Assembly: GCF_034555935.1 (NCBI RefSeq)
Contig: NZ_JAYDCJ010000003.1
Coordinates: 620,001-684,000, forward strand
Source of the DNA: Marinobacter qingdaonensis
Lineage (GTDB): Bacteria > Pseudomonadota > Gammaproteobacteria > Pseudomonadales > Oleiphilaceae
DNA length: 64,000 nucleotides
Reading direction: 5' to 3'
How positions within the stretch are numbered: the first letter of the stretch is position 1; each line of letters opens with the position of its first letter. The translations under genes and the position numbers were made by a program. This document shows, in pieces, positions 1 to 64,000 of this stretch. The notes beneath the pieces were generated by a model that was not told where the DNA came from, searched no databases, and saw only the letters and a list, made by a program, of their open reading frames with translations.

Positions 1-1593
1 CTGTTGGCGCTGGCCCTGAATCAGCCCGGGCTGTTGATCGGGGTCGGACTGGTGGGCCTGGTGCTGGCCGCGGTGGTGTTCCCGAAACTGCCCCAGGAGC
101 TGGCGCCGACCGAGGACCGCGGCATCATCATCATGCCGGTCAGTGCCCCGCGCGGTGCCACCGTCGAATTCACCGATCATTACGTCCGTCAGGCCGAGGC
201 CCGGCTGCTGCCGTACCTGGAGTCGGGTGACGCCAACCGGCTGCTGTCCATCGTCGGTTTCCGCAATGAGGAGGACAACGCCTTCATGATCATGGGGCTG
301 TCGCCCTGGGAGCAGCGGGACATCAAGCAGCAACAGATCACCAGCGAACTGCGCGGCAAGCTGAGCGAGGTCACCGGCATCCGTGCGGTCGCGATCAATC
401 CGCCGGGACTGGGCCAGCGCGGGTTCAACCAGCCGGTGCAGTTCGTCATCGCCGGCCCGGATTACGACTCGGTGCAGGCCTGGAGCGAGGAGCTGGTGGA
501 ACGGGCCAAGGACAACCCGAACCTGCTCAACCTGGAAACCGACTTCGAACTGACCCGGCCGGAATTGCGGGTGTCCATCGACCGGGAACGGGCCTCGGAC
601 CTGGACATCACCGTGCAGGACGTGGGCCTGACCCTACAGACCATGCTGGCCTCGCGCCAGGTCACCACCTACCTGGACCGGGGCCGGGAGTACGACGTCA
701 TTGTCCAGGCCGCGGACGCCGACCGCGCCACCCCCGACGACCTGGGCCAGATCTTCCTGCGGCCCCGGGCCGGGGGCGAGCTGATTCCGCTGCAGGCGCT
801 GGTGTCGGTCGAGGAAATCGGCGCCAACCCGGACCTGCGCCGGATCGACCGGCTGCCAGCGGTGGTGGTCAGTGCCTCCCTGGCGGACGGCTACGACCTG
901 GGGTCGGCGCTGACCTACCTGAACAACCTGGCTGTGGATAACTTACCGCCGGAGGCCCGGGTCAGCTACCAGGGCCTGTCCCGGGAATTCGAGGAATCCT
1001 CGGCCGCGGTCTACCTGACCTTCGGCCTGGCCTTCGTGATCGTGTTCCTGGTGCTGGCCGCCCAGTTCGAAAGTTGGATCCACCCGCTGATCATCATGCT
1101 GTCGGTGCCCCTGGCGGTGACCGGCGCGCTGCTGGCGCTCTGGTGGGCGGGTATCAGCCTGAACATCTACAGCCAGATCGGCATCATCATGCTGCTCGGG
1201 TTGATGGCCAAGAACGGCATTCTGATCGTCGAGTTCGCCAACCAGCTGCGCGATCGCGGCTACGAGGTCAGGGACGCGATTCTGGAAGGCGCCAGCCTGC
1301 GCTTCCGGCCGGTGCTGATGACCACCATTTCCACCGTGTTCGGGGCGGTGCCGCTGGTGATCGCTACCGGTGCCGGCGCCGAGAGCCGGGCCGCCATCGG
1401 TGTGGTCATTCTCGGGGGGCTGGTGTTCGCCACCACCCTGACCCTGTTCATCATTCCGGTGCTGTACAACCTGTTGGCGCGGTTTGCCAAGTCCGCCAAC
1501 GCGGTGGAGAAGGAATTGGAGCGTCAGGCCGGTGGCCTGGGCGGCGGCTCGGGCCTGACCGCCTCACCCCAGAACCGGGCCGACGATTTCTGA
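1..1593 (+). CDS. RND efflux transporter permease, C-terminal half (cut by window edge)
   Basis: The reading frame is open from base 1, so the gene begins outside the window; about 530 residues of a protein usually near 1,030 remain. It starts at the helix that opens the second half of an RND pump (TM7), continues through the periplasmic porter domain (about residues 30-330 of the fragment) and ends with five closely packed helices, including the LMAKNGILIVEFANQ segment typical of the hydrophobe/amphiphile efflux (AcrB/MexB/MexF) group. Such pumps use proton flow to drive drugs or solvents out through a periplasmic adaptor and an outer-membrane channel. The substrate cannot be read from this half. 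The gene converges with the EAL gene, leaving 35 bp. An exact DnaA box lies inside the coding sequence at 933-941. Confidence 0.9.
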   Translation: MLALALNQPGLLIGVGLVGLVLAAVVFPKLPQELAPTEDRGIIIMPVSAPRGATVEFTDHYVRQAEARLLPYLESGDANRLLSIVGFRNEEDNAFMIMGLSPWEQRDIKQQQITSELRGKLSEVTGIRAVAINPPGLGQRGFNQPVQFVIAGPDYDSVQAWSEELVERAKDNPNLLNLETDFELTRPELRVSIDRERASDLDITVQDVGLTLQTMLASRQVTTYLDRGREYDVIVQAADADRATPDDLGQIFLRPRAGGELIPLQALVSVEEIGANPDLRRIDRLPAVVVSASLADGYDLGSALTYLNNLAVDNLPPEARVSYQGLSREFEESSAAVYLTFGLAFVIVFLVLAAQFESWIHPLIIMLSVPLAVTGALLALWWAGISLNIYSQIGIIMLLGLMAKNGILIVEFANQLRDRGYEVRDAILEGASLRFRPVLMTTISTVFGAVPLVIATGAGAESRAAIGVVILGGLVFATTLTLFIIPVLYNLLARFAKSANAVEKELERQAGGLGGGSGLTASPQNRADDF

Positions 1594-1628
1594 GGGCAGG
1601 GCGGCCACCGGGGCCTGTGGATAACCGC

Positions 1629-2897
1629 TCACAGGGTCGACGGGAACGCCATCTGGCCGGAAAACACCTGGTCCGGGTGCAGGTCGACACAAAACACCTG
1701 GGCCCCGGCCTCGGTATAGAGGCTTGTGGATAAAGTTACCGTGCGCTTGGCATCGGGCAGACCGACGTAGGGCCGGGAGCAGTTGATGTCCTGGGGCCGC
1801 TCCAGGGCATTGCGAAAATACTCCCGGTGCTCCCAGCGCGCCCCGGCCGAGTGGTACAGCGGGTTGAACCGGCCCCGGTTCAGATCCCGGCGGGCGTGGG
1901 CCAGATTGCCTTGCTGCACGCCGCTGCCGTCCAGCAGGAAGCAGCGACTGACCCCGGTCAGGGCCAGCAGGCGCTGGCAGGCCTGGCGAAAATCCTGGCC
2001 CCGGGCCAGTTCGTGGCAGGCGTCCATGATCTCGAACCGCAGCAGGCGCAGGTAGCCGTTCTGGTCCTGCTGGTCCTGCAGCGACCATTCCCCGGAATCC
2101 ACCAGCACCGAGCGCAGCCGGGCCTCGGACTTATCCACAGCGCTGTTGGCAATGGCATCGGGCTGGCCGAGCAGGAAGCCCTGCAGCAGGTCGGCCTCGG
2201 TGGCCAGGGCAATGCGGGCCTGGGCCGGGGTTTCAATGCCTTCCAGCAACACCAGACTGCCACTCTCGCGGATCATCCGGACCAGGCTCTGGAGTAACAG
2301 GTGGGCCCGGTTGTTGGTTTCGGCGTTGACCAGGAGGCTGCGGTCGAGTTTCACGATCAGCGGGTTGATGCGCCAGAGCCGCTCGAAGTTGGAATCGCCG
2401 ACGCCGAAGTCGTCGATGGCAATCTGGAACTCCAGGGACCGGGCCTTGTGGATAAATGCCAGCAACGCCTCGGGGTTGTTCGAGCTGGTTTCCACCAGCT
2501 CCAGCACCACCTTCTCTGGGTGAATGCCGTTCTGGTGGCATTTGTCGGCCAGCCGCTGCAGGGAGGCGTCTGGATGCACGCAGGTGTCCGGGTTGATGTT
2601 CAGGAACAGCCACACCGGTTTGGCCTCGGCGGCAAAGTTATCCAGATGCAGGTGCAGCAGGTGCCGGTCCAGGGCCGGGGTCTGATCCTGGCGCGCCGCC
2701 TCGGCAAACAGGTCGACCGGCGAGATCGCCTGGTCCTCGCGGCGAACCCGAACCAGGGCCTCGTAGCCCACCAGTTTCTGATGGGTCGGGCTCAGGATCG
2801 GCTGGTACACCGAACGGAACTCATGGCTGTGGATAATGTGGGCGTCGGGCCGTTGGCCGGCATGGCTTCGGCGGGTAAATCGGACTACGCTGCTCAT
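1629..2897 (-). CDS. EAL-domain cyclic-di-GMP phosphodiesterase
   Basis: This 422-residue protein has an N-terminal EAL domain (about residues 25-255). The visible signatures are GYEALVR, the LELVET metal-ligand segment, the AIDDFGVG loop and a following LDRSL segment, so the residues for c-di-GMP hydrolysis appear present. The C-terminal 170 residues match no family I recognise and may be a sensory module. No membrane segment is seen, so it is probably cytoplasmic. The start is supported by GAGG seven bases upstream. It is divergent from the MFS gene across 228 bp and convergent with the RND gene. Four exact DnaA boxes (1725, 2131, 2447, 2828) lie inside the gene, which is unusual and fits the nearby candidate origin. 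Confidence 0.88.
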   Translation of the reverse strand: MSSVVRFTRRSHAGQRPDAHIIHSHEFRSVYQPILSPTHQKLVGYEALVRVRREDQAISPVDLFAEAARQDQTPALDRHLLHLHLDNFAAEAKPVWLFLNINPDTCVHPDASLQRLADKCHQNGIHPEKVVLELVETSSNNPEALLAFIHKARSLEFQIAIDDFGVGDSNFERLWRINPLIVKLDRSLLVNAETNNRAHLLLQSLVRMIRESGSLVLLEGIETPAQARIALATEADLLQGFLLGQPDAIANSAVDKSEARLRSVLVDSGEWSLQDQQDQNGYLRLLRFEIMDACHELARGQDFRQACQRLLALTGVSRCFLLDGSGVQQGNLAHARRDLNRGRFNPLYHSAGARWEHREYFRNALERPQDINCSRPYVGLPDAKRTVTLSTSLYTEAGAQVFCVDLHPDQVFSGQMAFPSTL

Positions 2898-3125
2898 TCA
2901 GCAACCTCGTACCTTGCTGTCGTTGGAGCCGTCCTGGCCATGGGGTTGATCCGGTGCGGGCAGGGTGGGCTTGCGCAATCCGTGCCAATCTCGGCGCAAT
3001 GACGGGAACCCCCTGTTGGCCGTGGTCGGCGCGGCTTGGACCCTTCGGCTGGCGGATCGGCGCCGCACAAGCACTGTGCGGATTCCACCGGGCGGGCAAT
3101 AATGTGCACCAAAACAGGATGATAG

Positions 3126-4424
3126 ATGGCCAATCAGAGTCAGTTTCGATTGCTGGGACAGCGGCGTTTCCTGCCGTTCTACCTGACCCAATTCTCCGGC
3201 GCGTTCAACGATAACCTGTACAAGAATGCCCTGCTGCTGTTGATAACTTTCAGCGCCGGCGGCCTGTTTGGCCTGTCGGTGAACGTGGTGGTGAATCTGG
3301 CGGCGTTCCTGTTCATCCTGCCGTTTTTCCTGTTCTCCGGCATTGCTGGCCAGATTGCCGACCAGTACGAAAAGGCCCGCATCATCCGCCTGGTCAAGCT
3401 GGCGGAGATTGCCATCATGGCCCTGGCCGCCATCGGGCTCTGGATAGGCCAGTATGAGCTGTTGCTGGTGCTGCTGTTCCTGATGGGCACCCAGTCCACC
3501 TTCTTCGGGCCGGTGAAATACGCCATCCTGCCCCAGGTGCTGGCGGAGGACGAACTGGTGGGCGGTAACGGCCTGGTCGGCATGGGTACCTTTGTCGCCA
3601 TTCTGTTGGGGACCATCGCCGCCGGCCTGCTGATGGGGTTCGAAACCGCGGCCCGGCTGACCGCGGTGGCGGTGCTGGTGATGGCGGTGCTGGGGTATCT
3701 GGCGGCGCGCCAGGTACCGCCCACGCCGCACCAGCCGGCCCGGCTGGCGATCAGCCTGCGGCCGGTCCGGGAGACCCTGCATCTGATGGCGATTGCCGCG
3801 GAACGGCGCCGGGTGTTGCTGGCGGTGCTGACCATCTCCTGGTTCTGGTTCCTGGGCGCCGCCTACCTGACCCAGTTCCCCAACTTTGCCCGCACCAACC
3901 TGCAGGGCGACGAGACCGTGGTCACCCTGCTGCTGGCCATGTTCACCATCGGCATCTCCGTCGGCTCCATGCTTTGCGAGCGCCTGACCAAGCACCGGAT
4001 ATCCCTGGTGCCGGTGCCCTGGGGCGCACTGGGCCTGACCCTGCTGGGGGTCGACCTGTACTTCGCGGTACCGGCCGAGCCCATCACCTCCACCTGGCTG
4101 ACCCTGCTGACCGACCCGGTCTACCTGCGGGTGTTGCTGGACCTGGTGGGCATCGGGGTCTGCGGTGGCCTGTTTATCGTGCCCCTGTACGCGTTCATCC
4201 AGCACGAAACCCCGATCCACAAGCGCGCGCGGATCATTGCCGCGCTCAATGTCATCAATGCCCTGTTCATGGTGGTCAGTGCCCTGACCGGGATTCTGGT
4301 CCTGGGCATCTTGGAACTGAGCATTCCCGGATTCTTCCTGCTGCTTTCAATCCTCAACGCCCTGGTGTGGCTGGTGGTCTGGCACTTGCGCCGGGTCGAC
4401 CGGGCGCGCGTTGTGGATAATTGA
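3126..4424 (+). CDS. MFS transporter of the lysophospholipid-transporter-like (LplT/Aas) group
   Basis: This 432-residue inner-membrane protein has about 12 predicted helices. Its N-terminus reads LPFYLTQFSGAFNDNLYKNA, characteristic of the MFS branch that includes LplT and the transporter part of Aas-type fusion proteins, which flip lysophospholipids inward for re-acylation. A related EEDELVGGNGLV-like segment follows near residue 140. No acyltransferase or ligase domain is attached and none is next to it, so the substrate is an inference from the family. The 228-bp divergent gap to the EAL gene holds the promoters of both. The stop codon is followed directly by the AT-rich gap upstream of mnmG, and a DnaA box (4412-4420) overlaps the 3' end of the gene. 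Confidence 0.82.
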   Translation: MANQSQFRLLGQRRFLPFYLTQFSGAFNDNLYKNALLLLITFSAGGLFGLSVNVVVNLAAFLFILPFFLFSGIAGQIADQYEKARIIRLVKLAEIAIMALAAIGLWIGQYELLLVLLFLMGTQSTFFGPVKYAILPQVLAEDELVGGNGLVGMGTFVAILLGTIAAGLLMGFETAARLTAVAVLVMAVLGYLAARQVPPTPHQPARLAISLRPVRETLHLMAIAAERRRVLLAVLTISWFWFLGAAYLTQFPNFARTNLQGDETVVTLLLAMFTIGISVGSMLCERLTKHRISLVPVPWGALGLTLLGVDLYFAVPAEPITSTWLTLLTDPVYLRVLLDLVGIGVCGGLFIVPLYAFIQHETPIHKRARIIAALNVINALFMVVSALTGILVLGILELSIPGFFLLLSILNALVWLVVWHLRRVDRARVVDN

Positions 4425-4764
4425 TGGGACAAACTTCGGATAAGCTCTGAACGAATTAATCAGAAGTGTTTTAAAACAATATCTTATATTTGATTTTAGG
4501 GCCTTTCGGGGGGCGTTTCTGATGTGGATAACTGTCTTGAAAACTTTTTTAAGAAGCGCTTCACAAGCGTATGAAAAGTCGCAGGTTTCGGTTTTCCACT
4601 AGACGATCGGGCGGGAAATCGGTCGGCACTCACGGCGCACTCCCGGGATGGTGGTTTTCCATACCCTGTCATCCTGGTTAAAATTTGCACATTCCGACTG
4701 CATTTTCCCTGGCGAGGCGTTATACTCGCCGGCCTGATTTTTTCCCCGAATTCCGAGGTGTACT
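4425..4764. other. Candidate replication origin region: AT-rich gap with DnaA boxes upstream of mnmG
   Basis: This 340-bp gap has no gene. It starts against an exact DnaA box (4412-4420), contains a strongly AT-rich stretch (about 4450-4500) that stands out in this GC-rich sequence, and has another exact box at 4523-4531. Weaker boxes of the form TTTTCCAC and TTTTCCATA occur near 4590 and 4660. Further exact boxes lie at 933, 1616, 1725, 2131, 2447, 2828 and 5249, giving nine in 4.3 kb against three in the remaining 59 kb. In Escherichia coli oriC lies directly upstream of mnmG (gidA), so the position fits. That the origin is active here is an inference; in relatives it may lie near dnaA instead. 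Confidence 0.55.
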
Positions 4765-6651
<1,887 letters not shown>

Positions 6652-6660
6652 TCTGATCCC

Positions 6661-7317
6661 ATGACCCACGCACTCTCCAATGCAATCTGGCAAGACCAGC
6701 TCCGGGACGGGCTGGCGGCAATGGATCTGTCCCTCAGTGACAGCCAGCAACAGCAGTTGCTGGCCTTTCTGGCGCTGCTCAACAAGTGGAACCGGGCCTA
6801 CAATCTGACCGCGGTACGGGATGAGCGGACCATGGTGTCCCGGCAATTGCTGGACAGCCTGAGCATCCTGCCCTGGGTGCGCACCGACCATCTGCTCGAC
6901 GTTGGCGCCGGCGGCGGCCTGCCGGGCATTCCCCTGGCCATCGCCCTGCCCGGGCGCCGGTTCACCCTGCTCGACAGCAACGGCAAGAAAACCCGGTTCC
7001 TGAACCAATGCGTGCTCGAGCTCGGGCTGACCAACGTCGAGGTGATCCACGGCCGGGCCGAAGCCTGCCAGCCCGAGCGGCCGTTTGCCCAGATCAGCAG
7101 CCGGGCTTTCACGGCGCTGGCCAACCTGGTGACCTGGTGCGACGATCTGCTCGCCGATGACGGCGAGTTCCTTGCTATGAAAGGTCAGTTTCCGGATGAT
7201 GAAGTGGCTGACCTTCCGGCCGGCTGGCAGGTAGAATCCCGCCATTCGCTGGCAGTACCCGGCGCCGACGGCGACCGCCACCTGCTGGTGGTTGCCCGGG
7301 CAGCATCACCCCAGTAA
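6661..7317 (+). CDS. rsmG: 16S rRNA (guanine-N7)-methyltransferase RsmG (GidB)
   Basis: RsmG transfers a methyl group from S-adenosylmethionine to N7 of G527 of 16S rRNA. The protein is 218 residues, close to the usual 207-215. The SAM-binding glycine loop LLDVGAGGGLPGIPLAI is at residues 78-94, followed by the GKKTRFL segment that marks the RsmG family. It lies 9 bp downstream of mnmG and 21 bp upstream of parA, so it is almost certainly cotranscribed with mnmG. Loss of this enzyme is known to give low-level streptomycin resistance in other bacteria. Confidence 0.97.
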   Translation: MTHALSNAIWQDQLRDGLAAMDLSLSDSQQQQLLAFLALLNKWNRAYNLTAVRDERTMVSRQLLDSLSILPWVRTDHLLDVGAGGGLPGIPLAIALPGRRFTLLDSNGKKTRFLNQCVLELGLTNVEVIHGRAEACQPERPFAQISSRAFTALANLVTWCDDLLADDGEFLAMKGQFPDDEVADLPAGWQVESRHSLAVPGADGDRHLLVVARAASPQ

Positions 7318-7338
7318 CCCGCATTTAGGAGGCGAGAC

Positions 7339-8133
7339 ATGGCGCGCGTGATTGCAGTGACCAATCAGAAAGGCGGTGTGGGTAAAACCACCACCTGCGT
7401 CAATCTTGCTGCGTCACTGGCGGCCACCAAGCGCCGGGTGTTGCTGGTGGACATGGACCCCCAGGGTAACGCCACCATGGGCAGCGGTGTGGACAAGAAC
7501 GCCCTGTCCCTGTCCGGCTACGACGTGCTGACCAAGCGCGGCACCGTGGCCGAGGTGACTTTCCTGGCCGAGGCCTCGGGTTTTGACATACTGCCGGCCA
7601 ACGGCGACTTGACCGCCGCAGAAGTCGAGTTGATGAACGAGATCGGGCGCGAGCACCGGCTGCGGCTGGCGCTGAACACCGTGCGCGACAACTACGACTA
7701 CATCCTGATCGACTGCCCGCCGTCGCTCAGCCTGCTCACCGTCAACGCCCTGTCGGCCGCCGACTCGGTGCTGATCCCGATGCAGTGCGAGTACTACGCC
7801 CTGGAGGGACTGGCGGCGCTGATGAACACCGTCGAGCAGATCCAGGAGACGGTGAATCCCAACCTGCAGGTCGAAGGTATCCTGCGCACCATGTACGACC
7901 CCCGTAACAGCCTGACCCTGGATGTGTCCGGCCAGTTGAGCGAGTACTTCGGCGACAAGGTCTATCGTGCGGTCATTCCCCGCAACGTCCGGCTGGCGGA
8001 AGCGCCCAGCTACGGCATGCCGGCGCTCAAGTACGACCGCACCTCCAAGGGGGCCGTGGCCTACCTGGCCCTGGCCGGGGAAATGGTCCGGCGCCATGGC
8101 TCGGCAAAGACATCCGCGCCGGTTGCGGTGTAA
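7339..8133 (+). CDS. parA: Chromosome-partitioning ATPase ParA (Soj)
   Basis: ParA is a dimeric ATPase that forms a DNA-bound gradient and moves the ParB-parS complex. The 264-residue protein carries the deviant Walker A motif KGGVGKTT at residues 11-18, the LLVDMDPQGN segment and the LIDCPPSLSLLT Walker B region. It lacks an N-terminal DNA-binding extension, so it is the chromosomal Soj type. AGGAGG lies 8 bases upstream of the start. parB follows after 48 bp. No parS site (a palindrome around CCACGTGG or TTCACGTGAA) was found in the window. Confidence 0.97.
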   Translation: MARVIAVTNQKGGVGKTTTCVNLAASLAATKRRVLLVDMDPQGNATMGSGVDKNALSLSGYDVLTKRGTVAEVTFLAEASGFDILPANGDLTAAEVELMNEIGREHRLRLALNTVRDNYDYILIDCPPSLSLLTVNALSAADSVLIPMQCEYYALEGLAALMNTVEQIQETVNPNLQVEGILRTMYDPRNSLTLDVSGQLSEYFGDKVYRAVIPRNVRLAEAPSYGMPALKYDRTSKGAVAYLALAGEMVRRHGSAKTSAPVAV

Positions 8134-8181
8134 CATACCGCCCAGCCATCCAAGCACGCACAACGAATTTCAACAGGAAGA

Positions 8182-9069
8182 ATGACTGACACCATGGCGG
8201 CGAAAAAACGAGGATTGGGCGAGCGTGGGCTGGGTGCCCTGCTGGCGGGCTCCAAGGTCAACCTCGACCAGGAACTGACCGACCACGACGGCGAACTGCG
8301 CGAGGTTCCGATCGATCTGATCCAGCGTGGTCGGTACCAGCCCCGTCGGGACATGGACCCGGCCGCCCTGCAGGAACTGGCGGATTCCATCCGTCAGCAA
8401 GGTGTCATGCAGCCGGTGGTGGTCCGCCCCATCGCCGAAGGCCGCTACGAACTGATTGCCGGTGAGCGTCGCTGGCGCGCCACCCAGATGGCCGACCTCG
8501 ACCGCATCCCCGCCATCATCCGGGACGTGCCGGACGAAGCCGCCATCGCCATGGCGCTGATCGAGAACATCCAGCGCGAAAACCTCAACCCGATCGAGGA
8601 AGCCTTCGCCCTGCAGCGGCTGCAGGACGAGTTCGGGCTGACCCAGGCCCAGGTGGCGGAAGCCGTGGGCAAGTCCCGCACCACCATCACCAACCTGCTG
8701 CGGCTGATTGGCCTGACCGAAGACGTGCGGTTGATGCTCGAGCACGGCGACCTGGAAATGGGCCATGGCCGGGCCATGCTAACCCTGCCCCCGGAACTGC
8801 AGATGCAGGTGGCCAAGCAGGTGGTGGCCAAATCCCTGTCGGTGCGCCAGACCGAGGCCCTGGTGCGCCGGGTCCAGCAGGAGACCCCAGGCAAGAAGGC
8901 CGGCAAGTCCGACGCCATCGACCCCAACATCCGGGCCCTGCAGGACGACCTGGCCGAGCGCCTGGGCGCCCGGGTTTCCATCGCCCACGGCCAGCGTGGC
9001 AAGGGCAAGCTGGTGATCGAATACAGCTCCCTGGACGAACTTGACGGAATTCTGGGTCATATCAAGTAA
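8182..9069 (+). CDS. parB: Chromosome-partitioning protein ParB (Spo0J)
   Basis: ParB binds parS sites near the origin, loads onto DNA as a CTP-dependent clamp and is the cargo for ParA. The 295-residue protein has the basic N-terminus KKRGLGERGLGALL, the ParB/Srx nucleotide-binding domain with GERRWRA near residue 93 and the IENIQRENLNPIEEA segment. A helix-turn-helix lies at about residues 150-172 (TQAQVAEAVGKSRTTITNLL), followed by a C-terminal dimerisation domain. AGGAAG is centred about 8 bases upstream of the ATG at 8182; a second in-frame ATG at 8194 is possible. It forms an operon with parA. Confidence 0.97.
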   Translation: MTDTMAAKKRGLGERGLGALLAGSKVNLDQELTDHDGELREVPIDLIQRGRYQPRRDMDPAALQELADSIRQQGVMQPVVVRPIAEGRYELIAGERRWRATQMADLDRIPAIIRDVPDEAAIAMALIENIQRENLNPIEEAFALQRLQDEFGLTQAQVAEAVGKSRTTITNLLRLIGLTEDVRLMLEHGDLEMGHGRAMLTLPPELQMQVAKQVVAKSLSVRQTEALVRRVQQETPGKKAGKSDAIDPNIRALQDDLAERLGARVSIAHGQRGKGKLVIEYSSLDELDGILGHIK

Positions 9070-9233
9070 TTTGGCCCATTTTCCTAGTACTTTCGGCCCC
9101 CGCTAAAATCGCCGATCGGCGTCTTACACAACATGTAGTGGTCCGGTGATCGCTGTTCACCTATTTGTGACCATCCCCCCGAAATGCCGCGGAATTCGCC
9201 CGTTCTGGACCGGTCAAGGACTCGCCGGTTTTG

Positions 9234-9262
9234 TTGATTCGTGCACATTGAACACATATAAT
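9234..9262 (+). promoter_or_regulatory. Sigma-70 promoter of the atp operon
   Basis: A TTGATT hexamer (9234-9239) and a perfect TATAAT (9257-9262) are separated by 17 bp, the optimal spacing. The site lies 79 bp upstream of the atpI ATG, in a 271-bp gap after parB (9070-9340) that has no other gene. It is the best core promoter seen in the window and suits a highly expressed operon. The reading frame can be extended upstream through this promoter, which argues against the long version of AtpI. Confidence 0.75.
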
Positions 9263-9340
9263 CTGCGGCGCTCGTATCGGTGTATTTGTCTAATTTTTAA
9301 ACTGCATCGAGTGAATAGGCACCGTACATTCGGGACAACA

Positions 9341-10634
<1,294 letters not shown>

Positions 10635-10694
10635 TCGGACACCATTAAGCCGTAGTTTTTAAACCCTAACCGTTAACCTGAAAACCTAAACTGA

Positions 10695-10967
<273 letters not shown>

Positions 10968-11034
10968 TTGAGTCGCCAGCCGGGGGTCCACCCCGGTCAG
11001 ATGATTCTTAACAAACAAGGCGAGAGGTGAAGAC

Positions 11035-11505
11035 GTGAACATTAATTTGACGATGATTGGTCAAGCCATCGCGTTCTTTATCTTTGTCGTCTTCTGCATG
11101 AAATACGTGTGGCCGCCGATTATGGCCGCACTGCAGGAGCGTCAAAAGAAGATCGCTGACGGACTGGCTGCCTCAGACCGCGCTGCGCGCGATCTGGAAC
11201 TGGCTCAGGAAAAGTCAGCTCAGGAACTGCGGGAAGCCAAACAGCAAGCGGCTGGCCTGATTGAACAGGCGAACAAGCGCGCGGCCCAGATTGTGGAAGC
11301 ATCCAAGGATGACGCCCGCAAGGAAGGCCAGAAGCTGATTGAGCAGGCCAAGGCCGAAATTGAACAGGAGCGTAATCAGGCTCGCGACGCGCTGCGTGCA
11401 GAAATTGCCGCCATCGCCGTTGCCGGTGCTGAGAAGATCCTGGAAACCTCTGTCGATGCCTCCAAGCACAACGAGATGTTGGAAAAACTGGCGGCAGAAC
11501 TTTAA
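11035..11505 (+). CDS. atpF: F1Fo ATP synthase subunit b
   Basis: Subunit b is the membrane-anchored peripheral stalk. The 156-residue protein has one N-terminal helix (about residues 5-25) followed by a long charged alpha-helical coiled coil rich in Ala, Glu, Lys and Gln. The start is GTG at 11035 with GAGAGG upstream; translation gives [10 protein letters not shown], the usual family N-terminus. The gap to atpH is 15 bp. Confidence 0.97.
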
Positions 11506-11520
11506 ACGACGAGGTTCATC

Positions 11521-12057
11521 ATGGCAGAACTGAGAACGCTGGCCCGTCCCTACGCAAAAGCAGCATTCAAGGCCGCTCAGGAGCACGAGCAGCTGGCTGA
11601 GTGGTCCCAGGTGCTGACGATTGCCGGACAGGTCACCGCGAACGAAGACATTCGACAGCTTCTCGCGAATCCGGGTCTGGAAGAGCAGAAGAAGGCCGAG
11701 CTGATCCTCGAAGTCGCCGAAGACGGCGTCACCGAGCAGGTTCGTAACTTCTTCGCCGTACTGGCAGAGAATCGCCGGCTGACTCTTCTCCCTGAGATTG
11801 CAGCGCTCTTCAACACGTACCGGGCTGATCTGGAGCGCACTGTTGATATCGAAGTGACCGCAGCCTTCGAGCTGACGGACGAACAGCAACAGAAGCTCGC
11901 CCAGGCACTCTCGACCAAACTCGAGCGAAAAGTGTCACTCGCAGCGTCTACCGACAAGTCTCTGATTGGCGGCGCAATCATTCGCACCGGCGATCTGGTC
12001 ATTGACGCTTCTGTACGCGGAAAGCTGACCAAGCTGGCCGACGCTCTGGGCTCCTGA
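11521..12057 (+). CDS. atpH: F1Fo ATP synthase subunit delta
   Basis: Delta caps the F1 head and joins it to the b-subunit stalk. The 178-residue protein begins with [11 protein letters not shown], the usual start of the helical N-terminal domain. It ends with the [19 protein letters not shown] segment that defines the OSCP/delta family. It lies between atpF and atpA in the operon. Confidence 0.97.
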
Positions 12058-12085
12058 TTTCAGCACAAGGTTTGAGGATATTGGC

Positions 12086-13630
12086 ATGCAGCAACTGAAT
12101 CCATCCGAGATCAGTGACATCATCAAGAAGAGAATCGAGAAACTCGATATCTCTTCCGAAGCAAAGAACGAAGGTACGATCCTGTCGGTTTCCGACGGCA
12201 TCGTGCTGATCCACGGTCTCGCCGACGTTATGTACGGTGAGATGATTGAATTCGCCAACGGCACATTCGGCATGGCTCTGAACTTGGAGCGTGATTCCGT
12301 CGGTGCCGTTGTCCTGGGTGACTACGAAGGTCTGGCCGAAGGCCAGAAGGTTCGTTGCACCGGCCGCATCCTGGAAGTTCCGGTAGGTCCGGAGCTGATG
12401 GGTCGTGTGGTCGACGGTCTGGGTAACCCGATCGACGGTAAAGGCGATCTGGGCACCGACCTGACCTCTCCGGTCGAGAAGGTCGCGCCTGGCGTAATCG
12501 CCCGTCAGTCCGTTGATGAGCCGGTTCAGACTGGTCTGAAAGCCATCGACACCATGGTGCCGATCGGTCGTGGCCAGCGTGAGCTGATCATCGGTGACCG
12601 TCAGATTGGTAAGACCGCCGTCGCCATCGACGCGATCATTAACCAGAAAGACACCGGCATCAAGTGTATCTACGTTGCCGTTGGCCAGAAGCAGTCTTCC
12701 ATCGCCGCGGTTGTCCGCAAGCTGGAAGAGCACGGCGCCATGGACCACACCATCGTGGTTGCCGCCGGTGCCGCTGACCCGGCCGCCATGCAGTTCCTGG
12801 CACCCTACTCCGGTACCTCCATGGGTGAATACTTCCGTGACCGTGGCGAAGACGCCCTGATCATCTACGATGATCTGTCCAAGCAGGCTGTGGCTTACCG
12901 CCAGATCTCCCTGCTGCTGCGTCGTCCGCCGGGCCGTGAAGCTTACCCGGGTGACGTTTTCTACCTGCACTCACGTCTGCTGGAGCGCGCCTCCCGCGTG
13001 AACGCCGACTACGTAGAGCAGCTGACCAACGGTGAAGTGAAAGGCCAGACCGGTTCCCTGACCGCGCTGCCGATCATCGAGACCCAGGCCGGTGACGTTT
13101 CCGCGTTCGTACCGACCAACGTGATCTCCATCACCGACGGCCAGATCTTCCTGGAAACCAACCTGTTCAACTCCGGCATCCGTCCGGCGATGAACGCCGG
13201 TGTCTCCGTATCCCGGGTTGGTGGCTCTGCCCAGACCAAGATCATGAAGAAGCTCGGCGGTAACATCCGTCTGGCCCTGGCCCAGTACCGTGAACTGGCC
13301 GCTTTCGCCCAGTTTGCTTCCGACCTCGACGAAGCAACTCGTAAGCAGCTCGAGCACGGTCAGCGTGTTACGGAACTCATGAAGCAGAACCAGTACAGCC
13401 CGCTGTCCGTGGCAGAAATGGGTACCGTTCTGTTCGCAGCCAACGAAGGCTTCCTGGACGACGTTGATGTCGACAAGGTAGTGAAGTTCGAAGCGCAGAT
13501 GCTTGACTGGATGCGCTCCGAGCAGAAAGACCTGCTCGCCAAGATCAACGAGAAAGGCGATTACAACGACGAAATCGCTGCCGGCCTCAAAGCTGCACTT
13601 GAGAAATTCAAGACCACTCAGAGCTGGTAA
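12086..13630 (+). CDS. atpA: F1Fo ATP synthase subunit alpha
   Basis: Alpha alternates with beta in the F1 hexamer and holds the non-catalytic nucleotide sites. The 514-residue length is standard. The P-loop GDRQIGKTA is at residues 170-178 and the alpha/beta family signature with [14 protein letters not shown] is near residues 367-380. It lies 28 bp after atpH and 74 bp before atpG. Confidence 0.98.
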
Positions 13631-13704
13631 GAATGGGGGCCTGCGGCAAGTGTCGCGGGCCGCTTTCGTAGCAACGAGTGTCTAACTTGAGAAGGCAGTG
13701 AGTT

Positions 13705-14568
13705 ATGGCCGTCGGCAAAGAAATACGTAACCAGATTTCCAGCATCAAGAGCACGCAGAAGATCACCAGCGCCATGGAAATGGTTGCGGCGAGCAAGATG
13801 CGTAAGGCTCAGGAGCGCATGCAGGCGACTCGCCCGTATGCCGAGAAGATGCGTCAGATGATCGGGCACATTGCCAAGGCGAATGCTCAGTACAAGCACC
13901 CGTTCATGGTCGAGCGCGAGGTTAAGCGCGTGGGCTATATCGTGGTGTCGACTGATCGTGGTCTCTGCGGTGGTCTGAACATCAACCTGTTCAAAACGCT
14001 TGTCCGTGAAATGAAAGCGTGGAAAGAAAAAGGTGTGGAAACCGATCTGTGCGCCATCGGACAGAAAGGGGCGTCCTTTTTCCGGAGCTACGGCGGCAAC
14101 GTCGTTGCGGCGTTGACCCATCTGGGGGACAACCCGAGCTCTGAAAAACTCATCGGCAACGTCAAGGTTATGCTGGACGCGTTCTCGGAAGGCAAGATCG
14201 ACCGCTTGTATGTGGTCAGCAACGAGTTCGTGAACACCATGACCCAGAGCCCGAAGGTGGAGCAGCTTCTGCCCCTGCCGGAAGGCGAAGACGAAGAAGA
14301 GATCAAGAACCAGTGGGATTATCTCTACGAGCCCGATGCCAGGCAGATCCTCGATGGCCTTCTGCCACGTTTTATTGAATCCCAGGTATACCAGGGTGTG
14401 GTAGAGAATCTGGCATGTGAACAGGCAGCCCGGATGATCGCCATGAAGAGCGCAACTGATAACGCCGGTGGCATCATCGACGAACTTCAGCTGGCTTACA
14501 ACAAGGCGCGTCAGGCAGCCATCACCCAAGAGATTTCGGAGATTGTGAGCGGCGCGGCTTCGGTCTAA
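13705..14568 (+). CDS. atpG: F1Fo ATP synthase subunit gamma
   Basis: Gamma is the central rotor shaft. The 287-residue protein has the paired N- and C-terminal helices of the coiled-coil shaft: an N-terminal [18 protein letters not shown] segment and a C-terminal [19 protein letters not shown] segment. The DRGLCGGLN motif of the globular Rossmann-like part is near residues 83-91. It sits between atpA and atpD. Confidence 0.98.
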
Positions 14569-14605
14569 AGCGCCCCACAGTCCAACTGGTTTTATTGACT
14601 ACTAA

Positions 14606-16018
<1,413 letters not shown>

Positions 16019-16065
16019 TTTGAGCCGTTGCACTTGTTTCCGGATCGATCAGAGAGGCAACTGAC

Positions 16066-16488
16066 ATGGGTATGACCGTGCATTGTGATGTGGTAAGTGC
16101 CGAAACAAAGATCTATTCCGGATTGATTGAGATGCTGATCGCGGCGGGCTCTGAAGGTGACCTGGGTATTGCCCCGGGTCACACCCCGCTGCTGACTCAG
16201 CTGAAGCCGGGTCCGATTCGGATCATCAAGCAGGGCGGTGAAGAAGAAATTCTTTACGTGTCCGGCGGATATCTGGAGGTCCAGCCCAATCTGGTGACTT
16301 TGCTGGCTGACACCGCGGTTCGCGCCAAGGATGTGGACGAAGCCGCTGCTCTCGAGGCACAGAAAGAAGCCGAGAAAGCACTTGCCAACAAGACCGGTGA
16401 ATTCGAGTACTCCCGTGCCGCTGCAGAGCTGGCCGAGGCTGTTGCCCAGCTTCGGACCATCCAGCAGCTGCGCAACAAAATGCGCTAA
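16066..16488 (+). CDS. atpC: F1Fo ATP synthase subunit epsilon
   Basis: Epsilon binds gamma at the foot of F1 and inhibits ATP hydrolysis. The 140-residue protein has the N-terminal beta sandwich with [14 protein letters not shown] and the C-terminal two-helix arm rich in Ala and Glu (about residues 88-138). It is the last gene of the atp operon. Confidence 0.97.
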
Positions 16489-16517
16489 GCGCTTTCGTTT
16501 CGGGTTTGCCGAACACC

Positions 16518-16596
16518 AAAGCCGCATCCTGAGCGGCCGCAATTCCAACGCCTGGCGTTGGGCTTCGGCCACCCACGGATCGCGGCTTTTTTTGTT
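16518..16596 (+). terminator. Terminator of the atp operon
   Basis: AAAGCCGC (16518-16525) pairs with GCGGCTTT (16582-16589), which runs into a T-rich tail (16588-16596). An inner hairpin of CCAACG/CGTTGG (16545-16561) lies within the loop. The long loop is unusual for an intrinsic terminator, but the T-tail directly after the outer stem and the position 30 bp past atpC support the call. Confidence 0.6.
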
Positions 16597-16633
16597 TTAC
16601 ACCAACTGAATCCAGACATTCCGGGGGTCTGAA

Positions 16634-18007
16634 GTGTCCATGAGCCCGTTACACGTTGTGATCCTGGCGGCGGGCCAGGGTTCGCGCATGAAATCCGAGC
16701 TGCCCAAGGTCCTGCATGCCGTGGCCGGCCGGCCGATGCTGCACCACGTCATCGGCACCGCCAAGCAGCTGGGTGCGGAAAAGATTCACACCGTCATCGG
16801 CCACGGCGCCGACCAGGTTCGTGAGGTCACCTCCGAGCCCTCGGTGAACTGGGTGCACCAGACCGAACAGCTGGGCACCGGCCACGCCGTGGCCCAGACA
16901 CTGCCGGACCTGCCGGATGAGGCCCGGGTGCTGGTGCTGTATGGCGACGTGCCGCTGACCCAGCAGGCGACCCTGGAGGCCATGGTGCAGGAACTGGACG
17001 ACCAGACCCTGGGCCTGCTCACCGTGACCCTGGACGACCCCAACGGCTATGGTCGCATCCTGCGCGACGACCAGGGCCGGGTAACCGCGATCGTCGAGCA
17101 GAAGGACGCCAGCGCCGAGCAGCGCGCGATCCGGGAAGTGAACACCGGGATTCTGGCGATCGCCGCCAAGCACCTGAAGGCCTGGCTGCCGACCCTGTCC
17201 AACGCCAACGCCCAGGGCGAGTACTACCTCACCGACATCATTGCCATGGCTGTGGATAAAGGCCTGTCGGTGGCGGTGTCCCAGCCCAACGACGCCTTCG
17301 AGGTGCAGGGGGTGAATAACCGCCTGCAGCTGGCCGAGCTGGAGCGCTGGTACCAGCGTCGGGAAGCCGATCGGTTGATGACCGAGGGCGCCACCCTGGC
17401 CGATCCGGCCCGGATCGACGTTCGCGGCGAGCTGACCATTGGCAACGACCTGCTGATCGACGTCAACGTGGTGTTCGAGGGTCGGGTCACCCTGGGCAAC
17501 CGAGTCAGCATCGGACCGGGCTGCGTGATCAAGGACGCCGAGATTGCCGATGGCGCCGAGATCAAGGCCCACAGCGTGATCGAAGGCGCCCGGGTCGGGC
17601 CCAAGGCCCAGATTGGCCCGTTCGCGCGGCTGCGTCCGGGCACCGAGTTGGCGGCCGGCACCAAGGTCGGCAACTTTGTCGAGACCAAGAAGGCGGTGGT
17701 CGGTGAGGGCAGCAAGATCAACCACCTCAGCTACGTCGGCGACGCCACCCTGGGGCGTAATGTGAATGTGGGTGCAGGCACCATCACCTGCAACTATGAT
17801 GGAGTTAACAAGTTCCGCACCGAGATCGGCGACGGGGTCTTTGTCGGCTCCAACACCTCGCTGGTGGCGCCGGTTTCGGTGGCGGCGGAGGCCACCATTG
17901 GCGCCGGGTCGACCATCACCCGGGACATCGGCGATGGCGAACTGGCGGTGGCGCGTGGACGCCAGCGCAACATTTCCGGCTGGGAACGGCCGAAAAAAAC
18001 CGATTGA
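16634..18007 (+). CDS. glmU: Bifunctional GlmU: GlcN-1-P acetyltransferase / GlcNAc-1-P uridyltransferase
   Basis: GlmU makes UDP-N-acetylglucosamine, the precursor of peptidoglycan and lipopolysaccharide. The 457-residue length is standard. The N-terminal uridyltransferase domain has [18 protein letters not shown] near residue 11. The C-terminal half is a left-handed beta helix of hexapeptide repeats (about residues 255-440) with the NYDGVNK acetyl-CoA site segment. The start may be GTG 16634 or the ATG two codons later. glmS, which supplies the pathway's glucosamine-6-P, follows after 26 bp. Confidence 0.97.
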
Positions 18008-18033
18008 ACAGTTAACAGGCAGGAATAAGCAGC

Positions 18034-19866
18034 ATGTGTGGCATTGTAGGTGCGGTTTCGGAACGGGACGTCCAGGGCATTCTCCTCGAGGGCCTGCGCC
18101 GTCTGGAATATCGAGGCTATGACTCGGCCGGGATGGCCGTGGTGGACGGCGGCAACGTGGTCCAGCGTGCCCGGGAAGTCGGCAAGGTGGCGGCCCTGTC
18201 GGACGCCATCGCCGCCCACCCGCTGTCCGGTCAGCTCGGTATCGCCCATACCCGCTGGGCCACCCACGGCGAGCCGTCCCAGCTCAACGCCCACCCGCAC
18301 ATGTCCGGTGAGCGCCTGGCGATTGTCCACAACGGCATCATCGAGAACTACCAGGAGCTGCGCGAGGAACTGAAGGCCGAAGGCTACGAGTTCACCTCCC
18401 AGACCGATACCGAAGTGGTCGCGCACCTGATCGAAAAGCACTACCGGGCCGCCGGCCAGCTGTACGACGCGGTCAAAGCCGCCATCGCCCGCCTGCGCGG
18501 TGCCTACGCCCTGGCCGTGGTGCACGCCGACGAGCCGGACCACCTGGTGGTGTGCCGGGAGGGCAGTCCGCTGGTGATCGGGGTCGGCATTGGCGAGAAC
18601 TTCATCGCCTCCGATCAGCTCGCGCTGCTGCCGGTGACCGACCGGTTCATGTTCCTGGAGGAAGGCGACATCGCCGACATCCGCCGCGATTCGGTCACCA
18701 TCCACGACCGCGAGGGCACCCCGGTCGAGCGCAAGACCCTGCGTTTTGAGCACGGTTCCGACTCCGCCGAGAAGGGCGAGTACCGTCACTTCATGCTCAA
18801 GGAAATCTACGAGCAGCCCAAGGTCATCAAGGCCACCATGGAAGGCCGGATCACCGACAGCCACGTGCTCGAGCAGGCCCTGGGCACCGACGCCGCCAAC
18901 CTGCTGAGCGACGTCAACCACGTGCAGATCATCGCCTGTGGCACCAGCTACCACGCCGGCATGGTCGCCCGGTACTGGATCGAGGAGCTGGCCGGCGTGC
19001 CCTGCTCGGTCGAGGTGGCCTCCGAGTTCCGCTACCGCAAGCACGTGATCCAGCGCGACACCCTGTTCCTGTGCATTTCCCAGTCCGGTGAGACCGCCGA
19101 TACCCTGGCCGCCCTGCGTCAGGCCAAGCAGGCCGGTTTCCGCGCCGCCCTGGCCATCTGCAACGTGCCGGGCAGTTCCCTGGTGCGCGAGTCGGATCTG
19201 GTAATCATGACCCAGGCCGGGCCCGAAATCGGTGTCGCCTCCACCAAGGCCTTCACTACCCAGCTCACCGCCCTGCTGATGTTCACCCTGGCACTGGCTC
19301 GCCACAACGGCCTGAGCGAGGAGCGGGAAGCGGACATCGTCAAGGCCATCCACCAGTTGCCCGATCAGGTCGACCAGGTGCTGGCGCTGGATGCCGACAT
19401 CGCCGAGATGTCCAAGGCGTTCATGGACAAGAACCACAGCCTGTTCCTGGGCCGGGGTTCCCAGTTCCCGGTGGCCCTGGAAGGTGCGCTCAAGCTCAAG
19501 GAAATCTCCTACATCCACGCCGAGGCCTACCCGGCGGGCGAACTCAAGCACGGCCCGCTGGCGCTGGTGGACAGCGAAATGCCGGTGGTCACCGTGGCGC
19601 CCAACAACGACCTGGTGGAAAAGCTCAAATCCAACCTGGAAGAAGTCCGGGCCCGGGGCGGTGAACTCTTCGTGTTCGCCGACAGCGCCGCCGATGTGAA
19701 GGCGGAGGCAGGCATCCACGTGATGTCACTGCCGTCGGTGCACGAAATCACCGCGCCCATCGTGTACACGGTGCCGCTGCAGCTGCTGTCGTATCACGTC
19801 GCCGTGCTCAAGGGCACCGATGTGGATCAGCCGCGTAACCTGGCCAAGAGTGTCACCGTCGAATAG
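18034..19866 (+). CDS. glmS: Glutamine-fructose-6-phosphate aminotransferase (isomerizing)
   Basis: GlmS makes glucosamine-6-phosphate from fructose-6-phosphate and glutamine. The 610-residue protein begins MCGIVGA, so the catalytic Cys is residue 2 once Met is removed. The glutaminase domain (1-240) is followed by two SIS sugar-isomerase domains with [18 protein letters not shown] and STKAFTTQ. The C-terminal [13 protein letters not shown] is the family hallmark. The 26-bp gap from glmU leaves no room for a glmS ribozyme. Confidence 0.98.
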
Positions 19867-19897
19867 TTATTTCACTTCAAATCGCCGCTGTAGACGC

Positions 19898-19932
19898 GCC
19901 CACCCTTTCGGACGGGGTGGGCCTGGGTTTGT
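19898..19932 (+). terminator. Probable terminator after glmS
   Basis: GCCCACCC (19898-19905) pairs perfectly with GGGTGGGC (19915-19922) around a 9-base loop. The following sequence has only short T runs, so termination may be partial or factor-assisted. It lies 31 bp after the glmS stop. Confidence 0.5.
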
Positions 19933-20043
19933 CGGATTGGGGATAGATTAGCTACCCTGAATTCTTAGAATAGGCCCATCCCTTGCGAGTGCCCCAATGT
20001 AAAACTGTCGATACGATCAGGATTCCAAAGGGGGAAGAGTAAC

Positions 20044-23000
20044 GTGGCAACATCAACGGCGATTTCTGCCAGACGCGCCTACCGAAAATTTGTCGTTATT
20101 GCTGTCCTTTCCACACTGATCCCGCTCCTCAGTCTGTTGGCCGGTGGTACCTATTTGTACAACCAGGCCCTGGACAACCAGGTCAAATTCCTCCAGGACG
20201 AAGTCAACAATCTGGCCAGGGTGCTGGCGGCCTTCGGTGATGAAGCGGAGCTGCGCCAAGCCTTGCAGAGTCTCGACTCGGCTCGGGGCCTGGGGCAGAC
20301 CGGCGAAGTTTTGGTCGCCGGGCACGACGACGGAGAGCTGCAGTTTTTGGTGGCCCAGAAGTTTGAACAGCGGCTTCAGGACCTCACCGTCGCCCGCAAC
20401 GCCAAACTGGCGGAGCCCATGCAGCGGGCGCTCTCGGGAGAAACCGGCTGGATGACCGGGATGGATTACGATGGCGAGGAGGTGCTGGCCGCGTTTGCCC
20501 CCGTTCAGGGCACGTCTTTGGGCGTGGTGGCCAAGATCGACGAGGCCGAATTCAGCGCGCCCTATTGGGGCGCCGCCCTGTTCATCGCCGTGTTGGCGCT
20601 GCCACTGATGGCGGCGGGCTCCCTGTGGGTGGTGCGTACCGGCAGTGCCGTGTCTGCGGAACTGCGTCGCAAGCAGATCTCTTTGGAAGTCCTGTTGAGC
20701 AATGTCCCTGGCGTGGTCTACCGCACCGACTACGAGCCGCCCCGGGCCCTGGTGTTTGTCAGTGATGGCGTGGAGGAGTTCCTTGGTCTGCGACCGGCTG
20801 AGGTCCTGCAGCGCCGCATGAATTTCTGGAGTCGCATCGACGACGGTGAACGGGTCCAGAAGGAGTTAGAGGCCCAGCTGAGCCAGGGCAAGTCGTACGA
20901 TCTGACCTACCGGCTGCGCCTGGCCAATGGCAGGCAGCGTTGGGTCCGGGACCAGGGCCGGCGTGTTCAGTCGGACTCGGGCGATTACATCGAAGGGTTC
21001 ATGGCGGATGTGGACGACACCATGCGGGCCCTGGAGCGCGTCGGAGTCAGTGAACAGCGGTACCGCGCCCTGTTCGACAATGCCAACGACGGTATCTTTC
21101 TGATGGAAGGCATGGCCTTCACGGAGTGCAATCCGCGCACCGGCGACTTGTTTGGCACCGCTCCGGAAAACCTGGTGGGCAAATCCCCGGTGGACTTTTC
21201 CCCCGACCACCAGCCGGACGGAACACCCAGTGCCGACCGGGCCGCGGAGCTGATTCAGCGCATGGAGACCGAACAGGCCATCCGCTTCGAGTGGCGTCAT
21301 CGCCGATTGGATGGTCAGGAATTCGATGCCGAGGTCAGCTTGTCCAAACTGGTCATCGATCAGCGCACCCTGCTGCTGGCCGTGGTGCGGGACATCACTG
21401 AGCAGAAGTCGTTGGCTCGGGAGAGTGCGGCCCGTCATGCGATCCTGCAGAGCGTGTTCGACAACACCACCGACGCGGTGTTTGTGAAGGATGACGCGGG
21501 TCGTTATCTGTATGTGAACAAGGCCGTGAGCGACCTGACGGGGATTGAACGGGATGCATTCGTCGGCTGCGCCGATCGCGACATCTGGCCGATCGCCAGT
21601 GCCTGGCAGGCCATCGAGCAACAGGATCAGGCCGTGCTTGACGCCGGAAGAACCGAGACCATCGAGGAGGCCAATCCCAACGATCTCAGTCGCAGCCTGC
21701 TCACCACCAAAGGGGTGGTTCGGGATGCGCAGGGGGAACGCATTGGCTTGTTCGGTATTTCCCGGGACATCACCGACCTGAAGGCCACCCACCGGAGACT
21801 TGGGTTCCTGTCCCAGGCCCTGGATCAGGCTGAGGACATCGTATTCGTAACCGACAGCAACGGCTATCTTGAATACGTCAATGGCGCTTTCGAACGGGTC
21901 ACCGGTTATACCCAGACCGAAGCCCTCGGCCGACATGCCAAGTTGCTCAAGTCCGATCAGCACAATGCCGAGTTCTACCAGAAGTTGTGGAGTACTCTGC
22001 GCAGCGGCAACAGTTTCAGTTCAATTTTCATCAATCGCCGCAAGAACGGTGAGCTGTTCCACAACCACCAGACCATTACCCCGGTACTCAGCAACTCTGG
22101 CGAGACCCGCCATTATCTGGCGGTGGGCAAAGACCTGTCCGAGCGATTGAATCTCGAGGAAAAACTCTACCGGGCTTCCTATTTCGACCCCTTAACCAAG
22201 GGCCCCAATCGGCTGATGCTCCGGGAGGAACTGCAGGCCGCCATTGATCACCGGGACTCAGGGCAAACGGTGGCCTTCATGGTCATTGACCTGCACCGGT
22301 TCCAGCGCATCAATGACACCTTTGGCAACAGTGCCGGTGACCGGGTGCTGCGCAAATCCATGGAACGCATCCAGCATCAGGTGGGAGACAGCGCCGTCGT
22401 TGGGCGGGTCGGCTCGGACGAATTTGGGGTCATCCTGCGCCAGGTTGAAAGCCCCTATGAACTGACCCGGCTGGCGGAGAAGATTCAGCACGCGTTCAGT
22501 CACGCCTTCAACATTGAGGGCCGACCGGTGTTTACCCGTGTGAACGTTGGAATCTCGGTGGCACCGGACGACGGTGAAAACGCCGAGGATCTGTTGTTCA
22601 GCGCCGATTCGGCGATGATCGAGGCGAAACAGGCCAAGCCCGGAAGTCATCGCTTTTTCTCCCAGGAATTGCGAAACCGCGCTTCCCGCCGGTTGATGAT
22701 CGAGGACGGATTGCGTGGAGCCGTCGAAAAGCATCAGTTTGAACTGCATTATCAGCCCAAGGTTCTGGCATCAACCGGTGAGACGGTTGGTGCCGAAGCC
22801 TTGTTGCGATGGCGACATCCGGAGATGGGGTGGGTGTCGCCGGGCGAGTTCATTCCGGTTGCCGAAGAGACCGGGTTGATTGTCGAAATCGGGTATTGGG
22901 TAGTCGGCGAGGCCTGCCGAATGGCGGCTCAGCTGCAGAAGGTCGGAAACAGCATTCCTATCGCGATTAATCTGTCCCCCAAGCAGTTTGACGATCCGCA

Positions 23001-23484
23001 ATTGGGAGATGAGATACGCCGTGCATTGGAGAGCGAGGGGCTGGCATCCGATCAGCTTGAGTGCGAGATTACCGAGAGTACCTTTGTCTCAAATGCGGAG
23101 GCGCTCAATACCAACCTGGGCGTTTTACGGGAAATCGGCGTGACTCTGGCGATAGACGACTTTGGCACTGGTTACTCATCGTTGAGTCACTTGAAGCGAT
23201 TACCCGTGTCCGTGTTGAAGATCGATCGTTCGTTTATCCGGGATATCGCGGTGTCCGAGGACGATCAGGCATTGGTGCGCTCAATGGTGGCTATCGCGGA
23301 CAGCCTCTCTCTGACGACAGTCGTTGAGGGAGTAGAGAACGAGCAGCAACTGAGTACGATACGGCGATTGGGCTGCGATGTTGTGCAAGGCTTCTATTTC
23401 AGCCGTGGCTTACCCGAGCCTGAATTCCAGAAGTGGATAAGTGCTGGTGCGGCGGTCAGCGTCCGCCAGGGAGCGCTATACTGA
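20044..23484 (+). CDS. Membrane PAS(x4)-GGDEF-EAL c-di-GMP signalling protein
   Basis: This 1,146-residue inner-membrane protein starts at GTG 20044. Helix 1 (about 17-38) and helix 2 (about 177-198) flank a periplasmic sensor of about 140 residues. Four PAS domains follow (about 215-330, 335-455, 465-580 and 590-710), then GGDEF (about 712-875) and EAL (about 895-1135). The EAL motifs EALLRWRHP and DDFGTGYSSL look intact, so phosphodiesterase activity is likely. The cyclase motif reads GSDEF and the helix before it reads DPLTKGPNR instead of the usual DPLTGLPNR, and no RxxD inhibitory site is seen. The GGDEF domain may therefore be weak or serve as a GTP-binding regulator. It may be transcribed alone; the 177-bp gap upstream holds its promoter. 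Confidence 0.92.
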   Translation: MATSTAISARRAYRKFVVIAVLSTLIPLLSLLAGGTYLYNQALDNQVKFLQDEVNNLARVLAAFGDEAELRQALQSLDSARGLGQTGEVLVAGHDDGELQFLVAQKFEQRLQDLTVARNAKLAEPMQRALSGETGWMTGMDYDGEEVLAAFAPVQGTSLGVVAKIDEAEFSAPYWGAALFIAVLALPLMAAGSLWVVRTGSAVSAELRRKQISLEVLLSNVPGVVYRTDYEPPRALVFVSDGVEEFLGLRPAEVLQRRMNFWSRIDDGERVQKELEAQLSQGKSYDLTYRLRLANGRQRWVRDQGRRVQSDSGDYIEGFMADVDDTMRALERVGVSEQRYRALFDNANDGIFLMEGMAFTECNPRTGDLFGTAPENLVGKSPVDFSPDHQPDGTPSADRAAELIQRMETEQAIRFEWRHRRLDGQEFDAEVSLSKLVIDQRTLLLAVVRDITEQKSLARESAARHAILQSVFDNTTDAVFVKDDAGRYLYVNKAVSDLTGIERDAFVGCADRDIWPIASAWQAIEQQDQAVLDAGRTETIEEANPNDLSRSLLTTKGVVRDAQGERIGLFGISRDITDLKATHRRLGFLSQALDQAEDIVFVTDSNGYLEYVNGAFERVTGYTQTEALGRHAKLLKSDQHNAEFYQKLWSTLRSGNSFSSIFINRRKNGELFHNHQTITPVLSNSGETRHYLAVGKDLSERLNLEEKLYRASYFDPLTKGPNRLMLREELQAAIDHRDSGQTVAFMVIDLHRFQRINDTFGNSAGDRVLRKSMERIQHQVGDSAVVGRVGSDEFGVILRQVESPYELTRLAEKIQHAFSHAFNIEGRPVFTRVNVGISVAPDDGENAEDLLFSADSAMIEAKQAKPGSHRFFSQELRNRASRRLMIEDGLRGAVEKHQFELHYQPKVLASTGETVGAEALLRWRHPEMGWVSPGEFIPVAEETGLIVEIGYWVVGEACRMAAQLQKVGNSIPIAINLSPKQFDDPQLGDEIRRALESEGLASDQLECEITESTFVSNAEALNTNLGVLREIGVTLAIDDFGTGYSSLSHLKRLPVSVLKIDRSFIRDIAVSEDDQALVRSMVAIADSLSLTTVVEGVENEQQLSTIRRLGCDVVQGFYFSRGLPEPEFQKWISAGAAVSVRQGALY

Positions 23485-23521
23485 CTAGGACGACTTCCTC
23501 TACACAGAGGAGGAGAATCCC

Positions 23522-24349
23522 ATGAAGTTATCAACGGCCATTCTGCTGACCGCGCCCCTGCTGGCATTTTCCTGCGCCCACTACTCGCTGGCGGACGAGC
23601 GCAGATCGGTGCTGGTCCCCCTACCTTCCCTGGACGATTTTACCGATGGTGATGGCTGGGGAGTCGGGCTGGGACTTGGCGTTGAGTACGAATCCGAGTA
23701 CGAAGGCTCCGACGAGTTCGATTTTGAACTCGACCCGGCCGGTGCGCTGCAGTGGCGTAGCGGTATACACCTGTACTATTTTGCCGGCGAAGCCCTGGGT
23801 TGGCGTGGACTCGTGTCCGACGCCTGGTTGTTGGAGGCGTCGCTGGGATTTGACGAAGGTCGAGCAGAATCCGATTCCAGTGATGGTGATCTGGATGGCC
23901 TCGGCGATCAAGATGAAGGGGCCGAGGCAGTCCTGCAATTTCGTCGAGACCTCAGCGACCAATGGCGCAACTGGATAGATGGCCGAGTCATCTTCGGCCC
24001 CAACGGCAATCGGGCCTTGATCGGATACGGTCATCGATTCGGCACCCAAACGGACGGAACCGGTTCTGAAATTGCCGTGGTCGCCGTGTTCCACGACAGT
24101 GAGCAAGCCAACAGTGATTTTGGCGTCACGGCGAGCCAATCCTCCGCGTCATCGCTGCCACCCACCGAGCTGGATGGCGGGTATCGATCGATTGGCATCA
24201 ACTACAACTACCGCTTCAACCTGACCCCGCATTGGCAACTGTTTGGCGAAGCCCTGTACGAGCACTACGGCAGCGACATCGCGGATAGCCCCGTGTCTCG
24301 GAACGATTATGAGGCGGAGTTGGGTGTCGGGGTGATTTACGTGTTCTGA
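23522..24349 (+). CDS. MipA/OmpV-family outer-membrane protein
   Basis: This 275-residue protein has a cleavable signal peptide (about residues 1-24, ending SLA). It then shows alternating polar and hydrophobic strands typical of an outer-membrane barrel, with the GVGLGLGVEYESEYEGSD opening of the MipA/OmpV family and a C-terminal phenylalanine (GVGVIYVF) for barrel insertion. An acidic insert of Asp, Ser and Gly near residues 118-135 may be a surface or periplasmic loop. A strong GAGGAGGAG Shine-Dalgarno lies 37 bp after the PAS-GGDEF-EAL gene, so the two may be cotranscribed. The family scaffolds peptidoglycan enzymes in some bacteria; the role here is unknown. Confidence 0.8.
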   Translation: MKLSTAILLTAPLLAFSCAHYSLADERRSVLVPLPSLDDFTDGDGWGVGLGLGVEYESEYEGSDEFDFELDPAGALQWRSGIHLYYFAGEALGWRGLVSDAWLLEASLGFDEGRAESDSSDGDLDGLGDQDEGAEAVLQFRRDLSDQWRNWIDGRVIFGPNGNRALIGYGHRFGTQTDGTGSEIAVVAVFHDSEQANSDFGVTASQSSASSLPPTELDGGYRSIGINYNYRFNLTPHWQLFGEALYEHYGSDIADSPVSRNDYEAELGVGVIYVF

Positions 24350-24375
24350 TCGCGAGCAGGCGATGCAAGCGCGGC

Positions 24376-26517
24376 TCAGAAGGTGTAAGACACCGATGCC
24401 TCCACCGTGCGCTCCTCGCCAAACCAGCAGTTATTGGCGTCAAAGCAGCTGTAGTAGCGCTCGTCGGTGAGGTTGTTCACCGACAAGCCCAGTTCCGTGC
24501 CCCTCAGGGTGTGCGACAGCTGCCCCAGGCTGTAGCGGAAGGCGACGTCGATCAGGGTGGCGTCCGGCACCTGGCCGTCGTTGGTGGCGGCGTCGTACTC
24601 CGCCTCGCCGATGTAGCGTACCCCAAGACCGGCCACCAGGCCGTTCAGCGGGCCCTCGTAGAAGCCGTAGTCGGCCCAGGCCGAGACCAGCTGTTCCGGC
24701 ACCCAGACCGGGGTCTGGCCTTCCAGCCCGGAGTTGTCCTTCGTCACTTCCACATCCTGATAGGTGTAGCTCAGGGTCATCAGCAGGCTGTCGATCGGCT
24801 GGGCCTGGGCTTCCAGTTCCACGCCCCGGGAGCGGACCTCGCCGGCCTGGACCTTGTCATAGGGGCCGCCGTTCGGATCCCGGGTCGGCACGTTTTCCTT
24901 GGTGATCTGGAACAGCGCCAGGTTGGCGGTGGTGCGGCCGGTCGGGGCCTGGTACTTCACGCCCAGTTCGTACTGCTCGCCCTCGGACGGGTCGAACTCG
25001 TTGCCGTTGCGGTCGGATCCGGTCTGCGGCTCAAAGCTCTCGGCGTAGTTGAGGTAGGGGGAGAAACCGTTGCCGGCCCGGTACATGACCCCGGCGCGGG
25101 TGGACACGTTGTCCTGTTCCAGTTTGCGGTCGATCTGGGCGCCGTACTGCCGGCCTGTTTCCTCGCCGGTGTAGTCGTCCCAGCGGACCCCGCCCAGCAG
25201 CACCAAGCGGTCGATCTCCACCTGGTCCTGCAGATAAATCCCGAGCTGCTTCTTCCGGATGTTGAAGTCCGAGGAGTAGGCGGTGTCGGTGATGTCGATG
25301 CTGTCCCGGGTGATCTGATAGTGATTCGGGTTGAACAGGTCGATGGACGGGGCGCCGCTGCCGAACGAGGTGTCCTCGTACTTCACGTCGGAATCCAGGC
25401 TCAGGTAATCCACCCCCACCAGCAGGTTGTGGCGGGCCCGACCGGTCTGGAACCGACCGGAGAACTGGTTATCCACCGTAAAGCCGTTGGTGGTCTCGTC
25501 GGTCAGGTAGGCCTCCCGGCTCAGGGTCCGGCCGTCGGCGGCCAGGCCGGTGCCGTAGGTGTTGGTCTGGAACACCTCGGCGTCGGTGTAGCGGAAGTTC
25601 TGCAGGAAGGTCCAGTTGTCGTTGATGTTGTGGTTGACCTTGTAGCCGGCCAGCAACACTTCCTTGTCGAACTCGTTCCAGTTGGCGTCCCCGGAGAAGG
25701 CGTCCTGGGGCAGCTTGCCGTTGGGGTTGGCCAGGAACAGGCCGGAGGCGGGCAGGGTGGTGTAGATGCCGCTCTCCGGGTCTTTCTGGTAATAGACGTT
25801 GACGTTCACCAGGGTGTCTTCGGTTACCTGCCAGTCGACCGAGGGCGCGATCATGTGGCGCTCCTCCTCGGAGGTTTCGGCCTGGCCGTCCCGGCTGCGG
25901 GTCAGGCCCACCAGGCTGTAGGACAGATCCGAGTCGCCCAGCTGGCCGCGGCTTTCCACCGAGGCTTCCTTCAGGTCCCGGGAGCCACCGGCGATCTCGA
26001 CCCGGTTGAAGCTGTCGGTGGACGGCTGCTTGCCGATCAGGTTGACCATGCCACCCGGCGGCATGGCGCCATACAGGGTGGAGGTGGGGCCCCGGAAGAC
26101 CTCGACCTGCTCCACGGCCAGCAGGTCGATCTGCGGCTGCAGGTTCCAGTCGTTGTACAGCAGCTGCAGGCCATCGTAGAAGTTCTGGTAATTGATGAAG
26201 CCGCGGATGCTGAACAGGTCCAGGCGGCCGACCGCGCCGCCGCGCAGTTCGGTGTTCACCCCCGGGGCGTAGCGCAGGGCCGCGGCCACCGAGTCGGCAT
26301 CGCGCATTTCCAGCGCCTGGCGGTCCAGCACCGAGATACTCTGGGGCGTATCTTGGGGATCCAGCGCGGTCTTGGTGGCGGTGTTGCGGTAGGTTTCGCC
26401 GTACACCGTGAGTTCGCCCAGGGCGACCGGGTCGTTGCTGTTGGCGTGGGCCATCTGGCTGATGGCGGCGCTCACAGCCAGAGTGAGCACTGACTGGGTA
26501 ATGCGGGATGGGTGCAT
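24376..26517 (-). CDS. TonB-dependent siderophore receptor
   Basis: This 713-residue outer-membrane receptor has a signal peptide (about residues 1-25), an N-terminal plug with DPQDTPQSISVLDRQ and IRGFINYQNFYDG, and the GPTSTLYGAMPPGGMVNLI segment of siderophore (FhuA/FpvA-type) receptors. A 22-strand barrel ends in SYTF. The C-terminal YYSCFDANNCWFGEERTV region is typical of hydroxamate-type receptors. No TonB-box sensor extension for an anti-sigma factor is seen. A Fur-like site lies just upstream and the AraC regulator gene lies upstream on the same strand, so iron-limited expression with siderophore-responsive activation is likely. The ligand is unknown. Confidence 0.93.
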   Translation of the reverse strand: MHPSRITQSVLTLAVSAAISQMAHANSNDPVALGELTVYGETYRNTATKTALDPQDTPQSISVLDRQALEMRDADSVAAALRYAPGVNTELRGGAVGRLDLFSIRGFINYQNFYDGLQLLYNDWNLQPQIDLLAVEQVEVFRGPTSTLYGAMPPGGMVNLIGKQPSTDSFNRVEIAGGSRDLKEASVESRGQLGDSDLSYSLVGLTRSRDGQAETSEEERHMIAPSVDWQVTEDTLVNVNVYYQKDPESGIYTTLPASGLFLANPNGKLPQDAFSGDANWNEFDKEVLLAGYKVNHNINDNWTFLQNFRYTDAEVFQTNTYGTGLAADGRTLSREAYLTDETTNGFTVDNQFSGRFQTGRARHNLLVGVDYLSLDSDVKYEDTSFGSGAPSIDLFNPNHYQITRDSIDITDTAYSSDFNIRKKQLGIYLQDQVEIDRLVLLGGVRWDDYTGEETGRQYGAQIDRKLEQDNVSTRAGVMYRAGNGFSPYLNYAESFEPQTGSDRNGNEFDPSEGEQYELGVKYQAPTGRTTANLALFQITKENVPTRDPNGGPYDKVQAGEVRSRGVELEAQAQPIDSLLMTLSYTYQDVEVTKDNSGLEGQTPVWVPEQLVSAWADYGFYEGPLNGLVAGLGVRYIGEAEYDAATNDGQVPDATLIDVAFRYSLGQLSHTLRGTELGLSVNNLTDERYYSCFDANNCWFGEERTVEASVSYTF

Positions 26518-26545
26518 GTGGAGCCTGCTAAATGGGAAAATGAGT

Positions 26546-26570
26546 TAATTGCGAATCATTCCCATTATAA
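26546..26570 (-). promoter_or_regulatory. Fur-like site upstream of the TonB receptor
   Basis: Read on the minus strand the stretch is TTATAATGGGAATGATTCGC followed by AATTA, close to the GATAATGATTATC-type Fur consensus with the GAATGATTCGCA core common in pseudomonads. It lies about 30-55 bp upstream of the receptor start, where repression by Fe-Fur would act. Confidence 0.55.
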
Positions 26571-26589
26571 GGATTGCGCGGGCCGGAAC

Positions 26590-27501
26590 TTAACCGATTG
26601 GTGCATGACGGGCAATTACTGGCTCGTTGAGGGTGACCGGAATCCAGTACTCCATGGCCACCTCCGGCGCTAGCGGATCGAACCCCGGTGGGTAGATCTC
26701 CAGATCGTAGCCGTAGAGGGCCTGGCAGCCGGCGTGGGGCAGCCAGGCGGTGAAAAACCACTTGAGGATGTCCGGCAGCGAGGTGATCGGGCCTCGAAAC
26801 GAGATCACCGCGTAATTCTGCGCCGGCACCTGCAGGCGGTCCGGTCCCAGTGCCTCGGAGGGCGCCTCGGTCTGGTACCCGGCCAGGTAGGTGAAGTCGG
26901 AGCCGGAACGGTGGCGCAGGTCCAGGACCCCGATGCGCGGCCCCGGTGTGCCCGGGCTCTGGCCCAGGGTTTTCCACAGCTGGGGGACCTTGGTGTCGAA
27001 ATCCGGTCGGGCCGAGAACAGGCCACGCACCCGTCCGGCCTGGCCGGCCACCGTGAAGGCTGGCTTCGAGTCCAGGCGAATGCGCGGTATCCGGGCTTTC
27101 AGGTGATCCGGCGGCAGCAGTTCCGGGTCCAGGCACAGCGGCGTGTTCAGCAGGCAGGGCAGGCCCCGGCGTCGGTACTGCGCCGGCGGGCAGCCAAAAT
27201 GTTGCTTGAAACTCCGGGTGAAGCTGATGTCCGAGCCGAAGCCGCAGGCCAGGCCGATGTCGATGATGCGCTGGTCGGTGAACAGCAGTAGTTCCGCCGC
27301 CAGGCTCAATTTCAGTTCGCGCACGTACTGGCCGAGCGATTGTCCGGCCTGGTCGGCGAACACCCGGTTGAACTGCCACCGGGACCAGCCGGCCATGCTG
27401 GCCAGGCGGGCGACCGCCATGGGTTTGTCGAGGTTGAGATGAACGTAGTTCAGAACCTCGCCAATGCGTACCAACTGCGTCTGGTGGTCGGGGCGGGGCA
27501 T
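26590..27501 (-). CDS. AraC-family regulator with GyrI-like effector domain
   Basis: This 303-residue protein has an N-terminal pair of helix-turn-helix motifs (about residues 12-110), including MAVARLASMAGWSRWQFNRV and the IGLACGFGSDISFTRSFKQ second motif. It is followed by a C-terminal domain of about 150 residues resembling the GyrI-like (Rob/SoxS-partner type) ligand-binding fold. The HTH-first arrangement matches Rob rather than classical AraC. It lies 72 bp upstream of the TonB receptor on the same strand, and its own promoter region has a Fur-like site. It is probably the siderophore-responsive activator of the receptor, by analogy with PchR; that link is inferred from position. Confidence 0.85.
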   Translation of the reverse strand: MPRPDHQTQLVRIGEVLNYVHLNLDKPMAVARLASMAGWSRWQFNRVFADQAGQSLGQYVRELKLSLAAELLLFTDQRIIDIGLACGFGSDISFTRSFKQHFGCPPAQYRRRGLPCLLNTPLCLDPELLPPDHLKARIPRIRLDSKPAFTVAGQAGRVRGLFSARPDFDTKVPQLWKTLGQSPGTPGPRIGVLDLRHRSGSDFTYLAGYQTEAPSEALGPDRLQVPAQNYAVISFRGPITSLPDILKWFFTAWLPHAGCQALYGYDLEIYPPGFDPLAPEVAMEYWIPVTLNEPVIARHAPIG

Positions 27502-27561
27502 GGGATCTCCAGTCGGACCGGGCGTGGGGTGCCAGACCGGATACTATGCCTTACCAGATGT

Positions 27562-27582
27562 TAATGCAAACCAATATCATTT
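27562..27582 (-). promoter_or_regulatory. Fur-like site upstream of the AraC regulator
   Basis: The plus strand reads TAATGCAAACCAATATCATTT, with AATG...CATT half-sites around an AT-rich centre. It shares ATGTTAATGC with the site upstream of the second receptor (35773). It lies about 60-80 bp upstream of the AraC-type gene and overlaps the badR stop codon. Confidence 0.4.
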
Positions 27583-28041
27583 AGGGGGCGTCTCGAGCGA
27601 CACCCCGTTCAGGTCGTTCTGCAGTTTCTTCAGCAGGTGCAACAGGCTCACCCCGTCATCAAAGCTCATGCCCTGCAGGGCTTGCTGGTAGAACTCGGCG
27701 ATGGTGGCTTGCAGGGTCTGCCAGAAGGCCCGACCGCTGTCGGTCAGGATCACCAATCGGGCCCGGCGGTCCTGGGGATCGGGCACCCGCTGCACGTGGC
27801 CGTCCCGTTCCATGCGCTTGAGCACGCCGTCGAGGTTCTGCCGGCTCACGTACAGGTATTCCTTGAGCTGGTTGAACGAGGTGCCCTGCTCGAAGCCTTC
27901 CCGGGACAGGGCACCCAGCACCGCCCACTGCACGGCACTGATGCCCATTTCATTCTGCACCTGCCGCTGCAGGATGTTGCCGGTCTGGAACAGCCGGAAA
28001 AACAGCCGGTTCGGAATGCCGCCGGATTCGTTGACGATCAT
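27577..28041 (-). CDS. badR: MarR-family regulator, probable BadR
   Basis: This 154-residue winged-helix protein has the MarR core (about residues 30-130) with LKEYLYVSRQNLDGVLKRME as recognition helix and the DRRARLVILTDSGR wing. I chose ATG 28041 (MIVNESGG) rather than a longer frame at 28125 because AGGAG lies 6-10 bases before it and the upstream 28 codons look unstructured. It is the last gene of the aliA-badH-badI-aliB set. In Rhodopseudomonas palustris the MarR-type BadR represses the same genes and is released by 2-ketocyclohexanecarboxyl-CoA. That role is assigned here from family and context. Confidence 0.82.
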   Translation of the reverse strand: MIVNESGGIPNRLFFRLFQTGNILQRQVQNEMGISAVQWAVLGALSREGFEQGTSFNQLKEYLYVSRQNLDGVLKRMERDGHVQRVPDPQDRRARLVILTDSGRAFWQTLQATIAEFYQQALQGMSFDDGVSLLHLLKKLQNDLNGVSLETPPK

Positions 28042-28121
28042 CTGCGCTCCTGTCGGTTCAACGGCGGGCGCGGGCCAGCCGTCGGCGTGAGCGTCCCCCA
28101 TCGTCACGGACCGGGCGCTGC

Positions 28122-29261
28122 TCACTTGGGTAAGTACTCGCGGGCGATGATGTTCTTCATGATCTGCGCGGTGCCGTCACCGATCTGCAGGCCGAGCACA
28201 TCGCGCAGGCGCTGGGCAAACGGCAGGTCTTCGCCCCAGCCGGTGTGGCCGTGGGCCAGCAGGCATTGCTTGACCACGTCGAACGCGAGTTTGGGGCCCC
28301 ACCACTTGTTCATGGCCGCTTCGGCGTTGTGGGGCAGATTGTTATCCTTGAGCCAGAGTGCATGGTAGCACTGCAGGCGGGCGGCATGAACGTAGGTCTG
28401 GTATTCCGCCAGCGGGTGGGTCAGGCCCTGGAACGCAGACAGGTGCTGGCCGAAGGCGCTGCGCTCGGTCAGCCACTGCCAGGTTTCATCGAGCGACTGC
28501 TGGGCCACCGCCAGGCACTGCAGGCCGATCAGCGCGCGGCTGTAGTCGAAGCCCTGCATCACCTGCTTGAAGCCCTTGCCCTCGTCGCCCATGCGGTGGC
28601 TGGCGGGCACTTCGACGTTGTCGAAAAAGATCGAGCCGCGGCCGATGGCGCGCTGGCCGTTGTCCTCGAACCGGGTGGTGGTGATGCCCGGGCTGTCCAT
28701 GGGTACCAGGAACGCGCTGATGCCGGAGGCACGCTGTTCCACCGTGCCGGTGCGGGCGAAGACCACGGCCACGTCCGCCTGATCGGCCATGGAGATGGAG
28801 GTTTTCTCGCCGTTCAGGACGTAGACATCGCCCTGTTTCTCGGCTTTCAGGCGTAGATTGGCGGCGTCGGAGCCGCCGTGGGGCTCGGTCAGGGCAATGC
28901 AGGCCACCTTCTGGCCGGTGGTCATGGCGTGCAGCCACTCCTTCGCCAGCTCCGGTTCGGCGTGGCTGGCGATGATCTGGCCATTGAGGGAGGCCAGCAG
29001 GGGAATGTAGCCAACGTTGAAATCGCCCTTGGCGATCTCCTCGATGATCAGGCCGCTGGTGACGCAGTCCATGCCGCTGCCACCGAAGGCTTCCGGCAGC
29101 TCGCCACCGAGCAGGCCCATCTCGCCGAGTTGGCGGATGACCGATTTTTCGATGATCCCTTCCTGGTCCCGCGTGCGGTAACCGGGTGCAAGCACCTCGG
29201 CACTGAAGCGAGCCACAACCTCGCGGATCGCGTTTTGTTCTTCGTTGAAGGCGAAATTCAT
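28122..29261 (-). CDS. aliB: Cyclohexanecarboxyl-CoA dehydrogenase (acyl-CoA dehydrogenase family)
   Basis: This 379-residue FAD enzyme would oxidise cyclohexanecarboxyl-CoA to cyclohex-1-ene-1-carboxyl-CoA, passing electrons to ETF. Acyl-CoA dehydrogenase signatures are visible: IALTEPHGGSDAANLR near residue 120 and GDGTAQIMKNIIAREY at the C-terminus. The usual catalytic glutamate of this last motif (YEGTSQI in typical members) is Asp362 here. An Asp base is, as far as I recall, reported for cyclohexanecarboxyl-CoA dehydrogenases, which supports the specific call. It lies between badI and badR; an intercistronic hairpin (29288-29308, CCGGTGGC/GCCACCGG) separates it from badI. Confidence 0.85.
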   Translation of the reverse strand: MNFAFNEEQNAIREVVARFSAEVLAPGYRTRDQEGIIEKSVIRQLGEMGLLGGELPEAFGGSGMDCVTSGLIIEEIAKGDFNVGYIPLLASLNGQIIASHAEPELAKEWLHAMTTGQKVACIALTEPHGGSDAANLRLKAEKQGDVYVLNGEKTSISMADQADVAVVFARTGTVEQRASGISAFLVPMDSPGITTTRFEDNGQRAIGRGSIFFDNVEVPASHRMGDEGKGFKQVMQGFDYSRALIGLQCLAVAQQSLDETWQWLTERSAFGQHLSAFQGLTHPLAEYQTYVHAARLQCYHALWLKDNNLPHNAEAAMNKWWGPKLAFDVVKQCLLAHGHTGWGEDLPFAQRLRDVLGLQIGDGTAQIMKNIIAREYLPK

Positions 29262-29318
29262 GGGGTTCTCCGGGCGTTGTCCGTGACCCGGTGGCGCGCG
29301 GCCACCGGATCGATCCGC

Positions 29319-30101
29319 TTACTTGTAGAATTTCCGGAAGTCCGGCTTGCGCTTTTCCTTGAAGGCATTGACGCCTTCTTTGGACTCGTCCGTGTCGTAG
29401 TACAGGCTCAGGGCCTGCATACCCAAGGCGCCAATGCCGGCAATGTTATCGCTGTCGGCGTTGAATGAGCGCTTGGCGATGGACAGCGCGGTCGGGCTCT
29501 TCTCGAGGATTTCCTCACACCACTTCTGCACTTCCTCGTCGAGCTGGTCGGGCGGCACCACCGCGTTCACCAGGCCCCACTCCAGCGCCTGCTGGGCCGA
29601 GTACTTGCGACACAGGTACCAGATTTCCCGGGCCCGTTTCTCACCCACCACCCGGGCCAGGTAGGCGGTGCCGAAACCGGGATCCACCGAGCCGACCTTG
29701 GGGCCGACCTGGCCGAAGATGGCGGTTTCCGAGGCGATGCTCAGGTCGCAGATCACGTGCAGGACATGACCGCCGCCGATGGCGAAGCCATTGACCCGGG
29801 CGATCACCGGCTTGGGGACCTCGCGGATGGTGCGCTGCAGCTCCTCCACCGGCAGCCCGATCAGGCCGCGGCCGTCGTACTGGCCTTCGTGGGCGCCCTG
29901 GTCACCGCCGGTGCAGAAGGCTTTGTCACCGGCGCCGGTGAATACGATCACGCCGATGTCCTTGTTCCAGCCGGCGCGGTTGAAGGCGTCCAGCAGCTCC
30001 ATGCAGGTCTGGCCGCGGAAGGCGTTGTAACGGTCCGGCCGATTGATGGTGATGGTGGCGACGCCGTTGTTCTCTTCGTACAAGATGTCTTCGTAATTCA
30101 T
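29319..30101 (-). CDS. badI: 2-ketocyclohexanecarboxyl-CoA hydrolase (ring opening)
   Basis: This crotonase-fold enzyme hydrolyses 2-ketocyclohexane-1-carboxyl-CoA to pimelyl-CoA, the ring-cleaving step. The start is ATG 30101 (MNYEDILYEE), giving 260 residues, the length known for R. palustris BadI. A longer in-frame start upstream lacks support, and AGGAGA precedes this ATG. Visible motifs are TGAGDKAFCTGGDQ, the oxyanion segment NGFAIGGGHVLHVICDL and PKVGSVDPGFGTAYLARVVG, which resembles MenB/BadI rather than ordinary enoyl-CoA hydratases. It lies between badH and aliB. Confidence 0.88.
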   Translation of the reverse strand: MNYEDILYEENNGVATITINRPDRYNAFRGQTCMELLDAFNRAGWNKDIGVIVFTGAGDKAFCTGGDQGAHEGQYDGRGLIGLPVEELQRTIREVPKPVIARVNGFAIGGGHVLHVICDLSIASETAIFGQVGPKVGSVDPGFGTAYLARVVGEKRAREIWYLCRKYSAQQALEWGLVNAVVPPDQLDEEVQKWCEEILEKSPTALSIAKRSFNADSDNIAGIGALGMQALSLYYDTDESKEGVNAFKEKRKPDFRKFYK

Positions 30102-30133
30102 GATGCGTTCTCCTAAATCGTGTAACTGGTCGC

Positions 30134-30901
30134 TTAGCCGGCCATGGTCAGGCCGCCGGACACACTGATGACCTGGCCGGTGATGAAGTTGGCGTCGTCG
30201 CTGGCGAGCAGGGCGACAATGCCCGGGTAGTCCTCCGGCTGCGCCAGCCGCTTCATGGGCACGGCGTTGCGGAAGGCTTCCAGCAGTTTTTCCGGGTTCG
30301 GCGCGGTCTCGGCCACGCCCTTGAGCAGGGCGGTGTCGGTGGGGCCGGGGCAGACCACGTTCAGGCACACGTTCTTGGTCGCCAGCTCCCGGGCCACGGT
30401 CTTGCTGAAGCCGACCAGGCCGGCCTTGCAGGCGGCGTACACCGACTCCCCGGAGGAGCCGACCCGGGCCGCGTCGGAGGCGATGTTGATGACCTTGCCG
30501 CCGCCGGCGGCAACCATCTTGGGCAGCACCAGGTGGTGCATGTTCAGGGCGCCGGTCAGGTTCACGGCGATCAACTGCTGCCAGAGGCCGGGCTCGGTTT
30601 TCAGGAACGGCATGAAGCGGTCGAAGCCGGCGTTGTTAACCAGCACCCGGGGCACACCCAGGTCGGTCTCGATGGCCGCCAGGGTCTCGGCGATGGCGTT
30701 GTAGTCGGTAATGTCCGCGGCGTAGGCCCGGGCGCTGCCGCCGGCCTCCAGGATCAGTTCGACCGTGGCCGCGGCCGCCTCCGGATCCCGGTCCAGGACC
30801 GCGACCCGGCTGCCTTCCTCGCCGAAGCGCCGGCAGATGGCGCGGCCGATGCCGCCGCCGCCGCCGGTAACAATCACAGTGGTTTCGTTAAGGCCTTTCA
30901 T
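30134..30901 (-). CDS. badH: 2-hydroxycyclohexanecarboxyl-CoA dehydrogenase (SDR)
   Basis: This 255-residue short-chain dehydrogenase oxidises 2-hydroxycyclohexanecarboxyl-CoA to the 2-keto compound with NAD. The TGGGGGIGRA cofactor loop is at residues 12-21, NNAG near 90, and the catalytic Ser-Tyr-Lys set is present (INIASDAARVG and YAACKAG). The start is ATG 30901 with GAGGAG 9 bases upstream; the frame extends further but lacks a ribosome site. It lies 32 bp downstream of aliA and 32 bp upstream of badI. Confidence 0.88.
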   Translation of the reverse strand: MKGLNETTVIVTGGGGGIGRAICRRFGEEGSRVAVLDRDPEAAAATVELILEAGGSARAYAADITDYNAIAETLAAIETDLGVPRVLVNNAGFDRFMPFLKTEPGLWQQLIAVNLTGALNMHHLVLPKMVAAGGGKVINIASDAARVGSSGESVYAACKAGLVGFSKTVARELATKNVCLNVVCPGPTDTALLKGVAETAPNPEKLLEAFRNAVPMKRLAQPEDYPGIVALLASDDANFITGQVISVSGGLTMAG

Positions 30902-30933
30902 AGGGCTTGCTCCTCTGTCGATGATGGATGGGC

Positions 30934-32598
30934 TCAGGCGCGCTTGGCCGGTTCCAGCCGGATCGCCTTGGCCTGCTCCCGCAGCTTGAACTTCTGGATC
31001 TTGCCGGAGGCGGTGCGGGGCATGGCGTCGATCACCTCCAGGTACTCCGGCAGGTAGTTCTTGGACAGTTGCTGCTCGGTCAGATAGCGGGTGACCTGCG
31101 CCAGGTCCAGGCCGGTGGCGGCCTCGTCCAGGGTGACGTAGGCGCACAGTCGCTCGCCCAGGCGCTCGTCCGGGCAGCCCACCAGGGCAACGTCGGCGAC
31201 TCCGGGCAGCTGGTAGAGCAGGTTTTCCACCTCCACCACCGGGATGTTCTCGCCGCCGCGAATCACCACGTCCTTGGTGCGCCCGGTGATGCGGATGTAA
31301 CCGTCGGCGTCCATGCGGGCGAGGTCGCCGGTACCGAACCAGCCCTCGGCATCCACGCCGTAGAGTTCCGGTCGCTTCAGATAGCCCACGAACAGGCTGG
31401 CACCGCGCATCAGCAGATTGCCTTCCTCACCCGCCGGCAGTGGCTGGCCTTGGTAATCGGCGACGCGCACCTCGACCCAGGGCAGGGCCTTGCCGTCGGA
31501 CTGGCTGGCGCGCTCGGCCGGGTCGTCCGGGCAAGTCATGGTGACGGCGCCGTTCTCGGTCATGCCCCAGGCGGACACGATGGTGGCCTTCAGCACCTTG
31601 CCGGCCTGTTCGACCACGGCGGTGGGAATGGGCGCGCCGGCGGACACGAAGATGCGCAGGGAATCCAGCTCGCCCTCGTGCCGAGGTGCGGTTTTGACCA
31701 GGTCGGCCAAGAACGGGGTCGCCGCCATGGTGAAGGCGGGCTGCTCCGCGGCAATCACCCGGCACACGAACTCGGCGTCCCAGATGTCCTGCAGGATGGC
31801 GGTGGTACCCAGGTACACCGGCATCATGATGCCGTACAGGAACCCGGTCTGGTGCGCCAGGGGCGAGGCCATCAGCACCCGGTCAGCGCCGCTCAGGCCC
31901 AGGCGCTCGGCGTAGGGGCGGACGTTGGCGAACAGGGTGTTGGAGGTGTGCATGACCCCCTTGGGCTCACCGGTGGTGCCGGAGGTGTAGAGGATCTGGA
32001 TCACCGCATCCGGGCCGGGTTTGCGCTCGGCAAACAGCCGGTCGGTGTCGGTGGACTCTTCCCAGGCCGGTTCCAGCAGCCGAGCCTCGAAGCTGCGCTC
32101 TCCGGCGCCCTCGATCACCAGCAGGGTGGCCAGCTCCGGCAGTTCCGGCAGCAGACGCTCCAGCATCGCCTCGTAGTCGAAGCCCCGGAACACCTTGGGA
32201 ATCACCAGCAGCTTGGCCTCGTTGTGGTGCAGCATGAAGCGCAGTTCCCGCTCCCGGAAAATCGGCATCAGCGGATTCAGGATGGCGCCGATGCGCATGC
32301 AGGCCAGGTGCAGGGCGGTGGTCTGCCACCAGTTCGGCAACTGGCAGGCCACCACGTCGCCCGCCTCGATGCCGAGGGCAGCCAGGCCGGCGGCCATGCG
32401 GGTAACCCGCTGGTTGAGTTCGCGGTAGCTGAGGCGGGTGTGGGCGTCGTCGGTGACCCGATAGGCCACGATGGCGTCCCGGTCCGGGGTGGCGGCGACG
32501 GCGTCGTCCAGGTAATCGGTGATGATCCGGTCGTTCCAGGCGCCGCTCTCAAGCATGGCGGCGCGGCGTTCCGGCGAGATGGTGGTGCCAGTTTCCAT
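30934..32598 (-). CDS. aliA: Cyclohexanecarboxylate-CoA ligase
   Basis: This 554-residue ANL-superfamily ligase activates cyclohexanecarboxylate to its CoA thioester with ATP. Motifs seen are YTSGTTGEPKG (AMP-binding P-loop, near residue 195), GMTENGA, WFGTGDLARMD and the C-terminal GRTKDVVIRGGENI and ASGKIQKF with the catalytic lysine. I prefer ATG 32598 because AACAGG lies 8 bases upstream; a GTG three codons earlier overlaps that site. It is the first gene of the aliA-badH-badI-aliB-badR unit, divergent from badK. Confidence 0.85.
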   Translation of the reverse strand: METGTTISPERRAAMLESGAWNDRIITDYLDDAVAATPDRDAIVAYRVTDDAHTRLSYRELNQRVTRMAAGLAALGIEAGDVVACQLPNWWQTTALHLACMRIGAILNPLMPIFRERELRFMLHHNEAKLLVIPKVFRGFDYEAMLERLLPELPELATLLVIEGAGERSFEARLLEPAWEESTDTDRLFAERKPGPDAVIQILYTSGTTGEPKGVMHTSNTLFANVRPYAERLGLSGADRVLMASPLAHQTGFLYGIMMPVYLGTTAILQDIWDAEFVCRVIAAEQPAFTMAATPFLADLVKTAPRHEGELDSLRIFVSAGAPIPTAVVEQAGKVLKATIVSAWGMTENGAVTMTCPDDPAERASQSDGKALPWVEVRVADYQGQPLPAGEEGNLLMRGASLFVGYLKRPELYGVDAEGWFGTGDLARMDADGYIRITGRTKDVVIRGGENIPVVEVENLLYQLPGVADVALVGCPDERLGERLCAYVTLDEAATGLDLAQVTRYLTEQQLSKNYLPEYLEVIDAMPRTASGKIQKFKLREQAKAIRLEPAKRA

Positions 32599-32649
32599 AG
32601 GGTTCACCTGTTGTTCTCGGTTTTGTTGGTGGCGGTCTGGCCAGGACAG

Positions 32650-32790
32650 ACCGATAGGGTTTATTCAACATAGAGGCACTCAGGATAATGTGTCAACATA
32701 TTGCTTTATATTTTTCTGTTCGGTTAACTTGGTCTATGCTTTATCGGTCTTTTAAGGCTGAATAAAAACAAATATGCTTGGGAGGTTTTT
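32650..32790. promoter_or_regulatory. Divergent aliA/badK promoter region with repeats
   Basis: This AT-rich stretch lies between two divergent transcription units. On the minus strand TTGACA (32691-32696) and TATGTT (32667-32672) with an 18-bp spacer form a plausible promoter for aliA. TCAACATA occurs twice (32665-32672 and 32693-32700), overlapping the two promoter boxes. TTTATTCA (32660-32667) and TGAATAAA (32759-32766) form an inverted pair 91 bp apart. These are candidate BadR operator elements. The badK Shine-Dalgarno GGGAGG is at 32780-32785. Confidence 0.5.
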
Positions 32791-33567
32791 ATGAATTACA
32801 GCAATATATTGCTAGAGAAGCAGGAGCCAGTGGCGCTCATTCGACTGAACCGGCCGAAGGTCCATAACGCCCTGAACAACGCCCTGATGTCAGAATTGTC
32901 CGAGTGCCTGGCGGCACTGGATGCCGACGACACCGTGCGCGCCATCGTGATCACCGGCAACGAAAAAGCCTTCGCCGCCGGGGCCGACATCGCCGAGATG
33001 CGCTCGTTGGATTTCTCCCAGGCCTACCGTGAGGAATTCATCACCGCCAACTGGGAACAGGTGACCCGGTGCCGCACCCCGGTGATCGCCGCCGTGGCCG
33101 GGGTCGCCCTGGGCGGTGGCTGCGAACTGGCGATGATGTGCGACCTGCTGATTGCCGCCGAATCGGCCCGCTTCGGCCAGCCGGAAGTGAAATTGGGCAT
33201 CCTGCCCGGTGCCGGTGGCAGCCAGCGGCTGACCCGGGCCGTGGGCAAGGCCAAGGCCATGGACCTGTGCCTGACCGGGCGGATGATGGGGGCCGAGGAA
33301 GCCGAGCGCTGCGGCCTGGTGAGTCGCGTGGTGGCGGACGAGCAGCTGGTAGAGGAAGCGCTGGCGGTGGCCCGGGAGATCGCCGGTTACTCGGCGATGG
33401 CGACCATGATCAACAAGGAGGCGGTGAACCAGGCGTTTGAAACCACCCTGCAGGCCGGCATCGACTACGAGCGCCGCCTGTTGTGGGCCAGTTTCACCAC
33501 CGAGGATCGACAGGAAGGCATGGGCGCGTTCCTGGAGAAACGCGCGCCGGCGTGGAAACACCGGTGA
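32791..33567 (+). CDS. badK: Enoyl-CoA hydratase, probable cyclohex-1-ene-1-carboxyl-CoA hydratase
   Basis: This 258-residue crotonase adds water to the cyclohexene ring before the badH step. It has the two catalytic glutamate regions of enoyl-CoA hydratases: GVALGGGCELAMMCD with the first Glu near residue 112 and PEVKLGILPGAGGSQR with the second near residue 132. The AFAAGADIAEM oxyanion segment is also present. Sequence alone would allow an ordinary enoyl-CoA hydratase. The badK call rests on its divergent position beside aliA and the otherwise complete pathway. GGGAGG lies 5-10 bases before the ATG. Confidence 0.8.
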   Translation: MNYSNILLEKQEPVALIRLNRPKVHNALNNALMSELSECLAALDADDTVRAIVITGNEKAFAAGADIAEMRSLDFSQAYREEFITANWEQVTRCRTPVIAAVAGVALGGGCELAMMCDLLIAAESARFGQPEVKLGILPGAGGSQRLTRAVGKAKAMDLCLTGRMMGAEEAERCGLVSRVVADEQLVEEALAVAREIAGYSAMATMINKEAVNQAFETTLQAGIDYERRLLWASFTTEDRQEGMGAFLEKRAPAWKHR

Positions 33568-33588
33568 CCGGCGGGTGCCGGTCACCGG
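33561..33588. terminator. Perfect 12-bp hairpin between convergent badK and TonB receptor genes
   Basis: CCGGTGACCGGC (33561-33572) and GCCGGTCACCGG (33577-33588) are perfectly complementary around a 4-base loop. The stem begins inside the last codons of badK and ends 25 bp before the stop of the convergent receptor gene. It has no T-tract on either side, so it may act as a transcription barrier or RNA-end stabiliser for both genes. Confidence 0.5.
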
Positions 33589-33612
33589 GGGCCAGGCCGC
33601 CGGGGCTGGCGG

Positions 33613-35721
33613 TTACCAGCGGTAGCTGAGGGTGCCGACCACGCTGCGGCCTTCGCCGTAGTAGCAGTAAAACTCGCAGCTGGCGACGTACTCGCGGTCG
33701 GCCAGGTTGTTGACGTTCAGCTGCGCTTCCCAGTGGTTCAGGAAGCGGTATTGGGCCATCAGGTCGACCACGGTGTAGGAGGGCACTTCCTCACCGGAGA
33801 AGCTGTCGTCAGTGCTGCCCACGTAGCGGGCGCCGCCGCCCAGTTTCAGACCGGGCGCCAGGGACCGGAACGCGTAGTCCAGCCAGAGTGCCGCGGAATG
33901 GCGCGGAATCAGGTTGGCGGCCTGCTCCGGCTGGTCGTCACTGGTGTTGTCGGTGGTGGCGTCGCTGTAGGTGTAGGCGGCGGTCAGCTCGAGCTGGTCG
34001 GTCAGGTAGGCCACGCTCTCCAGTTCGAAGCCCTGGGTTTCACGCACGCCTTCCTGGACCTGGAAGCCGGACGGGCTGGTCACCAGGGAGTTTTTCTCCT
34101 CAATGTTGTAGACGGCGGCAGTGACATAGCCGTCCAGGTGGTCCGGGGCGTACTTGACGCCCAGCTCGATCTGCTCGCCGGACCGGGGCTTGTACAGGTT
34201 GCCGTTGCTGTCGGTCCCGGCGATGGGCTGGAACGACTCGGTGTAGGACAGGTACGGCGACAGGCCGTTGTCGGCCAGGTACATCACGCCACCGGACAGG
34301 GAAATCTCGTCGTCGTCGGCCTCCTGGCGGGAGCCGGCGGTCTGGTTGCGGTCCACGATGTCGGCCTGGTCGTAGCGGGCCCCGGCCAGGAAGATCCAGC
34401 GGTCATCCAGGCGCAGCTGGTTTTGCAGGTACAGGCCGGTCTGCTCCTTGGTGATGTTGCGGCGGGTCAGGTCGGCGTCGGTCACCGGGGTAAAGTTGCC
34501 GTACTGCGGGTCGAAGATATCCACCGTGGAGAAGGCGAAGTTGTCCAGTTCCCGGCCCTGGGTGTCCAGGTCCTGGTAGTCGACCCCCACCAGCAGGGTG
34601 TTTTCGGTGCGGTCGGTGAACCAGGTGCCGACCAGGCGGTTATCCACGGTCCAGCTCTTGAGTTCGCCGTCGCGGTACACCAGGCCCCGGGCGCCCTCAC
34701 GCGGGCCCAGCTGGAACGACATGTAGATGCTGCGCAGCAGCAGGTCCAGCTCGGTGTAGCGGGTGTCCTGCTGGAACTCCCAGTTGCCGTTGAGGCGGTG
34801 GGAGAAGCTGTAGCCGATGGACGACTGGGTGCGCTCGTTGGTGTCGTAGTCCGGCTCGCCGTAGAAGGTGGCGGGCTCGACCTTGCCGAATGGGGTGTCC
34901 TGCACCGTGCCGTAGGCCAGCTTGAAGCCGTTGAACGGCACCGCGTCGTCCTTCTGGAAACTGGTCAGCAGGGTCAGCGAGGTGTCCTCGGACAGCTCCC
35001 AGCGCAGGCTTGGGGCAATGTAGTAACGCTCGTTCTCGGTGAAATCGATGTCCCCCTCGGCCGAGCGGTACAGGCCGACGAGGCGGTAACTCAGGGTGTC
35101 GCTGTCAGCCAGGGGGCCGGTGCTGTCGATCCCGACCTGGCGGTGCTCGTTGGTGCCGGCCTGGACCTGGACTTCGCCCTGGGCCTGGTCCAGCGGGCGT
35201 TTGCTGATGGCGTTGATCACGCCGCCCGGAGGCGCCTCGCCGTACAGGATGGAAGCCGGCCCCTTGAGCAACTCGACCCGCTCCAGGCCGTAGGTTTCCG
35301 GCAGCCATTGATAGAAGCCTTCGCGGTAGATGCGCAGGCCGTCCTGGTAGGTGGCCTGGTCAAAGCCCCGGACCTTGAACCAGTCGGTGTCGTTGTCCGG
35401 TCCGTAATGGCCCGAGACCACGCCGGCCCGGTATCGGAAGGTTTCGTCCAGGGCCTGGACATTGCGTTCGCTCAGCTCCTCCCGGTTGACCACCGAGGCC
35501 GGGCGCGGAGTTTCCACCAGCGGGGTTTCGACCTTGAGCGCGGTGGCCGAAACCACCAGGGCATTCAGTTCCTGGGCGTCGTCCTGGGTCGCATCCTGGG
35601 CGAGAACCGGGGCGGAGCTGGCGGTAATCCCGGCGACCAGCGCGAGGCGCACGGCCCGGGTGAGAGGATTCGCAAAGCCTACGGCAGACATGGCAATGAA
35701 CCTGTAGTGGGGAGTGGACAA
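33613..35721 (-). CDS. TonB-dependent siderophore receptor
   Basis: This 702-residue outer-membrane receptor has a signal peptide (about residues 1-41, ending VLA). The plug has VNREELSERNVQALDETFRY and VRGFDQATYQDG, followed by GPASILYGEAPPGGVINAI. The barrel ends in LSYRW with a terminal aromatic residue. The C-terminal YVASCEFYCYYGEGRSV region places it with ferric-siderophore receptors. It is distinct from the receptor at 24.4 kb. It is transcribed towards badK and divergent from nhaB across 224 bp, where a Fur-like site lies. Confidence 0.93.
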   Translation of the reverse strand: MSTPHYRFIAMSAVGFANPLTRAVRLALVAGITASSAPVLAQDATQDDAQELNALVVSATALKVETPLVETPRPASVVNREELSERNVQALDETFRYRAGVVSGHYGPDNDTDWFKVRGFDQATYQDGLRIYREGFYQWLPETYGLERVELLKGPASILYGEAPPGGVINAISKRPLDQAQGEVQVQAGTNEHRQVGIDSTGPLADSDTLSYRLVGLYRSAEGDIDFTENERYYIAPSLRWELSEDTSLTLLTSFQKDDAVPFNGFKLAYGTVQDTPFGKVEPATFYGEPDYDTNERTQSSIGYSFSHRLNGNWEFQQDTRYTELDLLLRSIYMSFQLGPREGARGLVYRDGELKSWTVDNRLVGTWFTDRTENTLLVGVDYQDLDTQGRELDNFAFSTVDIFDPQYGNFTPVTDADLTRRNITKEQTGLYLQNQLRLDDRWIFLAGARYDQADIVDRNQTAGSRQEADDDEISLSGGVMYLADNGLSPYLSYTESFQPIAGTDSNGNLYKPRSGEQIELGVKYAPDHLDGYVTAAVYNIEEKNSLVTSPSGFQVQEGVRETQGFELESVAYLTDQLELTAAYTYSDATTDNTSDDQPEQAANLIPRHSAALWLDYAFRSLAPGLKLGGGARYVGSTDDSFSGEEVPSYTVVDLMAQYRFLNHWEAQLNVNNLADREYVASCEFYCYYGEGRSVVGTLSYRW

Positions 35722-35772
35722 TGGGGCTGCTAATGAGCCGGATGGGCGGGATGATATTATTTAATAAATGTT

Positions 35773-35791
35773 AATGCCAAGAATTCGCATT
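35773..35791 (-). promoter_or_regulatory. Fur-like inverted repeat upstream of the second TonB receptor
   Basis: AATGCCAAGAATTCGCATT is a dyad with AATGC and GCATT arms around GAATTC-like bases, within an AT-rich stretch 50-70 bp upstream of the receptor start. It resembles Fur boxes and the sites at 26546 and 27562. The same gap must also hold the nhaB promoter; TACTAT near 35887 is a possible -10. Confidence 0.5.
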
Positions 35792-35945
35792 TACGTTTTT
35801 AGGGTGGCCAAATCCGGTCGACGGAGGGGTTTAGTGCTTTGGTCTATTTTTTTCGCAAAGCGAACTAATTCCGAATCGGATCGGGTACTATGCAGGCCAT
35901 TTTCTACACAATTCCAATAACACGATCCTTCAGAAGAACTCCGCA

Positions 35946-37451
35946 ATGCCCAACACTGTGATCTCCGGCTTCACCCATAATTTCCTTGGCAAGGCTCCGG
36001 TCTGGTACAAGCAGGTCATCCTGCTGTTCCTGGTCGCCAATCCCATCGTCATGTTCCTGCTCGGTCCGGGTACCGCGGGCTGGCTGTTGATCGCCGAGTT
36101 TATCTTTACCCTGGCCATGGCCCTGAAGTGCTACCCGCTGCTGCCCGGTGGCCTGCTGGCGGTGGAGGCGCTGTTGATCGGGCTGACCACCCCGGACGCG
36201 GTGTACCTGGAGGTGTTGACCAATTTCCCGGTGATTCTGCTGCTGATGTTCATGGTCGCGGGCATCTACTTCATGAAGGAGTTGCTGCTGGTCACCTTCA
36301 CCCAGATCCTGGTGGGGGTGCGCTCCAAGTCCGCGCTGTCGCTGCTGTTTTGCTGCGCCGCCGCGGTGCTGTCGGCGTTTCTCGACGCCCTGACGGTCAC
36401 GGCGGTGATCATCAGCGTGGCGGTGGGTTTCTACTCGGTGTACCACAAGGTGGCGTCCGGCAAGGGCTACCATCACAAGGACCACAACGCCGGCAGTGAC
36501 GAGGAAGTGGTCGAGCTGCACCGGGAAGACCTGGAGAACTTCCGCGCCTTCCTGCGCAGCCTGCTGATGCACGGCGCCATCGGTACCGCCCTGGGCGGTG
36601 TCGCGACCATGGTGGGCGAGCCCCAGAACCTGTTGATCGCCAAGGTGGTGGGCTGGGATTTCGCCGGCTTCTTCCTGACCATGGCGCCGGTCAGCCTGCC
36701 GGTGCTGGCCGCCGGTCTGGTCACCTGCTGGTCGCTGGAGAAGCTGCGCTGGTTCGGTTACGGCGGTCGCCTGCCCAAGCCGGTGCGCAAGGTGCTGGAA
36801 GAGTTTGCCGAGAACGAGCGCGCCAAGCGCACCAAGGCCGACCAGGCCGCGCTCTGGGTCCAGGCCATCGCCGCCGCCGTGCTGGTGGTGGGGCTGGCGT
36901 TCCATCTGGCCGAGGTGGGCTTGATCGGCCTGCTGGTCATCATTCTGATTACCTCGTTCACCGGCATCACCGACGAGCACCAGATCGGCAAGGCGTTCCA
37001 GGAATCCCTGCCGTTCACCTCACTGCTGGTGGTGTTCTTCGCCGTGGTCGCGGTGATTCACGAACAGCACCTGTTCAAGCCCATCATCGACCTGGTGCTG
37101 AGCCTGCCGGAAAGCAACCAGCCGGGCTGGTTCTTCGTCGCCAACGGCGTGCTGTCGATGATCAGCGACAACGTGTTCGTGGCCACGGTGTACATCAGCG
37201 AGGTCAAGCAGGCGCTGGATGCCGGCAGCATCAGCAAGGAGCATTTCCAGGCCCTGGCGGTGGCCATCAACACCGGCACCAACCTGCCCAGTGTGGCCAC
37301 CCCGAACGGCCAGGCCGCGTTCCTGTTCCTGCTCACCTCCGCCATTGCGCCGCTGGTGCGGCTGTCCTACGGGCGCATGGTGGTGATGGCCTTCCCCTAC
37401 ACCCTGGTGATGGGCGGAGTGGGCCTGTACATGGTCATCAACCACATTTAA
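35946..37451 (+). CDS. nhaB: Na+/H+ antiporter NhaB
   Basis: NhaB expels Na+ in exchange for H+ across the inner membrane, supporting pH and salt balance. The 501-residue protein matches the family length (about 500-515). The opening [17 protein letters not shown], the [14 protein letters not shown] segment, [16 protein letters not shown] and the C-terminal [20 protein letters not shown] are characteristic. About 11-12 helices are visible. It stands alone, downstream of the divergent receptor gene. Salt-tolerance machinery of this kind fits a marine host. Confidence 0.96.
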
Positions 37452-37540
37452 GGCCCCGTTCGATAAATTTCGGAACCAATCAGTGCAGATTTCTGTTGGT
37501 CTGTTAAGCTCTGCGAAAACCGATTATAAAAAAAGCTTGA

Positions 37541-38371
37541 ATGAACCATCGCAGTAACTCTCGCACCAACTCCGGTTGTTTCCGCCCCGTGGTTATGGGT
37601 CTCTGGCTGCTTGTGCTGGCCCTGCTGGCGCCGTCAATGGCCTGGAGTCAGACCGGCTCCGGCCAGACCCTGCGCATCGCCTACGTGGAGTTTCCGCCCT
37701 ACACCTACCGCAACGCCGCCGGCAATGCCGACGGCACGATGATCGACATCACCCGCAAGGTGGTGCGCGAGGCCGGCTATGTGCCGGACTTCATCTACCT
37801 GCCGGTGAGCCGGGTGTACCTGTACCTGAAGAACGGCCAGATCGATGTCTGGCCGGGACTGACCCAGATCCCGAGTCTGGACGGGGAAGTGCTGGAAAGC
37901 TGGGTCAGCCCCATGTCGACCCAGCTCAGCGTGTTCTATCGCCCGGAACAGACCCAGCCGCTGGCGCACCTGGACCAGCTCAGTGGCAAGACCGTGATCG
38001 TGATTGCCGGATACACCTACGCCGGTCTGATCAACTGGCTCAATGAGGCCGAGGACATCCGCATCACCGAAGCGCCCAACCACCGCTCGGCCCTGGACAT
38101 GCTCAAGCGCAACCGCGGTGATTACCTGCTCGACTACCGTCAGCCGATCCAGCAGATCCTGGATGTGAACCCCAACTACCGGTTTCAGGAATCGGAAGTG
38201 CGCACCCGCAACACCGCCTGGCTGTTCTCCCTGGCCCACCCCCGGGCCGCCATCCTGCGTGAGCAGTTCGACGACGCCTACCTGCGCCTGGTGGACGCCG
38301 GCCAGGTGCCGCCGGTGCGGGAGCTGGACCCGGGCTTCGTGATTCCCGGCTTCCCCGAGGCCTACCGCTAG
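37541..38371 (+). CDS. Periplasmic solute-binding protein, family 3
   Basis: This 276-residue protein has a signal peptide (about residues 1-36, ending AWS). It then has a type II periplasmic-binding fold with the opening LRIAYVEFPPYTYRN, the DIWPGLTQIP-like segment and AGYTYAGLINWL. It resembles the amino-acid-binding SBP_bac_3 family, but no ABC permease or ATPase is next to it. An orphan sensor or scavenging role is therefore possible. It converges with the DUF3047 gene with 14 bp between the stops. Confidence 0.78.
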   Translation: MNHRSNSRTNSGCFRPVVMGLWLLVLALLAPSMAWSQTGSGQTLRIAYVEFPPYTYRNAAGNADGTMIDITRKVVREAGYVPDFIYLPVSRVYLYLKNGQIDVWPGLTQIPSLDGEVLESWVSPMSTQLSVFYRPEQTQPLAHLDQLSGKTVIVIAGYTYAGLINWLNEAEDIRITEAPNHRSALDMLKRNRGDYLLDYRQPIQQILDVNPNYRFQESEVRTRNTAWLFSLAHPRAAILREQFDDAYLRLVDAGQVPPVRELDPGFVIPGFPEAYR

Positions 38372-38385
38372 GCGTCAATGCTTGA

Positions 38386-39123
38386 TCAGGGTGCCAGGGT
38401 GATATCGCCGTACCAGGCGGTGGCGCTTTCCCCGGTGTTGTCGGAATCGGACATGATGGCGATGCCCACCACCGGCGGCGGCGCCCCGCCAAAGGCTTCC
38501 CGGTAGTCCGCCATGATGTCCCGCTCCACGGTCACCCACTCACCAACCCGCTCCGGGCCGGAATTCACCGCCACCATCATGGTCTGGTCGGTGTAGGGGT
38601 TGGGCACGATCTCACCCTCGGGCACGGTGTTGGCCCAGATGTAATTCAGGGCATTGCCCGGCAGGGTCTCGCCGAACACCACCTCCACCGCCTTGCGCTT
38701 GGCGCGCTCGAAAAAGCCGGCCTTGTCCGGCTGGAACTCGAACGCCACGTAGATCCGCGCTGGGTAGTCGTCCCCGGATTTCTTGCGGGCATCGCCGCGC
38801 TCGAACACATTGGACACCTTCCAGCGCCAGCGCAGCACCAGCGACTCCGACGGTTCTACCTTGAGCCGGGCGATCAGCCCGGAGGCGCCGCCGTCGGTCT
38901 GGGCCCGCACCACCTGGGTGCCGTTCTCGGTGACCAGCTCGTAGCGGGAATGCTGCTCGATCTTGGGAAATTCCAGTGGCTCCCAACCGGCGCTTTTGTC
39001 CAGGCTGGTCAGGGTGGAGAAGGCGGGCAGGGTGGGGCTGTCGGCCTGGGCGTTGCCTAGTAGCCAGGGGCTCGCAGCCAGCGTGAGAGCTGGAATCAGG
39101 GTTCTTAGTCTTGTTCGAGGCAA
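38386..39123 (-). CDS. DUF3047-family exported protein
   Basis: This 245-residue protein has a signal peptide (about residues 1-27, ending AQA). The mature part has LVLRWRWKVSNVF, GDDYPARIYVAFEF, LNYIWANTVPEG, VAVNSG and VGIAIMSDSDNTGESATAWYGDI, the recognisable blocks of DUF3047. The pattern suggests a secreted beta-sandwich domain, perhaps carbohydrate-binding-like. No catalytic residues can be assigned. It stands alone between the solute-binding gene and the response regulator. Confidence 0.75.
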   Translation of the reverse strand: MPRTRLRTLIPALTLAASPWLLGNAQADSPTLPAFSTLTSLDKSAGWEPLEFPKIEQHSRYELVTENGTQVVRAQTDGGASGLIARLKVEPSESLVLRWRWKVSNVFERGDARKKSGDDYPARIYVAFEFQPDKAGFFERAKRKAVEVVFGETLPGNALNYIWANTVPEGEIVPNPYTDQTMMVAVNSGPERVGEWVTVERDIMADYREAFGGAPPPVVGIAIMSDSDNTGESATAWYGDITLAP

Positions 39124-39195
39124 AATGCTCTCCTTTTTCAGAGCGCGTGGGATTACCGAGGTGACAGCCCATATCCCAAAAAGTGCCCAGCAAAA

Positions 39196-40101
39196 TTAGA
39201 GAGTTGCCAACAGTTTTATGGCGCCAGCCGCGGCCGCTGTTCGATTCTCGACCCCTAGCTTCCGGAAAACCTGTTCGAGGTGTTTGTTTACGGTGCGCGG
39301 GCTCATGTCGAGGATCTCGCCAATTTCCCGATTGGTCTTACCGTTGGCAATCCACAGAAGCACATCCGATTCTCTCAGGGTGAGCTGGAATCTTTCGCGC
39401 AGGGCCGCGGCGGCGCTGTTCTGGTTTTGGGGCGTTTTCAGCCGGAGCAGGTACTCCCTGCCGTCGACCAGCGCAAGGTATTCCACCGATCTGGGTGTGT
39501 CCATGATCCGGAGAGGCATCATATGCCCGGGTTCAAGGCGGTGACCGAGCCATTCCTCGAGCTTGCCCTGAATGCGCTCGTATTCCGGATGGTTGGCATC
39601 CGGGAGGCACCGGCTCACCTGGGGAGTGCTCCACAACAAATTGCCCCCACGGTCCACGGCAAACAGGTTCTGGCCGGCGGTATCAAGGGCACTGCGTGCG
39701 CTCCGGGTCATGCGGGCGTTGGTCAGATGGACGTCCATGCGTGCCAGCATCTCCGTGGTGTTGATGGGTTTGGTGACATAGTCCACACCACCCGCATTCA
39801 GGCCCATGACCACATGCTCGGTGTCGCTCAGGCCCGTCATGAAGATGATGGGGACGTCGGTAAAAGCCGGGTTCTCCTTCAACCGTCGGCAGGTCTCGAA
39901 ACCGTCCATGTGTGGCATCAACGCATCCATGAGAACCACATCGGGTGTGATGTTCTGACTGATGGTAAGCGCCTGGTTGCCCTCAAGGGCCACAAGCACC
40001 GTCATGCCCGCTGCCTCCAGGGCGTCATTGACCATGCGAATGGAGTCGATCGCGTCATCCACGACCATCACAACGGTCTTGCGATCTTCAGGAAGGTTCA
40101 T
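39196..40101 (-). CDS. Response regulator, receiver plus LuxR-type HTH
   Basis: This 301-residue protein has an N-terminal receiver domain (about residues 9-125) with acidic residues Asp15-Asp16, phospho-acceptor Asp59 in VLMDALMP and the conserved lysine in YVTKPIN. A linker of about 110 residues follows, then a C-terminal LuxR-type HTH (about 235-298) with TLRESDVLLWIANGKTNREI. Its start overlaps the 3' end of the permease-kinase gene by 14 bp, so the two are translationally coupled and surely partners. It is the likely direct regulator of the divergent urt-ami-fmd genes. Confidence 0.9.
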   Translation of the reverse strand: MNLPEDRKTVVMVVDDAIDSIRMVNDALEAAGMTVLVALEGNQALTISQNITPDVVLMDALMPHMDGFETCRRLKENPAFTDVPIIFMTGLSDTEHVVMGLNAGGVDYVTKPINTTEMLARMDVHLTNARMTRSARSALDTAGQNLFAVDRGGNLLWSTPQVSRCLPDANHPEYERIQGKLEEWLGHRLEPGHMMPLRIMDTPRSVEYLALVDGREYLLRLKTPQNQNSAAAALRERFQLTLRESDVLLWIANGKTNREIGEILDMSPRTVNKHLEQVFRKLGVENRTAAAAGAIKLLATL

Positions 40102-43100
40102 CTTCAGTCACCTCAAGCAGTGCCAGTATTTTTTCAAACTGGAAGTCGTTGGTGAGTTGGGTTAATTCAAGGGTGAATTGTTCGGCCGCCTCGCCTCGGT
40201 GCTTCAAACCATGCAGGGCTTCCAGCAGACCCTTGCGGTGGCCAATGCGGGCGAGGTCTGCCAGTTCCAGCCGGTGGGGCAATGCGGGCAGCGGCAAGTC
40301 ACCGTTGTCGGAGACCGGAATGGCCGCCAACGGCTCGGCGCTCTTCTTGAACCGCCATTCCAGATTGAGCACCTGGCCAATGGTGTCCAACAGCAGGTTC
40401 AGCCGAACCGGTTTGATGATGTAACCGTCATGCAGTCTCGGGGAGTCTTTGGCGTGCTGACCCTCATTGGCGTCGGCAGACACCATGACCACGGGCATTC
40501 CATGTTTCTCCGCTCGCAACCGCTGCAGTACTTCCCAGCCAGTCTGACCAGGCATGGATACATCGAGTAGCACCAAATCCGGTCGTTGGTCCGCAACGGT
40601 TGGCAGGACCTCCAAGGCATTGCCAATATCGGTTATTTCGAATCCGAGCGGCGACAGCATGGCCCGGACTACCTGGCGATGGGACTGATCGTCGTCCACC
40701 AGCAGCACTTTTCGGCGGCTGCCGTGGTAACCGTAAATGCGTTTTGCTGGTGCAGAGATCGACCGTGGGCTGGCGCTGTGTACACTCGATAACATCAGGC
40801 TGACCTTGAAGGTGCTGCCCCGGCCAGGTTTGCTGTCGACACTGATGTCCCCTCCCATGATTTCCGTAAGCAGGCGGGTAATGGTCAGGCCCAGTCCGGT
40901 GCCAATTCGACTTTGACCGGGGGTGCGAATGCGTTCGAAGGGCCTGAAGATGCGTTCAATGTTTTCCGGGGAGATGCCCTCACCCGTGTCCTGCACGGTG
41001 AACTCCGCCACCTGGCTTCGATAACGAAGGCTGAGAGAGACGCCGCCCTTATCGGTGTACTTGATGGCATTGGACAGCAGGTTGATCAGAATCTGGCGAA
41101 GGCGCTTCTCGTCGGTTGTTACCATCTCGGGAAGGGGGTAGGGGCAGTGGTAGTCAAAGGCCAGGCCTTTTTCCTCCGCTTGGAGTCGGAACATGGTAAC
41201 CAGCTGTTCCATCAGCAACTCGATGCGCACCTGGTCCCGATGCAAATCCAGGCGGCCGGCTTCTATCTTGGATATGTCCAGCAGACCCTCTATCAGATCG
41301 GCGAGGTATTCCCCGCTGCGACGAATGACACCCAGTGCCTCCTGGCGATGGGGAGGTACGGTCTCGTCATTTTCCATCAGCTGGGCGTAACCGAGGATGG
41401 CATTGAGGGGTGATCGGAGTTCGTGACTGATGCCCGTGAGATATCGACTTTTAGCGCCATTAGCCGCTTCTGCCTGTTCCTTGGCCTGTTGCAGGGCCAG
41501 ATCGGTGCGTTCGTGGGCAACAATCTCTTCGGTTAGTAGCCGTGTCTGTCGAAAAGACTCCTCTTCCGCCACCACCCGGCTTTCATGAGCCAGAACGAAG
41601 AGCCAGCAGACAACCCCGGTCACGATGACAAGAATGAAGAATACCTTCCATAGCGTGATCGAGAGCAACAGAGCTTCCGGCTCCGAAGCCACGGGAGTCT
41701 TGAAGTAAATCAGGGATAGCAGCAGGGCGGAGAGCCCGTTGATCAGTACCAGTAAGGTCAGGAAATGGCCCAGTCGGGAGTGCAGCCGGCTCAGAATGGC
41801 ATCGGGAACCAGCTTGCCCAGGAATTGTTGCAATTGTTCCCGGTAGCCCGCCCCGGGCTTGCAGGCGTCGCCGCATCGGGCATCCAGGGAACAACACAGG
41901 GAGCAGATGGTGCCTTCGTACACCGGGCAACCGGTTACGTCTTCTGGCTCAAATCGGTGCTCACAGATGCAGCACTGCACCAGTTCCTGATCGGTGGCGA
42001 TCGGGGTAAACGGACGGGCAGTGTAGAACCGGCCGTCGGTGCGCCAGGCAATCAGCGGCGCGGTGGCCAGCGCGGTTGCCAGGGCGATGAAGTGGGACAG
42101 GGCTTCGGCATAGCTGCCGAGGATGCCGGTATGGCAGGTGATGCCGACCACGGAAGCGGTGATCATGGCACCGACGCCGACCGGGTTGATGTCATAGAGA
42201 TGGGCCCGCTTGAACTCAATGTGAGGAGGGCTGAGTCCCAGCGGCTTGTTGATCACCAGGTCCGCGACTAGCGAGCCTACCCAGGCGATGGCAATGATGC
42301 CGTAAAAGCCTAGCGTCTCTTCGAGTGCCCGGTAGACCCCCAACTCCATCACCAGCAGGGCGATGGCCACATTGAAGCACAGCCACACGACTCGTCCCGG
42401 GTGACTGTGGGTCAAACGCGAGAAGAAATTGGACCAGGCAATGGAGCCGGCGTAGGCGTTGGTGACGTTGATCTTGAGCTGGCACAGGATGACGAAAATA
42501 CCTGCCATGGCCAGGGACACGTCAGGCGAGTTAGTCAGATAATTGAATGCCACGAGGTACATTTGGGTCGGATCGGCGGCTTCTTCAGGAGAGACGCCCT
42601 GGTTCAGTGCCAAGACCGCCAGGAACGACCCCGCCAGAATCTTTAGCATGCCGATGACAATCCAGCCTGGCCCCCCGGACATCACCGCCAGCCACCACCG
42701 CCGTTTTTCCTCCTGGTTACGGGGTTCCGGGATGAACCGAAGAAAATCCACCTGCTCGCCGATCTGGGCAATCAGTGAAAAAACTACGGCTGCCGCCGCG
42801 CCAAACATCACCACGTTCAGACCCTGATTGTTGGTGGCCAAAGCGCCCTCGAATTGGGTCCAGTCGCTGATGGAAGATGCGTCGGCGTAAATGATGAACA
42901 CAAACGGGGCGAGTTGGAGCAGAACCCATACCGGCTGGGTCCAGACCTGGAAGCGGCTGATGGTGGTGATGCCATGGGTCACCAGTGGAATGATGGCGAC
43001 CGCGCAGATTAGATAGCCCAAAACCAGGGGAATGTCGAAAAGCATTTCCAGGGCCATGGCCATGATGGCCGCTTCAATGGCGAAGAAAATGAAGGTGAAC

Positions 43101-43471
43101 GAGGCGTAAATCAGCGAAGTGATGGTGGAGCCGATGTAACCGAAGCCCGCGCCCCGGGTAAGCAGATCGATATCCACGCCATAGCGAGCCGCGTAATAGC
43201 TGATGGGGATCGCGGTCAGGAAGATCACCAGACTGACCAGCAGAATCGCGACCACGGCATTATCGAAGCCGTAGTGCAGGGTGATGGAGCCCCCAATTGC
43301 CTCCATGGCCAGGAACGAAATGGCGCCCAGCGCGGTGTTACTGACCCGTGCTGCGGACCAGCGTCGTGCGCTCTTGGCAGTAAATCGAAGGGCGTAGTCT
43401 TCCAGGGTTTGATTGGCGACCCACTGATTGTAACTGCGTCGAACCCGGAAAATGTTCTGTCGTGCGGCCAT
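40088..43471 (-). CDS. NCS1-type permease fused to hybrid histidine kinase
   Basis: I chose ATG 43471 (MAARQNIF), giving 1,127 residues; the longer frame upstream lacks helices and a ribosome site. Residues 1 to about 480 form a 12-helix purine/cytosine (NCS1) permease-like domain. A cysteine-rich segment (about 498-545, CCICEHRF...CSLCCS...CGDAC) follows, then two more helices (about 565-640). A HisKA domain has ISHELRSP with phospho-His at about 682, then HATPase (about 780-895, GTGLGLTI). A receiver domain (about 915-1035, acceptor Asp near 969 in LLDVSMPG) and a helical tail complete it. It is built like CbrA, but with NCS1 instead of an SSS transporter. Located beside an amide/urea uptake and hydrolysis operon, it probably senses or imports a nitrogenous compound. 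Confidence 0.9.
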   Translation of the reverse strand: MAARQNIFRVRRSYNQWVANQTLEDYALRFTAKSARRWSAARVSNTALGAISFLAMEAIGGSITLHYGFDNAVVAILLVSLVIFLTAIPISYYAARYGVDIDLLTRGAGFGYIGSTITSLIYASFTFIFFAIEAAIMAMALEMLFDIPLVLGYLICAVAIIPLVTHGITTISRFQVWTQPVWVLLQLAPFVFIIYADASSISDWTQFEGALATNNQGLNVVMFGAAAAVVFSLIAQIGEQVDFLRFIPEPRNQEEKRRWWLAVMSGGPGWIVIGMLKILAGSFLAVLALNQGVSPEEAADPTQMYLVAFNYLTNSPDVSLAMAGIFVILCQLKINVTNAYAGSIAWSNFFSRLTHSHPGRVVWLCFNVAIALLVMELGVYRALEETLGFYGIIAIAWVGSLVADLVINKPLGLSPPHIEFKRAHLYDINPVGVGAMITASVVGITCHTGILGSYAEALSHFIALATALATAPLIAWRTDGRFYTARPFTPIATDQELVQCCICEHRFEPEDVTGCPVYEGTICSLCCSLDARCGDACKPGAGYREQLQQFLGKLVPDAILSRLHSRLGHFLTLLVLINGLSALLLSLIYFKTPVASEPEALLLSITLWKVFFILVIVTGVVCWLFVLAHESRVVAEEESFRQTRLLTEEIVAHERTDLALQQAKEQAEAANGAKSRYLTGISHELRSPLNAILGYAQLMENDETVPPHRQEALGVIRRSGEYLADLIEGLLDISKIEAGRLDLHRDQVRIELLMEQLVTMFRLQAEEKGLAFDYHCPYPLPEMVTTDEKRLRQILINLLSNAIKYTDKGGVSLSLRYRSQVAEFTVQDTGEGISPENIERIFRPFERIRTPGQSRIGTGLGLTITRLLTEIMGGDISVDSKPGRGSTFKVSLMLSSVHSASPRSISAPAKRIYGYHGSRRKVLLVDDDQSHRQVVRAMLSPLGFEITDIGNALEVLPTVADQRPDLVLLDVSMPGQTGWEVLQRLRAEKHGMPVVMVSADANEGQHAKDSPRLHDGYIIKPVRLNLLLDTIGQVLNLEWRFKKSAEPLAAIPVSDNGDLPLPALPHRLELADLARIGHRKGLLEALHGLKHRGEAAEQFTLELTQLTNDFQFEKILALLEVTEDEPS

Positions 43472-43783
43472 CGCTGCCTTGCCTGTGTACTTGGCCGGGA
43501 CAATGCCCGGTTTTGGTGCGGTTTGGTGTTCTGGGCACCGGATCAGAAAGCCAAAACAAGTTCCGTGCCATCGCTCGGGGTGACTGGATCTCTGGTCAGG
43601 TGAGCACGGGTACCTGCGTTTTAGCCGGTTTGGGCCAGTACCGGAATGCGTCAAATGACGTAGTGCGCTGGGGTGATTGCCGAATGGGCACCCACAAGGG
43701 GGCTGAGCAGAATGTTTGTCGTGGGCGCTGTGCTTTCGCGAGGAGGTGCGGTACCGGCTTTTCAAACACTGCGAGGATTCACC
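43472..43783. promoter_or_regulatory. Divergent control region between the permease-kinase and urtA
   Basis: This 312-bp gap has no supported gene. It contains the dyad CGTCAAATGACG (43649-43660) inside a 41-bp element that recurs upstream of fmdA. It also has an inverted repeat CCGGG/CCCGG (about 43496-43512), and a GAGGAT ribosome site just before the urtA ATG. Neither a clear sigma-70 pair nor a correctly spaced sigma-54 GG/GC pair was found. Confidence 0.55.
43645..43685 (+). promoter_or_regulatory. Shared element, copy 1 (upstream of urtA)
   Basis: An ungapped comparison of this stretch with 50834-50874 gives about 30 identities in 41 positions. The best part is CGTCAAATGACGTAG (43649-43663) against CGTCGAATGACGTAG. 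The centre is a dyad CGTCA-AA-TGACG. It lies about 100-140 bp upstream of the urtA ATG. It is the best candidate operator for the neighbouring response regulator. Confidence 0.55.
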
Positions 43784-45052
43784 ATGGGTACTACAGAGTT
43801 AACCGCCAATGGGCGGTCGATAGGCAAGGGGCTGGGGTTTCGCAAGAGCCTGATGACACTGGCGGCGTCGGTCATGCTGGCAACCTCCGTCCAGGCGGCA
43901 GTGCCAAGCACCGCTGAGGTCAACACCACTGGGTTGGCGGTTACCGACGACAGCGTCACCGTCGGCATTCTGCATTCGATCACCGGCACCATGGCCATCA
44001 GTGAGATCGGTTCGGTGCAGGCGGAAAAACTGGCCATCGACCAGATCAACGCCTCCGGCGGTGTACTTGGCCGTCAAATCGAATACGTTCAGGAAGACGG
44101 CGCCAGCGACTGGCCAACCTTTGCCGAGAAATCCCGCAAGCTGTTGCGTCAGGATGATGTCGCGGCTATTTTCGGTGCCTGGACCTCAGCCTCCCGCAAG
44201 GCCATCTTGCCGGTGATCGAGCAGTACAACGGCATGCTCTACTACCCAACCTTCTATGAGGGCCTCGAGCAGTCGCCGAACGTGGTCTACACGGGCCAGG
44301 AAGCCACCCAGCAGATCCTGGCGGGGATCGACTGGGCGGTCAAAGAGAAGGGCGCCAAGACCTTCTATCTGCTGGGCTCCGACTATATCTGGCCACGCAC
44401 CTCCAACAAGATCGCCCGCAAACACATCGACAAGCTGGGCCTGAAAGTGGTGGGTGAAGAGTACTACCCCCTGGGCCACACCCAGTTCAACTCGGTCATC
44501 AACAAGATCAAGCTGAAGAAACCGGACGTGATCTTCGCATCCGTGGTCGGTGGCTCGAACGTGGCTTTCTACAAGCAGATGAAAGCCGCGGGCGTTGATT
44601 TCACGGACGAGCAGCCGCTGCTGCTGACCATCTCGGTCACCGAGGATGAAATCCGTGGCATCGGTGGTGAGAACGTGGAAGGCATTTACGCCTCCATGAA
44701 GTACTTCCAGAGCCTGGATAACCCCAACAACCAGGAGTTCGTCAAGGCGTTCAAGGAGACCTACGGCGACGACATGGTCATCGGCGATGTGACCCAGGCT
44801 GCCTACCTTGGGCCGTGGCTGTGGAAAGCCGCCGTTGAAAAAGCGGGCTCCTTTGACATCGACAAGATCCGCGAAGTCTTTGCCGGTATCGAGTTCAACA
44901 AGGCACCGGAAGGCTACGTGCGCATCCATGAAAACCATCACCTCTGGTCCAAGACCCGAATCGGCCGCGCTCAGACGGATGGCCAGTACCAGGTGGTCTA
45001 TGAGACCGAGGAGCTGATGGAGCCGGATCCGTTCCCCGAGGGCTACCAGTAA
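43784..45052 (+). CDS. urtA: Urea/short-chain amide ABC transporter substrate-binding protein
   Basis: This 422-residue periplasmic protein of the UrtA/FmdD/AmiC-like Leu-binding family starts at ATG 43784, preceded by GAGGATT. A longer in-frame start lacks a ribosome site. The signal peptide runs to about residue 39 (ATSVQA). The mature protein has VTVGILHSITGTMAISE, LPVIEQYNGMLYYPTFYEG and NVVYTGQEATQQ, which are strongly UrtA-like. The cognate permeases and ATPases follow. The downstream amidases suggest that short amides such as formamide or acetamide are the cargo as much as urea; no urease is in the window. Confidence 0.9.
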   Translation: MGTTELTANGRSIGKGLGFRKSLMTLAASVMLATSVQAAVPSTAEVNTTGLAVTDDSVTVGILHSITGTMAISEIGSVQAEKLAIDQINASGGVLGRQIEYVQEDGASDWPTFAEKSRKLLRQDDVAAIFGAWTSASRKAILPVIEQYNGMLYYPTFYEGLEQSPNVVYTGQEATQQILAGIDWAVKEKGAKTFYLLGSDYIWPRTSNKIARKHIDKLGLKVVGEEYYPLGHTQFNSVINKIKLKKPDVIFASVVGGSNVAFYKQMKAAGVDFTDEQPLLLTISVTEDEIRGIGGENVEGIYASMKYFQSLDNPNNQEFVKAFKETYGDDMVIGDVTQAAYLGPWLWKAAVEKAGSFDIDKIREVFAGIEFNKAPEGYVRIHENHHLWSKTRIGRAQTDGQYQVVYETEELMEPDPFPEGYQ

Positions 45053-45135
45053 GGCTTGACCGCCGGCGCCCCCGGGCGCCGGCAACCTATGCCGCTACAA
45101 CGCGAAGCATGTTGGTATGAACGGGAGAAACGGTC

Positions 45136-46062
45136 ATGTTTGATGGCTACACCAGCAGTGAGTTGATGTCGATATTTGCCATGCAGGGGTTCGCCGGGCT
45201 CTCCCTGTTTTCAGTCTTCGTTCTGATGGCAATGGGCCTGGCGATCATCTTCGGTCAGATGGGGGTGATCAACATGGCCCACGGGGAGTTCATGATCCTC
45301 GGCGCCTACACCACCTACCTGACCTCGGGTTTCTTTCAAAGCTATCTGCCGGGACTGTTCGGCGGTTACTTCCTTGTTGCCATGGTGTTGGCCTTTCTGA
45401 TCTGCGCCGCCCTGGGGGCGCTCGTTGAGTGGCTCATGATAAGGCACCTGTACCACCGGCCCCTGGACACCCTCTTGGCCACCTGGGGCCTCAGCCTGAT
45501 CATGCAACAGGCCTATCGGTCCATCTTTGGTGCCCGGGAGGTGGGCGTGGAACTGCCGGACTGGATGATGGGCGCGTTCCAGGTGACTGACCTGGTCGAA
45601 CTGCCGATCAACGGTCTGTTCGTGATGATCATTGCGCTGTCCATTGCCGTGGGTGTGTACCTGCTCATGTATCGCTCCGGCTATGGCAAAAAGGTTCGCG
45701 CGGTAGTCCAGAACCGTCCCATGGCGGAAGCGGTAGGGATCAACAGCGCCGGTATTGACCGGGCCACCTTCGCTCTCGGTTGCGGCATTGCCGGTATTGC
45801 CGGTGCGGCGTTCACCATGATCGGCTCCACTGGTCCCTCGTCTGGCCAGGCCTATATCGTCGACACCTTCCTGGTGGTGGTCTTTGGCGGCGCACAGAGC
45901 CTGATCGGCACCATTGTGTCCGCGTTCGGCATCTCCCAGGCCCAGTCGACCATGGAGTTCTTCCTCAGTGGTTCCATGGCCAAAGTACTCACCCTGTTGG
46001 TGGTCGTAGGCATTCTCATGTTGCGCCCCGAAGGCCTGATTGCCCTCAAGGTCCGTCGCTAG
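45136..46062 (+). CDS. urtB: Urea/amide ABC transporter permease UrtB
   Basis: This 308-residue inner-membrane permease belongs to the LivH/UrtB group. It has eight or nine helices with GLAIIFGQMGVINMAHGEF, a hallmark segment, near residue 35 and GGAQSLIGTIVSAFGI near residue 255. It lacks the long N-terminal extension found in some UrtB proteins. It lies 83 bp after urtA and 9 bp before urtC. Confidence 0.93.
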   Translation: MFDGYTSSELMSIFAMQGFAGLSLFSVFVLMAMGLAIIFGQMGVINMAHGEFMILGAYTTYLTSGFFQSYLPGLFGGYFLVAMVLAFLICAALGALVEWLMIRHLYHRPLDTLLATWGLSLIMQQAYRSIFGAREVGVELPDWMMGAFQVTDLVELPINGLFVMIIALSIAVGVYLLMYRSGYGKKVRAVVQNRPMAEAVGINSAGIDRATFALGCGIAGIAGAAFTMIGSTGPSSGQAYIVDTFLVVVFGGAQSLIGTIVSAFGISQAQSTMEFFLSGSMAKVLTLLVVVGILMLRPEGLIALKVRR

Positions 46063-46071
46063 GAGTCCGTC

Positions 46072-47277
46072 ATGAAAACACCGTCTGTTCTGAATTGGTT
46101 TACCTCCCGCGAGGGGCTCTACTACCTCGCCCTGGCCGCACTGCTGCTGGTGATTTTGCCCCTGGCACTGGATCCCTTCCGGCTCAACATGGTGGGCAAG
46201 TACCTGACCTATGCATTCGTCGCCATCGGTCTGGTGATGTGTTGGGGCAAGGCCGGCATCCTGAGTCTTGGTCAGGGCGTGTTCTTTGGTCTTGGCGGCT
46301 ACTGCATGGCGATGTTCCTGAAGCTGGAAGCCTCCACTCCCGAGGCCACCGCCATCCAGTCGACGCCGGGCATTCCGGACTTCATGGATTGGAACCAGCT
46401 CACTGAACTGCCCTGGTTCTGGGAACCGTTCCACAGCTTTTCCTTCACGCTGATTGCGGTGATTGGGGTGCCGATGTTGTTGGCGTTCGCCATCGGTCTC
46501 GCCATGTTCACCCGGCGGGTGGGAGGGGTGTACTTCGCCATCATCACCCAGGCCATCGCCGCCATCCTGACCATCCTGATCATCGGACAGCAGGGCTATA
46601 CCGGGGGCGTCAACGGCATTACCGACCTGCAGACCTTGATGGGCTGGGACATCCGGACCGATGCCGCCAAAACCACCCTCTACTTCGTTTGCGTGGGCAT
46701 GCTCTTCCTGTCCCTGTTTGTGGCGCGACTGGTACAGAACCGCAAACTCGGCCGCATCCTGGTGGCCATGAATGCGCAGGAAAACCGGGTGCGTTTCTCC
46801 GGCTATGACGTCGCCGCGTTCAAGATCTTCGTGTTCTGCCTGGCGGCCGCGTTCGCCGGGATTGGTGGTGCCCTGTTCACGCTGATCGTGGGGTTCATGT
46901 CGCCGTCGTTCATCGGCATCGTCGCTTCCATCGAAATGGTGATCTTCTGCGCCCTCGGCGGCCGGCTCTCCATTCTCGGTGCGGTCTACGGCGCACTGCT
47001 GGTGAACGCCGCCAAGAGTGGCTTCTCCGAATCCTTCCCCGAGCTCTGGCCGTTTGCCATGGGTGCCCTGTTCATCGGCGTGGTACTGGCGTTTCCGAAC
47101 GGTCTGGCCGGCCTGTACCAGAGCTACGTCATGCCGCTGGAAGAGCGGCTGTTCAAGCGCAAGCCGAAAGTGGCAAAACCGGAACCGATACCCGAGGCAC
47201 GGAAACCCGCCACCGTTGAAACCCGGGAGCGCGACTACGACCCGATGATCGATCACTACAGCCCGGAGAAATCCTGA
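46072..47277 (+). CDS. urtC: Urea/amide ABC transporter permease UrtC
   Basis: This 401-residue permease of the LivM/UrtC group has about 10 helices with MCWGKAGILSLGQGVFFGLG near residue 56, TQAIAAILTI and the NGITDLQ segment typical of UrtC. A charged cytoplasmic tail of about 45 residues, rich in Lys, Pro and Glu, closes it. Its stop overlaps the urtD start by one base, so they are translationally coupled. Confidence 0.93.
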   Translation: MKTPSVLNWFTSREGLYYLALAALLLVILPLALDPFRLNMVGKYLTYAFVAIGLVMCWGKAGILSLGQGVFFGLGGYCMAMFLKLEASTPEATAIQSTPGIPDFMDWNQLTELPWFWEPFHSFSFTLIAVIGVPMLLAFAIGLAMFTRRVGGVYFAIITQAIAAILTILIIGQQGYTGGVNGITDLQTLMGWDIRTDAAKTTLYFVCVGMLFLSLFVARLVQNRKLGRILVAMNAQENRVRFSGYDVAAFKIFVFCLAAAFAGIGGALFTLIVGFMSPSFIGIVASIEMVIFCALGGRLSILGAVYGALLVNAAKSGFSESFPELWPFAMGALFIGVVLAFPNGLAGLYQSYVMPLEERLFKRKPKVAKPEPIPEARKPATVETRERDYDPMIDHYSPEKS

Positions 47278-48035
47278 TGAATGCAGGCAAAGCAAAAAGT
47301 GGTGATTTCCTGCTGGCGGTGGAGGGACTCACCGTGTCCTTCGACGGTTTCAAGGCGGTGGATGACCTTTCGTTTTACCTCGATCCAAAGGAAATCCGGG
47401 TCATCATCGGTCCCAATGGGGCCGGCAAGACCACGGTACTGGACCTGATTTGCGGTAAGACCAAGGCCACCGCCGGCTCTATCAAGTTTGGGGGCAAGGA
47501 ACTGACGAAACTCAAAGAGCACCAGATCGTCCACAGCGGCGTCGGCCGCAAGTTCCAGACCCCCTCGGTGTTCGAGGACCTAACGGTGTTCGAGAACCTG
47601 GAGCTGTCCTTCCCCCGGGGCCACAGCGTGATGGGCGCCCTCGCGTTCAAACGCGATCCTGCCGTGGTCGAGGCGGTGCAGGAGGTGGCCGAAACCATCT
47701 TCCTGGCTGACGCCCTCGACCAGCCCGCCGCTCTGCTTAGCCATGGCCAGAAGCAATGGCTGGAGATCGGCATGCTGCTGATCCAGAAGCCGGCCCTGCT
47801 CATGCTGGACGAACCGGTGGCCGGCATGTCGGTGGCTGAACGCAAGAAAACCGCGGAATTGCTCAAGGTCATAACCAAAGACCACACGGTGCTGGTGATC
47901 GAGCACGACATGCAGTTTGTCGGCGACATCGCGGACCGGGTGACGGTCATGCACCAGGGCAAGGTTCTCTCGGAAGGGTCCATCGAGCACGTGAAGTCGG
48001 ATCCGAAAGTCGTCGAAGTCTACCTGGGGCACTGA
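47277..48035 (+). CDS. urtD: Urea/amide ABC transporter ATPase UrtD
   Basis: This 252-residue ATPase of the LivG/UrtD group has Walker A GPNGAGKTT at about residues 43-51. The ABC signature is LSHGQKQWLEIG, as in UrtD, rather than LSGGQ, and Walker B is LLMLDEPVAGM. It couples ATP hydrolysis to UrtBC. Overlap with urtC and a 2-bp gap to urtE show one operon. Confidence 0.95.
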   Translation: MNAGKAKSGDFLLAVEGLTVSFDGFKAVDDLSFYLDPKEIRVIIGPNGAGKTTVLDLICGKTKATAGSIKFGGKELTKLKEHQIVHSGVGRKFQTPSVFEDLTVFENLELSFPRGHSVMGALAFKRDPAVVEAVQEVAETIFLADALDQPAALLSHGQKQWLEIGMLLIQKPALLMLDEPVAGMSVAERKKTAELLKVITKDHTVLVIEHDMQFVGDIADRVTVMHQGKVLSEGSIEHVKSDPKVVEVYLGH

Positions 48036-48037
48036 CC

Positions 48038-48727
48038 ATGCTGAGCGTTAAACATCATTCGGTGGCCTATGGCCAGAGCACCATCATCGAGGACCTGAAC
48101 CTCGATGTGACCAAAAACGAGATCGTGGCGGTCGTTGGCCGCAACGGCATGGGCAAGACCACGCTGATGAAGTCCCTGGTGGGCATGACCGCCACCAAGG
48201 GCGGTGAGGTCAGCCTGGATGGCACTAACCTCTCCAATCTCAAGAGTTTCCAGCGTGTTCGCGCCGGTCTCGGGTTCGTGCCCCAGGGCCGGATGATTTT
48301 CCCGACCCTGACGGTCAAGGAGAACATCGAGACCGGACTGGCCGCGGTGGGGGAGAAGAAAGTTCCCGAAGACCTGTACGAATTGTTCCCGGTGCTCAAG
48401 GAAATGCAGAACCGTCGGGGCGGCAACTTGTCTGGCGGCCAGCAGCAACAGCTGGCGATTGCCCGAGCGCTTGCCACCCGACCCAAGGTGCTGCTGCTCG
48501 ATGAACCCACCGAAGGCATCCAGCCCAACATCATCAAGGACATGGCGCAGACCCTTCGGCGTATTCGGGACGAACGGGGGCTGTCGATCGTGGTGTCGGA
48601 GCAGGTGTTGAGTTTCGTGATGGACACCGCCGACCGGATTCTGGTGATCGAAAAGGGGAGCATTGTGCACGAAGAGAGCCGGGCTGAGGCCGATCAGGAA
48701 AAAATAGCCAGTTACCTGGCGGTTTAA
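48038..48727 (+). CDS. urtE: Urea/amide ABC transporter ATPase UrtE
   Basis: This 229-residue ATPase of the LivF/UrtE group has Walker [10 protein letters not shown] near residue 32, signature [15 protein letters not shown] near 130 and Walker [15 protein letters not shown]. Together with UrtD it forms the heterodimeric motor of the importer. amiE follows after 14 bp, linking uptake to hydrolysis in one transcript. Confidence 0.95.
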
Positions 48728-48741
48728 CGAGGAGGAAAACG

Positions 48742-49788
48742 ATGAGACACGGTGATATTTCCAGCAGCAATGATACCGTCGGCGTCGCGGTGGTGAACTA
48801 CAAGATGCCCCGCCTGCACACGCGGGACGAGGTCCTGGCCAACGCCCGCAAGATTGCAGACATGATCAAGGGCATGAAAGTGGGGCTGCCGGGCATGGAC
48901 CTGGTGGTTTTCCCGGAATACAGCACCATGGGCATCATGTACGACAACGACGAGATGATGGAAACCGCCGCCACTATCCCGGGTGACGAAACCGCCATCT
49001 TTGCCGCTGCCTGCCGCGAGGCCAACACCTGGGGCGTGTTTTCCCTGACCGGTGAGCGTCATGAGGACCATCCGAGAAAGGCCCCCTACAACACCCTCGT
49101 TCTGATCAATAACGAGGGCGAAATCGTCCAGAAATACCGCAAGTGTATTCCCTGGTGCCCGATCGAAGGTTGGTACCCGGGTGACACCACCTATGTCACC
49201 GAGGGCCCGAAGGGCATGAAGATCAGCCTGATCATCTGCGACGACGGCAACTATCCCGAGATCTGGCGCGACTGCGCCATGAAGGGCGCGGAACTGATCG
49301 TGCGCTGCCAGGGCTACATGTACCCGGCCAAGGAACAGCAGGTCATGATGGCCAAGAGCATGGCGTGGGCCAATAACTGCTATGTGGCTGTCGCCAATGC
49401 TTCCGGTTTTGACGGCGTCTATTCCTACTTCGGCCACTCCGCGATCATCGGTTTTGATGGCCGTACCCTGGGCGAATGTGGCGAGGAAGACATGGGTGTG
49501 CAGTACGCCCAGCTGTCCGTGAGCCAGATTCGCGATGCCCGCGCTAACGACCAGTCCCAGAACCACCTGTTCAAACTGCTGCACCGGGGTTATTCCGGAG
49601 TCCATGCCTCGGGCGATGGCGACAAGGGCATCGCAGACTGTCCGTTCGAGTTCTATCGCACTTGGGTCATGGATGCGCAAAAAGCCCAGGAAAACGTGGA
49701 GGCCATGACGCGATCAACCGTCGGCGTGGCCGAATGCCCGGTTGGGGAACTGCCCGTCGAGGGCCGGGAAAAATCCGCAGGGGCCTAA
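48742..49788 (+). CDS. amiE: Aliphatic amidase AmiE
   Basis: AmiE hydrolyses short aliphatic amides such as acetamide and propionamide to the acid and ammonia. The 348-residue nitrilase-superfamily protein is strikingly similar to the Pseudomonas aeruginosa enzyme from its first residues ([20 protein letters not shown]). The catalytic triad is in the same numbering: Glu59 in FPEY, Lys134 in KYRK and Cys166 in [17 protein letters not shown] lies 8 bases before the ATG. It lies between urtE and amiB. Confidence 0.96.
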
Positions 49789-49803
49789 GCCCGGGAGGTG
49801 GTT

Positions 49804-50847
49804 ATGCCGTTTATCAATGAACGGCTGGAAGCCAACCGGGAATCCATCGACGCGAACCGGGCCAATTCAGGCCCGGTTCGTGTTTCCCGGTTCCGGTTCC
49901 AGCCCGAGGCCGTGATGACCCGCCTGCGGGCAAACATTGTGGGCCAGAATGAGGCGCTTGCCGCCATGGAAGCCATGCTGGTGCGGGTGAAAGCCGACAT
50001 TGGGGCGGAAAACCGGCCGCTGGCGGTGCATCTGTTTCTCGGCTCCACCGGGGTCGGCAAGACCGAAACGGTGCGGCTGATTGCCGAGGCTATCCACGGT
50101 CACCAGGATGCGCTCTGCCGGATCGACATGAACACCCTGGCACAGGAGCACTATGCGGCCGCCCTGACCGGGGCCCCACCCGGATATGTCGGCAGCAAGG
50201 AGGGCCATAGCCTGTTTGATCCGGAAAAGGTTCAGGGCTCGTTCAGCAAGCCGGGAGTTGTGCTCTTCGATGAGATCGAGAAAGCCAACAAGGACGTGGT
50301 TCGCACCCTGATGAACGTGCTGGACACGGGTCGCCTGGTGCTGCCTGCTGGCAATCGGGAGATCGATTTCCGGAACACCCTGATCTTCATGACCAGCAAC
50401 GCCGGTGCCCTGGACGCCGAGGCTCACGAACAGCGCTTCCAGCGTGGCTGGCGACGCTGGCTGGGTGTGTCGCCCACAGGGGGCGAGGCCATTCGGGATG
50501 CCGCCCTTCGCCGCCACTTCGACCCGGAATTCCTGAATCGGATCGACCAGATCCTGACCTTCAACAACCTCGCCGGAGACTGGCTGGATGCCCTCCTGGA
50601 CATTGAACTGGCCGCACTCAACCGCCGCCTGGCGCGCAAGCAGGCTGAGTTGTGGCTGTCGCCCCAGCTCCGGTCCCACCTGTGCCAGGGCTACGACCGT
50701 CGCTACGGCGCCCGGGAAATGATGAGAGCGTTCCGGCAGCGACTGGAACCCGCCGTTGCCGGTGCCTTGCTGGCGCAACCCGAGATTACGCGGTTCAGGG
50801 CCGATGTTCACGACCGTGACATCAGGGTGAGCCAATACGTCGAATGA
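49804..50847 (+). CDS. amiB: AmiB-type AAA+ ATPase (ClpA/B-like)
   Basis: This 347-residue single-module AAA+ protein has Walker A GSTGVGKTE near residue 81 and Walker B VVLFDEIEKAN near residue 155. It resembles the second ATPase module of ClpA/ClpB, including the C-terminal GYDRRYGAREM segment. It lacks Clp N-domains. I chose ATG 49804, with GGAGG 6-10 bases upstream, over GTG 49798. It follows amiE by 15 bp, as in the P. aeruginosa amiEBCRS operon, but amiC, amiR and amiS are absent. Its role in amide metabolism is not established; a chaperone or transport-energising role has been suggested for the homologue. The stop codon lies inside the second copy of the shared element. Confidence 0.85.
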   Translation: MPFINERLEANRESIDANRANSGPVRVSRFRFQPEAVMTRLRANIVGQNEALAAMEAMLVRVKADIGAENRPLAVHLFLGSTGVGKTETVRLIAEAIHGHQDALCRIDMNTLAQEHYAAALTGAPPGYVGSKEGHSLFDPEKVQGSFSKPGVVLFDEIEKANKDVVRTLMNVLDTGRLVLPAGNREIDFRNTLIFMTSNAGALDAEAHEQRFQRGWRRWLGVSPTGGEAIRDAALRRHFDPEFLNRIDQILTFNNLAGDWLDALLDIELAALNRRLARKQAELWLSPQLRSHLCQGYDRRYGAREMMRAFRQRLEPAVAGALLAQPEITRFRADVHDRDIRVSQYVE

Positions 50848-50874
50848 CGTAGGGACCGGGGGCATTTCGCGAAT
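50834..50874 (+). promoter_or_regulatory. Shared element, copy 2 (upstream of fmdA)
   Basis: CGTCGAATGACGTAG (50838-50852) matches the urtA-upstream copy at 14 of 15 positions, and the similarity extends to about 30 of 41 bases. It overlaps the amiB stop codon and lies about 75-115 bp upstream of the fmdA ATG, in a 100-bp gap. This suggests that fmdAB has its own promoter under the same control as urtA. Confidence 0.55.
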
Positions 50875-50947
50875 ACCGCGCAAGCGCGGGATTGCCGATA
50901 GTAGAGCCGTCACCAATCGTGCAAGCCAATACCAAGGAGCGCCCGCT

Positions 50948-52180
50948 ATGGCTGAAACCATCATCAAGATTGACCTGAACAAGTCGGCCTACGAGAACGA
51001 CAAAGTCCACAACCGCTGGCACCCGGATATCCCCCTCGTGGCCACGGTAAAACCGGGCGACGATTTCATTGTTGAGTGCTACGACTGGACCGGTGGTCAG
51101 ATCAAGAACGACGACAGCGCGGACGACGTGCGCGATGTGGACCTCAGCCAGGTGCACTTCCTGTCCGGTCCGATTGGTGTTGAGGGCGCCGAGCCCGGCG
51201 ATCTGCTGGAAGTCGACATTCTGGATATTGGCACCTTTGAGGAAAGCCAGTGGGGTTTCAACGGCTTCTTTTCCAAGCAGAATGGCGGCGGATTCCTGAC
51301 CGAACACTTCCCGGACGCTCAGAAAAGTATCTGGGACTTCAATGGCATGTTCACCAAGTCGCGCCACATCCCGAACGTGGAGTTTGCCGGCCTGATTCAC
51401 CCGGGGTTGATTGGCTGCCTGCCTTCGAAGGAACTGCTCGATACCTGGAACAAGCGGGAGGCCGGACTGGTGGCCACCGATCCAGAACGGGTTCCGGAGC
51501 TGGCCACACTGCCGAACGGCGAAACCGCCCACATGGGTCAGATGCGTGGTGAGGAAGCCAAGGCGGCCGGTGCCGAAGCGGCCCGAACCGTGCCGCCCCG
51601 GGAGCACGGGGGTAACTGCGACATCAAAGACCTGTCCAGGGGCTCGAAGGTGTATTTCCCGGTGTACGTGGACGGTGCCGGGCTGTCGGTTGGTGACCTT
51701 CACTTCAGCCAGGGCGACGGTGAAATCACCTTCTGCGGCGCCATCGAAATGGCCGGCTGGATCCACCTGCGGGTCAACCTGATTAAGGATGGTGTCAGGA
51801 AATATGGCATCAAGAACCCGGTGTTCAAACCCAGCCCGATCAAGCCGCGCTACGACGATTACGTGATCTTCGAGGGCATCTCCGTGGATGAAGACGGTGG
51901 CCAGCACTACCTAGATGTCCATGTCGCGTACCGTCAGGCCTGCTTGAACGCCATCGAATACATGACCAAGTTTGGTTACACCAAGGCCCAAGCCTACGCG
52001 ATTCTCGGATGTGCACCGGTGGAAGGCCACATCAGCGGGGTTGTCGACATCCCCAACGCTTGCGCCACGCTGTGGTTGCCAACGGGCATTTTTGACTTCG
52101 ACATCAACCCGTCGGCCGATGGTCCGCAGAAGAAGGTCAGTGGTGGCATGGATGTGCCGCTGTCGAAAGACAAGGAGTAA
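50948..52180 (+). CDS. fmdA: Formamidase FmdA (acetamidase/formamidase family)
   Basis: FmdA hydrolyses formamide to formate and ammonia. The 410-residue protein matches the Methylophilus methylotrophus FmdA length. Blocks seen include HNRWHPDIP, YDWTGGQIKNDDSADDV, FSGLIHPG-like FAGLIHPGLIGCLPS, PPREHGGNCDIKDL and CAPVEGHISGVVDIPNACATLWLP, with conserved His, Asp and Glu residues likely to bind zinc. It has no signal peptide. fmdB follows after 5 bp. Together with AmiE it lets the cell use both formamide and longer aliphatic amides as nitrogen sources. Confidence 0.94.
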   Translation: MAETIIKIDLNKSAYENDKVHNRWHPDIPLVATVKPGDDFIVECYDWTGGQIKNDDSADDVRDVDLSQVHFLSGPIGVEGAEPGDLLEVDILDIGTFEESQWGFNGFFSKQNGGGFLTEHFPDAQKSIWDFNGMFTKSRHIPNVEFAGLIHPGLIGCLPSKELLDTWNKREAGLVATDPERVPELATLPNGETAHMGQMRGEEAKAAGAEAARTVPPREHGGNCDIKDLSRGSKVYFPVYVDGAGLSVGDLHFSQGDGEITFCGAIEMAGWIHLRVNLIKDGVRKYGIKNPVFKPSPIKPRYDDYVIFEGISVDEDGGQHYLDVHVAYRQACLNAIEYMTKFGYTKAQAYAILGCAPVEGHISGVVDIPNACATLWLPTGIFDFDINPSADGPQKKVSGGMDVPLSKDKE

Positions 52181-52185
52181 GTCTC

Positions 52186-52539
52186 ATGCCCGTTTACGAT
52201 TACAAGTGCCGCGAGCATGGCTTGTTTAACACGCTGGCCACCATGGAGGACGCGGCCAAACCGGCGGAATGCCCGACCTGTAAGGTACTGTCGCCTCGGG
52301 TAATCGTGCTGCCGCCAGAGATCGCCGCGATGGACCCTACCAAGCGCAAAGCTCAGGAGCGCAACGAGCGGTCGCGCTATGAGCCAGTGTTTTCGACAGC
52401 GGACCGGCGGGCGCACGACGCCGAACACAGCCGCAGTTGCGGCTGTGGAGGCGCGAAACCCGGCAAATCCATGCTGTTCTACACCGCGGATGGCAAGAAG
52501 ATGTTTCCGTCCATGCGGCCCTGGATGATCAGTCACTGA
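52186..52539 (+). CDS. fmdB: FmdB-type zinc-ribbon protein
   Basis: This 117-residue protein begins MPVYDYKCREHGLF and has a CPTC pair near residue 27, forming the N-terminal zinc ribbon of the FmdB/CxxC_CxxC_SSSS family. A second cysteine cluster CGCGG lies near residue 85. FmdB is encoded beside formamidase in Methylophilus and is thought to be regulatory or needed for expression, but this is not proven. It is the last gene of the amide regulon and ends 30 bp before a strong terminator. Confidence 0.85.
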   Translation: MPVYDYKCREHGLFNTLATMEDAAKPAECPTCKVLSPRVIVLPPEIAAMDPTKRKAQERNERSRYEPVFSTADRRAHDAEHSRSCGCGGAKPGKSMLFYTADGKKMFPSMRPWMISH

Positions 52540-52568
52540 CTAAAACAGTTGTTACGATTCACGTGTTT

Positions 52569-52596
52569 GGCCCCTTCGGGGGCCTTTTTTGTTTTC
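52569..52596 (+). terminator. Intrinsic terminator of the amide regulon
   Basis: GGCCCC (52569-52574), a TTCG loop and GGGGCC (52579-52584) are followed directly by six T residues and a T-rich tail. This is a textbook rho-independent terminator 30 bp after fmdB and separates it from the riboswitch-nrdAB unit. Confidence 0.88.
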
Positions 52597-52667
52597 CCAC
52601 CTTGTTCAACCCCAATATCGTGTATATAGTGTTTTCATCCTTGGTCAAATACCAGATGTTGTTTTTT

Positions 52668-52825
52668 TGAACATCGCGGTATCGGGAATCCGGTGAGAAT
52701 CCGGAACTGACGCGCAGCGGTATTGGAGAACGAGCGTGGCATCACGACACTGGCACCCGCCGGGAAGTCGCCACGCGAGGTCGAATCACACGATTCACGC
52801 TCCTGAGTCCGAAGACCTGCCAGGG
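52668..52825 (+). ncRNA. Cobalamin (B12) riboswitch controlling nrdAB
   Basis: The leader has the ordered conserved boxes of the cobalamin riboswitch: GGGAATCCGGTGAGAATCC (52684-52702), CTGACGCGCAGCGGT, GACACTGGC, CCGGGAAGTCGCC (52760-52772) and GAGTCCGAAGACCTGCC (52805-52821, the B12 box). GAGCGTG (52732-52738) pairs with CACGCTC (52796-52802), as expected for a peripheral stem. Adenosylcobalamin binding would turn off the downstream B12-independent ribonucleotide reductase. A hairpin GCTGTTTCCG/CGGAAAACAGC (52830-52856) follows. Rather than a clear terminator, translation control through the Shine-Dalgarno at 52999-53003 seems likely. Confidence 0.9.
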
Positions 52826-53011
52826 AGGTGCTGTTTCCGGTCCATCGGAAAACAGCGCGACTGCACCTTCGCGACTCAGGCGCCTGCATTCGGCCCGATA
52901 AGGTGAGCAGCAAACGGACAGGGAAGTAACGCCAGGCGCTGCCTGCGCCCCCCGCTCCGTCCTGCGTACGCGAAGGTTATGGAATTCAACGCGCACTCAG
53001 GAGAACACAGC

Positions 53012-55795
<2,784 letters not shown>

Positions 55796-55825
55796 CCACT
55801 TACTTCTATTTCAGGAGCCATGACT

Positions 55826-56890
55826 ATGCTCGACTGGGACGACGAACCGAAAGCCCAGACCACAGCCGCCGCCGGTGACCGCACCGGCCCGGCGCCGGTC
55901 AACGTGGACGACAAGCGCGTGATCAACGGCGAGACCGACATCAACCAGTTGGCGCCGTTCAAGTACCCCTGGGCCTGGGAGTACTTCATGAACGCCAACA
56001 AGAACCACTGGACGCCGTTGGACGTGAACATGGCGCAGGACGTTCACGACTACCACCACCGGCTGACCGCCCCGGAGAAGCACGTGTACGAGAACGTGCT
56101 GGCCTATCTCACCACCTCCGACATCCTGGCCATGCGCAACATCGGCCTGGCGGTGATGGAGAAGATGAGCGCGCCCGAACTGCAGATCTACCAGGCCCGG
56201 CAGGTGTACGAGGAGGCCATGCACACCTGGGCCTACCAGCACTGCATCGAGACCCTGAACCTGGACCAGAGCGAGATCTACAACCGCTACCGGGTGGTAC
56301 CGGCGATCAACGGCAAGATCCAGATCGCCAACCGCCGGCTGGACGCCGCCATGCGTCCGGACATGAACCTGCGCAACCGCGACGACCTGCAGGAATTCAT
56401 CATGTCCTACCTGTTCTTCGCGGCGGTGTTCGAAGGCACCTGGTTCTACAACGGCTTCAGCCCGATCTTCGCGCTCCAGCGCCGCGGCCTGATGCGCGGC
56501 ACCGGCGAGCAGCTGCAGTACATCCTGCGGGACGAGGCTATGCACTTCTCCTTCGGCCTGAAGGTGGTGAACCAGATCGTGGAGGAGGAAAACATCACCT
56601 TCGACCCGAAAGCCGTGCGCGAAATGTGGGACGAATCGGAGGCCGCCGAAAGCGCCTACGCCAACTACATCTTGCGCGACCCCATCCTCGGCTACTCCGC
56701 CGAGTACCACAGCGAGCAGTTCCGCTTCGTGGCTAACCGCCGCGCCCGCACCGTCGGCCTGGACGAGCCCTTCCCGGGCGCCCGGAACGTCTCGCCTTGG
56801 TTGGACGAGCAGGCCACCATGCGCAAGGAGAAGAACTTCTTTGAGACCCGGGTGATTGAATATCAGACGGGTGCGCAGTTGGAGTGGTAA
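55826..56890 (+). CDS. nrdB: Ribonucleoside-diphosphate reductase, class I, beta subunit
   Basis: NrdB carries the di-iron centre and tyrosyl radical. I chose ATG 55826 (354 residues, MLDWDDEP) because AGGAG lies 8 bases before it, against 2 bases for the ATG at 55820. Metal ligands are visible in TTSD, YEEAMH and RDEAMHFSF, and the HTWAY segment places a tyrosine four residues after the ligand His, as for the radical Tyr122 of the E. coli enzyme. It is 30 bp downstream of nrdA and shares the riboswitch leader. The C-terminal QLEW tail would dock into NrdA. Confidence 0.95.
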   Translation: MLDWDDEPKAQTTAAAGDRTGPAPVNVDDKRVINGETDINQLAPFKYPWAWEYFMNANKNHWTPLDVNMAQDVHDYHHRLTAPEKHVYENVLAYLTTSDILAMRNIGLAVMEKMSAPELQIYQARQVYEEAMHTWAYQHCIETLNLDQSEIYNRYRVVPAINGKIQIANRRLDAAMRPDMNLRNRDDLQEFIMSYLFFAAVFEGTWFYNGFSPIFALQRRGLMRGTGEQLQYILRDEAMHFSFGLKVVNQIVEEENITFDPKAVREMWDESEAAESAYANYILRDPILGYSAEYHSEQFRFVANRRARTVGLDEPFPGARNVSPWLDEQATMRKEKNFFETRVIEYQTGAQLEW

Positions 56891-56901
56891 CCCTTCCCCT
56901 A

Positions 56902-56941
56902 GGGCCGGAGTTAGACGAACGGATTCGCAAAACTCCGGCCC
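56902..56941. repeat. 11-bp inverted repeat after nrdB
   Basis: GGGCCGGAGTT (56902-56912) and AACTCCGGCCC (56931-56941) are perfectly complementary around an 18-base loop, 11 bp after the nrdB stop. No T-tract follows, so it is a weak terminator candidate. The left arm runs into GTTAGACGAACG, which resembles the 3' end of an attC site, so it may mark the old edge of the cassette array. Confidence 0.5.
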
Positions 56942-57180
56942 TCCTCCGGGCAAAATGCCCAACTCTCTGATACGTTTGATGCAGTAAATTGCAGATTTGG
57001 AGTTATACGCCCTTAATACCGGTAACGAGCCGGAGCTAGAGGGCCTACAACTCCGTCCACCAGTTGGTCGCGTTTTTGCTTTAAGACCCTGAAAAACGGG
57101 TGTTTTGTGGGCGTCGGGACAGTCGCTCTAAATGGAGTTATACGAACGCGTGATATACGCCCGCGTTCGTTGAATACACT
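56942..57180. other. Non-coding stretch with possible degenerate recombination sites
   Basis: No gene is supported between nrdB and the first cassette. GGAGTTATACG occurs at 56999-57009 and 57134-57144, and the related GGAGTTAGACG at 56908-56918. The consensus-like GCCCAAC at 56957-56963 could pair loosely with the first of these. A perfect inverted repeat ACGAACGCG/CGCGTTCGT lies at 57142-57170. These may be worn attC sites or an attI-like region; none meets the full attC pattern. Confidence 0.35.
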
Positions 57181-57203
57181 GTTAAATTTCAAGGAGTGAG
57201 CAG

Positions 57204-57881
57204 GTGATAGAGGCAATAGGCATCGGTGTAGTGTCTGGGGTACTTTCCTCCGTCCTTATTTTATTACTCGCGACATTGATTCGTAGAGTGTTTATTCCTT
57301 GGTTCCGCTCACTCATCTACTCAGGCGTTGATGTTTCTGGAGAATGGCATTGCATTGATCCATTTATGGCTCAAGAGATCACCATAAATTTAAATCAAGA
57401 CGCAGATTCGGTCTCTGGAACGGCTACATTCACTTGGAATCGCGATTATCCAGATGAGTCAATTCTGGACGATTTTGAAGCTGTAAGAACCTTTAATGTC
57501 TCCGGAAAAATACGCGATCGGTTTTTGCAGGTTATGTTGACTCACGTCGATAGGAAAAGGATTGGTGTGAATAGCTACTTATTGGAAGTATGTGGCGACG
57601 GACGAACAATGAAGGGCTTATTTACCTTTTACAGCGTCAGATCTCACGAACTCGATTACATTTATCACACATTGTACCGAGATCGGAAAACAGCAGTTAG
57701 GATTGCTGAACCCATGAGGGAACAAAAGCGGAAGACCTATCTTGAGAGAATGGAGCTAAAAGAAAAACTTCGTGATATCGAAGAGCTGGATGACATGCCA
57801 GATGATGACGAAGCATCTTTGCAAGATGAACTTGATCTAGATGGTGACGAAGAACTCATGTCCTCACGCGATAACGATTGA
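57204..57881 (+). CDS. Cassette 1: membrane-anchored possible beta-barrel protein of unknown function
   Basis: This 225-residue protein has one N-terminal helix (about residues 5-30). A beta-rich segment of about 110 residues follows (SGEWHCIDPF, EITINLNQDADSVSGTATF, RTFNVSGKIRDRFLQVML, GDGRTMKGLFTFYS). The tail is helical and then very acidic (about 170-225, many Asp and Glu). The beta segment has the look of a small lipocalin-like barrel opening with GEW. I do not recognise a named family. A membrane helix plus a small barrel is also the layout of some anti-phage effectors such as Cap15, but no partner cyclase is here, so that link is speculative. GTG or nearby ATG starts are possible; AAGGAG precedes 57204. 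Confidence 0.8.
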   Translation: MIEAIGIGVVSGVLSSVLILLLATLIRRVFIPWFRSLIYSGVDVSGEWHCIDPFMAQEITINLNQDADSVSGTATFTWNRDYPDESILDDFEAVRTFNVSGKIRDRFLQVMLTHVDRKRIGVNSYLLEVCGDGRTMKGLFTFYSVRSHELDYIYHTLYRDRKTAVRIAEPMREQKRKTYLERMELKEKLRDIEELDDMPDDDEASLQDELDLDGDEELMSSRDND

Positions 57882-57887
57882 AGCGAA

Positions 57888-57959
57888 ATTTAACCAATGC
57901 AGGTTGTCGGACAGGCACTACGCTGCGCTCCGCCCCTGCCGCAACTGCAGGCGTTAAGG
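57888..57959 (+). other. attC site of cassette 1
   Basis: R'' ATTTAAC (57888-57894) and R' GTTAAGG (57953-57959) bound a 72-bp site. The inner arms TGCAGGTTG and CAACTGCA pair with one unpaired G, the extrahelical base that directs integrase strand choice. The R'' box is the exact reverse complement of the GTTAAAT at the start of this cassette. Confidence 0.85.
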
Positions 57960-57965
57960 AAAGTT

Positions 57966-58412
57966 ATGTCTACTACCGTAGTAATCGTCCTGATTGTCGT
58001 CTTGGCAGTAATCGCCCTGCGGGTGCTGATGCCGAAAAGGTCTTCCGCTTCCATCAACCTGCCGGGACCAGGAACGTATGAGTTTGATATTGTCGGTGAA
58101 GCTAGCTATCAAGATGCGTTATCGGACATTTGTGGTGGTAAAAAAGAGTCGAGTGCAGAGCACTATGTAGATGCCGAGCTCTACCTAGAAGATGAAAACC
58201 CTCACGATAGTAAAGCGGTTTGTGTATCTGTGGAGGGGAAAACTGTTGGGTACTTGTCTCGTAAAGATGCTCGCAACTTCAGAAAGCAAGTCAAAGAGTT
58301 TGAAGATCAAAATCCCATATTCTTTTGTAAGGCCGTGATCGTGGGTGGCTGGAAAAAGTCAAAAAGAGATCAAGGTAACTTTGGTGTCCGGCTTGATCTA
58401 CCGGTTAGCTGA
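57966..58412 (+). CDS. Cassette 2: membrane-anchored HIRAN-domain protein
   Basis: This 148-residue protein starts at ATG 57966 with AAGGA 5-10 bases upstream; an earlier in-frame ATG lies within the attC and is unlikely. One N-terminal helix (about residues 4-22) is followed by a HIRAN domain (about 35-140). The HIRAN blocks are FDIVGEASYQDAL, AELYLEDENPHDSKAVCVSV and KTVGYLSRKDARNF. HIRAN domains bind DNA 3' ends in HLTF/Rad5-type helicases and also occur alone in bacteria. The membrane anchor is unusual. Function is unknown; defence against foreign DNA is one possibility. Confidence 0.8.
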   Translation: MSTTVVIVLIVVLAVIALRVLMPKRSSASINLPGPGTYEFDIVGEASYQDALSDICGGKKESSAEHYVDAELYLEDENPHDSKAVCVSVEGKTVGYLSRKDARNFRKQVKEFEDQNPIFFCKAVIVGGWKKSKRDQGNFGVRLDLPVS

Positions 58413-58413
58413 T

Positions 58414-58473
58414 CCTTAACAATTACAGGCAAGGGACGCTCCTGACGTCGCACCCCTGCTGCTAGCGTTAGAG
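58414..58473 (+). other. attC site of cassette 2
   Basis: R'' CCTTAAC (58414-58420) and R' GTTAGAG (58467-58473) bound a 60-bp site with an inner GACG/CGTC stem. R'' is the exact reverse complement of GTTAAGG at the start of cassette 2, as expected if the cassette was inserted as a circle. Confidence 0.78.
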
Positions 58474-58481
58474 GTTTACGC

Positions 58482-58787
58482 ATGGAATACATAGCCCAAA
58501 GACATCTTGAAGCAGTAAAGCCAAGCGGGGAACGTACAGAAGTAGTAGTGGCTGTTGGAGTTCCTCAAAAGGACGAGGGAAATGACTCTTGGGCATGCCC
58601 CGTATTAATGAAAGGACTCCATGAAAACCTAGCAGCAATGCATGGCATAGATTCATGGCAGGCTCTCAAAGAGGCTCAAAAGTTAGTATTGTCGATACTT
58701 GTTCAATTCATTGAAGATGGCGGCAAACTATATATCTTTGGAGAAGAAGCTGAGGTGACGCTAAGTGAAATCTATAGATACTTCTAA
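58482..58787 (+). CDS. Cassette 3: small cytoplasmic protein of unknown function
   Basis: This 101-residue protein starts MEYIAQRHLEA, 9 bases after the R' box. It has a beta-rich N-terminal half (TEVVVAVGVPQKDEGNDSWA), then CPVLMKGL, then a helical DSWQALKEAQKLVLSILVQF segment. It resembles, from memory, small DUF6968-type proteins, but I cannot confirm that. It has no signal peptide or membrane helix. A ribosome site is weak (AGAGG 8-12 bases upstream overlaps the attC). Confidence 0.72.
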   Translation: MEYIAQRHLEAVKPSGERTEVVVAVGVPQKDEGNDSWACPVLMKGLHENLAAMHGIDSWQALKEAQKLVLSILVQFIEDGGKLYIFGEEAEVTLSEIYRYF

Positions 58788-58872
58788 CAAGTCGCTGAAT
58801 TTCGTTTCGGCCACAAAAAAGCGTGGCCTTCACTAGGACTCGCTTCGCTCGCCTTTTAGCGGGGTGTTAGAC
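58782..58872 (+). other. attC site of cassette 3
   Basis: R'' TTCTAAC (58782-58788) and R' GTTAGAC (58866-58872) bound a 91-bp site. The arms AGTCGCTGAA and TTTTAGCG lie in the positions typical of mobile cassettes. Its centre contains the GGCCAC/GTGGCC stem and the imperfect palindrome CTCGCTTCGCTCG. It overlaps the last codons of the cassette 3 gene. Confidence 0.85.
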
Positions 58873-58882
58873 AATCGTCACG

Positions 58883-59251
58883 ATGAAATGGGTCGCAATT
58901 CTATTGCTGATTATCCCCGGGTTTTTGGTTGCAGGAGCTGACCCAAACTTTCACCTTTGTTCGGCCTACGTGCAGCAGGCGGCAGTGGGCGCGCAGACCG
59001 AAAATGGGTGGCCGGTTCACGTAAAGCTGACAAAAGTTGGATCCACGAATTTTGAGAGGTTCACTGAAGCAAACATTGGCCGCGTGGGCCGCCTAATGGT
59101 CGGTGATCGAGAGTTCTTGAGGGCGACAATTTTGGGGCCAATTTCTGGTGGGGACCTACATAGGGTATTCGGTTCGCAAGAGATCGCTACTGCGTGGCAG
59201 CAAACTTTGGTTGGCAAATTGCCGGCATCTCCGTGCGGTGCGGGAGACTGA
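58883..59251 (+). CDS. Cassette 4: exported SecD-P1-head-like protein
   Basis: This 122-residue protein has a signal peptide (about residues 1-18). The region VHVKLTKVGSTNFERFTEAN plus GRVGRLMVGDREFLRATI and LGPISGGDLHRVF matches the pattern of the SecD P1 head subdomain (substrate-binding periplasmic part of SecDF). The whole protein is just this domain after a signal peptide. No Sec genes are near. A decoy or modulator of secretion is possible but unproven. It starts 10 bases after the attC of cassette 3. Confidence 0.75.
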   Translation: MKWVAILLLIIPGFLVAGADPNFHLCSAYVQQAAVGAQTENGWPVHVKLTKVGSTNFERFTEANIGRVGRLMVGDREFLRATILGPISGGDLHRVFGSQEIATAWQQTLVGKLPASPCGAGD

Positions 59252-59256
59252 AAAAT

Positions 59257-59324
59257 GCCCAACCAATCATTCAAGTTGGTTCTGTACTTCCCCCCACTTC
59301 AATAACCCTGAACCTCGTTGCCTT
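59257..59324 (+). other. Apparent half attC at the end of the cassette array
   Basis: GCCCAAC (59257-59263) fits the R'' box, and the following CAATCATTCAAGTTGG resembles the L'' side of common attC sites such as that of aadA. No matching 3' half (a TTGAATG-like arm ending in a GTTRRRY box) follows. The expected R'' for cassette 4 would be GTCTAAC, which is not found. The array therefore seems to have been broken here by deletion. Confidence 0.4.
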
Positions 59325-59337
59325 CACGAACTTTTTC

Positions 59338-59343
59338 TATAAT
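59338..59343 (+). promoter_or_regulatory. Possible -10 box upstream of the DUF4242 gene
   Basis: A perfect TATAAT lies 109 bp upstream of the DUF4242 start, in a 200-bp gap that has no gene. The -35 at 17 bp is weak (TCGTTG). It would give the small metal-related genes a promoter independent of the cassettes. Confidence 0.4.
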
Positions 59344-59451
59344 TAAAGTTGTTGCGTGGTCTTACGCAACGAGGAGCTGCAATCGAACGCCTTGCATTTC
59401 CCGCCTCGAGACGCTCAGTGCATACCATTAGCGCGGGAGGAGGTGCCTACC

Positions 59452-59691
59452 ATGCCTAAGTTCATCGACTCTCATGCAATGTCGCCATTCACAGCGGATG
59501 AGCTGAAGAAGTTGCAGAACTCGCCGCCGGATGAGTTTGGCGTTACGCACCATGACATCCTGTTCAGCGAACAGGACGACAAGATCTATTGCGTGCTGGA
59601 TGCCCCGGATGCGGAAGCGATTCATAGGCATCACGCAAAGGCCGGCATCACATGTGATTGGGTCCATCAGGTGGAATCAACACGTAGGTGA
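59452..59691 (+). CDS. DUF4242-family protein (possible nickel-binding protein)
   Basis: This 79-residue protein starts at ATG 59452 with GGAGGAGG 8-15 bases upstream; a longer frame from 59356 lacks support. The blocks KFIDSHAM, ILFSEQDDKIYCVLDAPDAEAI and HHAKAGITCD fit the DUF4242 family, small ferredoxin-like proteins of which a Streptomyces member binds nickel. Conserved His residues lie near residues 59-61. GC content has returned to the genome norm, so it lies outside the cassette array. A stem-loop follows it. Confidence 0.75.
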   Translation: MPKFIDSHAMSPFTADELKKLQNSPPDEFGVTHHDILFSEQDDKIYCVLDAPDAEAIHRHHAKAGITCDWVHQVESTRR

Positions 59692-59698
59692 CAGAAAG

Positions 59699-59743
59699 TT
59701 CTCGGCCGGTCCTGGCTGTGGCCCCTTCGGGACCGGACGAGAA
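59699..59743. repeat. Long imperfect inverted repeat
   Basis: TTCTCGGCCGGTCC (59699-59712) and GGACCGGACGAGAA (59730-59743) pair at 13 of 14 positions around a 17-base loop, between the DUF4242 and GDCCVxC genes. No T-tract follows. It could attenuate transcription, protect mRNA, or be the trace of a mobile element. Confidence 0.55.
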
Positions 59744-59770
59744 TTCTTCGACTAGGAGTGAAAAAGCACG

Positions 59771-59977
59771 ATGAAGCCCAAACTCATCGCTGAGATCACC
59801 TGCCCGGCCTGCGGGCACAAGCAAGTGGAAACGATGCCGGAGGACGCGTGCCAGTACTTCTATGAGTGCAAGCACTGCAAGACCCTGCTGAAACCAAAGC
59901 CGGGTGATTGTTGCGTTTTCTGCTCCTACGGCGACACCCCCTGTCCGCCGGTTCAGCTCGATCAATCCTGTTGCTGA
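59771..59977 (+). CDS. GDCCVxC-domain small cysteine-rich protein
   Basis: This 68-residue protein has CPACGH near residue 11, an ECKHC pair near residue 33 and the defining GDCCVFCSYGDTPCPP motif. It is the Cys form of a family that also has selenoprotein members. A Cys-Cys pair ends it. It very likely binds soft metals or is redox-active. It lies 4 bp upstream of merF, which suggests a role in mercury handling. AGGAG is 10-14 bases before the ATG. Confidence 0.8.
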   Translation: MKPKLIAEITCPACGHKQVETMPEDACQYFYECKHCKTLLKPKPGDCCVFCSYGDTPCPPVQLDQSCC

Positions 59978-59981
59978 GGCC

Positions 59982-60197
59982 ATGAAGAAAGGGAATCGGC
60001 TTCTAAAGATCGGTGCCATTGGCAGCGCGATTGCAGCGCTTTGCTGCTTCACTCCGGTGCTGGTGTGGTTGTTTGCGGTTGTGGGGCTGTCGGCGTTGGT
60101 GGGGTATTTGGATTATGTGCTTCTGCCCACGCTCGCGGTGTTTCTCGTCGTGTTGTGCATCGGTTTTTGCCAGCGCCATCGTGATCGATCACGATAA
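59982..60197 (+). CDS. merF: MerF-type mercury transport protein
   Basis: This 71-residue inner-membrane protein starts at ATG 59982 ([11 protein letters not shown]). An in-frame start upstream lies inside the previous gene. Helix 1 carries the vicinal pair in [12 protein letters not shown], which takes Hg(II) from the periplasm, and helix 2 is followed by LCIGFCQRH with further cysteines. Length and layout match MerF. No merA, merP or merR is in the window, so reduction of mercury must be encoded elsewhere, or this is an incomplete set. Confidence 0.82.
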
Positions 60198-60232
60198 CGG
60201 CCGTTGATCAGTGGGTTACTGCCAAGGAGTAC

Positions 60233-60571
60233 GTGCTTTTGCCTGAATTGAAAACCGTGGGCCTGTTCCTCGTTACCGCCCTGGCCGAAATCGTCGGCTG
60301 TTACCTGCCTTACCTATGGCTGCGCGAGGGCAAATCCGTTTGGCTTCTGGTGCCGGGAGCACTGAGCCTGGCCGCCTTCGCGTGGTTGCTGTCGTTGCAC
60401 CCCACAGCCGCCGGCCGGGTGTATGCCGCATACGGGGGTGTGTATATCTTTATGGCCATCCTCTGGCTGTGGGCGGTGGACGGCGTTCGGCCAACCGTCT
60501 GGGATCTGGTCGGCTCCGGCGTGGCGCTGGTGGGCATGGCGATCATCATGTTTGCGCCACGCACTGGTTAA
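60233..60571 (+). CDS. YnfA-family inner-membrane protein
   Basis: This 112-residue protein with four helices fits the YnfA (UPF0060) family of small multidrug-resistance-like proteins. The blocks are [40 protein letters not shown] and [23 protein letters not shown] lies a few bases before the GTG at 60233; a TTG two codons later is also possible. It lies 35 bp after merF and is probably cotranscribed. Its substrate is not known. Confidence 0.85.
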
Positions 60572-60704
60572 CCTGCGCCAACATCTCCCGAATCGACGCT
60601 TCGATCTGCCCGCCGCAGTGGAGTTTTCCAAACCGCCGCTCCTGGTCTGCCACATGGGGCGCCAGCGACGGTTTGGCGCCGATGCCTGGCTCGTAATCCA
60701 GCAT
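60546..60704 (-). CDS. Possible small hypothetical protein
   Basis: A 52-codon frame starts at ATG 60704 with AGGGAG at 60711-60716, a good ribosome site. It contains [19 protein letters not shown] and [14 protein letters not shown], with two cysteines. It overlaps the 3' end of the ynfA-type gene by 26 bp on the other strand. The helical, charged character looks protein-like, but I recognise no family. It could be a gene remnant. Confidence 0.35.
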
Positions 60705-60802
60705 AACCACTCCCTGAAAAAGTGTGTGTTTCGGCTCCATGTCGGTGTGGGGACATCACCCAGGGCTTCATGGGTGGGCGCTGAGGGCCTGTTTCACGGG
60801 GG

Positions 60803-60934
60803 TGTGACTGAAAAATGTGACACAGTTTTGAAACACTCCCGTCGAGATTCTTTACGGATTGTTTGACAGGACATACGGGTTACTCGAAAAAGCCATGCAG
60901 ATCATGGGGATAGCAATCTGGTATGGATATGGCT
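60803..60934 (+). promoter_or_regulatory. Sigma-54-type promoter and upstream repeats of the PEP-CTERM gene
   Basis: TGGTATGGATATGGCT (60919-60934) fits the sigma-54 -24/-12 consensus with GG and GC at the correct spacing and one mismatch in the -12 box. It ends 43 bp before the ATG. About 100 bp upstream, TGTGAC occurs twice (60803-60808 and 60816-60821), a candidate enhancer for a PrsR-like activator. The region 60705-60977 has no other supported gene. Confidence 0.55.
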
Positions 60935-60977
60935 TTAGGGACGACTGCAGTAACTTCCATTCAAACGAGAGAACCCC

Positions 60978-61463
60978 ATGAAAAATATCGTTTTTGCAGT
61001 TCTGTTCCTGTTTGGCGCTGGCGTGCAGGCGGCTCCGATCACCATTGATCCATTGACCGGGCTGTCCGGCAGTTTTCAGTTCGGCAGCACCCCCGGTACC
61101 TACCAGACCAACCCCGCCGACGGTTGGGAAATCACCGTGGCCACCGACGCCCTGATCGACGTCGCCATCGACGACTGCTGTGTCATCGGTGACGAATTCG
61201 CGGTGGTGCTGGACGGTAGCGTGCAGACCTGGACCAGCGCCAACCCCGGTGCCGGCTCGCTGTTCTCCGGCAGCCTGGTCGGCCTGTTCCTGTCGGCCGG
61301 TACCCACAGCTTCGATTTCATGCTGACCGAGGCCTGCTGTTCCAGCGGTGGCGGCAGTTATTCCTTCTCCGCAGTCCGGGGCGTGCCTGAGCCCGGGTCC
61401 CTGGCGCTGCTGGGTCTGGGCCTGGCCGGCCTGGGGTTGTCCCGCCGCAGAGCCCGGGACTAA
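60978..61463 (+). CDS. PEP-CTERM sorting-domain protein
   Basis: This 161-residue exported protein has a signal peptide (about residues 1-18, ending VQA) and a C-terminal sorting signal: VPEPGSLALLGLGLAGLG followed by SRRRARD. This is the PEP motif, hydrophobic helix and basic tail recognised by exosortase (EpsH). The mature part has two CC pairs (DDCCVIGD, EACCSSGG) and looks like a beta-sandwich. The host should encode an exosortase and an exopolysaccharide locus. The sigma-54-type promoter upstream fits known PEP-CTERM regulation. Confidence 0.9.
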   Translation: MKNIVFAVLFLFGAGVQAAPITIDPLTGLSGSFQFGSTPGTYQTNPADGWEITVATDALIDVAIDDCCVIGDEFAVVLDGSVQTWTSANPGAGSLFSGSLVGLFLSAGTHSFDFMLTEACCSSGGGSYSFSAVRGVPEPGSLALLGLGLAGLGLSRRRARD

Positions 61464-61595
61464 GCGCCCGGGCCTGATGATTGGGCCGGGCCTGGGTTCT
61501 GGCCCAGTCATCAGTCACTTCTCCTCGCCCCACTTCCGCCGATCGCGCTACACTCTCAGGGCTTTTCACCCGGGAGAGGGCGGGCGCGCTAAGGC

Positions 61596-61952
61596 ATGAT
61601 CATCAGGGACTTACACACAAGCGACTTTCAGGCATTGGGGCCCGCGCCGGATCCGGCCACCTGGTACGTTGCCGATCTGGGCGATGCCATGTTGGCGGGG
61701 GAGCAGCAGGACCGGGTCGAACACCGTTTTGCCGCCGCTTACCAGCAGGCGGGCAGGCCACCGGCCATGGCGGTGTTTATTCGCCATGAGTCCGAGGGTG
61801 GTCTGCATTGCCACGTAAAACTGTACTTCGCGCCCAGGGCGGCGTCGGTGGCCGAGGCAGTGCCGACGCGCCCCTGTGGAAAACCCGCGCCGGATGGGCT
61901 TGGGTTGTTCGCCGGCTCCCCGGATTGTTGGTCGGTGCTTTTCCCGGATTAG
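61596..61952 (+). CDS. Hypothetical protein
   Basis: This 118-residue protein has no signal peptide or membrane helix. It reads MIIRDLHTSDFQALGPAPD, then a helical segment and AMAVFIRHESEGGLHCHVKLYF, a beta-hairpin-like stretch with a His-Cys-His cluster, and ends in CWSVLFPD. Codon use looks like the neighbours, and homologues would be expected in related genera. No family is recognised. No good Shine-Dalgarno is seen (GGGAGAGG lies about 20 bases upstream). It is followed by the nitronate monooxygenase gene after 47 bp. Confidence 0.6.
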   Translation: MIIRDLHTSDFQALGPAPDPATWYVADLGDAMLAGEQQDRVEHRFAAAYQQAGRPPAMAVFIRHESEGGLHCHVKLYFAPRAASVAEAVPTRPCGKPAPDGLGLFAGSPDCWSVLFPD

Positions 61953-61999
61953 GGCCTAAGAGACCGAACGACAGGCACAACTTACTGACGAGGACTCCA

Positions 62000-63043
62000 A
62001 TGACCATCCAGCAACTGCTCGGCATCGAACTTCCCATCATCCAGGCGCCCATGGCCGGGGTGCAGAACCATGAGTTGGCCGCGGCGGTGTCCAACGCCGG
62101 GGGCCTGGGTTCTTTGCCCTGCGCCATGCTCAGTGCCGATGGCCTGCGCACGGAGCTGCAGGCGCTGACCGAGAAGACCTCCCAGCCCTACAGCGTCAAT
62201 TTCTTCTGCCACACCCCGCCGGAACCGGACGCCGCCGCCGAGCAGCACTGGCGCGAGACCCTGGCGCCGTACTACCGGGAACTGGGCATCGACCCGGACA
62301 GCATCACCCCGCAGGCGGGCCGGGCGCCGTTCAGTGCCGAGGCGGCGGAGGTGCTGGCGGACTTCCAACCGGCGGTGGTGAGTTTTCATTTTGGCCTGCC
62401 GGAGCCCGAGCTGATGGCCCGCATTCGTGCCTGGGGCGGCAAGATCCTGTCCACCGCCACCACGGTGGAGGAGGCGCTCTGGCTGGAAGCCCGGGGGGTG
62501 GATGCCATCATTGCCCAGGGTCTGGAAGCCGGTGGCCATCGCGGGTTTTTCCTGACCCGCGACCTGAACACCCAGGTTGGTACCCTGGCCCTGGTGCCGC
62601 AGCTGGTGGAAGCGGTTGAGGTGCCGGTGATCGCCGCCGGCGGCATCGCCGATGCCCGGGGCGTGCAGGCGGCCATGGCTTTGGGCGCGGCCGGCGCCCA
62701 GGTCGGCACCGCGTATCTGCTGTGCCCGGAAGCCCATACCAAGCCGGTGCACCGGCAGGCCCTGACTTCCGACGCCAGCCGGGTCACCGCGCTGACCAAC
62801 CTGTTCAGCGGCGGCGCGGCCCGGGGCATCGTCAATCGGGTGATGCGCGAGCTCGGGCCCATGAGCCGCGCGGCCCCGGCGTTCCCGCTCGCCACCACCG
62901 CCATTGCGCCCCTGCGGGCCAAGGCCGAAAGCCAGGGCAGTGGCGATTTCTCACCCCTGTGGAGTGGCCAGAACGCCCGCGGCTGCCAGGAGATTCCGGC
63001 CGCCGACCTTACCCGCGAGTTGGCAGGCGTGCGCGAGGCCTAA
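62000..63043 (+). CDS. NAD(P)H-dependent flavin oxidoreductase / nitronate monooxygenase family
   Basis: This 347-residue FMN protein starts at ATG 62000 (MTIQQLLGIELPIIQAPMAG) with GAGGA 7-11 bases upstream; the longer frame is an artefact. TIM-barrel features of the 2-nitropropane dioxygenase family are present: APMAGVQNHELAAAVSNAGG near residue 16, AIIAQGLEAGGHRG with the catalytic His near residue 180, and the phosphate-binding VIAAGGIADARG and GAAGAQVGTAYLL. It may oxidise propionate-3-nitronate or related toxins. It converges with the LysR gene, 18 bp apart. Confidence 0.85.
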   Translation: MTIQQLLGIELPIIQAPMAGVQNHELAAAVSNAGGLGSLPCAMLSADGLRTELQALTEKTSQPYSVNFFCHTPPEPDAAAEQHWRETLAPYYRELGIDPDSITPQAGRAPFSAEAAEVLADFQPAVVSFHFGLPEPELMARIRAWGGKILSTATTVEEALWLEARGVDAIIAQGLEAGGHRGFFLTRDLNTQVGTLALVPQLVEAVEVPVIAAGGIADARGVQAAMALGAAGAQVGTAYLLCPEAHTKPVHRQALTSDASRVTALTNLFSGGAARGIVNRVMRELGPMSRAAPAFPLATTAIAPLRAKAESQGSGDFSPLWSGQNARGCQEIPAADLTRELAGVREA

Positions 63044-63061
63044 ACAAAACAGACGCAGCCC

Positions 63062-63964
63062 TCAGGTTCTGACGCTGGCCAGCAGGTGCTCGCGGAACCA
63101 CTGCTGGGCCGGGTCCCTGTCCATCACCGGTGACCACAACAGGTACACCGGCAGGGCCGGGACTTCGGCCGGAAATGGCAGGGTCTGCAGGCCCAGGGCC
63201 TCGGCGTACTGGCGGGCCAGACGTTCGGGCACGGTGGCAATGAGGTCGGAGCCGCTGCAGGTGGTCAGCAGGCTGGTGAACTGGGTGACCTGGGCGCCGG
63301 TCCGCCGCTGCCAACCCGGTTCGTTCAGGATCTGGTCCAGGGGCAGTCGGCGATTGCGCGCCGGCAGCACCACGTGTTCCGCCTCCAGGAACTGTTGCTT
63401 GCTGCAGTGGCCCTTGAGGACCGGGTGTTGCTTGCGCGCCACCACCGCCAGTCGCTCTTCCAGCAGCACCTGCCGCCGTAACCGGTCGTTCTCCGGTGCA
63501 AAGGCATCCACCGCCACATCCGCCTCGGCGGTGACCAGTTTCTGGGGCGCATCGTCGGCGGCCAGCACCACTTCCACCACCACCTCCGGCGCTTCCTGCC
63601 GCAGTCGGGCCAGCAGCGCCGGCAACACCACCAGTTCGAAATAGTCGTTGCTCAGCACCCGGAAGCGGCGCTGGCTGGTGGCCGGTGTGAAGCGATTGGC
63701 CGGGTCCAGGGTGTCGCGCATGGCCGCCAACTGCTGGCTGAGCTGGCCGTGCAGTTCCCGGGCCCGGGGCGTGGGCAGCATGCCCTGGTGGGTACGCACG
63801 AACAGCGGGTCGCCCAGGGTGTGGCGCAGGCGCTGCAAAGCGGCGCTGATGGCCGGCTGACTCATGCCCAGGGTTTCCGCCGCCCGTGAGAGCTGGCCGG
63901 CCTCCATGATGGCATCGAACACCGGCAGCAGGTTGAGGTCGACGCTTCGTAAGTTCAGTTTCAT
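63062..63964 (-). CDS. LysR-family transcriptional regulator
   Basis: This 300-residue regulator has an N-terminal winged HTH (about residues 8-67): DLNLLPVFDAIMEAGQLSRA, then AETLGMSQPAISAALQRLR and GDPLFVR. The C-terminal effector-binding domain spans about residues 90-300. The RSVDLNLLPVFDAI opening is shared with the NodD/NahR-like branch that responds to aromatic or small organic molecules. Its target is probably to its right, outside the window, since the 36 bp before the edge start its promoter. A role with the convergent flavoprotein gene is less likely. Confidence 0.9.
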   Translation of the reverse strand: MKLNLRSVDLNLLPVFDAIMEAGQLSRAAETLGMSQPAISAALQRLRHTLGDPLFVRTHQGMLPTPRARELHGQLSQQLAAMRDTLDPANRFTPATSQRRFRVLSNDYFELVVLPALLARLRQEAPEVVVEVVLAADDAPQKLVTAEADVAVDAFAPENDRLRRQVLLEERLAVVARKQHPVLKGHCSKQQFLEAEHVVLPARNRRLPLDQILNEPGWQRRTGAQVTQFTSLLTTCSGSDLIATVPERLARQYAEALGLQTLPFPAEVPALPVYLLWSPVMDRDPAQQWFREHLLASVRT

Positions 63965-64000
63965 GGATAAAGCTTATACCAAATATTGAATAGGAAAATA

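Follow-up and report, generated by a model that had tools for sequence, protein, structure and literature searches.

A permease domain of the NCS1 family in a hybrid histidine kinase: a probable receptor for short amides and urea in Marinobacter qingdaonensis

What does a permease do at the head of a histidine kinase, and does it recognise the compounds whose uptake and breakdown genes lie beside it? This question is raised by a locus of Marinobacter qingdaonensis, contained in a window that we define as the whole analysed stretch of 64,000 nucleotides. A minus-strand frame, open from an ATG at 43471 to 40088, encodes an NCS1-type hybrid sensor histidine kinase of 1,127 residues, described here by open frame, Pfam, hydropathy and hhalign; the plus-strand frame over 40088-43471 contains several stops. 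Residues 1-490 (42002..43471, minus strand, like all parts of the chain) form an NCS1-like permease domain with roughly 12 hydrophobic segments, as counted by simple hydropathy. There follow a cysteine module of the form CxxC ... CSLCC ... C ... C, which we call Cys8 (residues 500-537, 41861..41974; alignment and Cys counts), two extra helices at about 570-588 and 610-628 (residues 570-628, 41588..41764; hydropathy), a HisKA domain with a SHELRSP box (residues 673-739, 41255..41455), a HATPase_c domain (residues 786-894, 40790..41116) and a Response_reg receiver (residues 922-1031, 40379..40708). The last three score far over their Pfam cut-offs, and the kinase motifs are, as judged from the sequence, intact. 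Pfam and hydropathy thus agree with the original prediction, which had placed all of these elements in one chain. Pfam recognised no HPt in the hybrid kinase, although a receiver is present, and the NahK/ErcS hybrid kinase label (NF041832) fails, with 215.8 bits against a cut-off of 400. The kinase gene shares a 14-base overlap with the gene of a LuxR/NarL-type response regulator (301 residues, receiver and LuxR-type HTH by Pfam; 39196..40101, minus strand). The coupling of the two, also part of the prediction, extends to other genomes: all 67 of the fused hybrid kinases sampled have a relative of the regulator in their locus.

Profile comparison places the N-terminal domain in NCS1. With hhalign, the domain aligned colinearly with an NCS1 profile over 467 columns at 99.3%, whereas SSS reached 2.9%, APC 2.2% and BCCT 1.9%, the profiles having used 7/7 NCS1, 20/20 SSS, 4/5 BCCT and 14/15 APC rows. 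As a control of sensitivity, ordinary NCS1 reached 74.4% against SSS and 84.5% against APC. Closer similarity to a family other than NCS1 had been named beforehand as the outcome that would speak against the assignment, and none was obtained; the figure for SSS, from a profile of 20 proteins, also places the domain outside SLC5/SSS. Library searches gave little: the permease domain of the window protein has no Pfam match even at E<=10, and a PDB search returned one match only (E 0.44) with the domain as a single sequence and none at E<=10 with it as a profile. The cut-off of Transp_cyt_pur (PF02133) was passed by three homologues (L039, L268, L319) and missed by four tested stand-alone relatives.

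Divergent from the kinase and regulator genes, on the plus strand, lies urtABCDE-amiE-AAA-fmdA-fmdB. The urtA-type binding protein (43784..45052) exceeds the curated cut-off of TIGR03407, its start being set at an ATG after GAGG; domain search identified urtB-type (45136..46062) and urtC-type (46072..47277) permeases and urtD-type (47277..48035) and urtE-type (48038..48727) ATPases. An aliphatic amidase, amiE (48742..49788; NF009802, 717 bits against a cut-off of 427), is followed by an AAA ATPase of ClpB-D2 type (49798..50847; profile search), which by its position we take to be AmiB-like, then by the formamidase fmdA (50948..52180; NF045496, 790 bits against 500) and an fmdB-type zinc-ribbon protein (52186..52539; profile search). 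The genome search gave no AmiS/UreI match and no AmiR-type antiterminator, the sole ANTAR protein of the genome being of NIT-ANTAR type and encoded 200 kb away from the window. The suggestion that the sensor stands in place of AmiC/AmiR fits these results, which cover AmiS/UreI and ANTAR. A consensus search of 43450-43850 found no sigma-70-like promoter.

A palindrome, TRCGTCR-NN-YGACGYA, recurs before urtA across loci. In the window it provides two predicted operators, to which no strand is assigned: TGCGTCAAATGACGTA before urtA (43647..43662), with CGAAT 34 bases from the operator start, and TACGTCGAATGACGTA before fmdA (50836..50851), with CGAAT at the same offset. These are the only two perfect copies of the 16-mer in the 4.0-Mb genome, in which one-mismatch sites are no more frequent than expected by chance (6 forward matches in total, compared with 4 for a reversed control pattern). 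Of 117 kinase-urtA intergenic regions, 35 contain the exact core CGTCANNTGACG, whereas five shuffled sets gave 0-1. With one mismatch, the core has 9 sites in 20 control regions; with two, it was set aside as uninformative (77/117 against 12-19 in shuffles); and 11 of the 117 regions lack it even at three. The strict 16-mer is exact in 20/73 sampled loci and present with at most one mismatch in 30/73 (window included), while Bradyrhizobium rows contain only a looser TACG-N8-CGTA-like element. Where the kinase gene lies kilobases away, the site is still found at the urtA-type promoter, perfect in L117 and with one mismatch in L246 and L263. By these counts the palindrome is conserved, and we take it as the putative binding site of the regulator.

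Linkage to amide or urea genes holds family-wide, as read from gene neighbourhoods scored by six-frame comparison with reference proteins. Among 398 genomes sampled from the phylum, 52 have the family. Amide or urea genes are present within about 20 kb for 65 of 74 sampled copies and in none of 20 control regions. Together with the confinement of perfect operators to urtA and fmdA in this genome, this bears out the predicted tie to such genes. The 74 copies, which leave out the window and one distant 28%-identical protein, divide into 43 amide, 21 urea, 1 both and 9 neither, where 'urea-type' means either the presence of urease genes or over 60% identity to the UrtA encoded at a single urease locus (L240); for some 'urea-type' loci (L246, L251, L255, L263) the stretch showed no urease gene. 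Among the nine copies with neither, three (L028, L221, L267) lie on short or cut contigs, and for L025, L029, L030, L032, L037 and L040 contig ends are no explanation. The best-scoring loci gave 68 amide, 6 urea and 5 neither for 79 copies, in a set of 80 that is biased to close relatives, rich in Bradyrhizobium and contains some near-copies. None of these locus counts represents independent events: G000 and G107 belong to both the class sample and the phylum sample, and L024 and L034 have two copies each. Neighbour clusters from a greedy choice of ORFs were dropped, as they included apparent antisense shadow ORFs and Pfam matched only 3 of 10 representatives, leaving 7 without a family.

The reading that we favour, and hold to be likely, is that the fused protein is a transporter-derived receptor, or transceptor, in a two-component system that responds to small carboxamides and urea and drives the urt/fmd/ami regulon. 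It would probably sense formamide, acetamide or urea and switch on the genes for their uptake and breakdown. The NCS1-fold domain, probably uncoupled from Na+, would bind one or more of these compounds; its change of state would reach the HisKA-HATPase kinase by way of the Cys8 module and the helix pair, and the kinase, together with its receiver, would in turn control the regulator encoded next to it. The regulator would then bind the palindrome before urtABCDE-amiE and before fmdA and turn on uptake and hydrolysis of the sensed compounds. Such a sensor would work like CrbS or CbrA, but be built from NCS1, where AmiC/AmiR would otherwise serve. We infer the ligand, the signal path, the direction of regulation, operator binding and any residual transport by the domain from sequence data.

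Permeases related to the fused domain also exist on their own. Of the 11 stand-alone relatives that could be evaluated, nine lie within clusters for urease, formamidase or amidase, a setting that speaks for the favoured reading. L039, two Acinetobacter proteins and a Klebsiella protein, which is annotated as a cytosine permease and comes directly after ureG in the ure operon, belong to urease operons; those of Moraxella and Tsukamurella are found close to formamidase, that of Arthrobacter U41 adjoins amidase, and those of L034 and Methylovirgula have both enzymes nearby. Resembling working permeases as they do in catabolic clusters, stand-alone forms also lend some credit to a reading that we find unlikely though not negligible, in which the regulon is the same and sensing is intracellular: the NCS1 domain would act either as a functional permease or as an anchor, and the linker region or kinase would sense the imported amide or urea, or a product such as ammonia. 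The transporter domain of CbrA is reported as not essential for signal perception (PMC9100948), so that sensing by the NCS1 domain is not a given either. Against intracellular sensing, no PAS or other Pfam sensor domain scores over cut-off between the helices and HisKA. Moreover, the mapped pocket residues E133, Q236, N335 and N338 are found in 155 of 155 alignment rows; the stand-alone relatives carry the same mapped residues as the fused forms, and these are equally invariant in both.

The residues also bear on the nature of the ligand. The positions W117 and W220 of Mhp1, which we take to form its aromatic cage, correspond to F129 (F in 145/155 rows) and I234 (V in 73 and I in 60 of 155). 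Ser312 of Mhp1, presumably part of the Na2 site with Thr313 as its Ser/Thr pair, corresponds to K333 (K in 154/155 rows), and Thr313 to I334. In the alignment, the permease domain therefore has neither an Mhp1-type aromatic cage nor the Na2-site Ser/Thr. Since seven ordinary NCS1 rows are also variable at W220 and S312, these losses bear on substrate and ion use, not on fold family. The domain is like Mhp1 and the PF02133 permeases in its colinear profile match and in the Asn kept at the N314 and N318 positions, and differs from Mhp1 in its lost cage, in Glu for Q121 in every row, in Lys/Ile for Ser312/Thr313 and in the C-terminal Cys module. It is quite improbable that the ligand is of classical NCS1 type (nucleobase, allantoin or hydantoin), its breakdown giving urea or amides. 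The fold family and the annotation of relatives as allantoin or cytosine permeases speak for such a ligand, but the largely F and aliphatic cage positions and the invariant Glu do not, nor do the urease, formamidase and amidase neighbours of fused and stand-alone forms, as read from a survey of amide and urea genes. A column-by-column comparison of sensors from amide and urea settings found no clean pocket switch; the two settings are interleaved on the tree while the mapped pocket residues stay fixed.

The Cys8 module comprises Cys 500, 503, 515, 523, 526, 527, 533 and 537, each kept in 142-153 of 155 rows with gaps counted as misses. Strong matches occur in 16 of 274 genomes, 15 at this family and one at a contig end; two weak ones (G154, G164; about 20 bits) were treated as chance. 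The best PDB matches are zinc fingers (E from 1.7e-4), covering mainly the first half, while Pfam gave weak matches only and we assign no fold name. The module is also found at the tail of stand-alone permeases, often with four Cys, and two stand-alone Actinomycetota relatives near amidase or formamidase retain little of it. The idea of a metal or redox sensor, put forward in the original prediction, gains no support beyond the zinc-finger-like pattern. That Cys8 is the sensor (of metal, redox or nickel status for urease), with the permease merely anchoring it, is likewise quite improbable despite the conservation of its cysteines, given its presence on stand-alone permeases, its loss in the two actinobacterial ones and, as we infer, formamidase and amidase clusters without an evident metal link.

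A transceptor for amides and urea would have several described counterparts. The CrbS/CrbR acetate system likewise combines a transporter-like N-terminus, a hybrid kinase and a LuxR-type regulator, and its catabolic and transporter genes are preceded by an imperfect palindrome (PMC5715377); here the action of the palindrome is predicted. CrbS/CrbR is however an SLC5/STAC hybrid kinase, whereas the permease domain here is NCS1 and Cys8 with two helices apparently stands where STAC does; the palindrome is a different one, and amide/urea genes take the place of acetate genes. The window protein has no STAC match in Pfam at E<=10 (Pfam is not confirmed to hold a STAC model). CbrA of Pseudomonas also joins transporter and kinase in one chain, and its Na2 site is filled by Lys (K196); it differs in belonging to SLC5 and having STAC and PAS domains (PMC13022988). 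In the window protein, K333 aligns to Ser312 of Mhp1. The ammonium sensor kinase of Kuenenia fuses a nitrogen-compound transporter domain to a histidine kinase (PMC5764959), with Amt and ammonium there and NCS1 and amides or urea here. The same kind of genes is controlled in AmiC/AmiR and in the fmdCABDEF cluster of M. methylotrophus, but AmiC/AmiR consists of a binding protein and an antiterminator (PMC13209695), and no AmiR-like ANTAR protein was found in this genome. The same paper describes a P. veronii strain that uses acetamide and formamide as nitrogen source and has a chromosomal amiE-fmdAB-urtABCDE locus without amiC/amiR there, in addition to a plasmid amidase operon with amiC/amiR.

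A wider reading, to which we give an even chance, is that these proteins form an undescribed NCS1 branch that carries urea and short amides independently of Na+, with Lys at the Na2 site, and stands alone in urease, formamidase and amidase clusters. In Pseudomonadota it would have gained extra Cys and two helices and become a plug-in receptor on hybrid kinases, simple kinases, a PAS-kinase and a GGDEF-EAL protein, making up a general urea and amide sensing system with its own operator. Transporter-kinase proteins are called rare in one paper (PMC13022988), and the described examples that we cite are built on SLC5 or Amt, which NCS1 would join if our reading is true. Many amiE-fmdA-urtABCDE and some urease clusters would then gain a regulator, and the cargo of stand-alone 'allantoin/cytosine permeases' in urease operons would be predicted. 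The family would also show how a pump can turn into a sensor.

The kinase gene (40088-43471, minus strand) encodes a single open chain of 1,127 residues in which a permease-like domain, a cysteine block, two helices, HisKA, HATPase and a receiver follow one another, as the original prediction had it. Roughly 12 hydrophobic segments occupy residues 1-490, eight conserved cysteines (the 8-Cys module) residues 500-537, and two additional helices residues 570-588 and 610-628, while Pfam places HisKA at residues 673-739, HATPase_c at 786-894 and the receiver at 922-1031, all far above cut-off. The kinase boxes (SHELRSP, NLLSNA, DTGEG, GTGLGL) and the receiver box (LLDVSMP) are intact. The coupled LuxR-type regulator, also predicted, is present as a receiver-LuxR gene (39196-40101) downstream of the kinase gene, which it overlaps by 14 bases; a DUF3047 protein is encoded immediately downstream of it (38386-39123). 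Divergent from the kinase gene, on the plus strand, lie urtABCDE, amiE (aliphatic amidase), a ClpB-D2-type AAA ATPase gene, fmdA and fmdB. The window's genome contains no AmiS/UreI match, and its one ANTAR protein, of NIT-ANTAR type, is encoded outside the window.

Since no Pfam model matches the permease domain, even at E<=10, its proposed membership of NCS1 needed a separate test. We built a profile from 99 sequences of the family and aligned it by hhalign with profiles of permeases from the class's sampled genomes: it matched NCS1 (7 sequences) with a probability of 99.3% over 467 colinear columns at 18% identity, versus 2.9% for SSS (20 sequences), 1.9% for BCCT (4) and 2.2% for APC (14), so that no better match outside NCS1 was found. 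The Pfam model Transp_cyt_pur (cut-off 23.5 bits) recognizes a distant protein of 28% identity (L268, 35.9 bits) and two of six stand-alone relatives (about 40-54% identity), L039 at 31.7 and L319 at 37.7 bits, with no match for L034, L315, L318 and L321; none of the three stand-alone forms tried has an NCBIfam model. Judged by these profiles, the domain belongs to a divergent branch of NCS1.

Three MAFFT modes agreed in mapping W117, Q121, W220, S312, T313, N314 and N318 of Mhp1, which we take to form the substrate cage and Na2 site, onto F129, E133, I234, K333, I334, N335 and N338. Among 155 rows, L268 included, E133, Q236, D242, Q331, N335, N338 and Y340 are invariant and K333 is lysine in 154 (arginine in L268); nine aligned stand-alone forms have the same mapped residues. 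Several of these columns are variable in the ordinary NCS1 rows too, so the pocket offers a hint rather than proof: loss of the aromatic cage speaks against a ring ligand, and the glutamate at E133 could accept an amide NH2. Lysine at the Na2 site suggests that the permease domain is Na+ independent; in CbrA, according to excerpts of PMC13022988, K196 occupies the protein's own Na2 site, and K333 of the window protein stands at the position of Mhp1 S312.

The domain is found in 18 of 369 genomes of the class (counting the window's own and G038, a contig-end fragment) and in 52 of 398 genomes of the phylum (own genome counted). A wider contig scan confirmed at least 578 relatives, of which the best 80 were kept; the closest named ones among the matches listed are a MAG labelled Halomonas (91% identity) and Marinobacter salinexigens (88%). 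Among 72,556 plasmid records, 536 have a match, and 342 of these bear the name Klebsiella. In the one examined (L316, an IncFIB/IncU plasmid of Klebsiella quasipneumoniae), a kinase 53% identical is divergent from urtABCDE and formamidase genes, with a one-mismatch copy of the palindrome described below between them. In G249 two sensors of this kind are separated by about 9.5 kb (L024: 5905-9372 and 15410-18817), one adjoining urtABCDE-fmdA.

The predicted tie to amide genes was upheld by a survey of about 20 kb (less at contig ends) around every copy from the class or phylum sample other than the G038 fragment, the own-genome copy being read from the window. Amide settings were defined by FmdA, AmiE or amide-type UrtA, and urea settings by urea-type UrtA or urease genes. 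Apart from the window and L268, 65 of 74 sampled copies had such genes (43 amide, 21 urea, 1 both), versus none of 20 control regions (19.9 kb each, at round coordinates in 20 of the same genomes). Of the nine copies with neither, L028, L221 and L267 lie on short or cut contigs, and L025, L029, L030, L032, L037 and L040 have no contig-end explanation. Among the best 80 of at least 578 loci, 79 length-filtered copies comprised 68 amide, 6 urea and 5 neither. A quick tree groups the settings into clusters that are nonetheless interleaved, with at least 10 amide and 13 urea changes (shuffled means 37.7 and 25.3), of which at least 8 and 10 are forced by well-supported branches; the same receptor therefore appears to have changed partners between the two gene sets. 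The stand-alone permeases of L034 and L039 come out close to the base, although midpoint rooting alone was used and L039 and L268 sit on long branches.

Stand-alone permeases of this branch keep similar company, with an amide or urea link in 9 of 11 evaluable cases, two of them near-copies from Acinetobacter preceding ureEFG. The others adjoin fmdA and amiE (L034), urease genes (L039), divergent fmdA (Moraxella), an amidase and AAA ATPase (Arthrobacter U41) or, about 0.8 kb further, fmdA (Tsukamurella); in Methylovirgula the permease follows a kinase and regulator, with fmdA and an amidase near; the annotation of the stretch shows no urt genes. In Klebsiella, a 'cytosine permease' by annotation (L319:5989-7596) follows ureG in an operon that, in the record examined, contains an insertion sequence; this protein is a candidate urea permease. 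No link appeared in Streptomyces angustmyceticus or Arthrobacter NicSoilB11, and an unannotated Streptomyces chartreusis record was left out. Ten plasmid-borne stand-alone cases came from 20 matches listed of 528 matching records; on the Moraxella plasmid (L315:6063-9557), fmdB-fmdA and the permease lie among insertion sequences and aminoglycoside-resistance genes. The AAA ATPase gene adjoins amiE in the window (49798-50847) and the permease and amidase genes in Arthrobacter U41 (L321:8784-9917); its product, presumably AmiB, may aid the amidase.

A 4-Cys motif ends the stand-alone forms of Klebsiella, Acinetobacter, Moraxella and L039, the 8-Cys form occurs in L034 and Methylovirgula, and nearly all cysteines are lost in Arthrobacter and Tsukamurella. 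Strong 8-Cys matches were found in 16 of 274 genomes, 15 of them belonging to the sensor family and one, in G038, lying where the contig ends and the preceding part is cut off. The same sensor part is carried by receiver-less kinases adjoining fmdA (L264, L265) and by other kinases (L030, L040). In L037 (7849-11526) the permease-Cys-helices module is fused to PAS-GGDEF-EAL in place of a kinase, so in that genome the signal may be passed on to cyclic di-GMP.

A relative of the regulator occurs in the locus of all 67 sampled fused hybrid kinases (in L024, one was seen for two kinases). The core of a predicted operator palindrome, CGTCANNTGACG, is exact in 35 of 117 kinase-urtA intergenic regions versus 0-1 in five mononucleotide-shuffled sets, and present with at most one mismatch in 60 versus 0-3; 20 control regions held no exact site and 9 sites at one mismatch or fewer, and allowing up to three mismatches revealed no core in 11 of the 117 regions. 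Across the entire 4.0-Mb genome, the degenerate 16-mer TRCGTCRNNYGACGYA is matched perfectly at two places, before urtA (43647-43662) and before fmdA (50836-50851), each followed by CGAAT at an identical 34-base offset; four further one-mismatch sites are at chance level, since a reversed control pattern also gives 4. It is perfect in 20 of 73 sampled loci (window included) and within one mismatch in 30; the corresponding counts are 33 and 48 in the best 80 of at least 578 loci, and 0 and 1 in 20 control regions. In L117, L246 and L263, kilobases separate the kinase gene from the urtA-type operon, and it is the operon that keeps the site: perfectly at 17671 in L117, and with one mismatch at 13639 in L246 and at 3378 in L263. 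In L034 a perfect site separates the kinase gene from the stand-alone permease-fmdA-amiE cluster. Many loci have no site, and Bradyrhizobium rows show merely a looser TACG-N8-CGTA-like element. In the urease loci L252 and L257 the sensor sits at the far end of the ure cluster, with no strict palindrome in the fetched stretch, which stops before urtA.

Full-text searches (top-ranked matches, few subscription journals) returned no description of an NCS1-kinase or such a regulator, and parts of these loci have been seen in two papers: excerpts of PMC13209695 describe a P. veronii locus with amiE, fmdAB and urtABCDE, and no amiC/amiR there, in a strain that can grow with acetamide and formamide supplying its nitrogen and also has a plasmid amidase operon, and excerpts of PMC13296017 list, with no function assigned, a hybrid kinase and LuxR regulator alongside a urtABCDE operon. 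Nearest in way of working is CrbS/CrbR, whose imperfect palindrome precedes acs and actP (PMC5715377, in part). Sensing by the NCS1 domain has one main rival, that the signal is read in the cytoplasm, which has been reported for CbrA (PMC9100948). The parts, their gene linkage, the conservation of the palindrome and the perfect copy at each of two promoters can be read in the sequences, and from there we infer every dynamic step. Most likely, the NCS1 domain would bind ligand and thereby set the state of the kinase, which would control the regulator, and the regulator would activate urt-amiE and fmdA through their palindromes.
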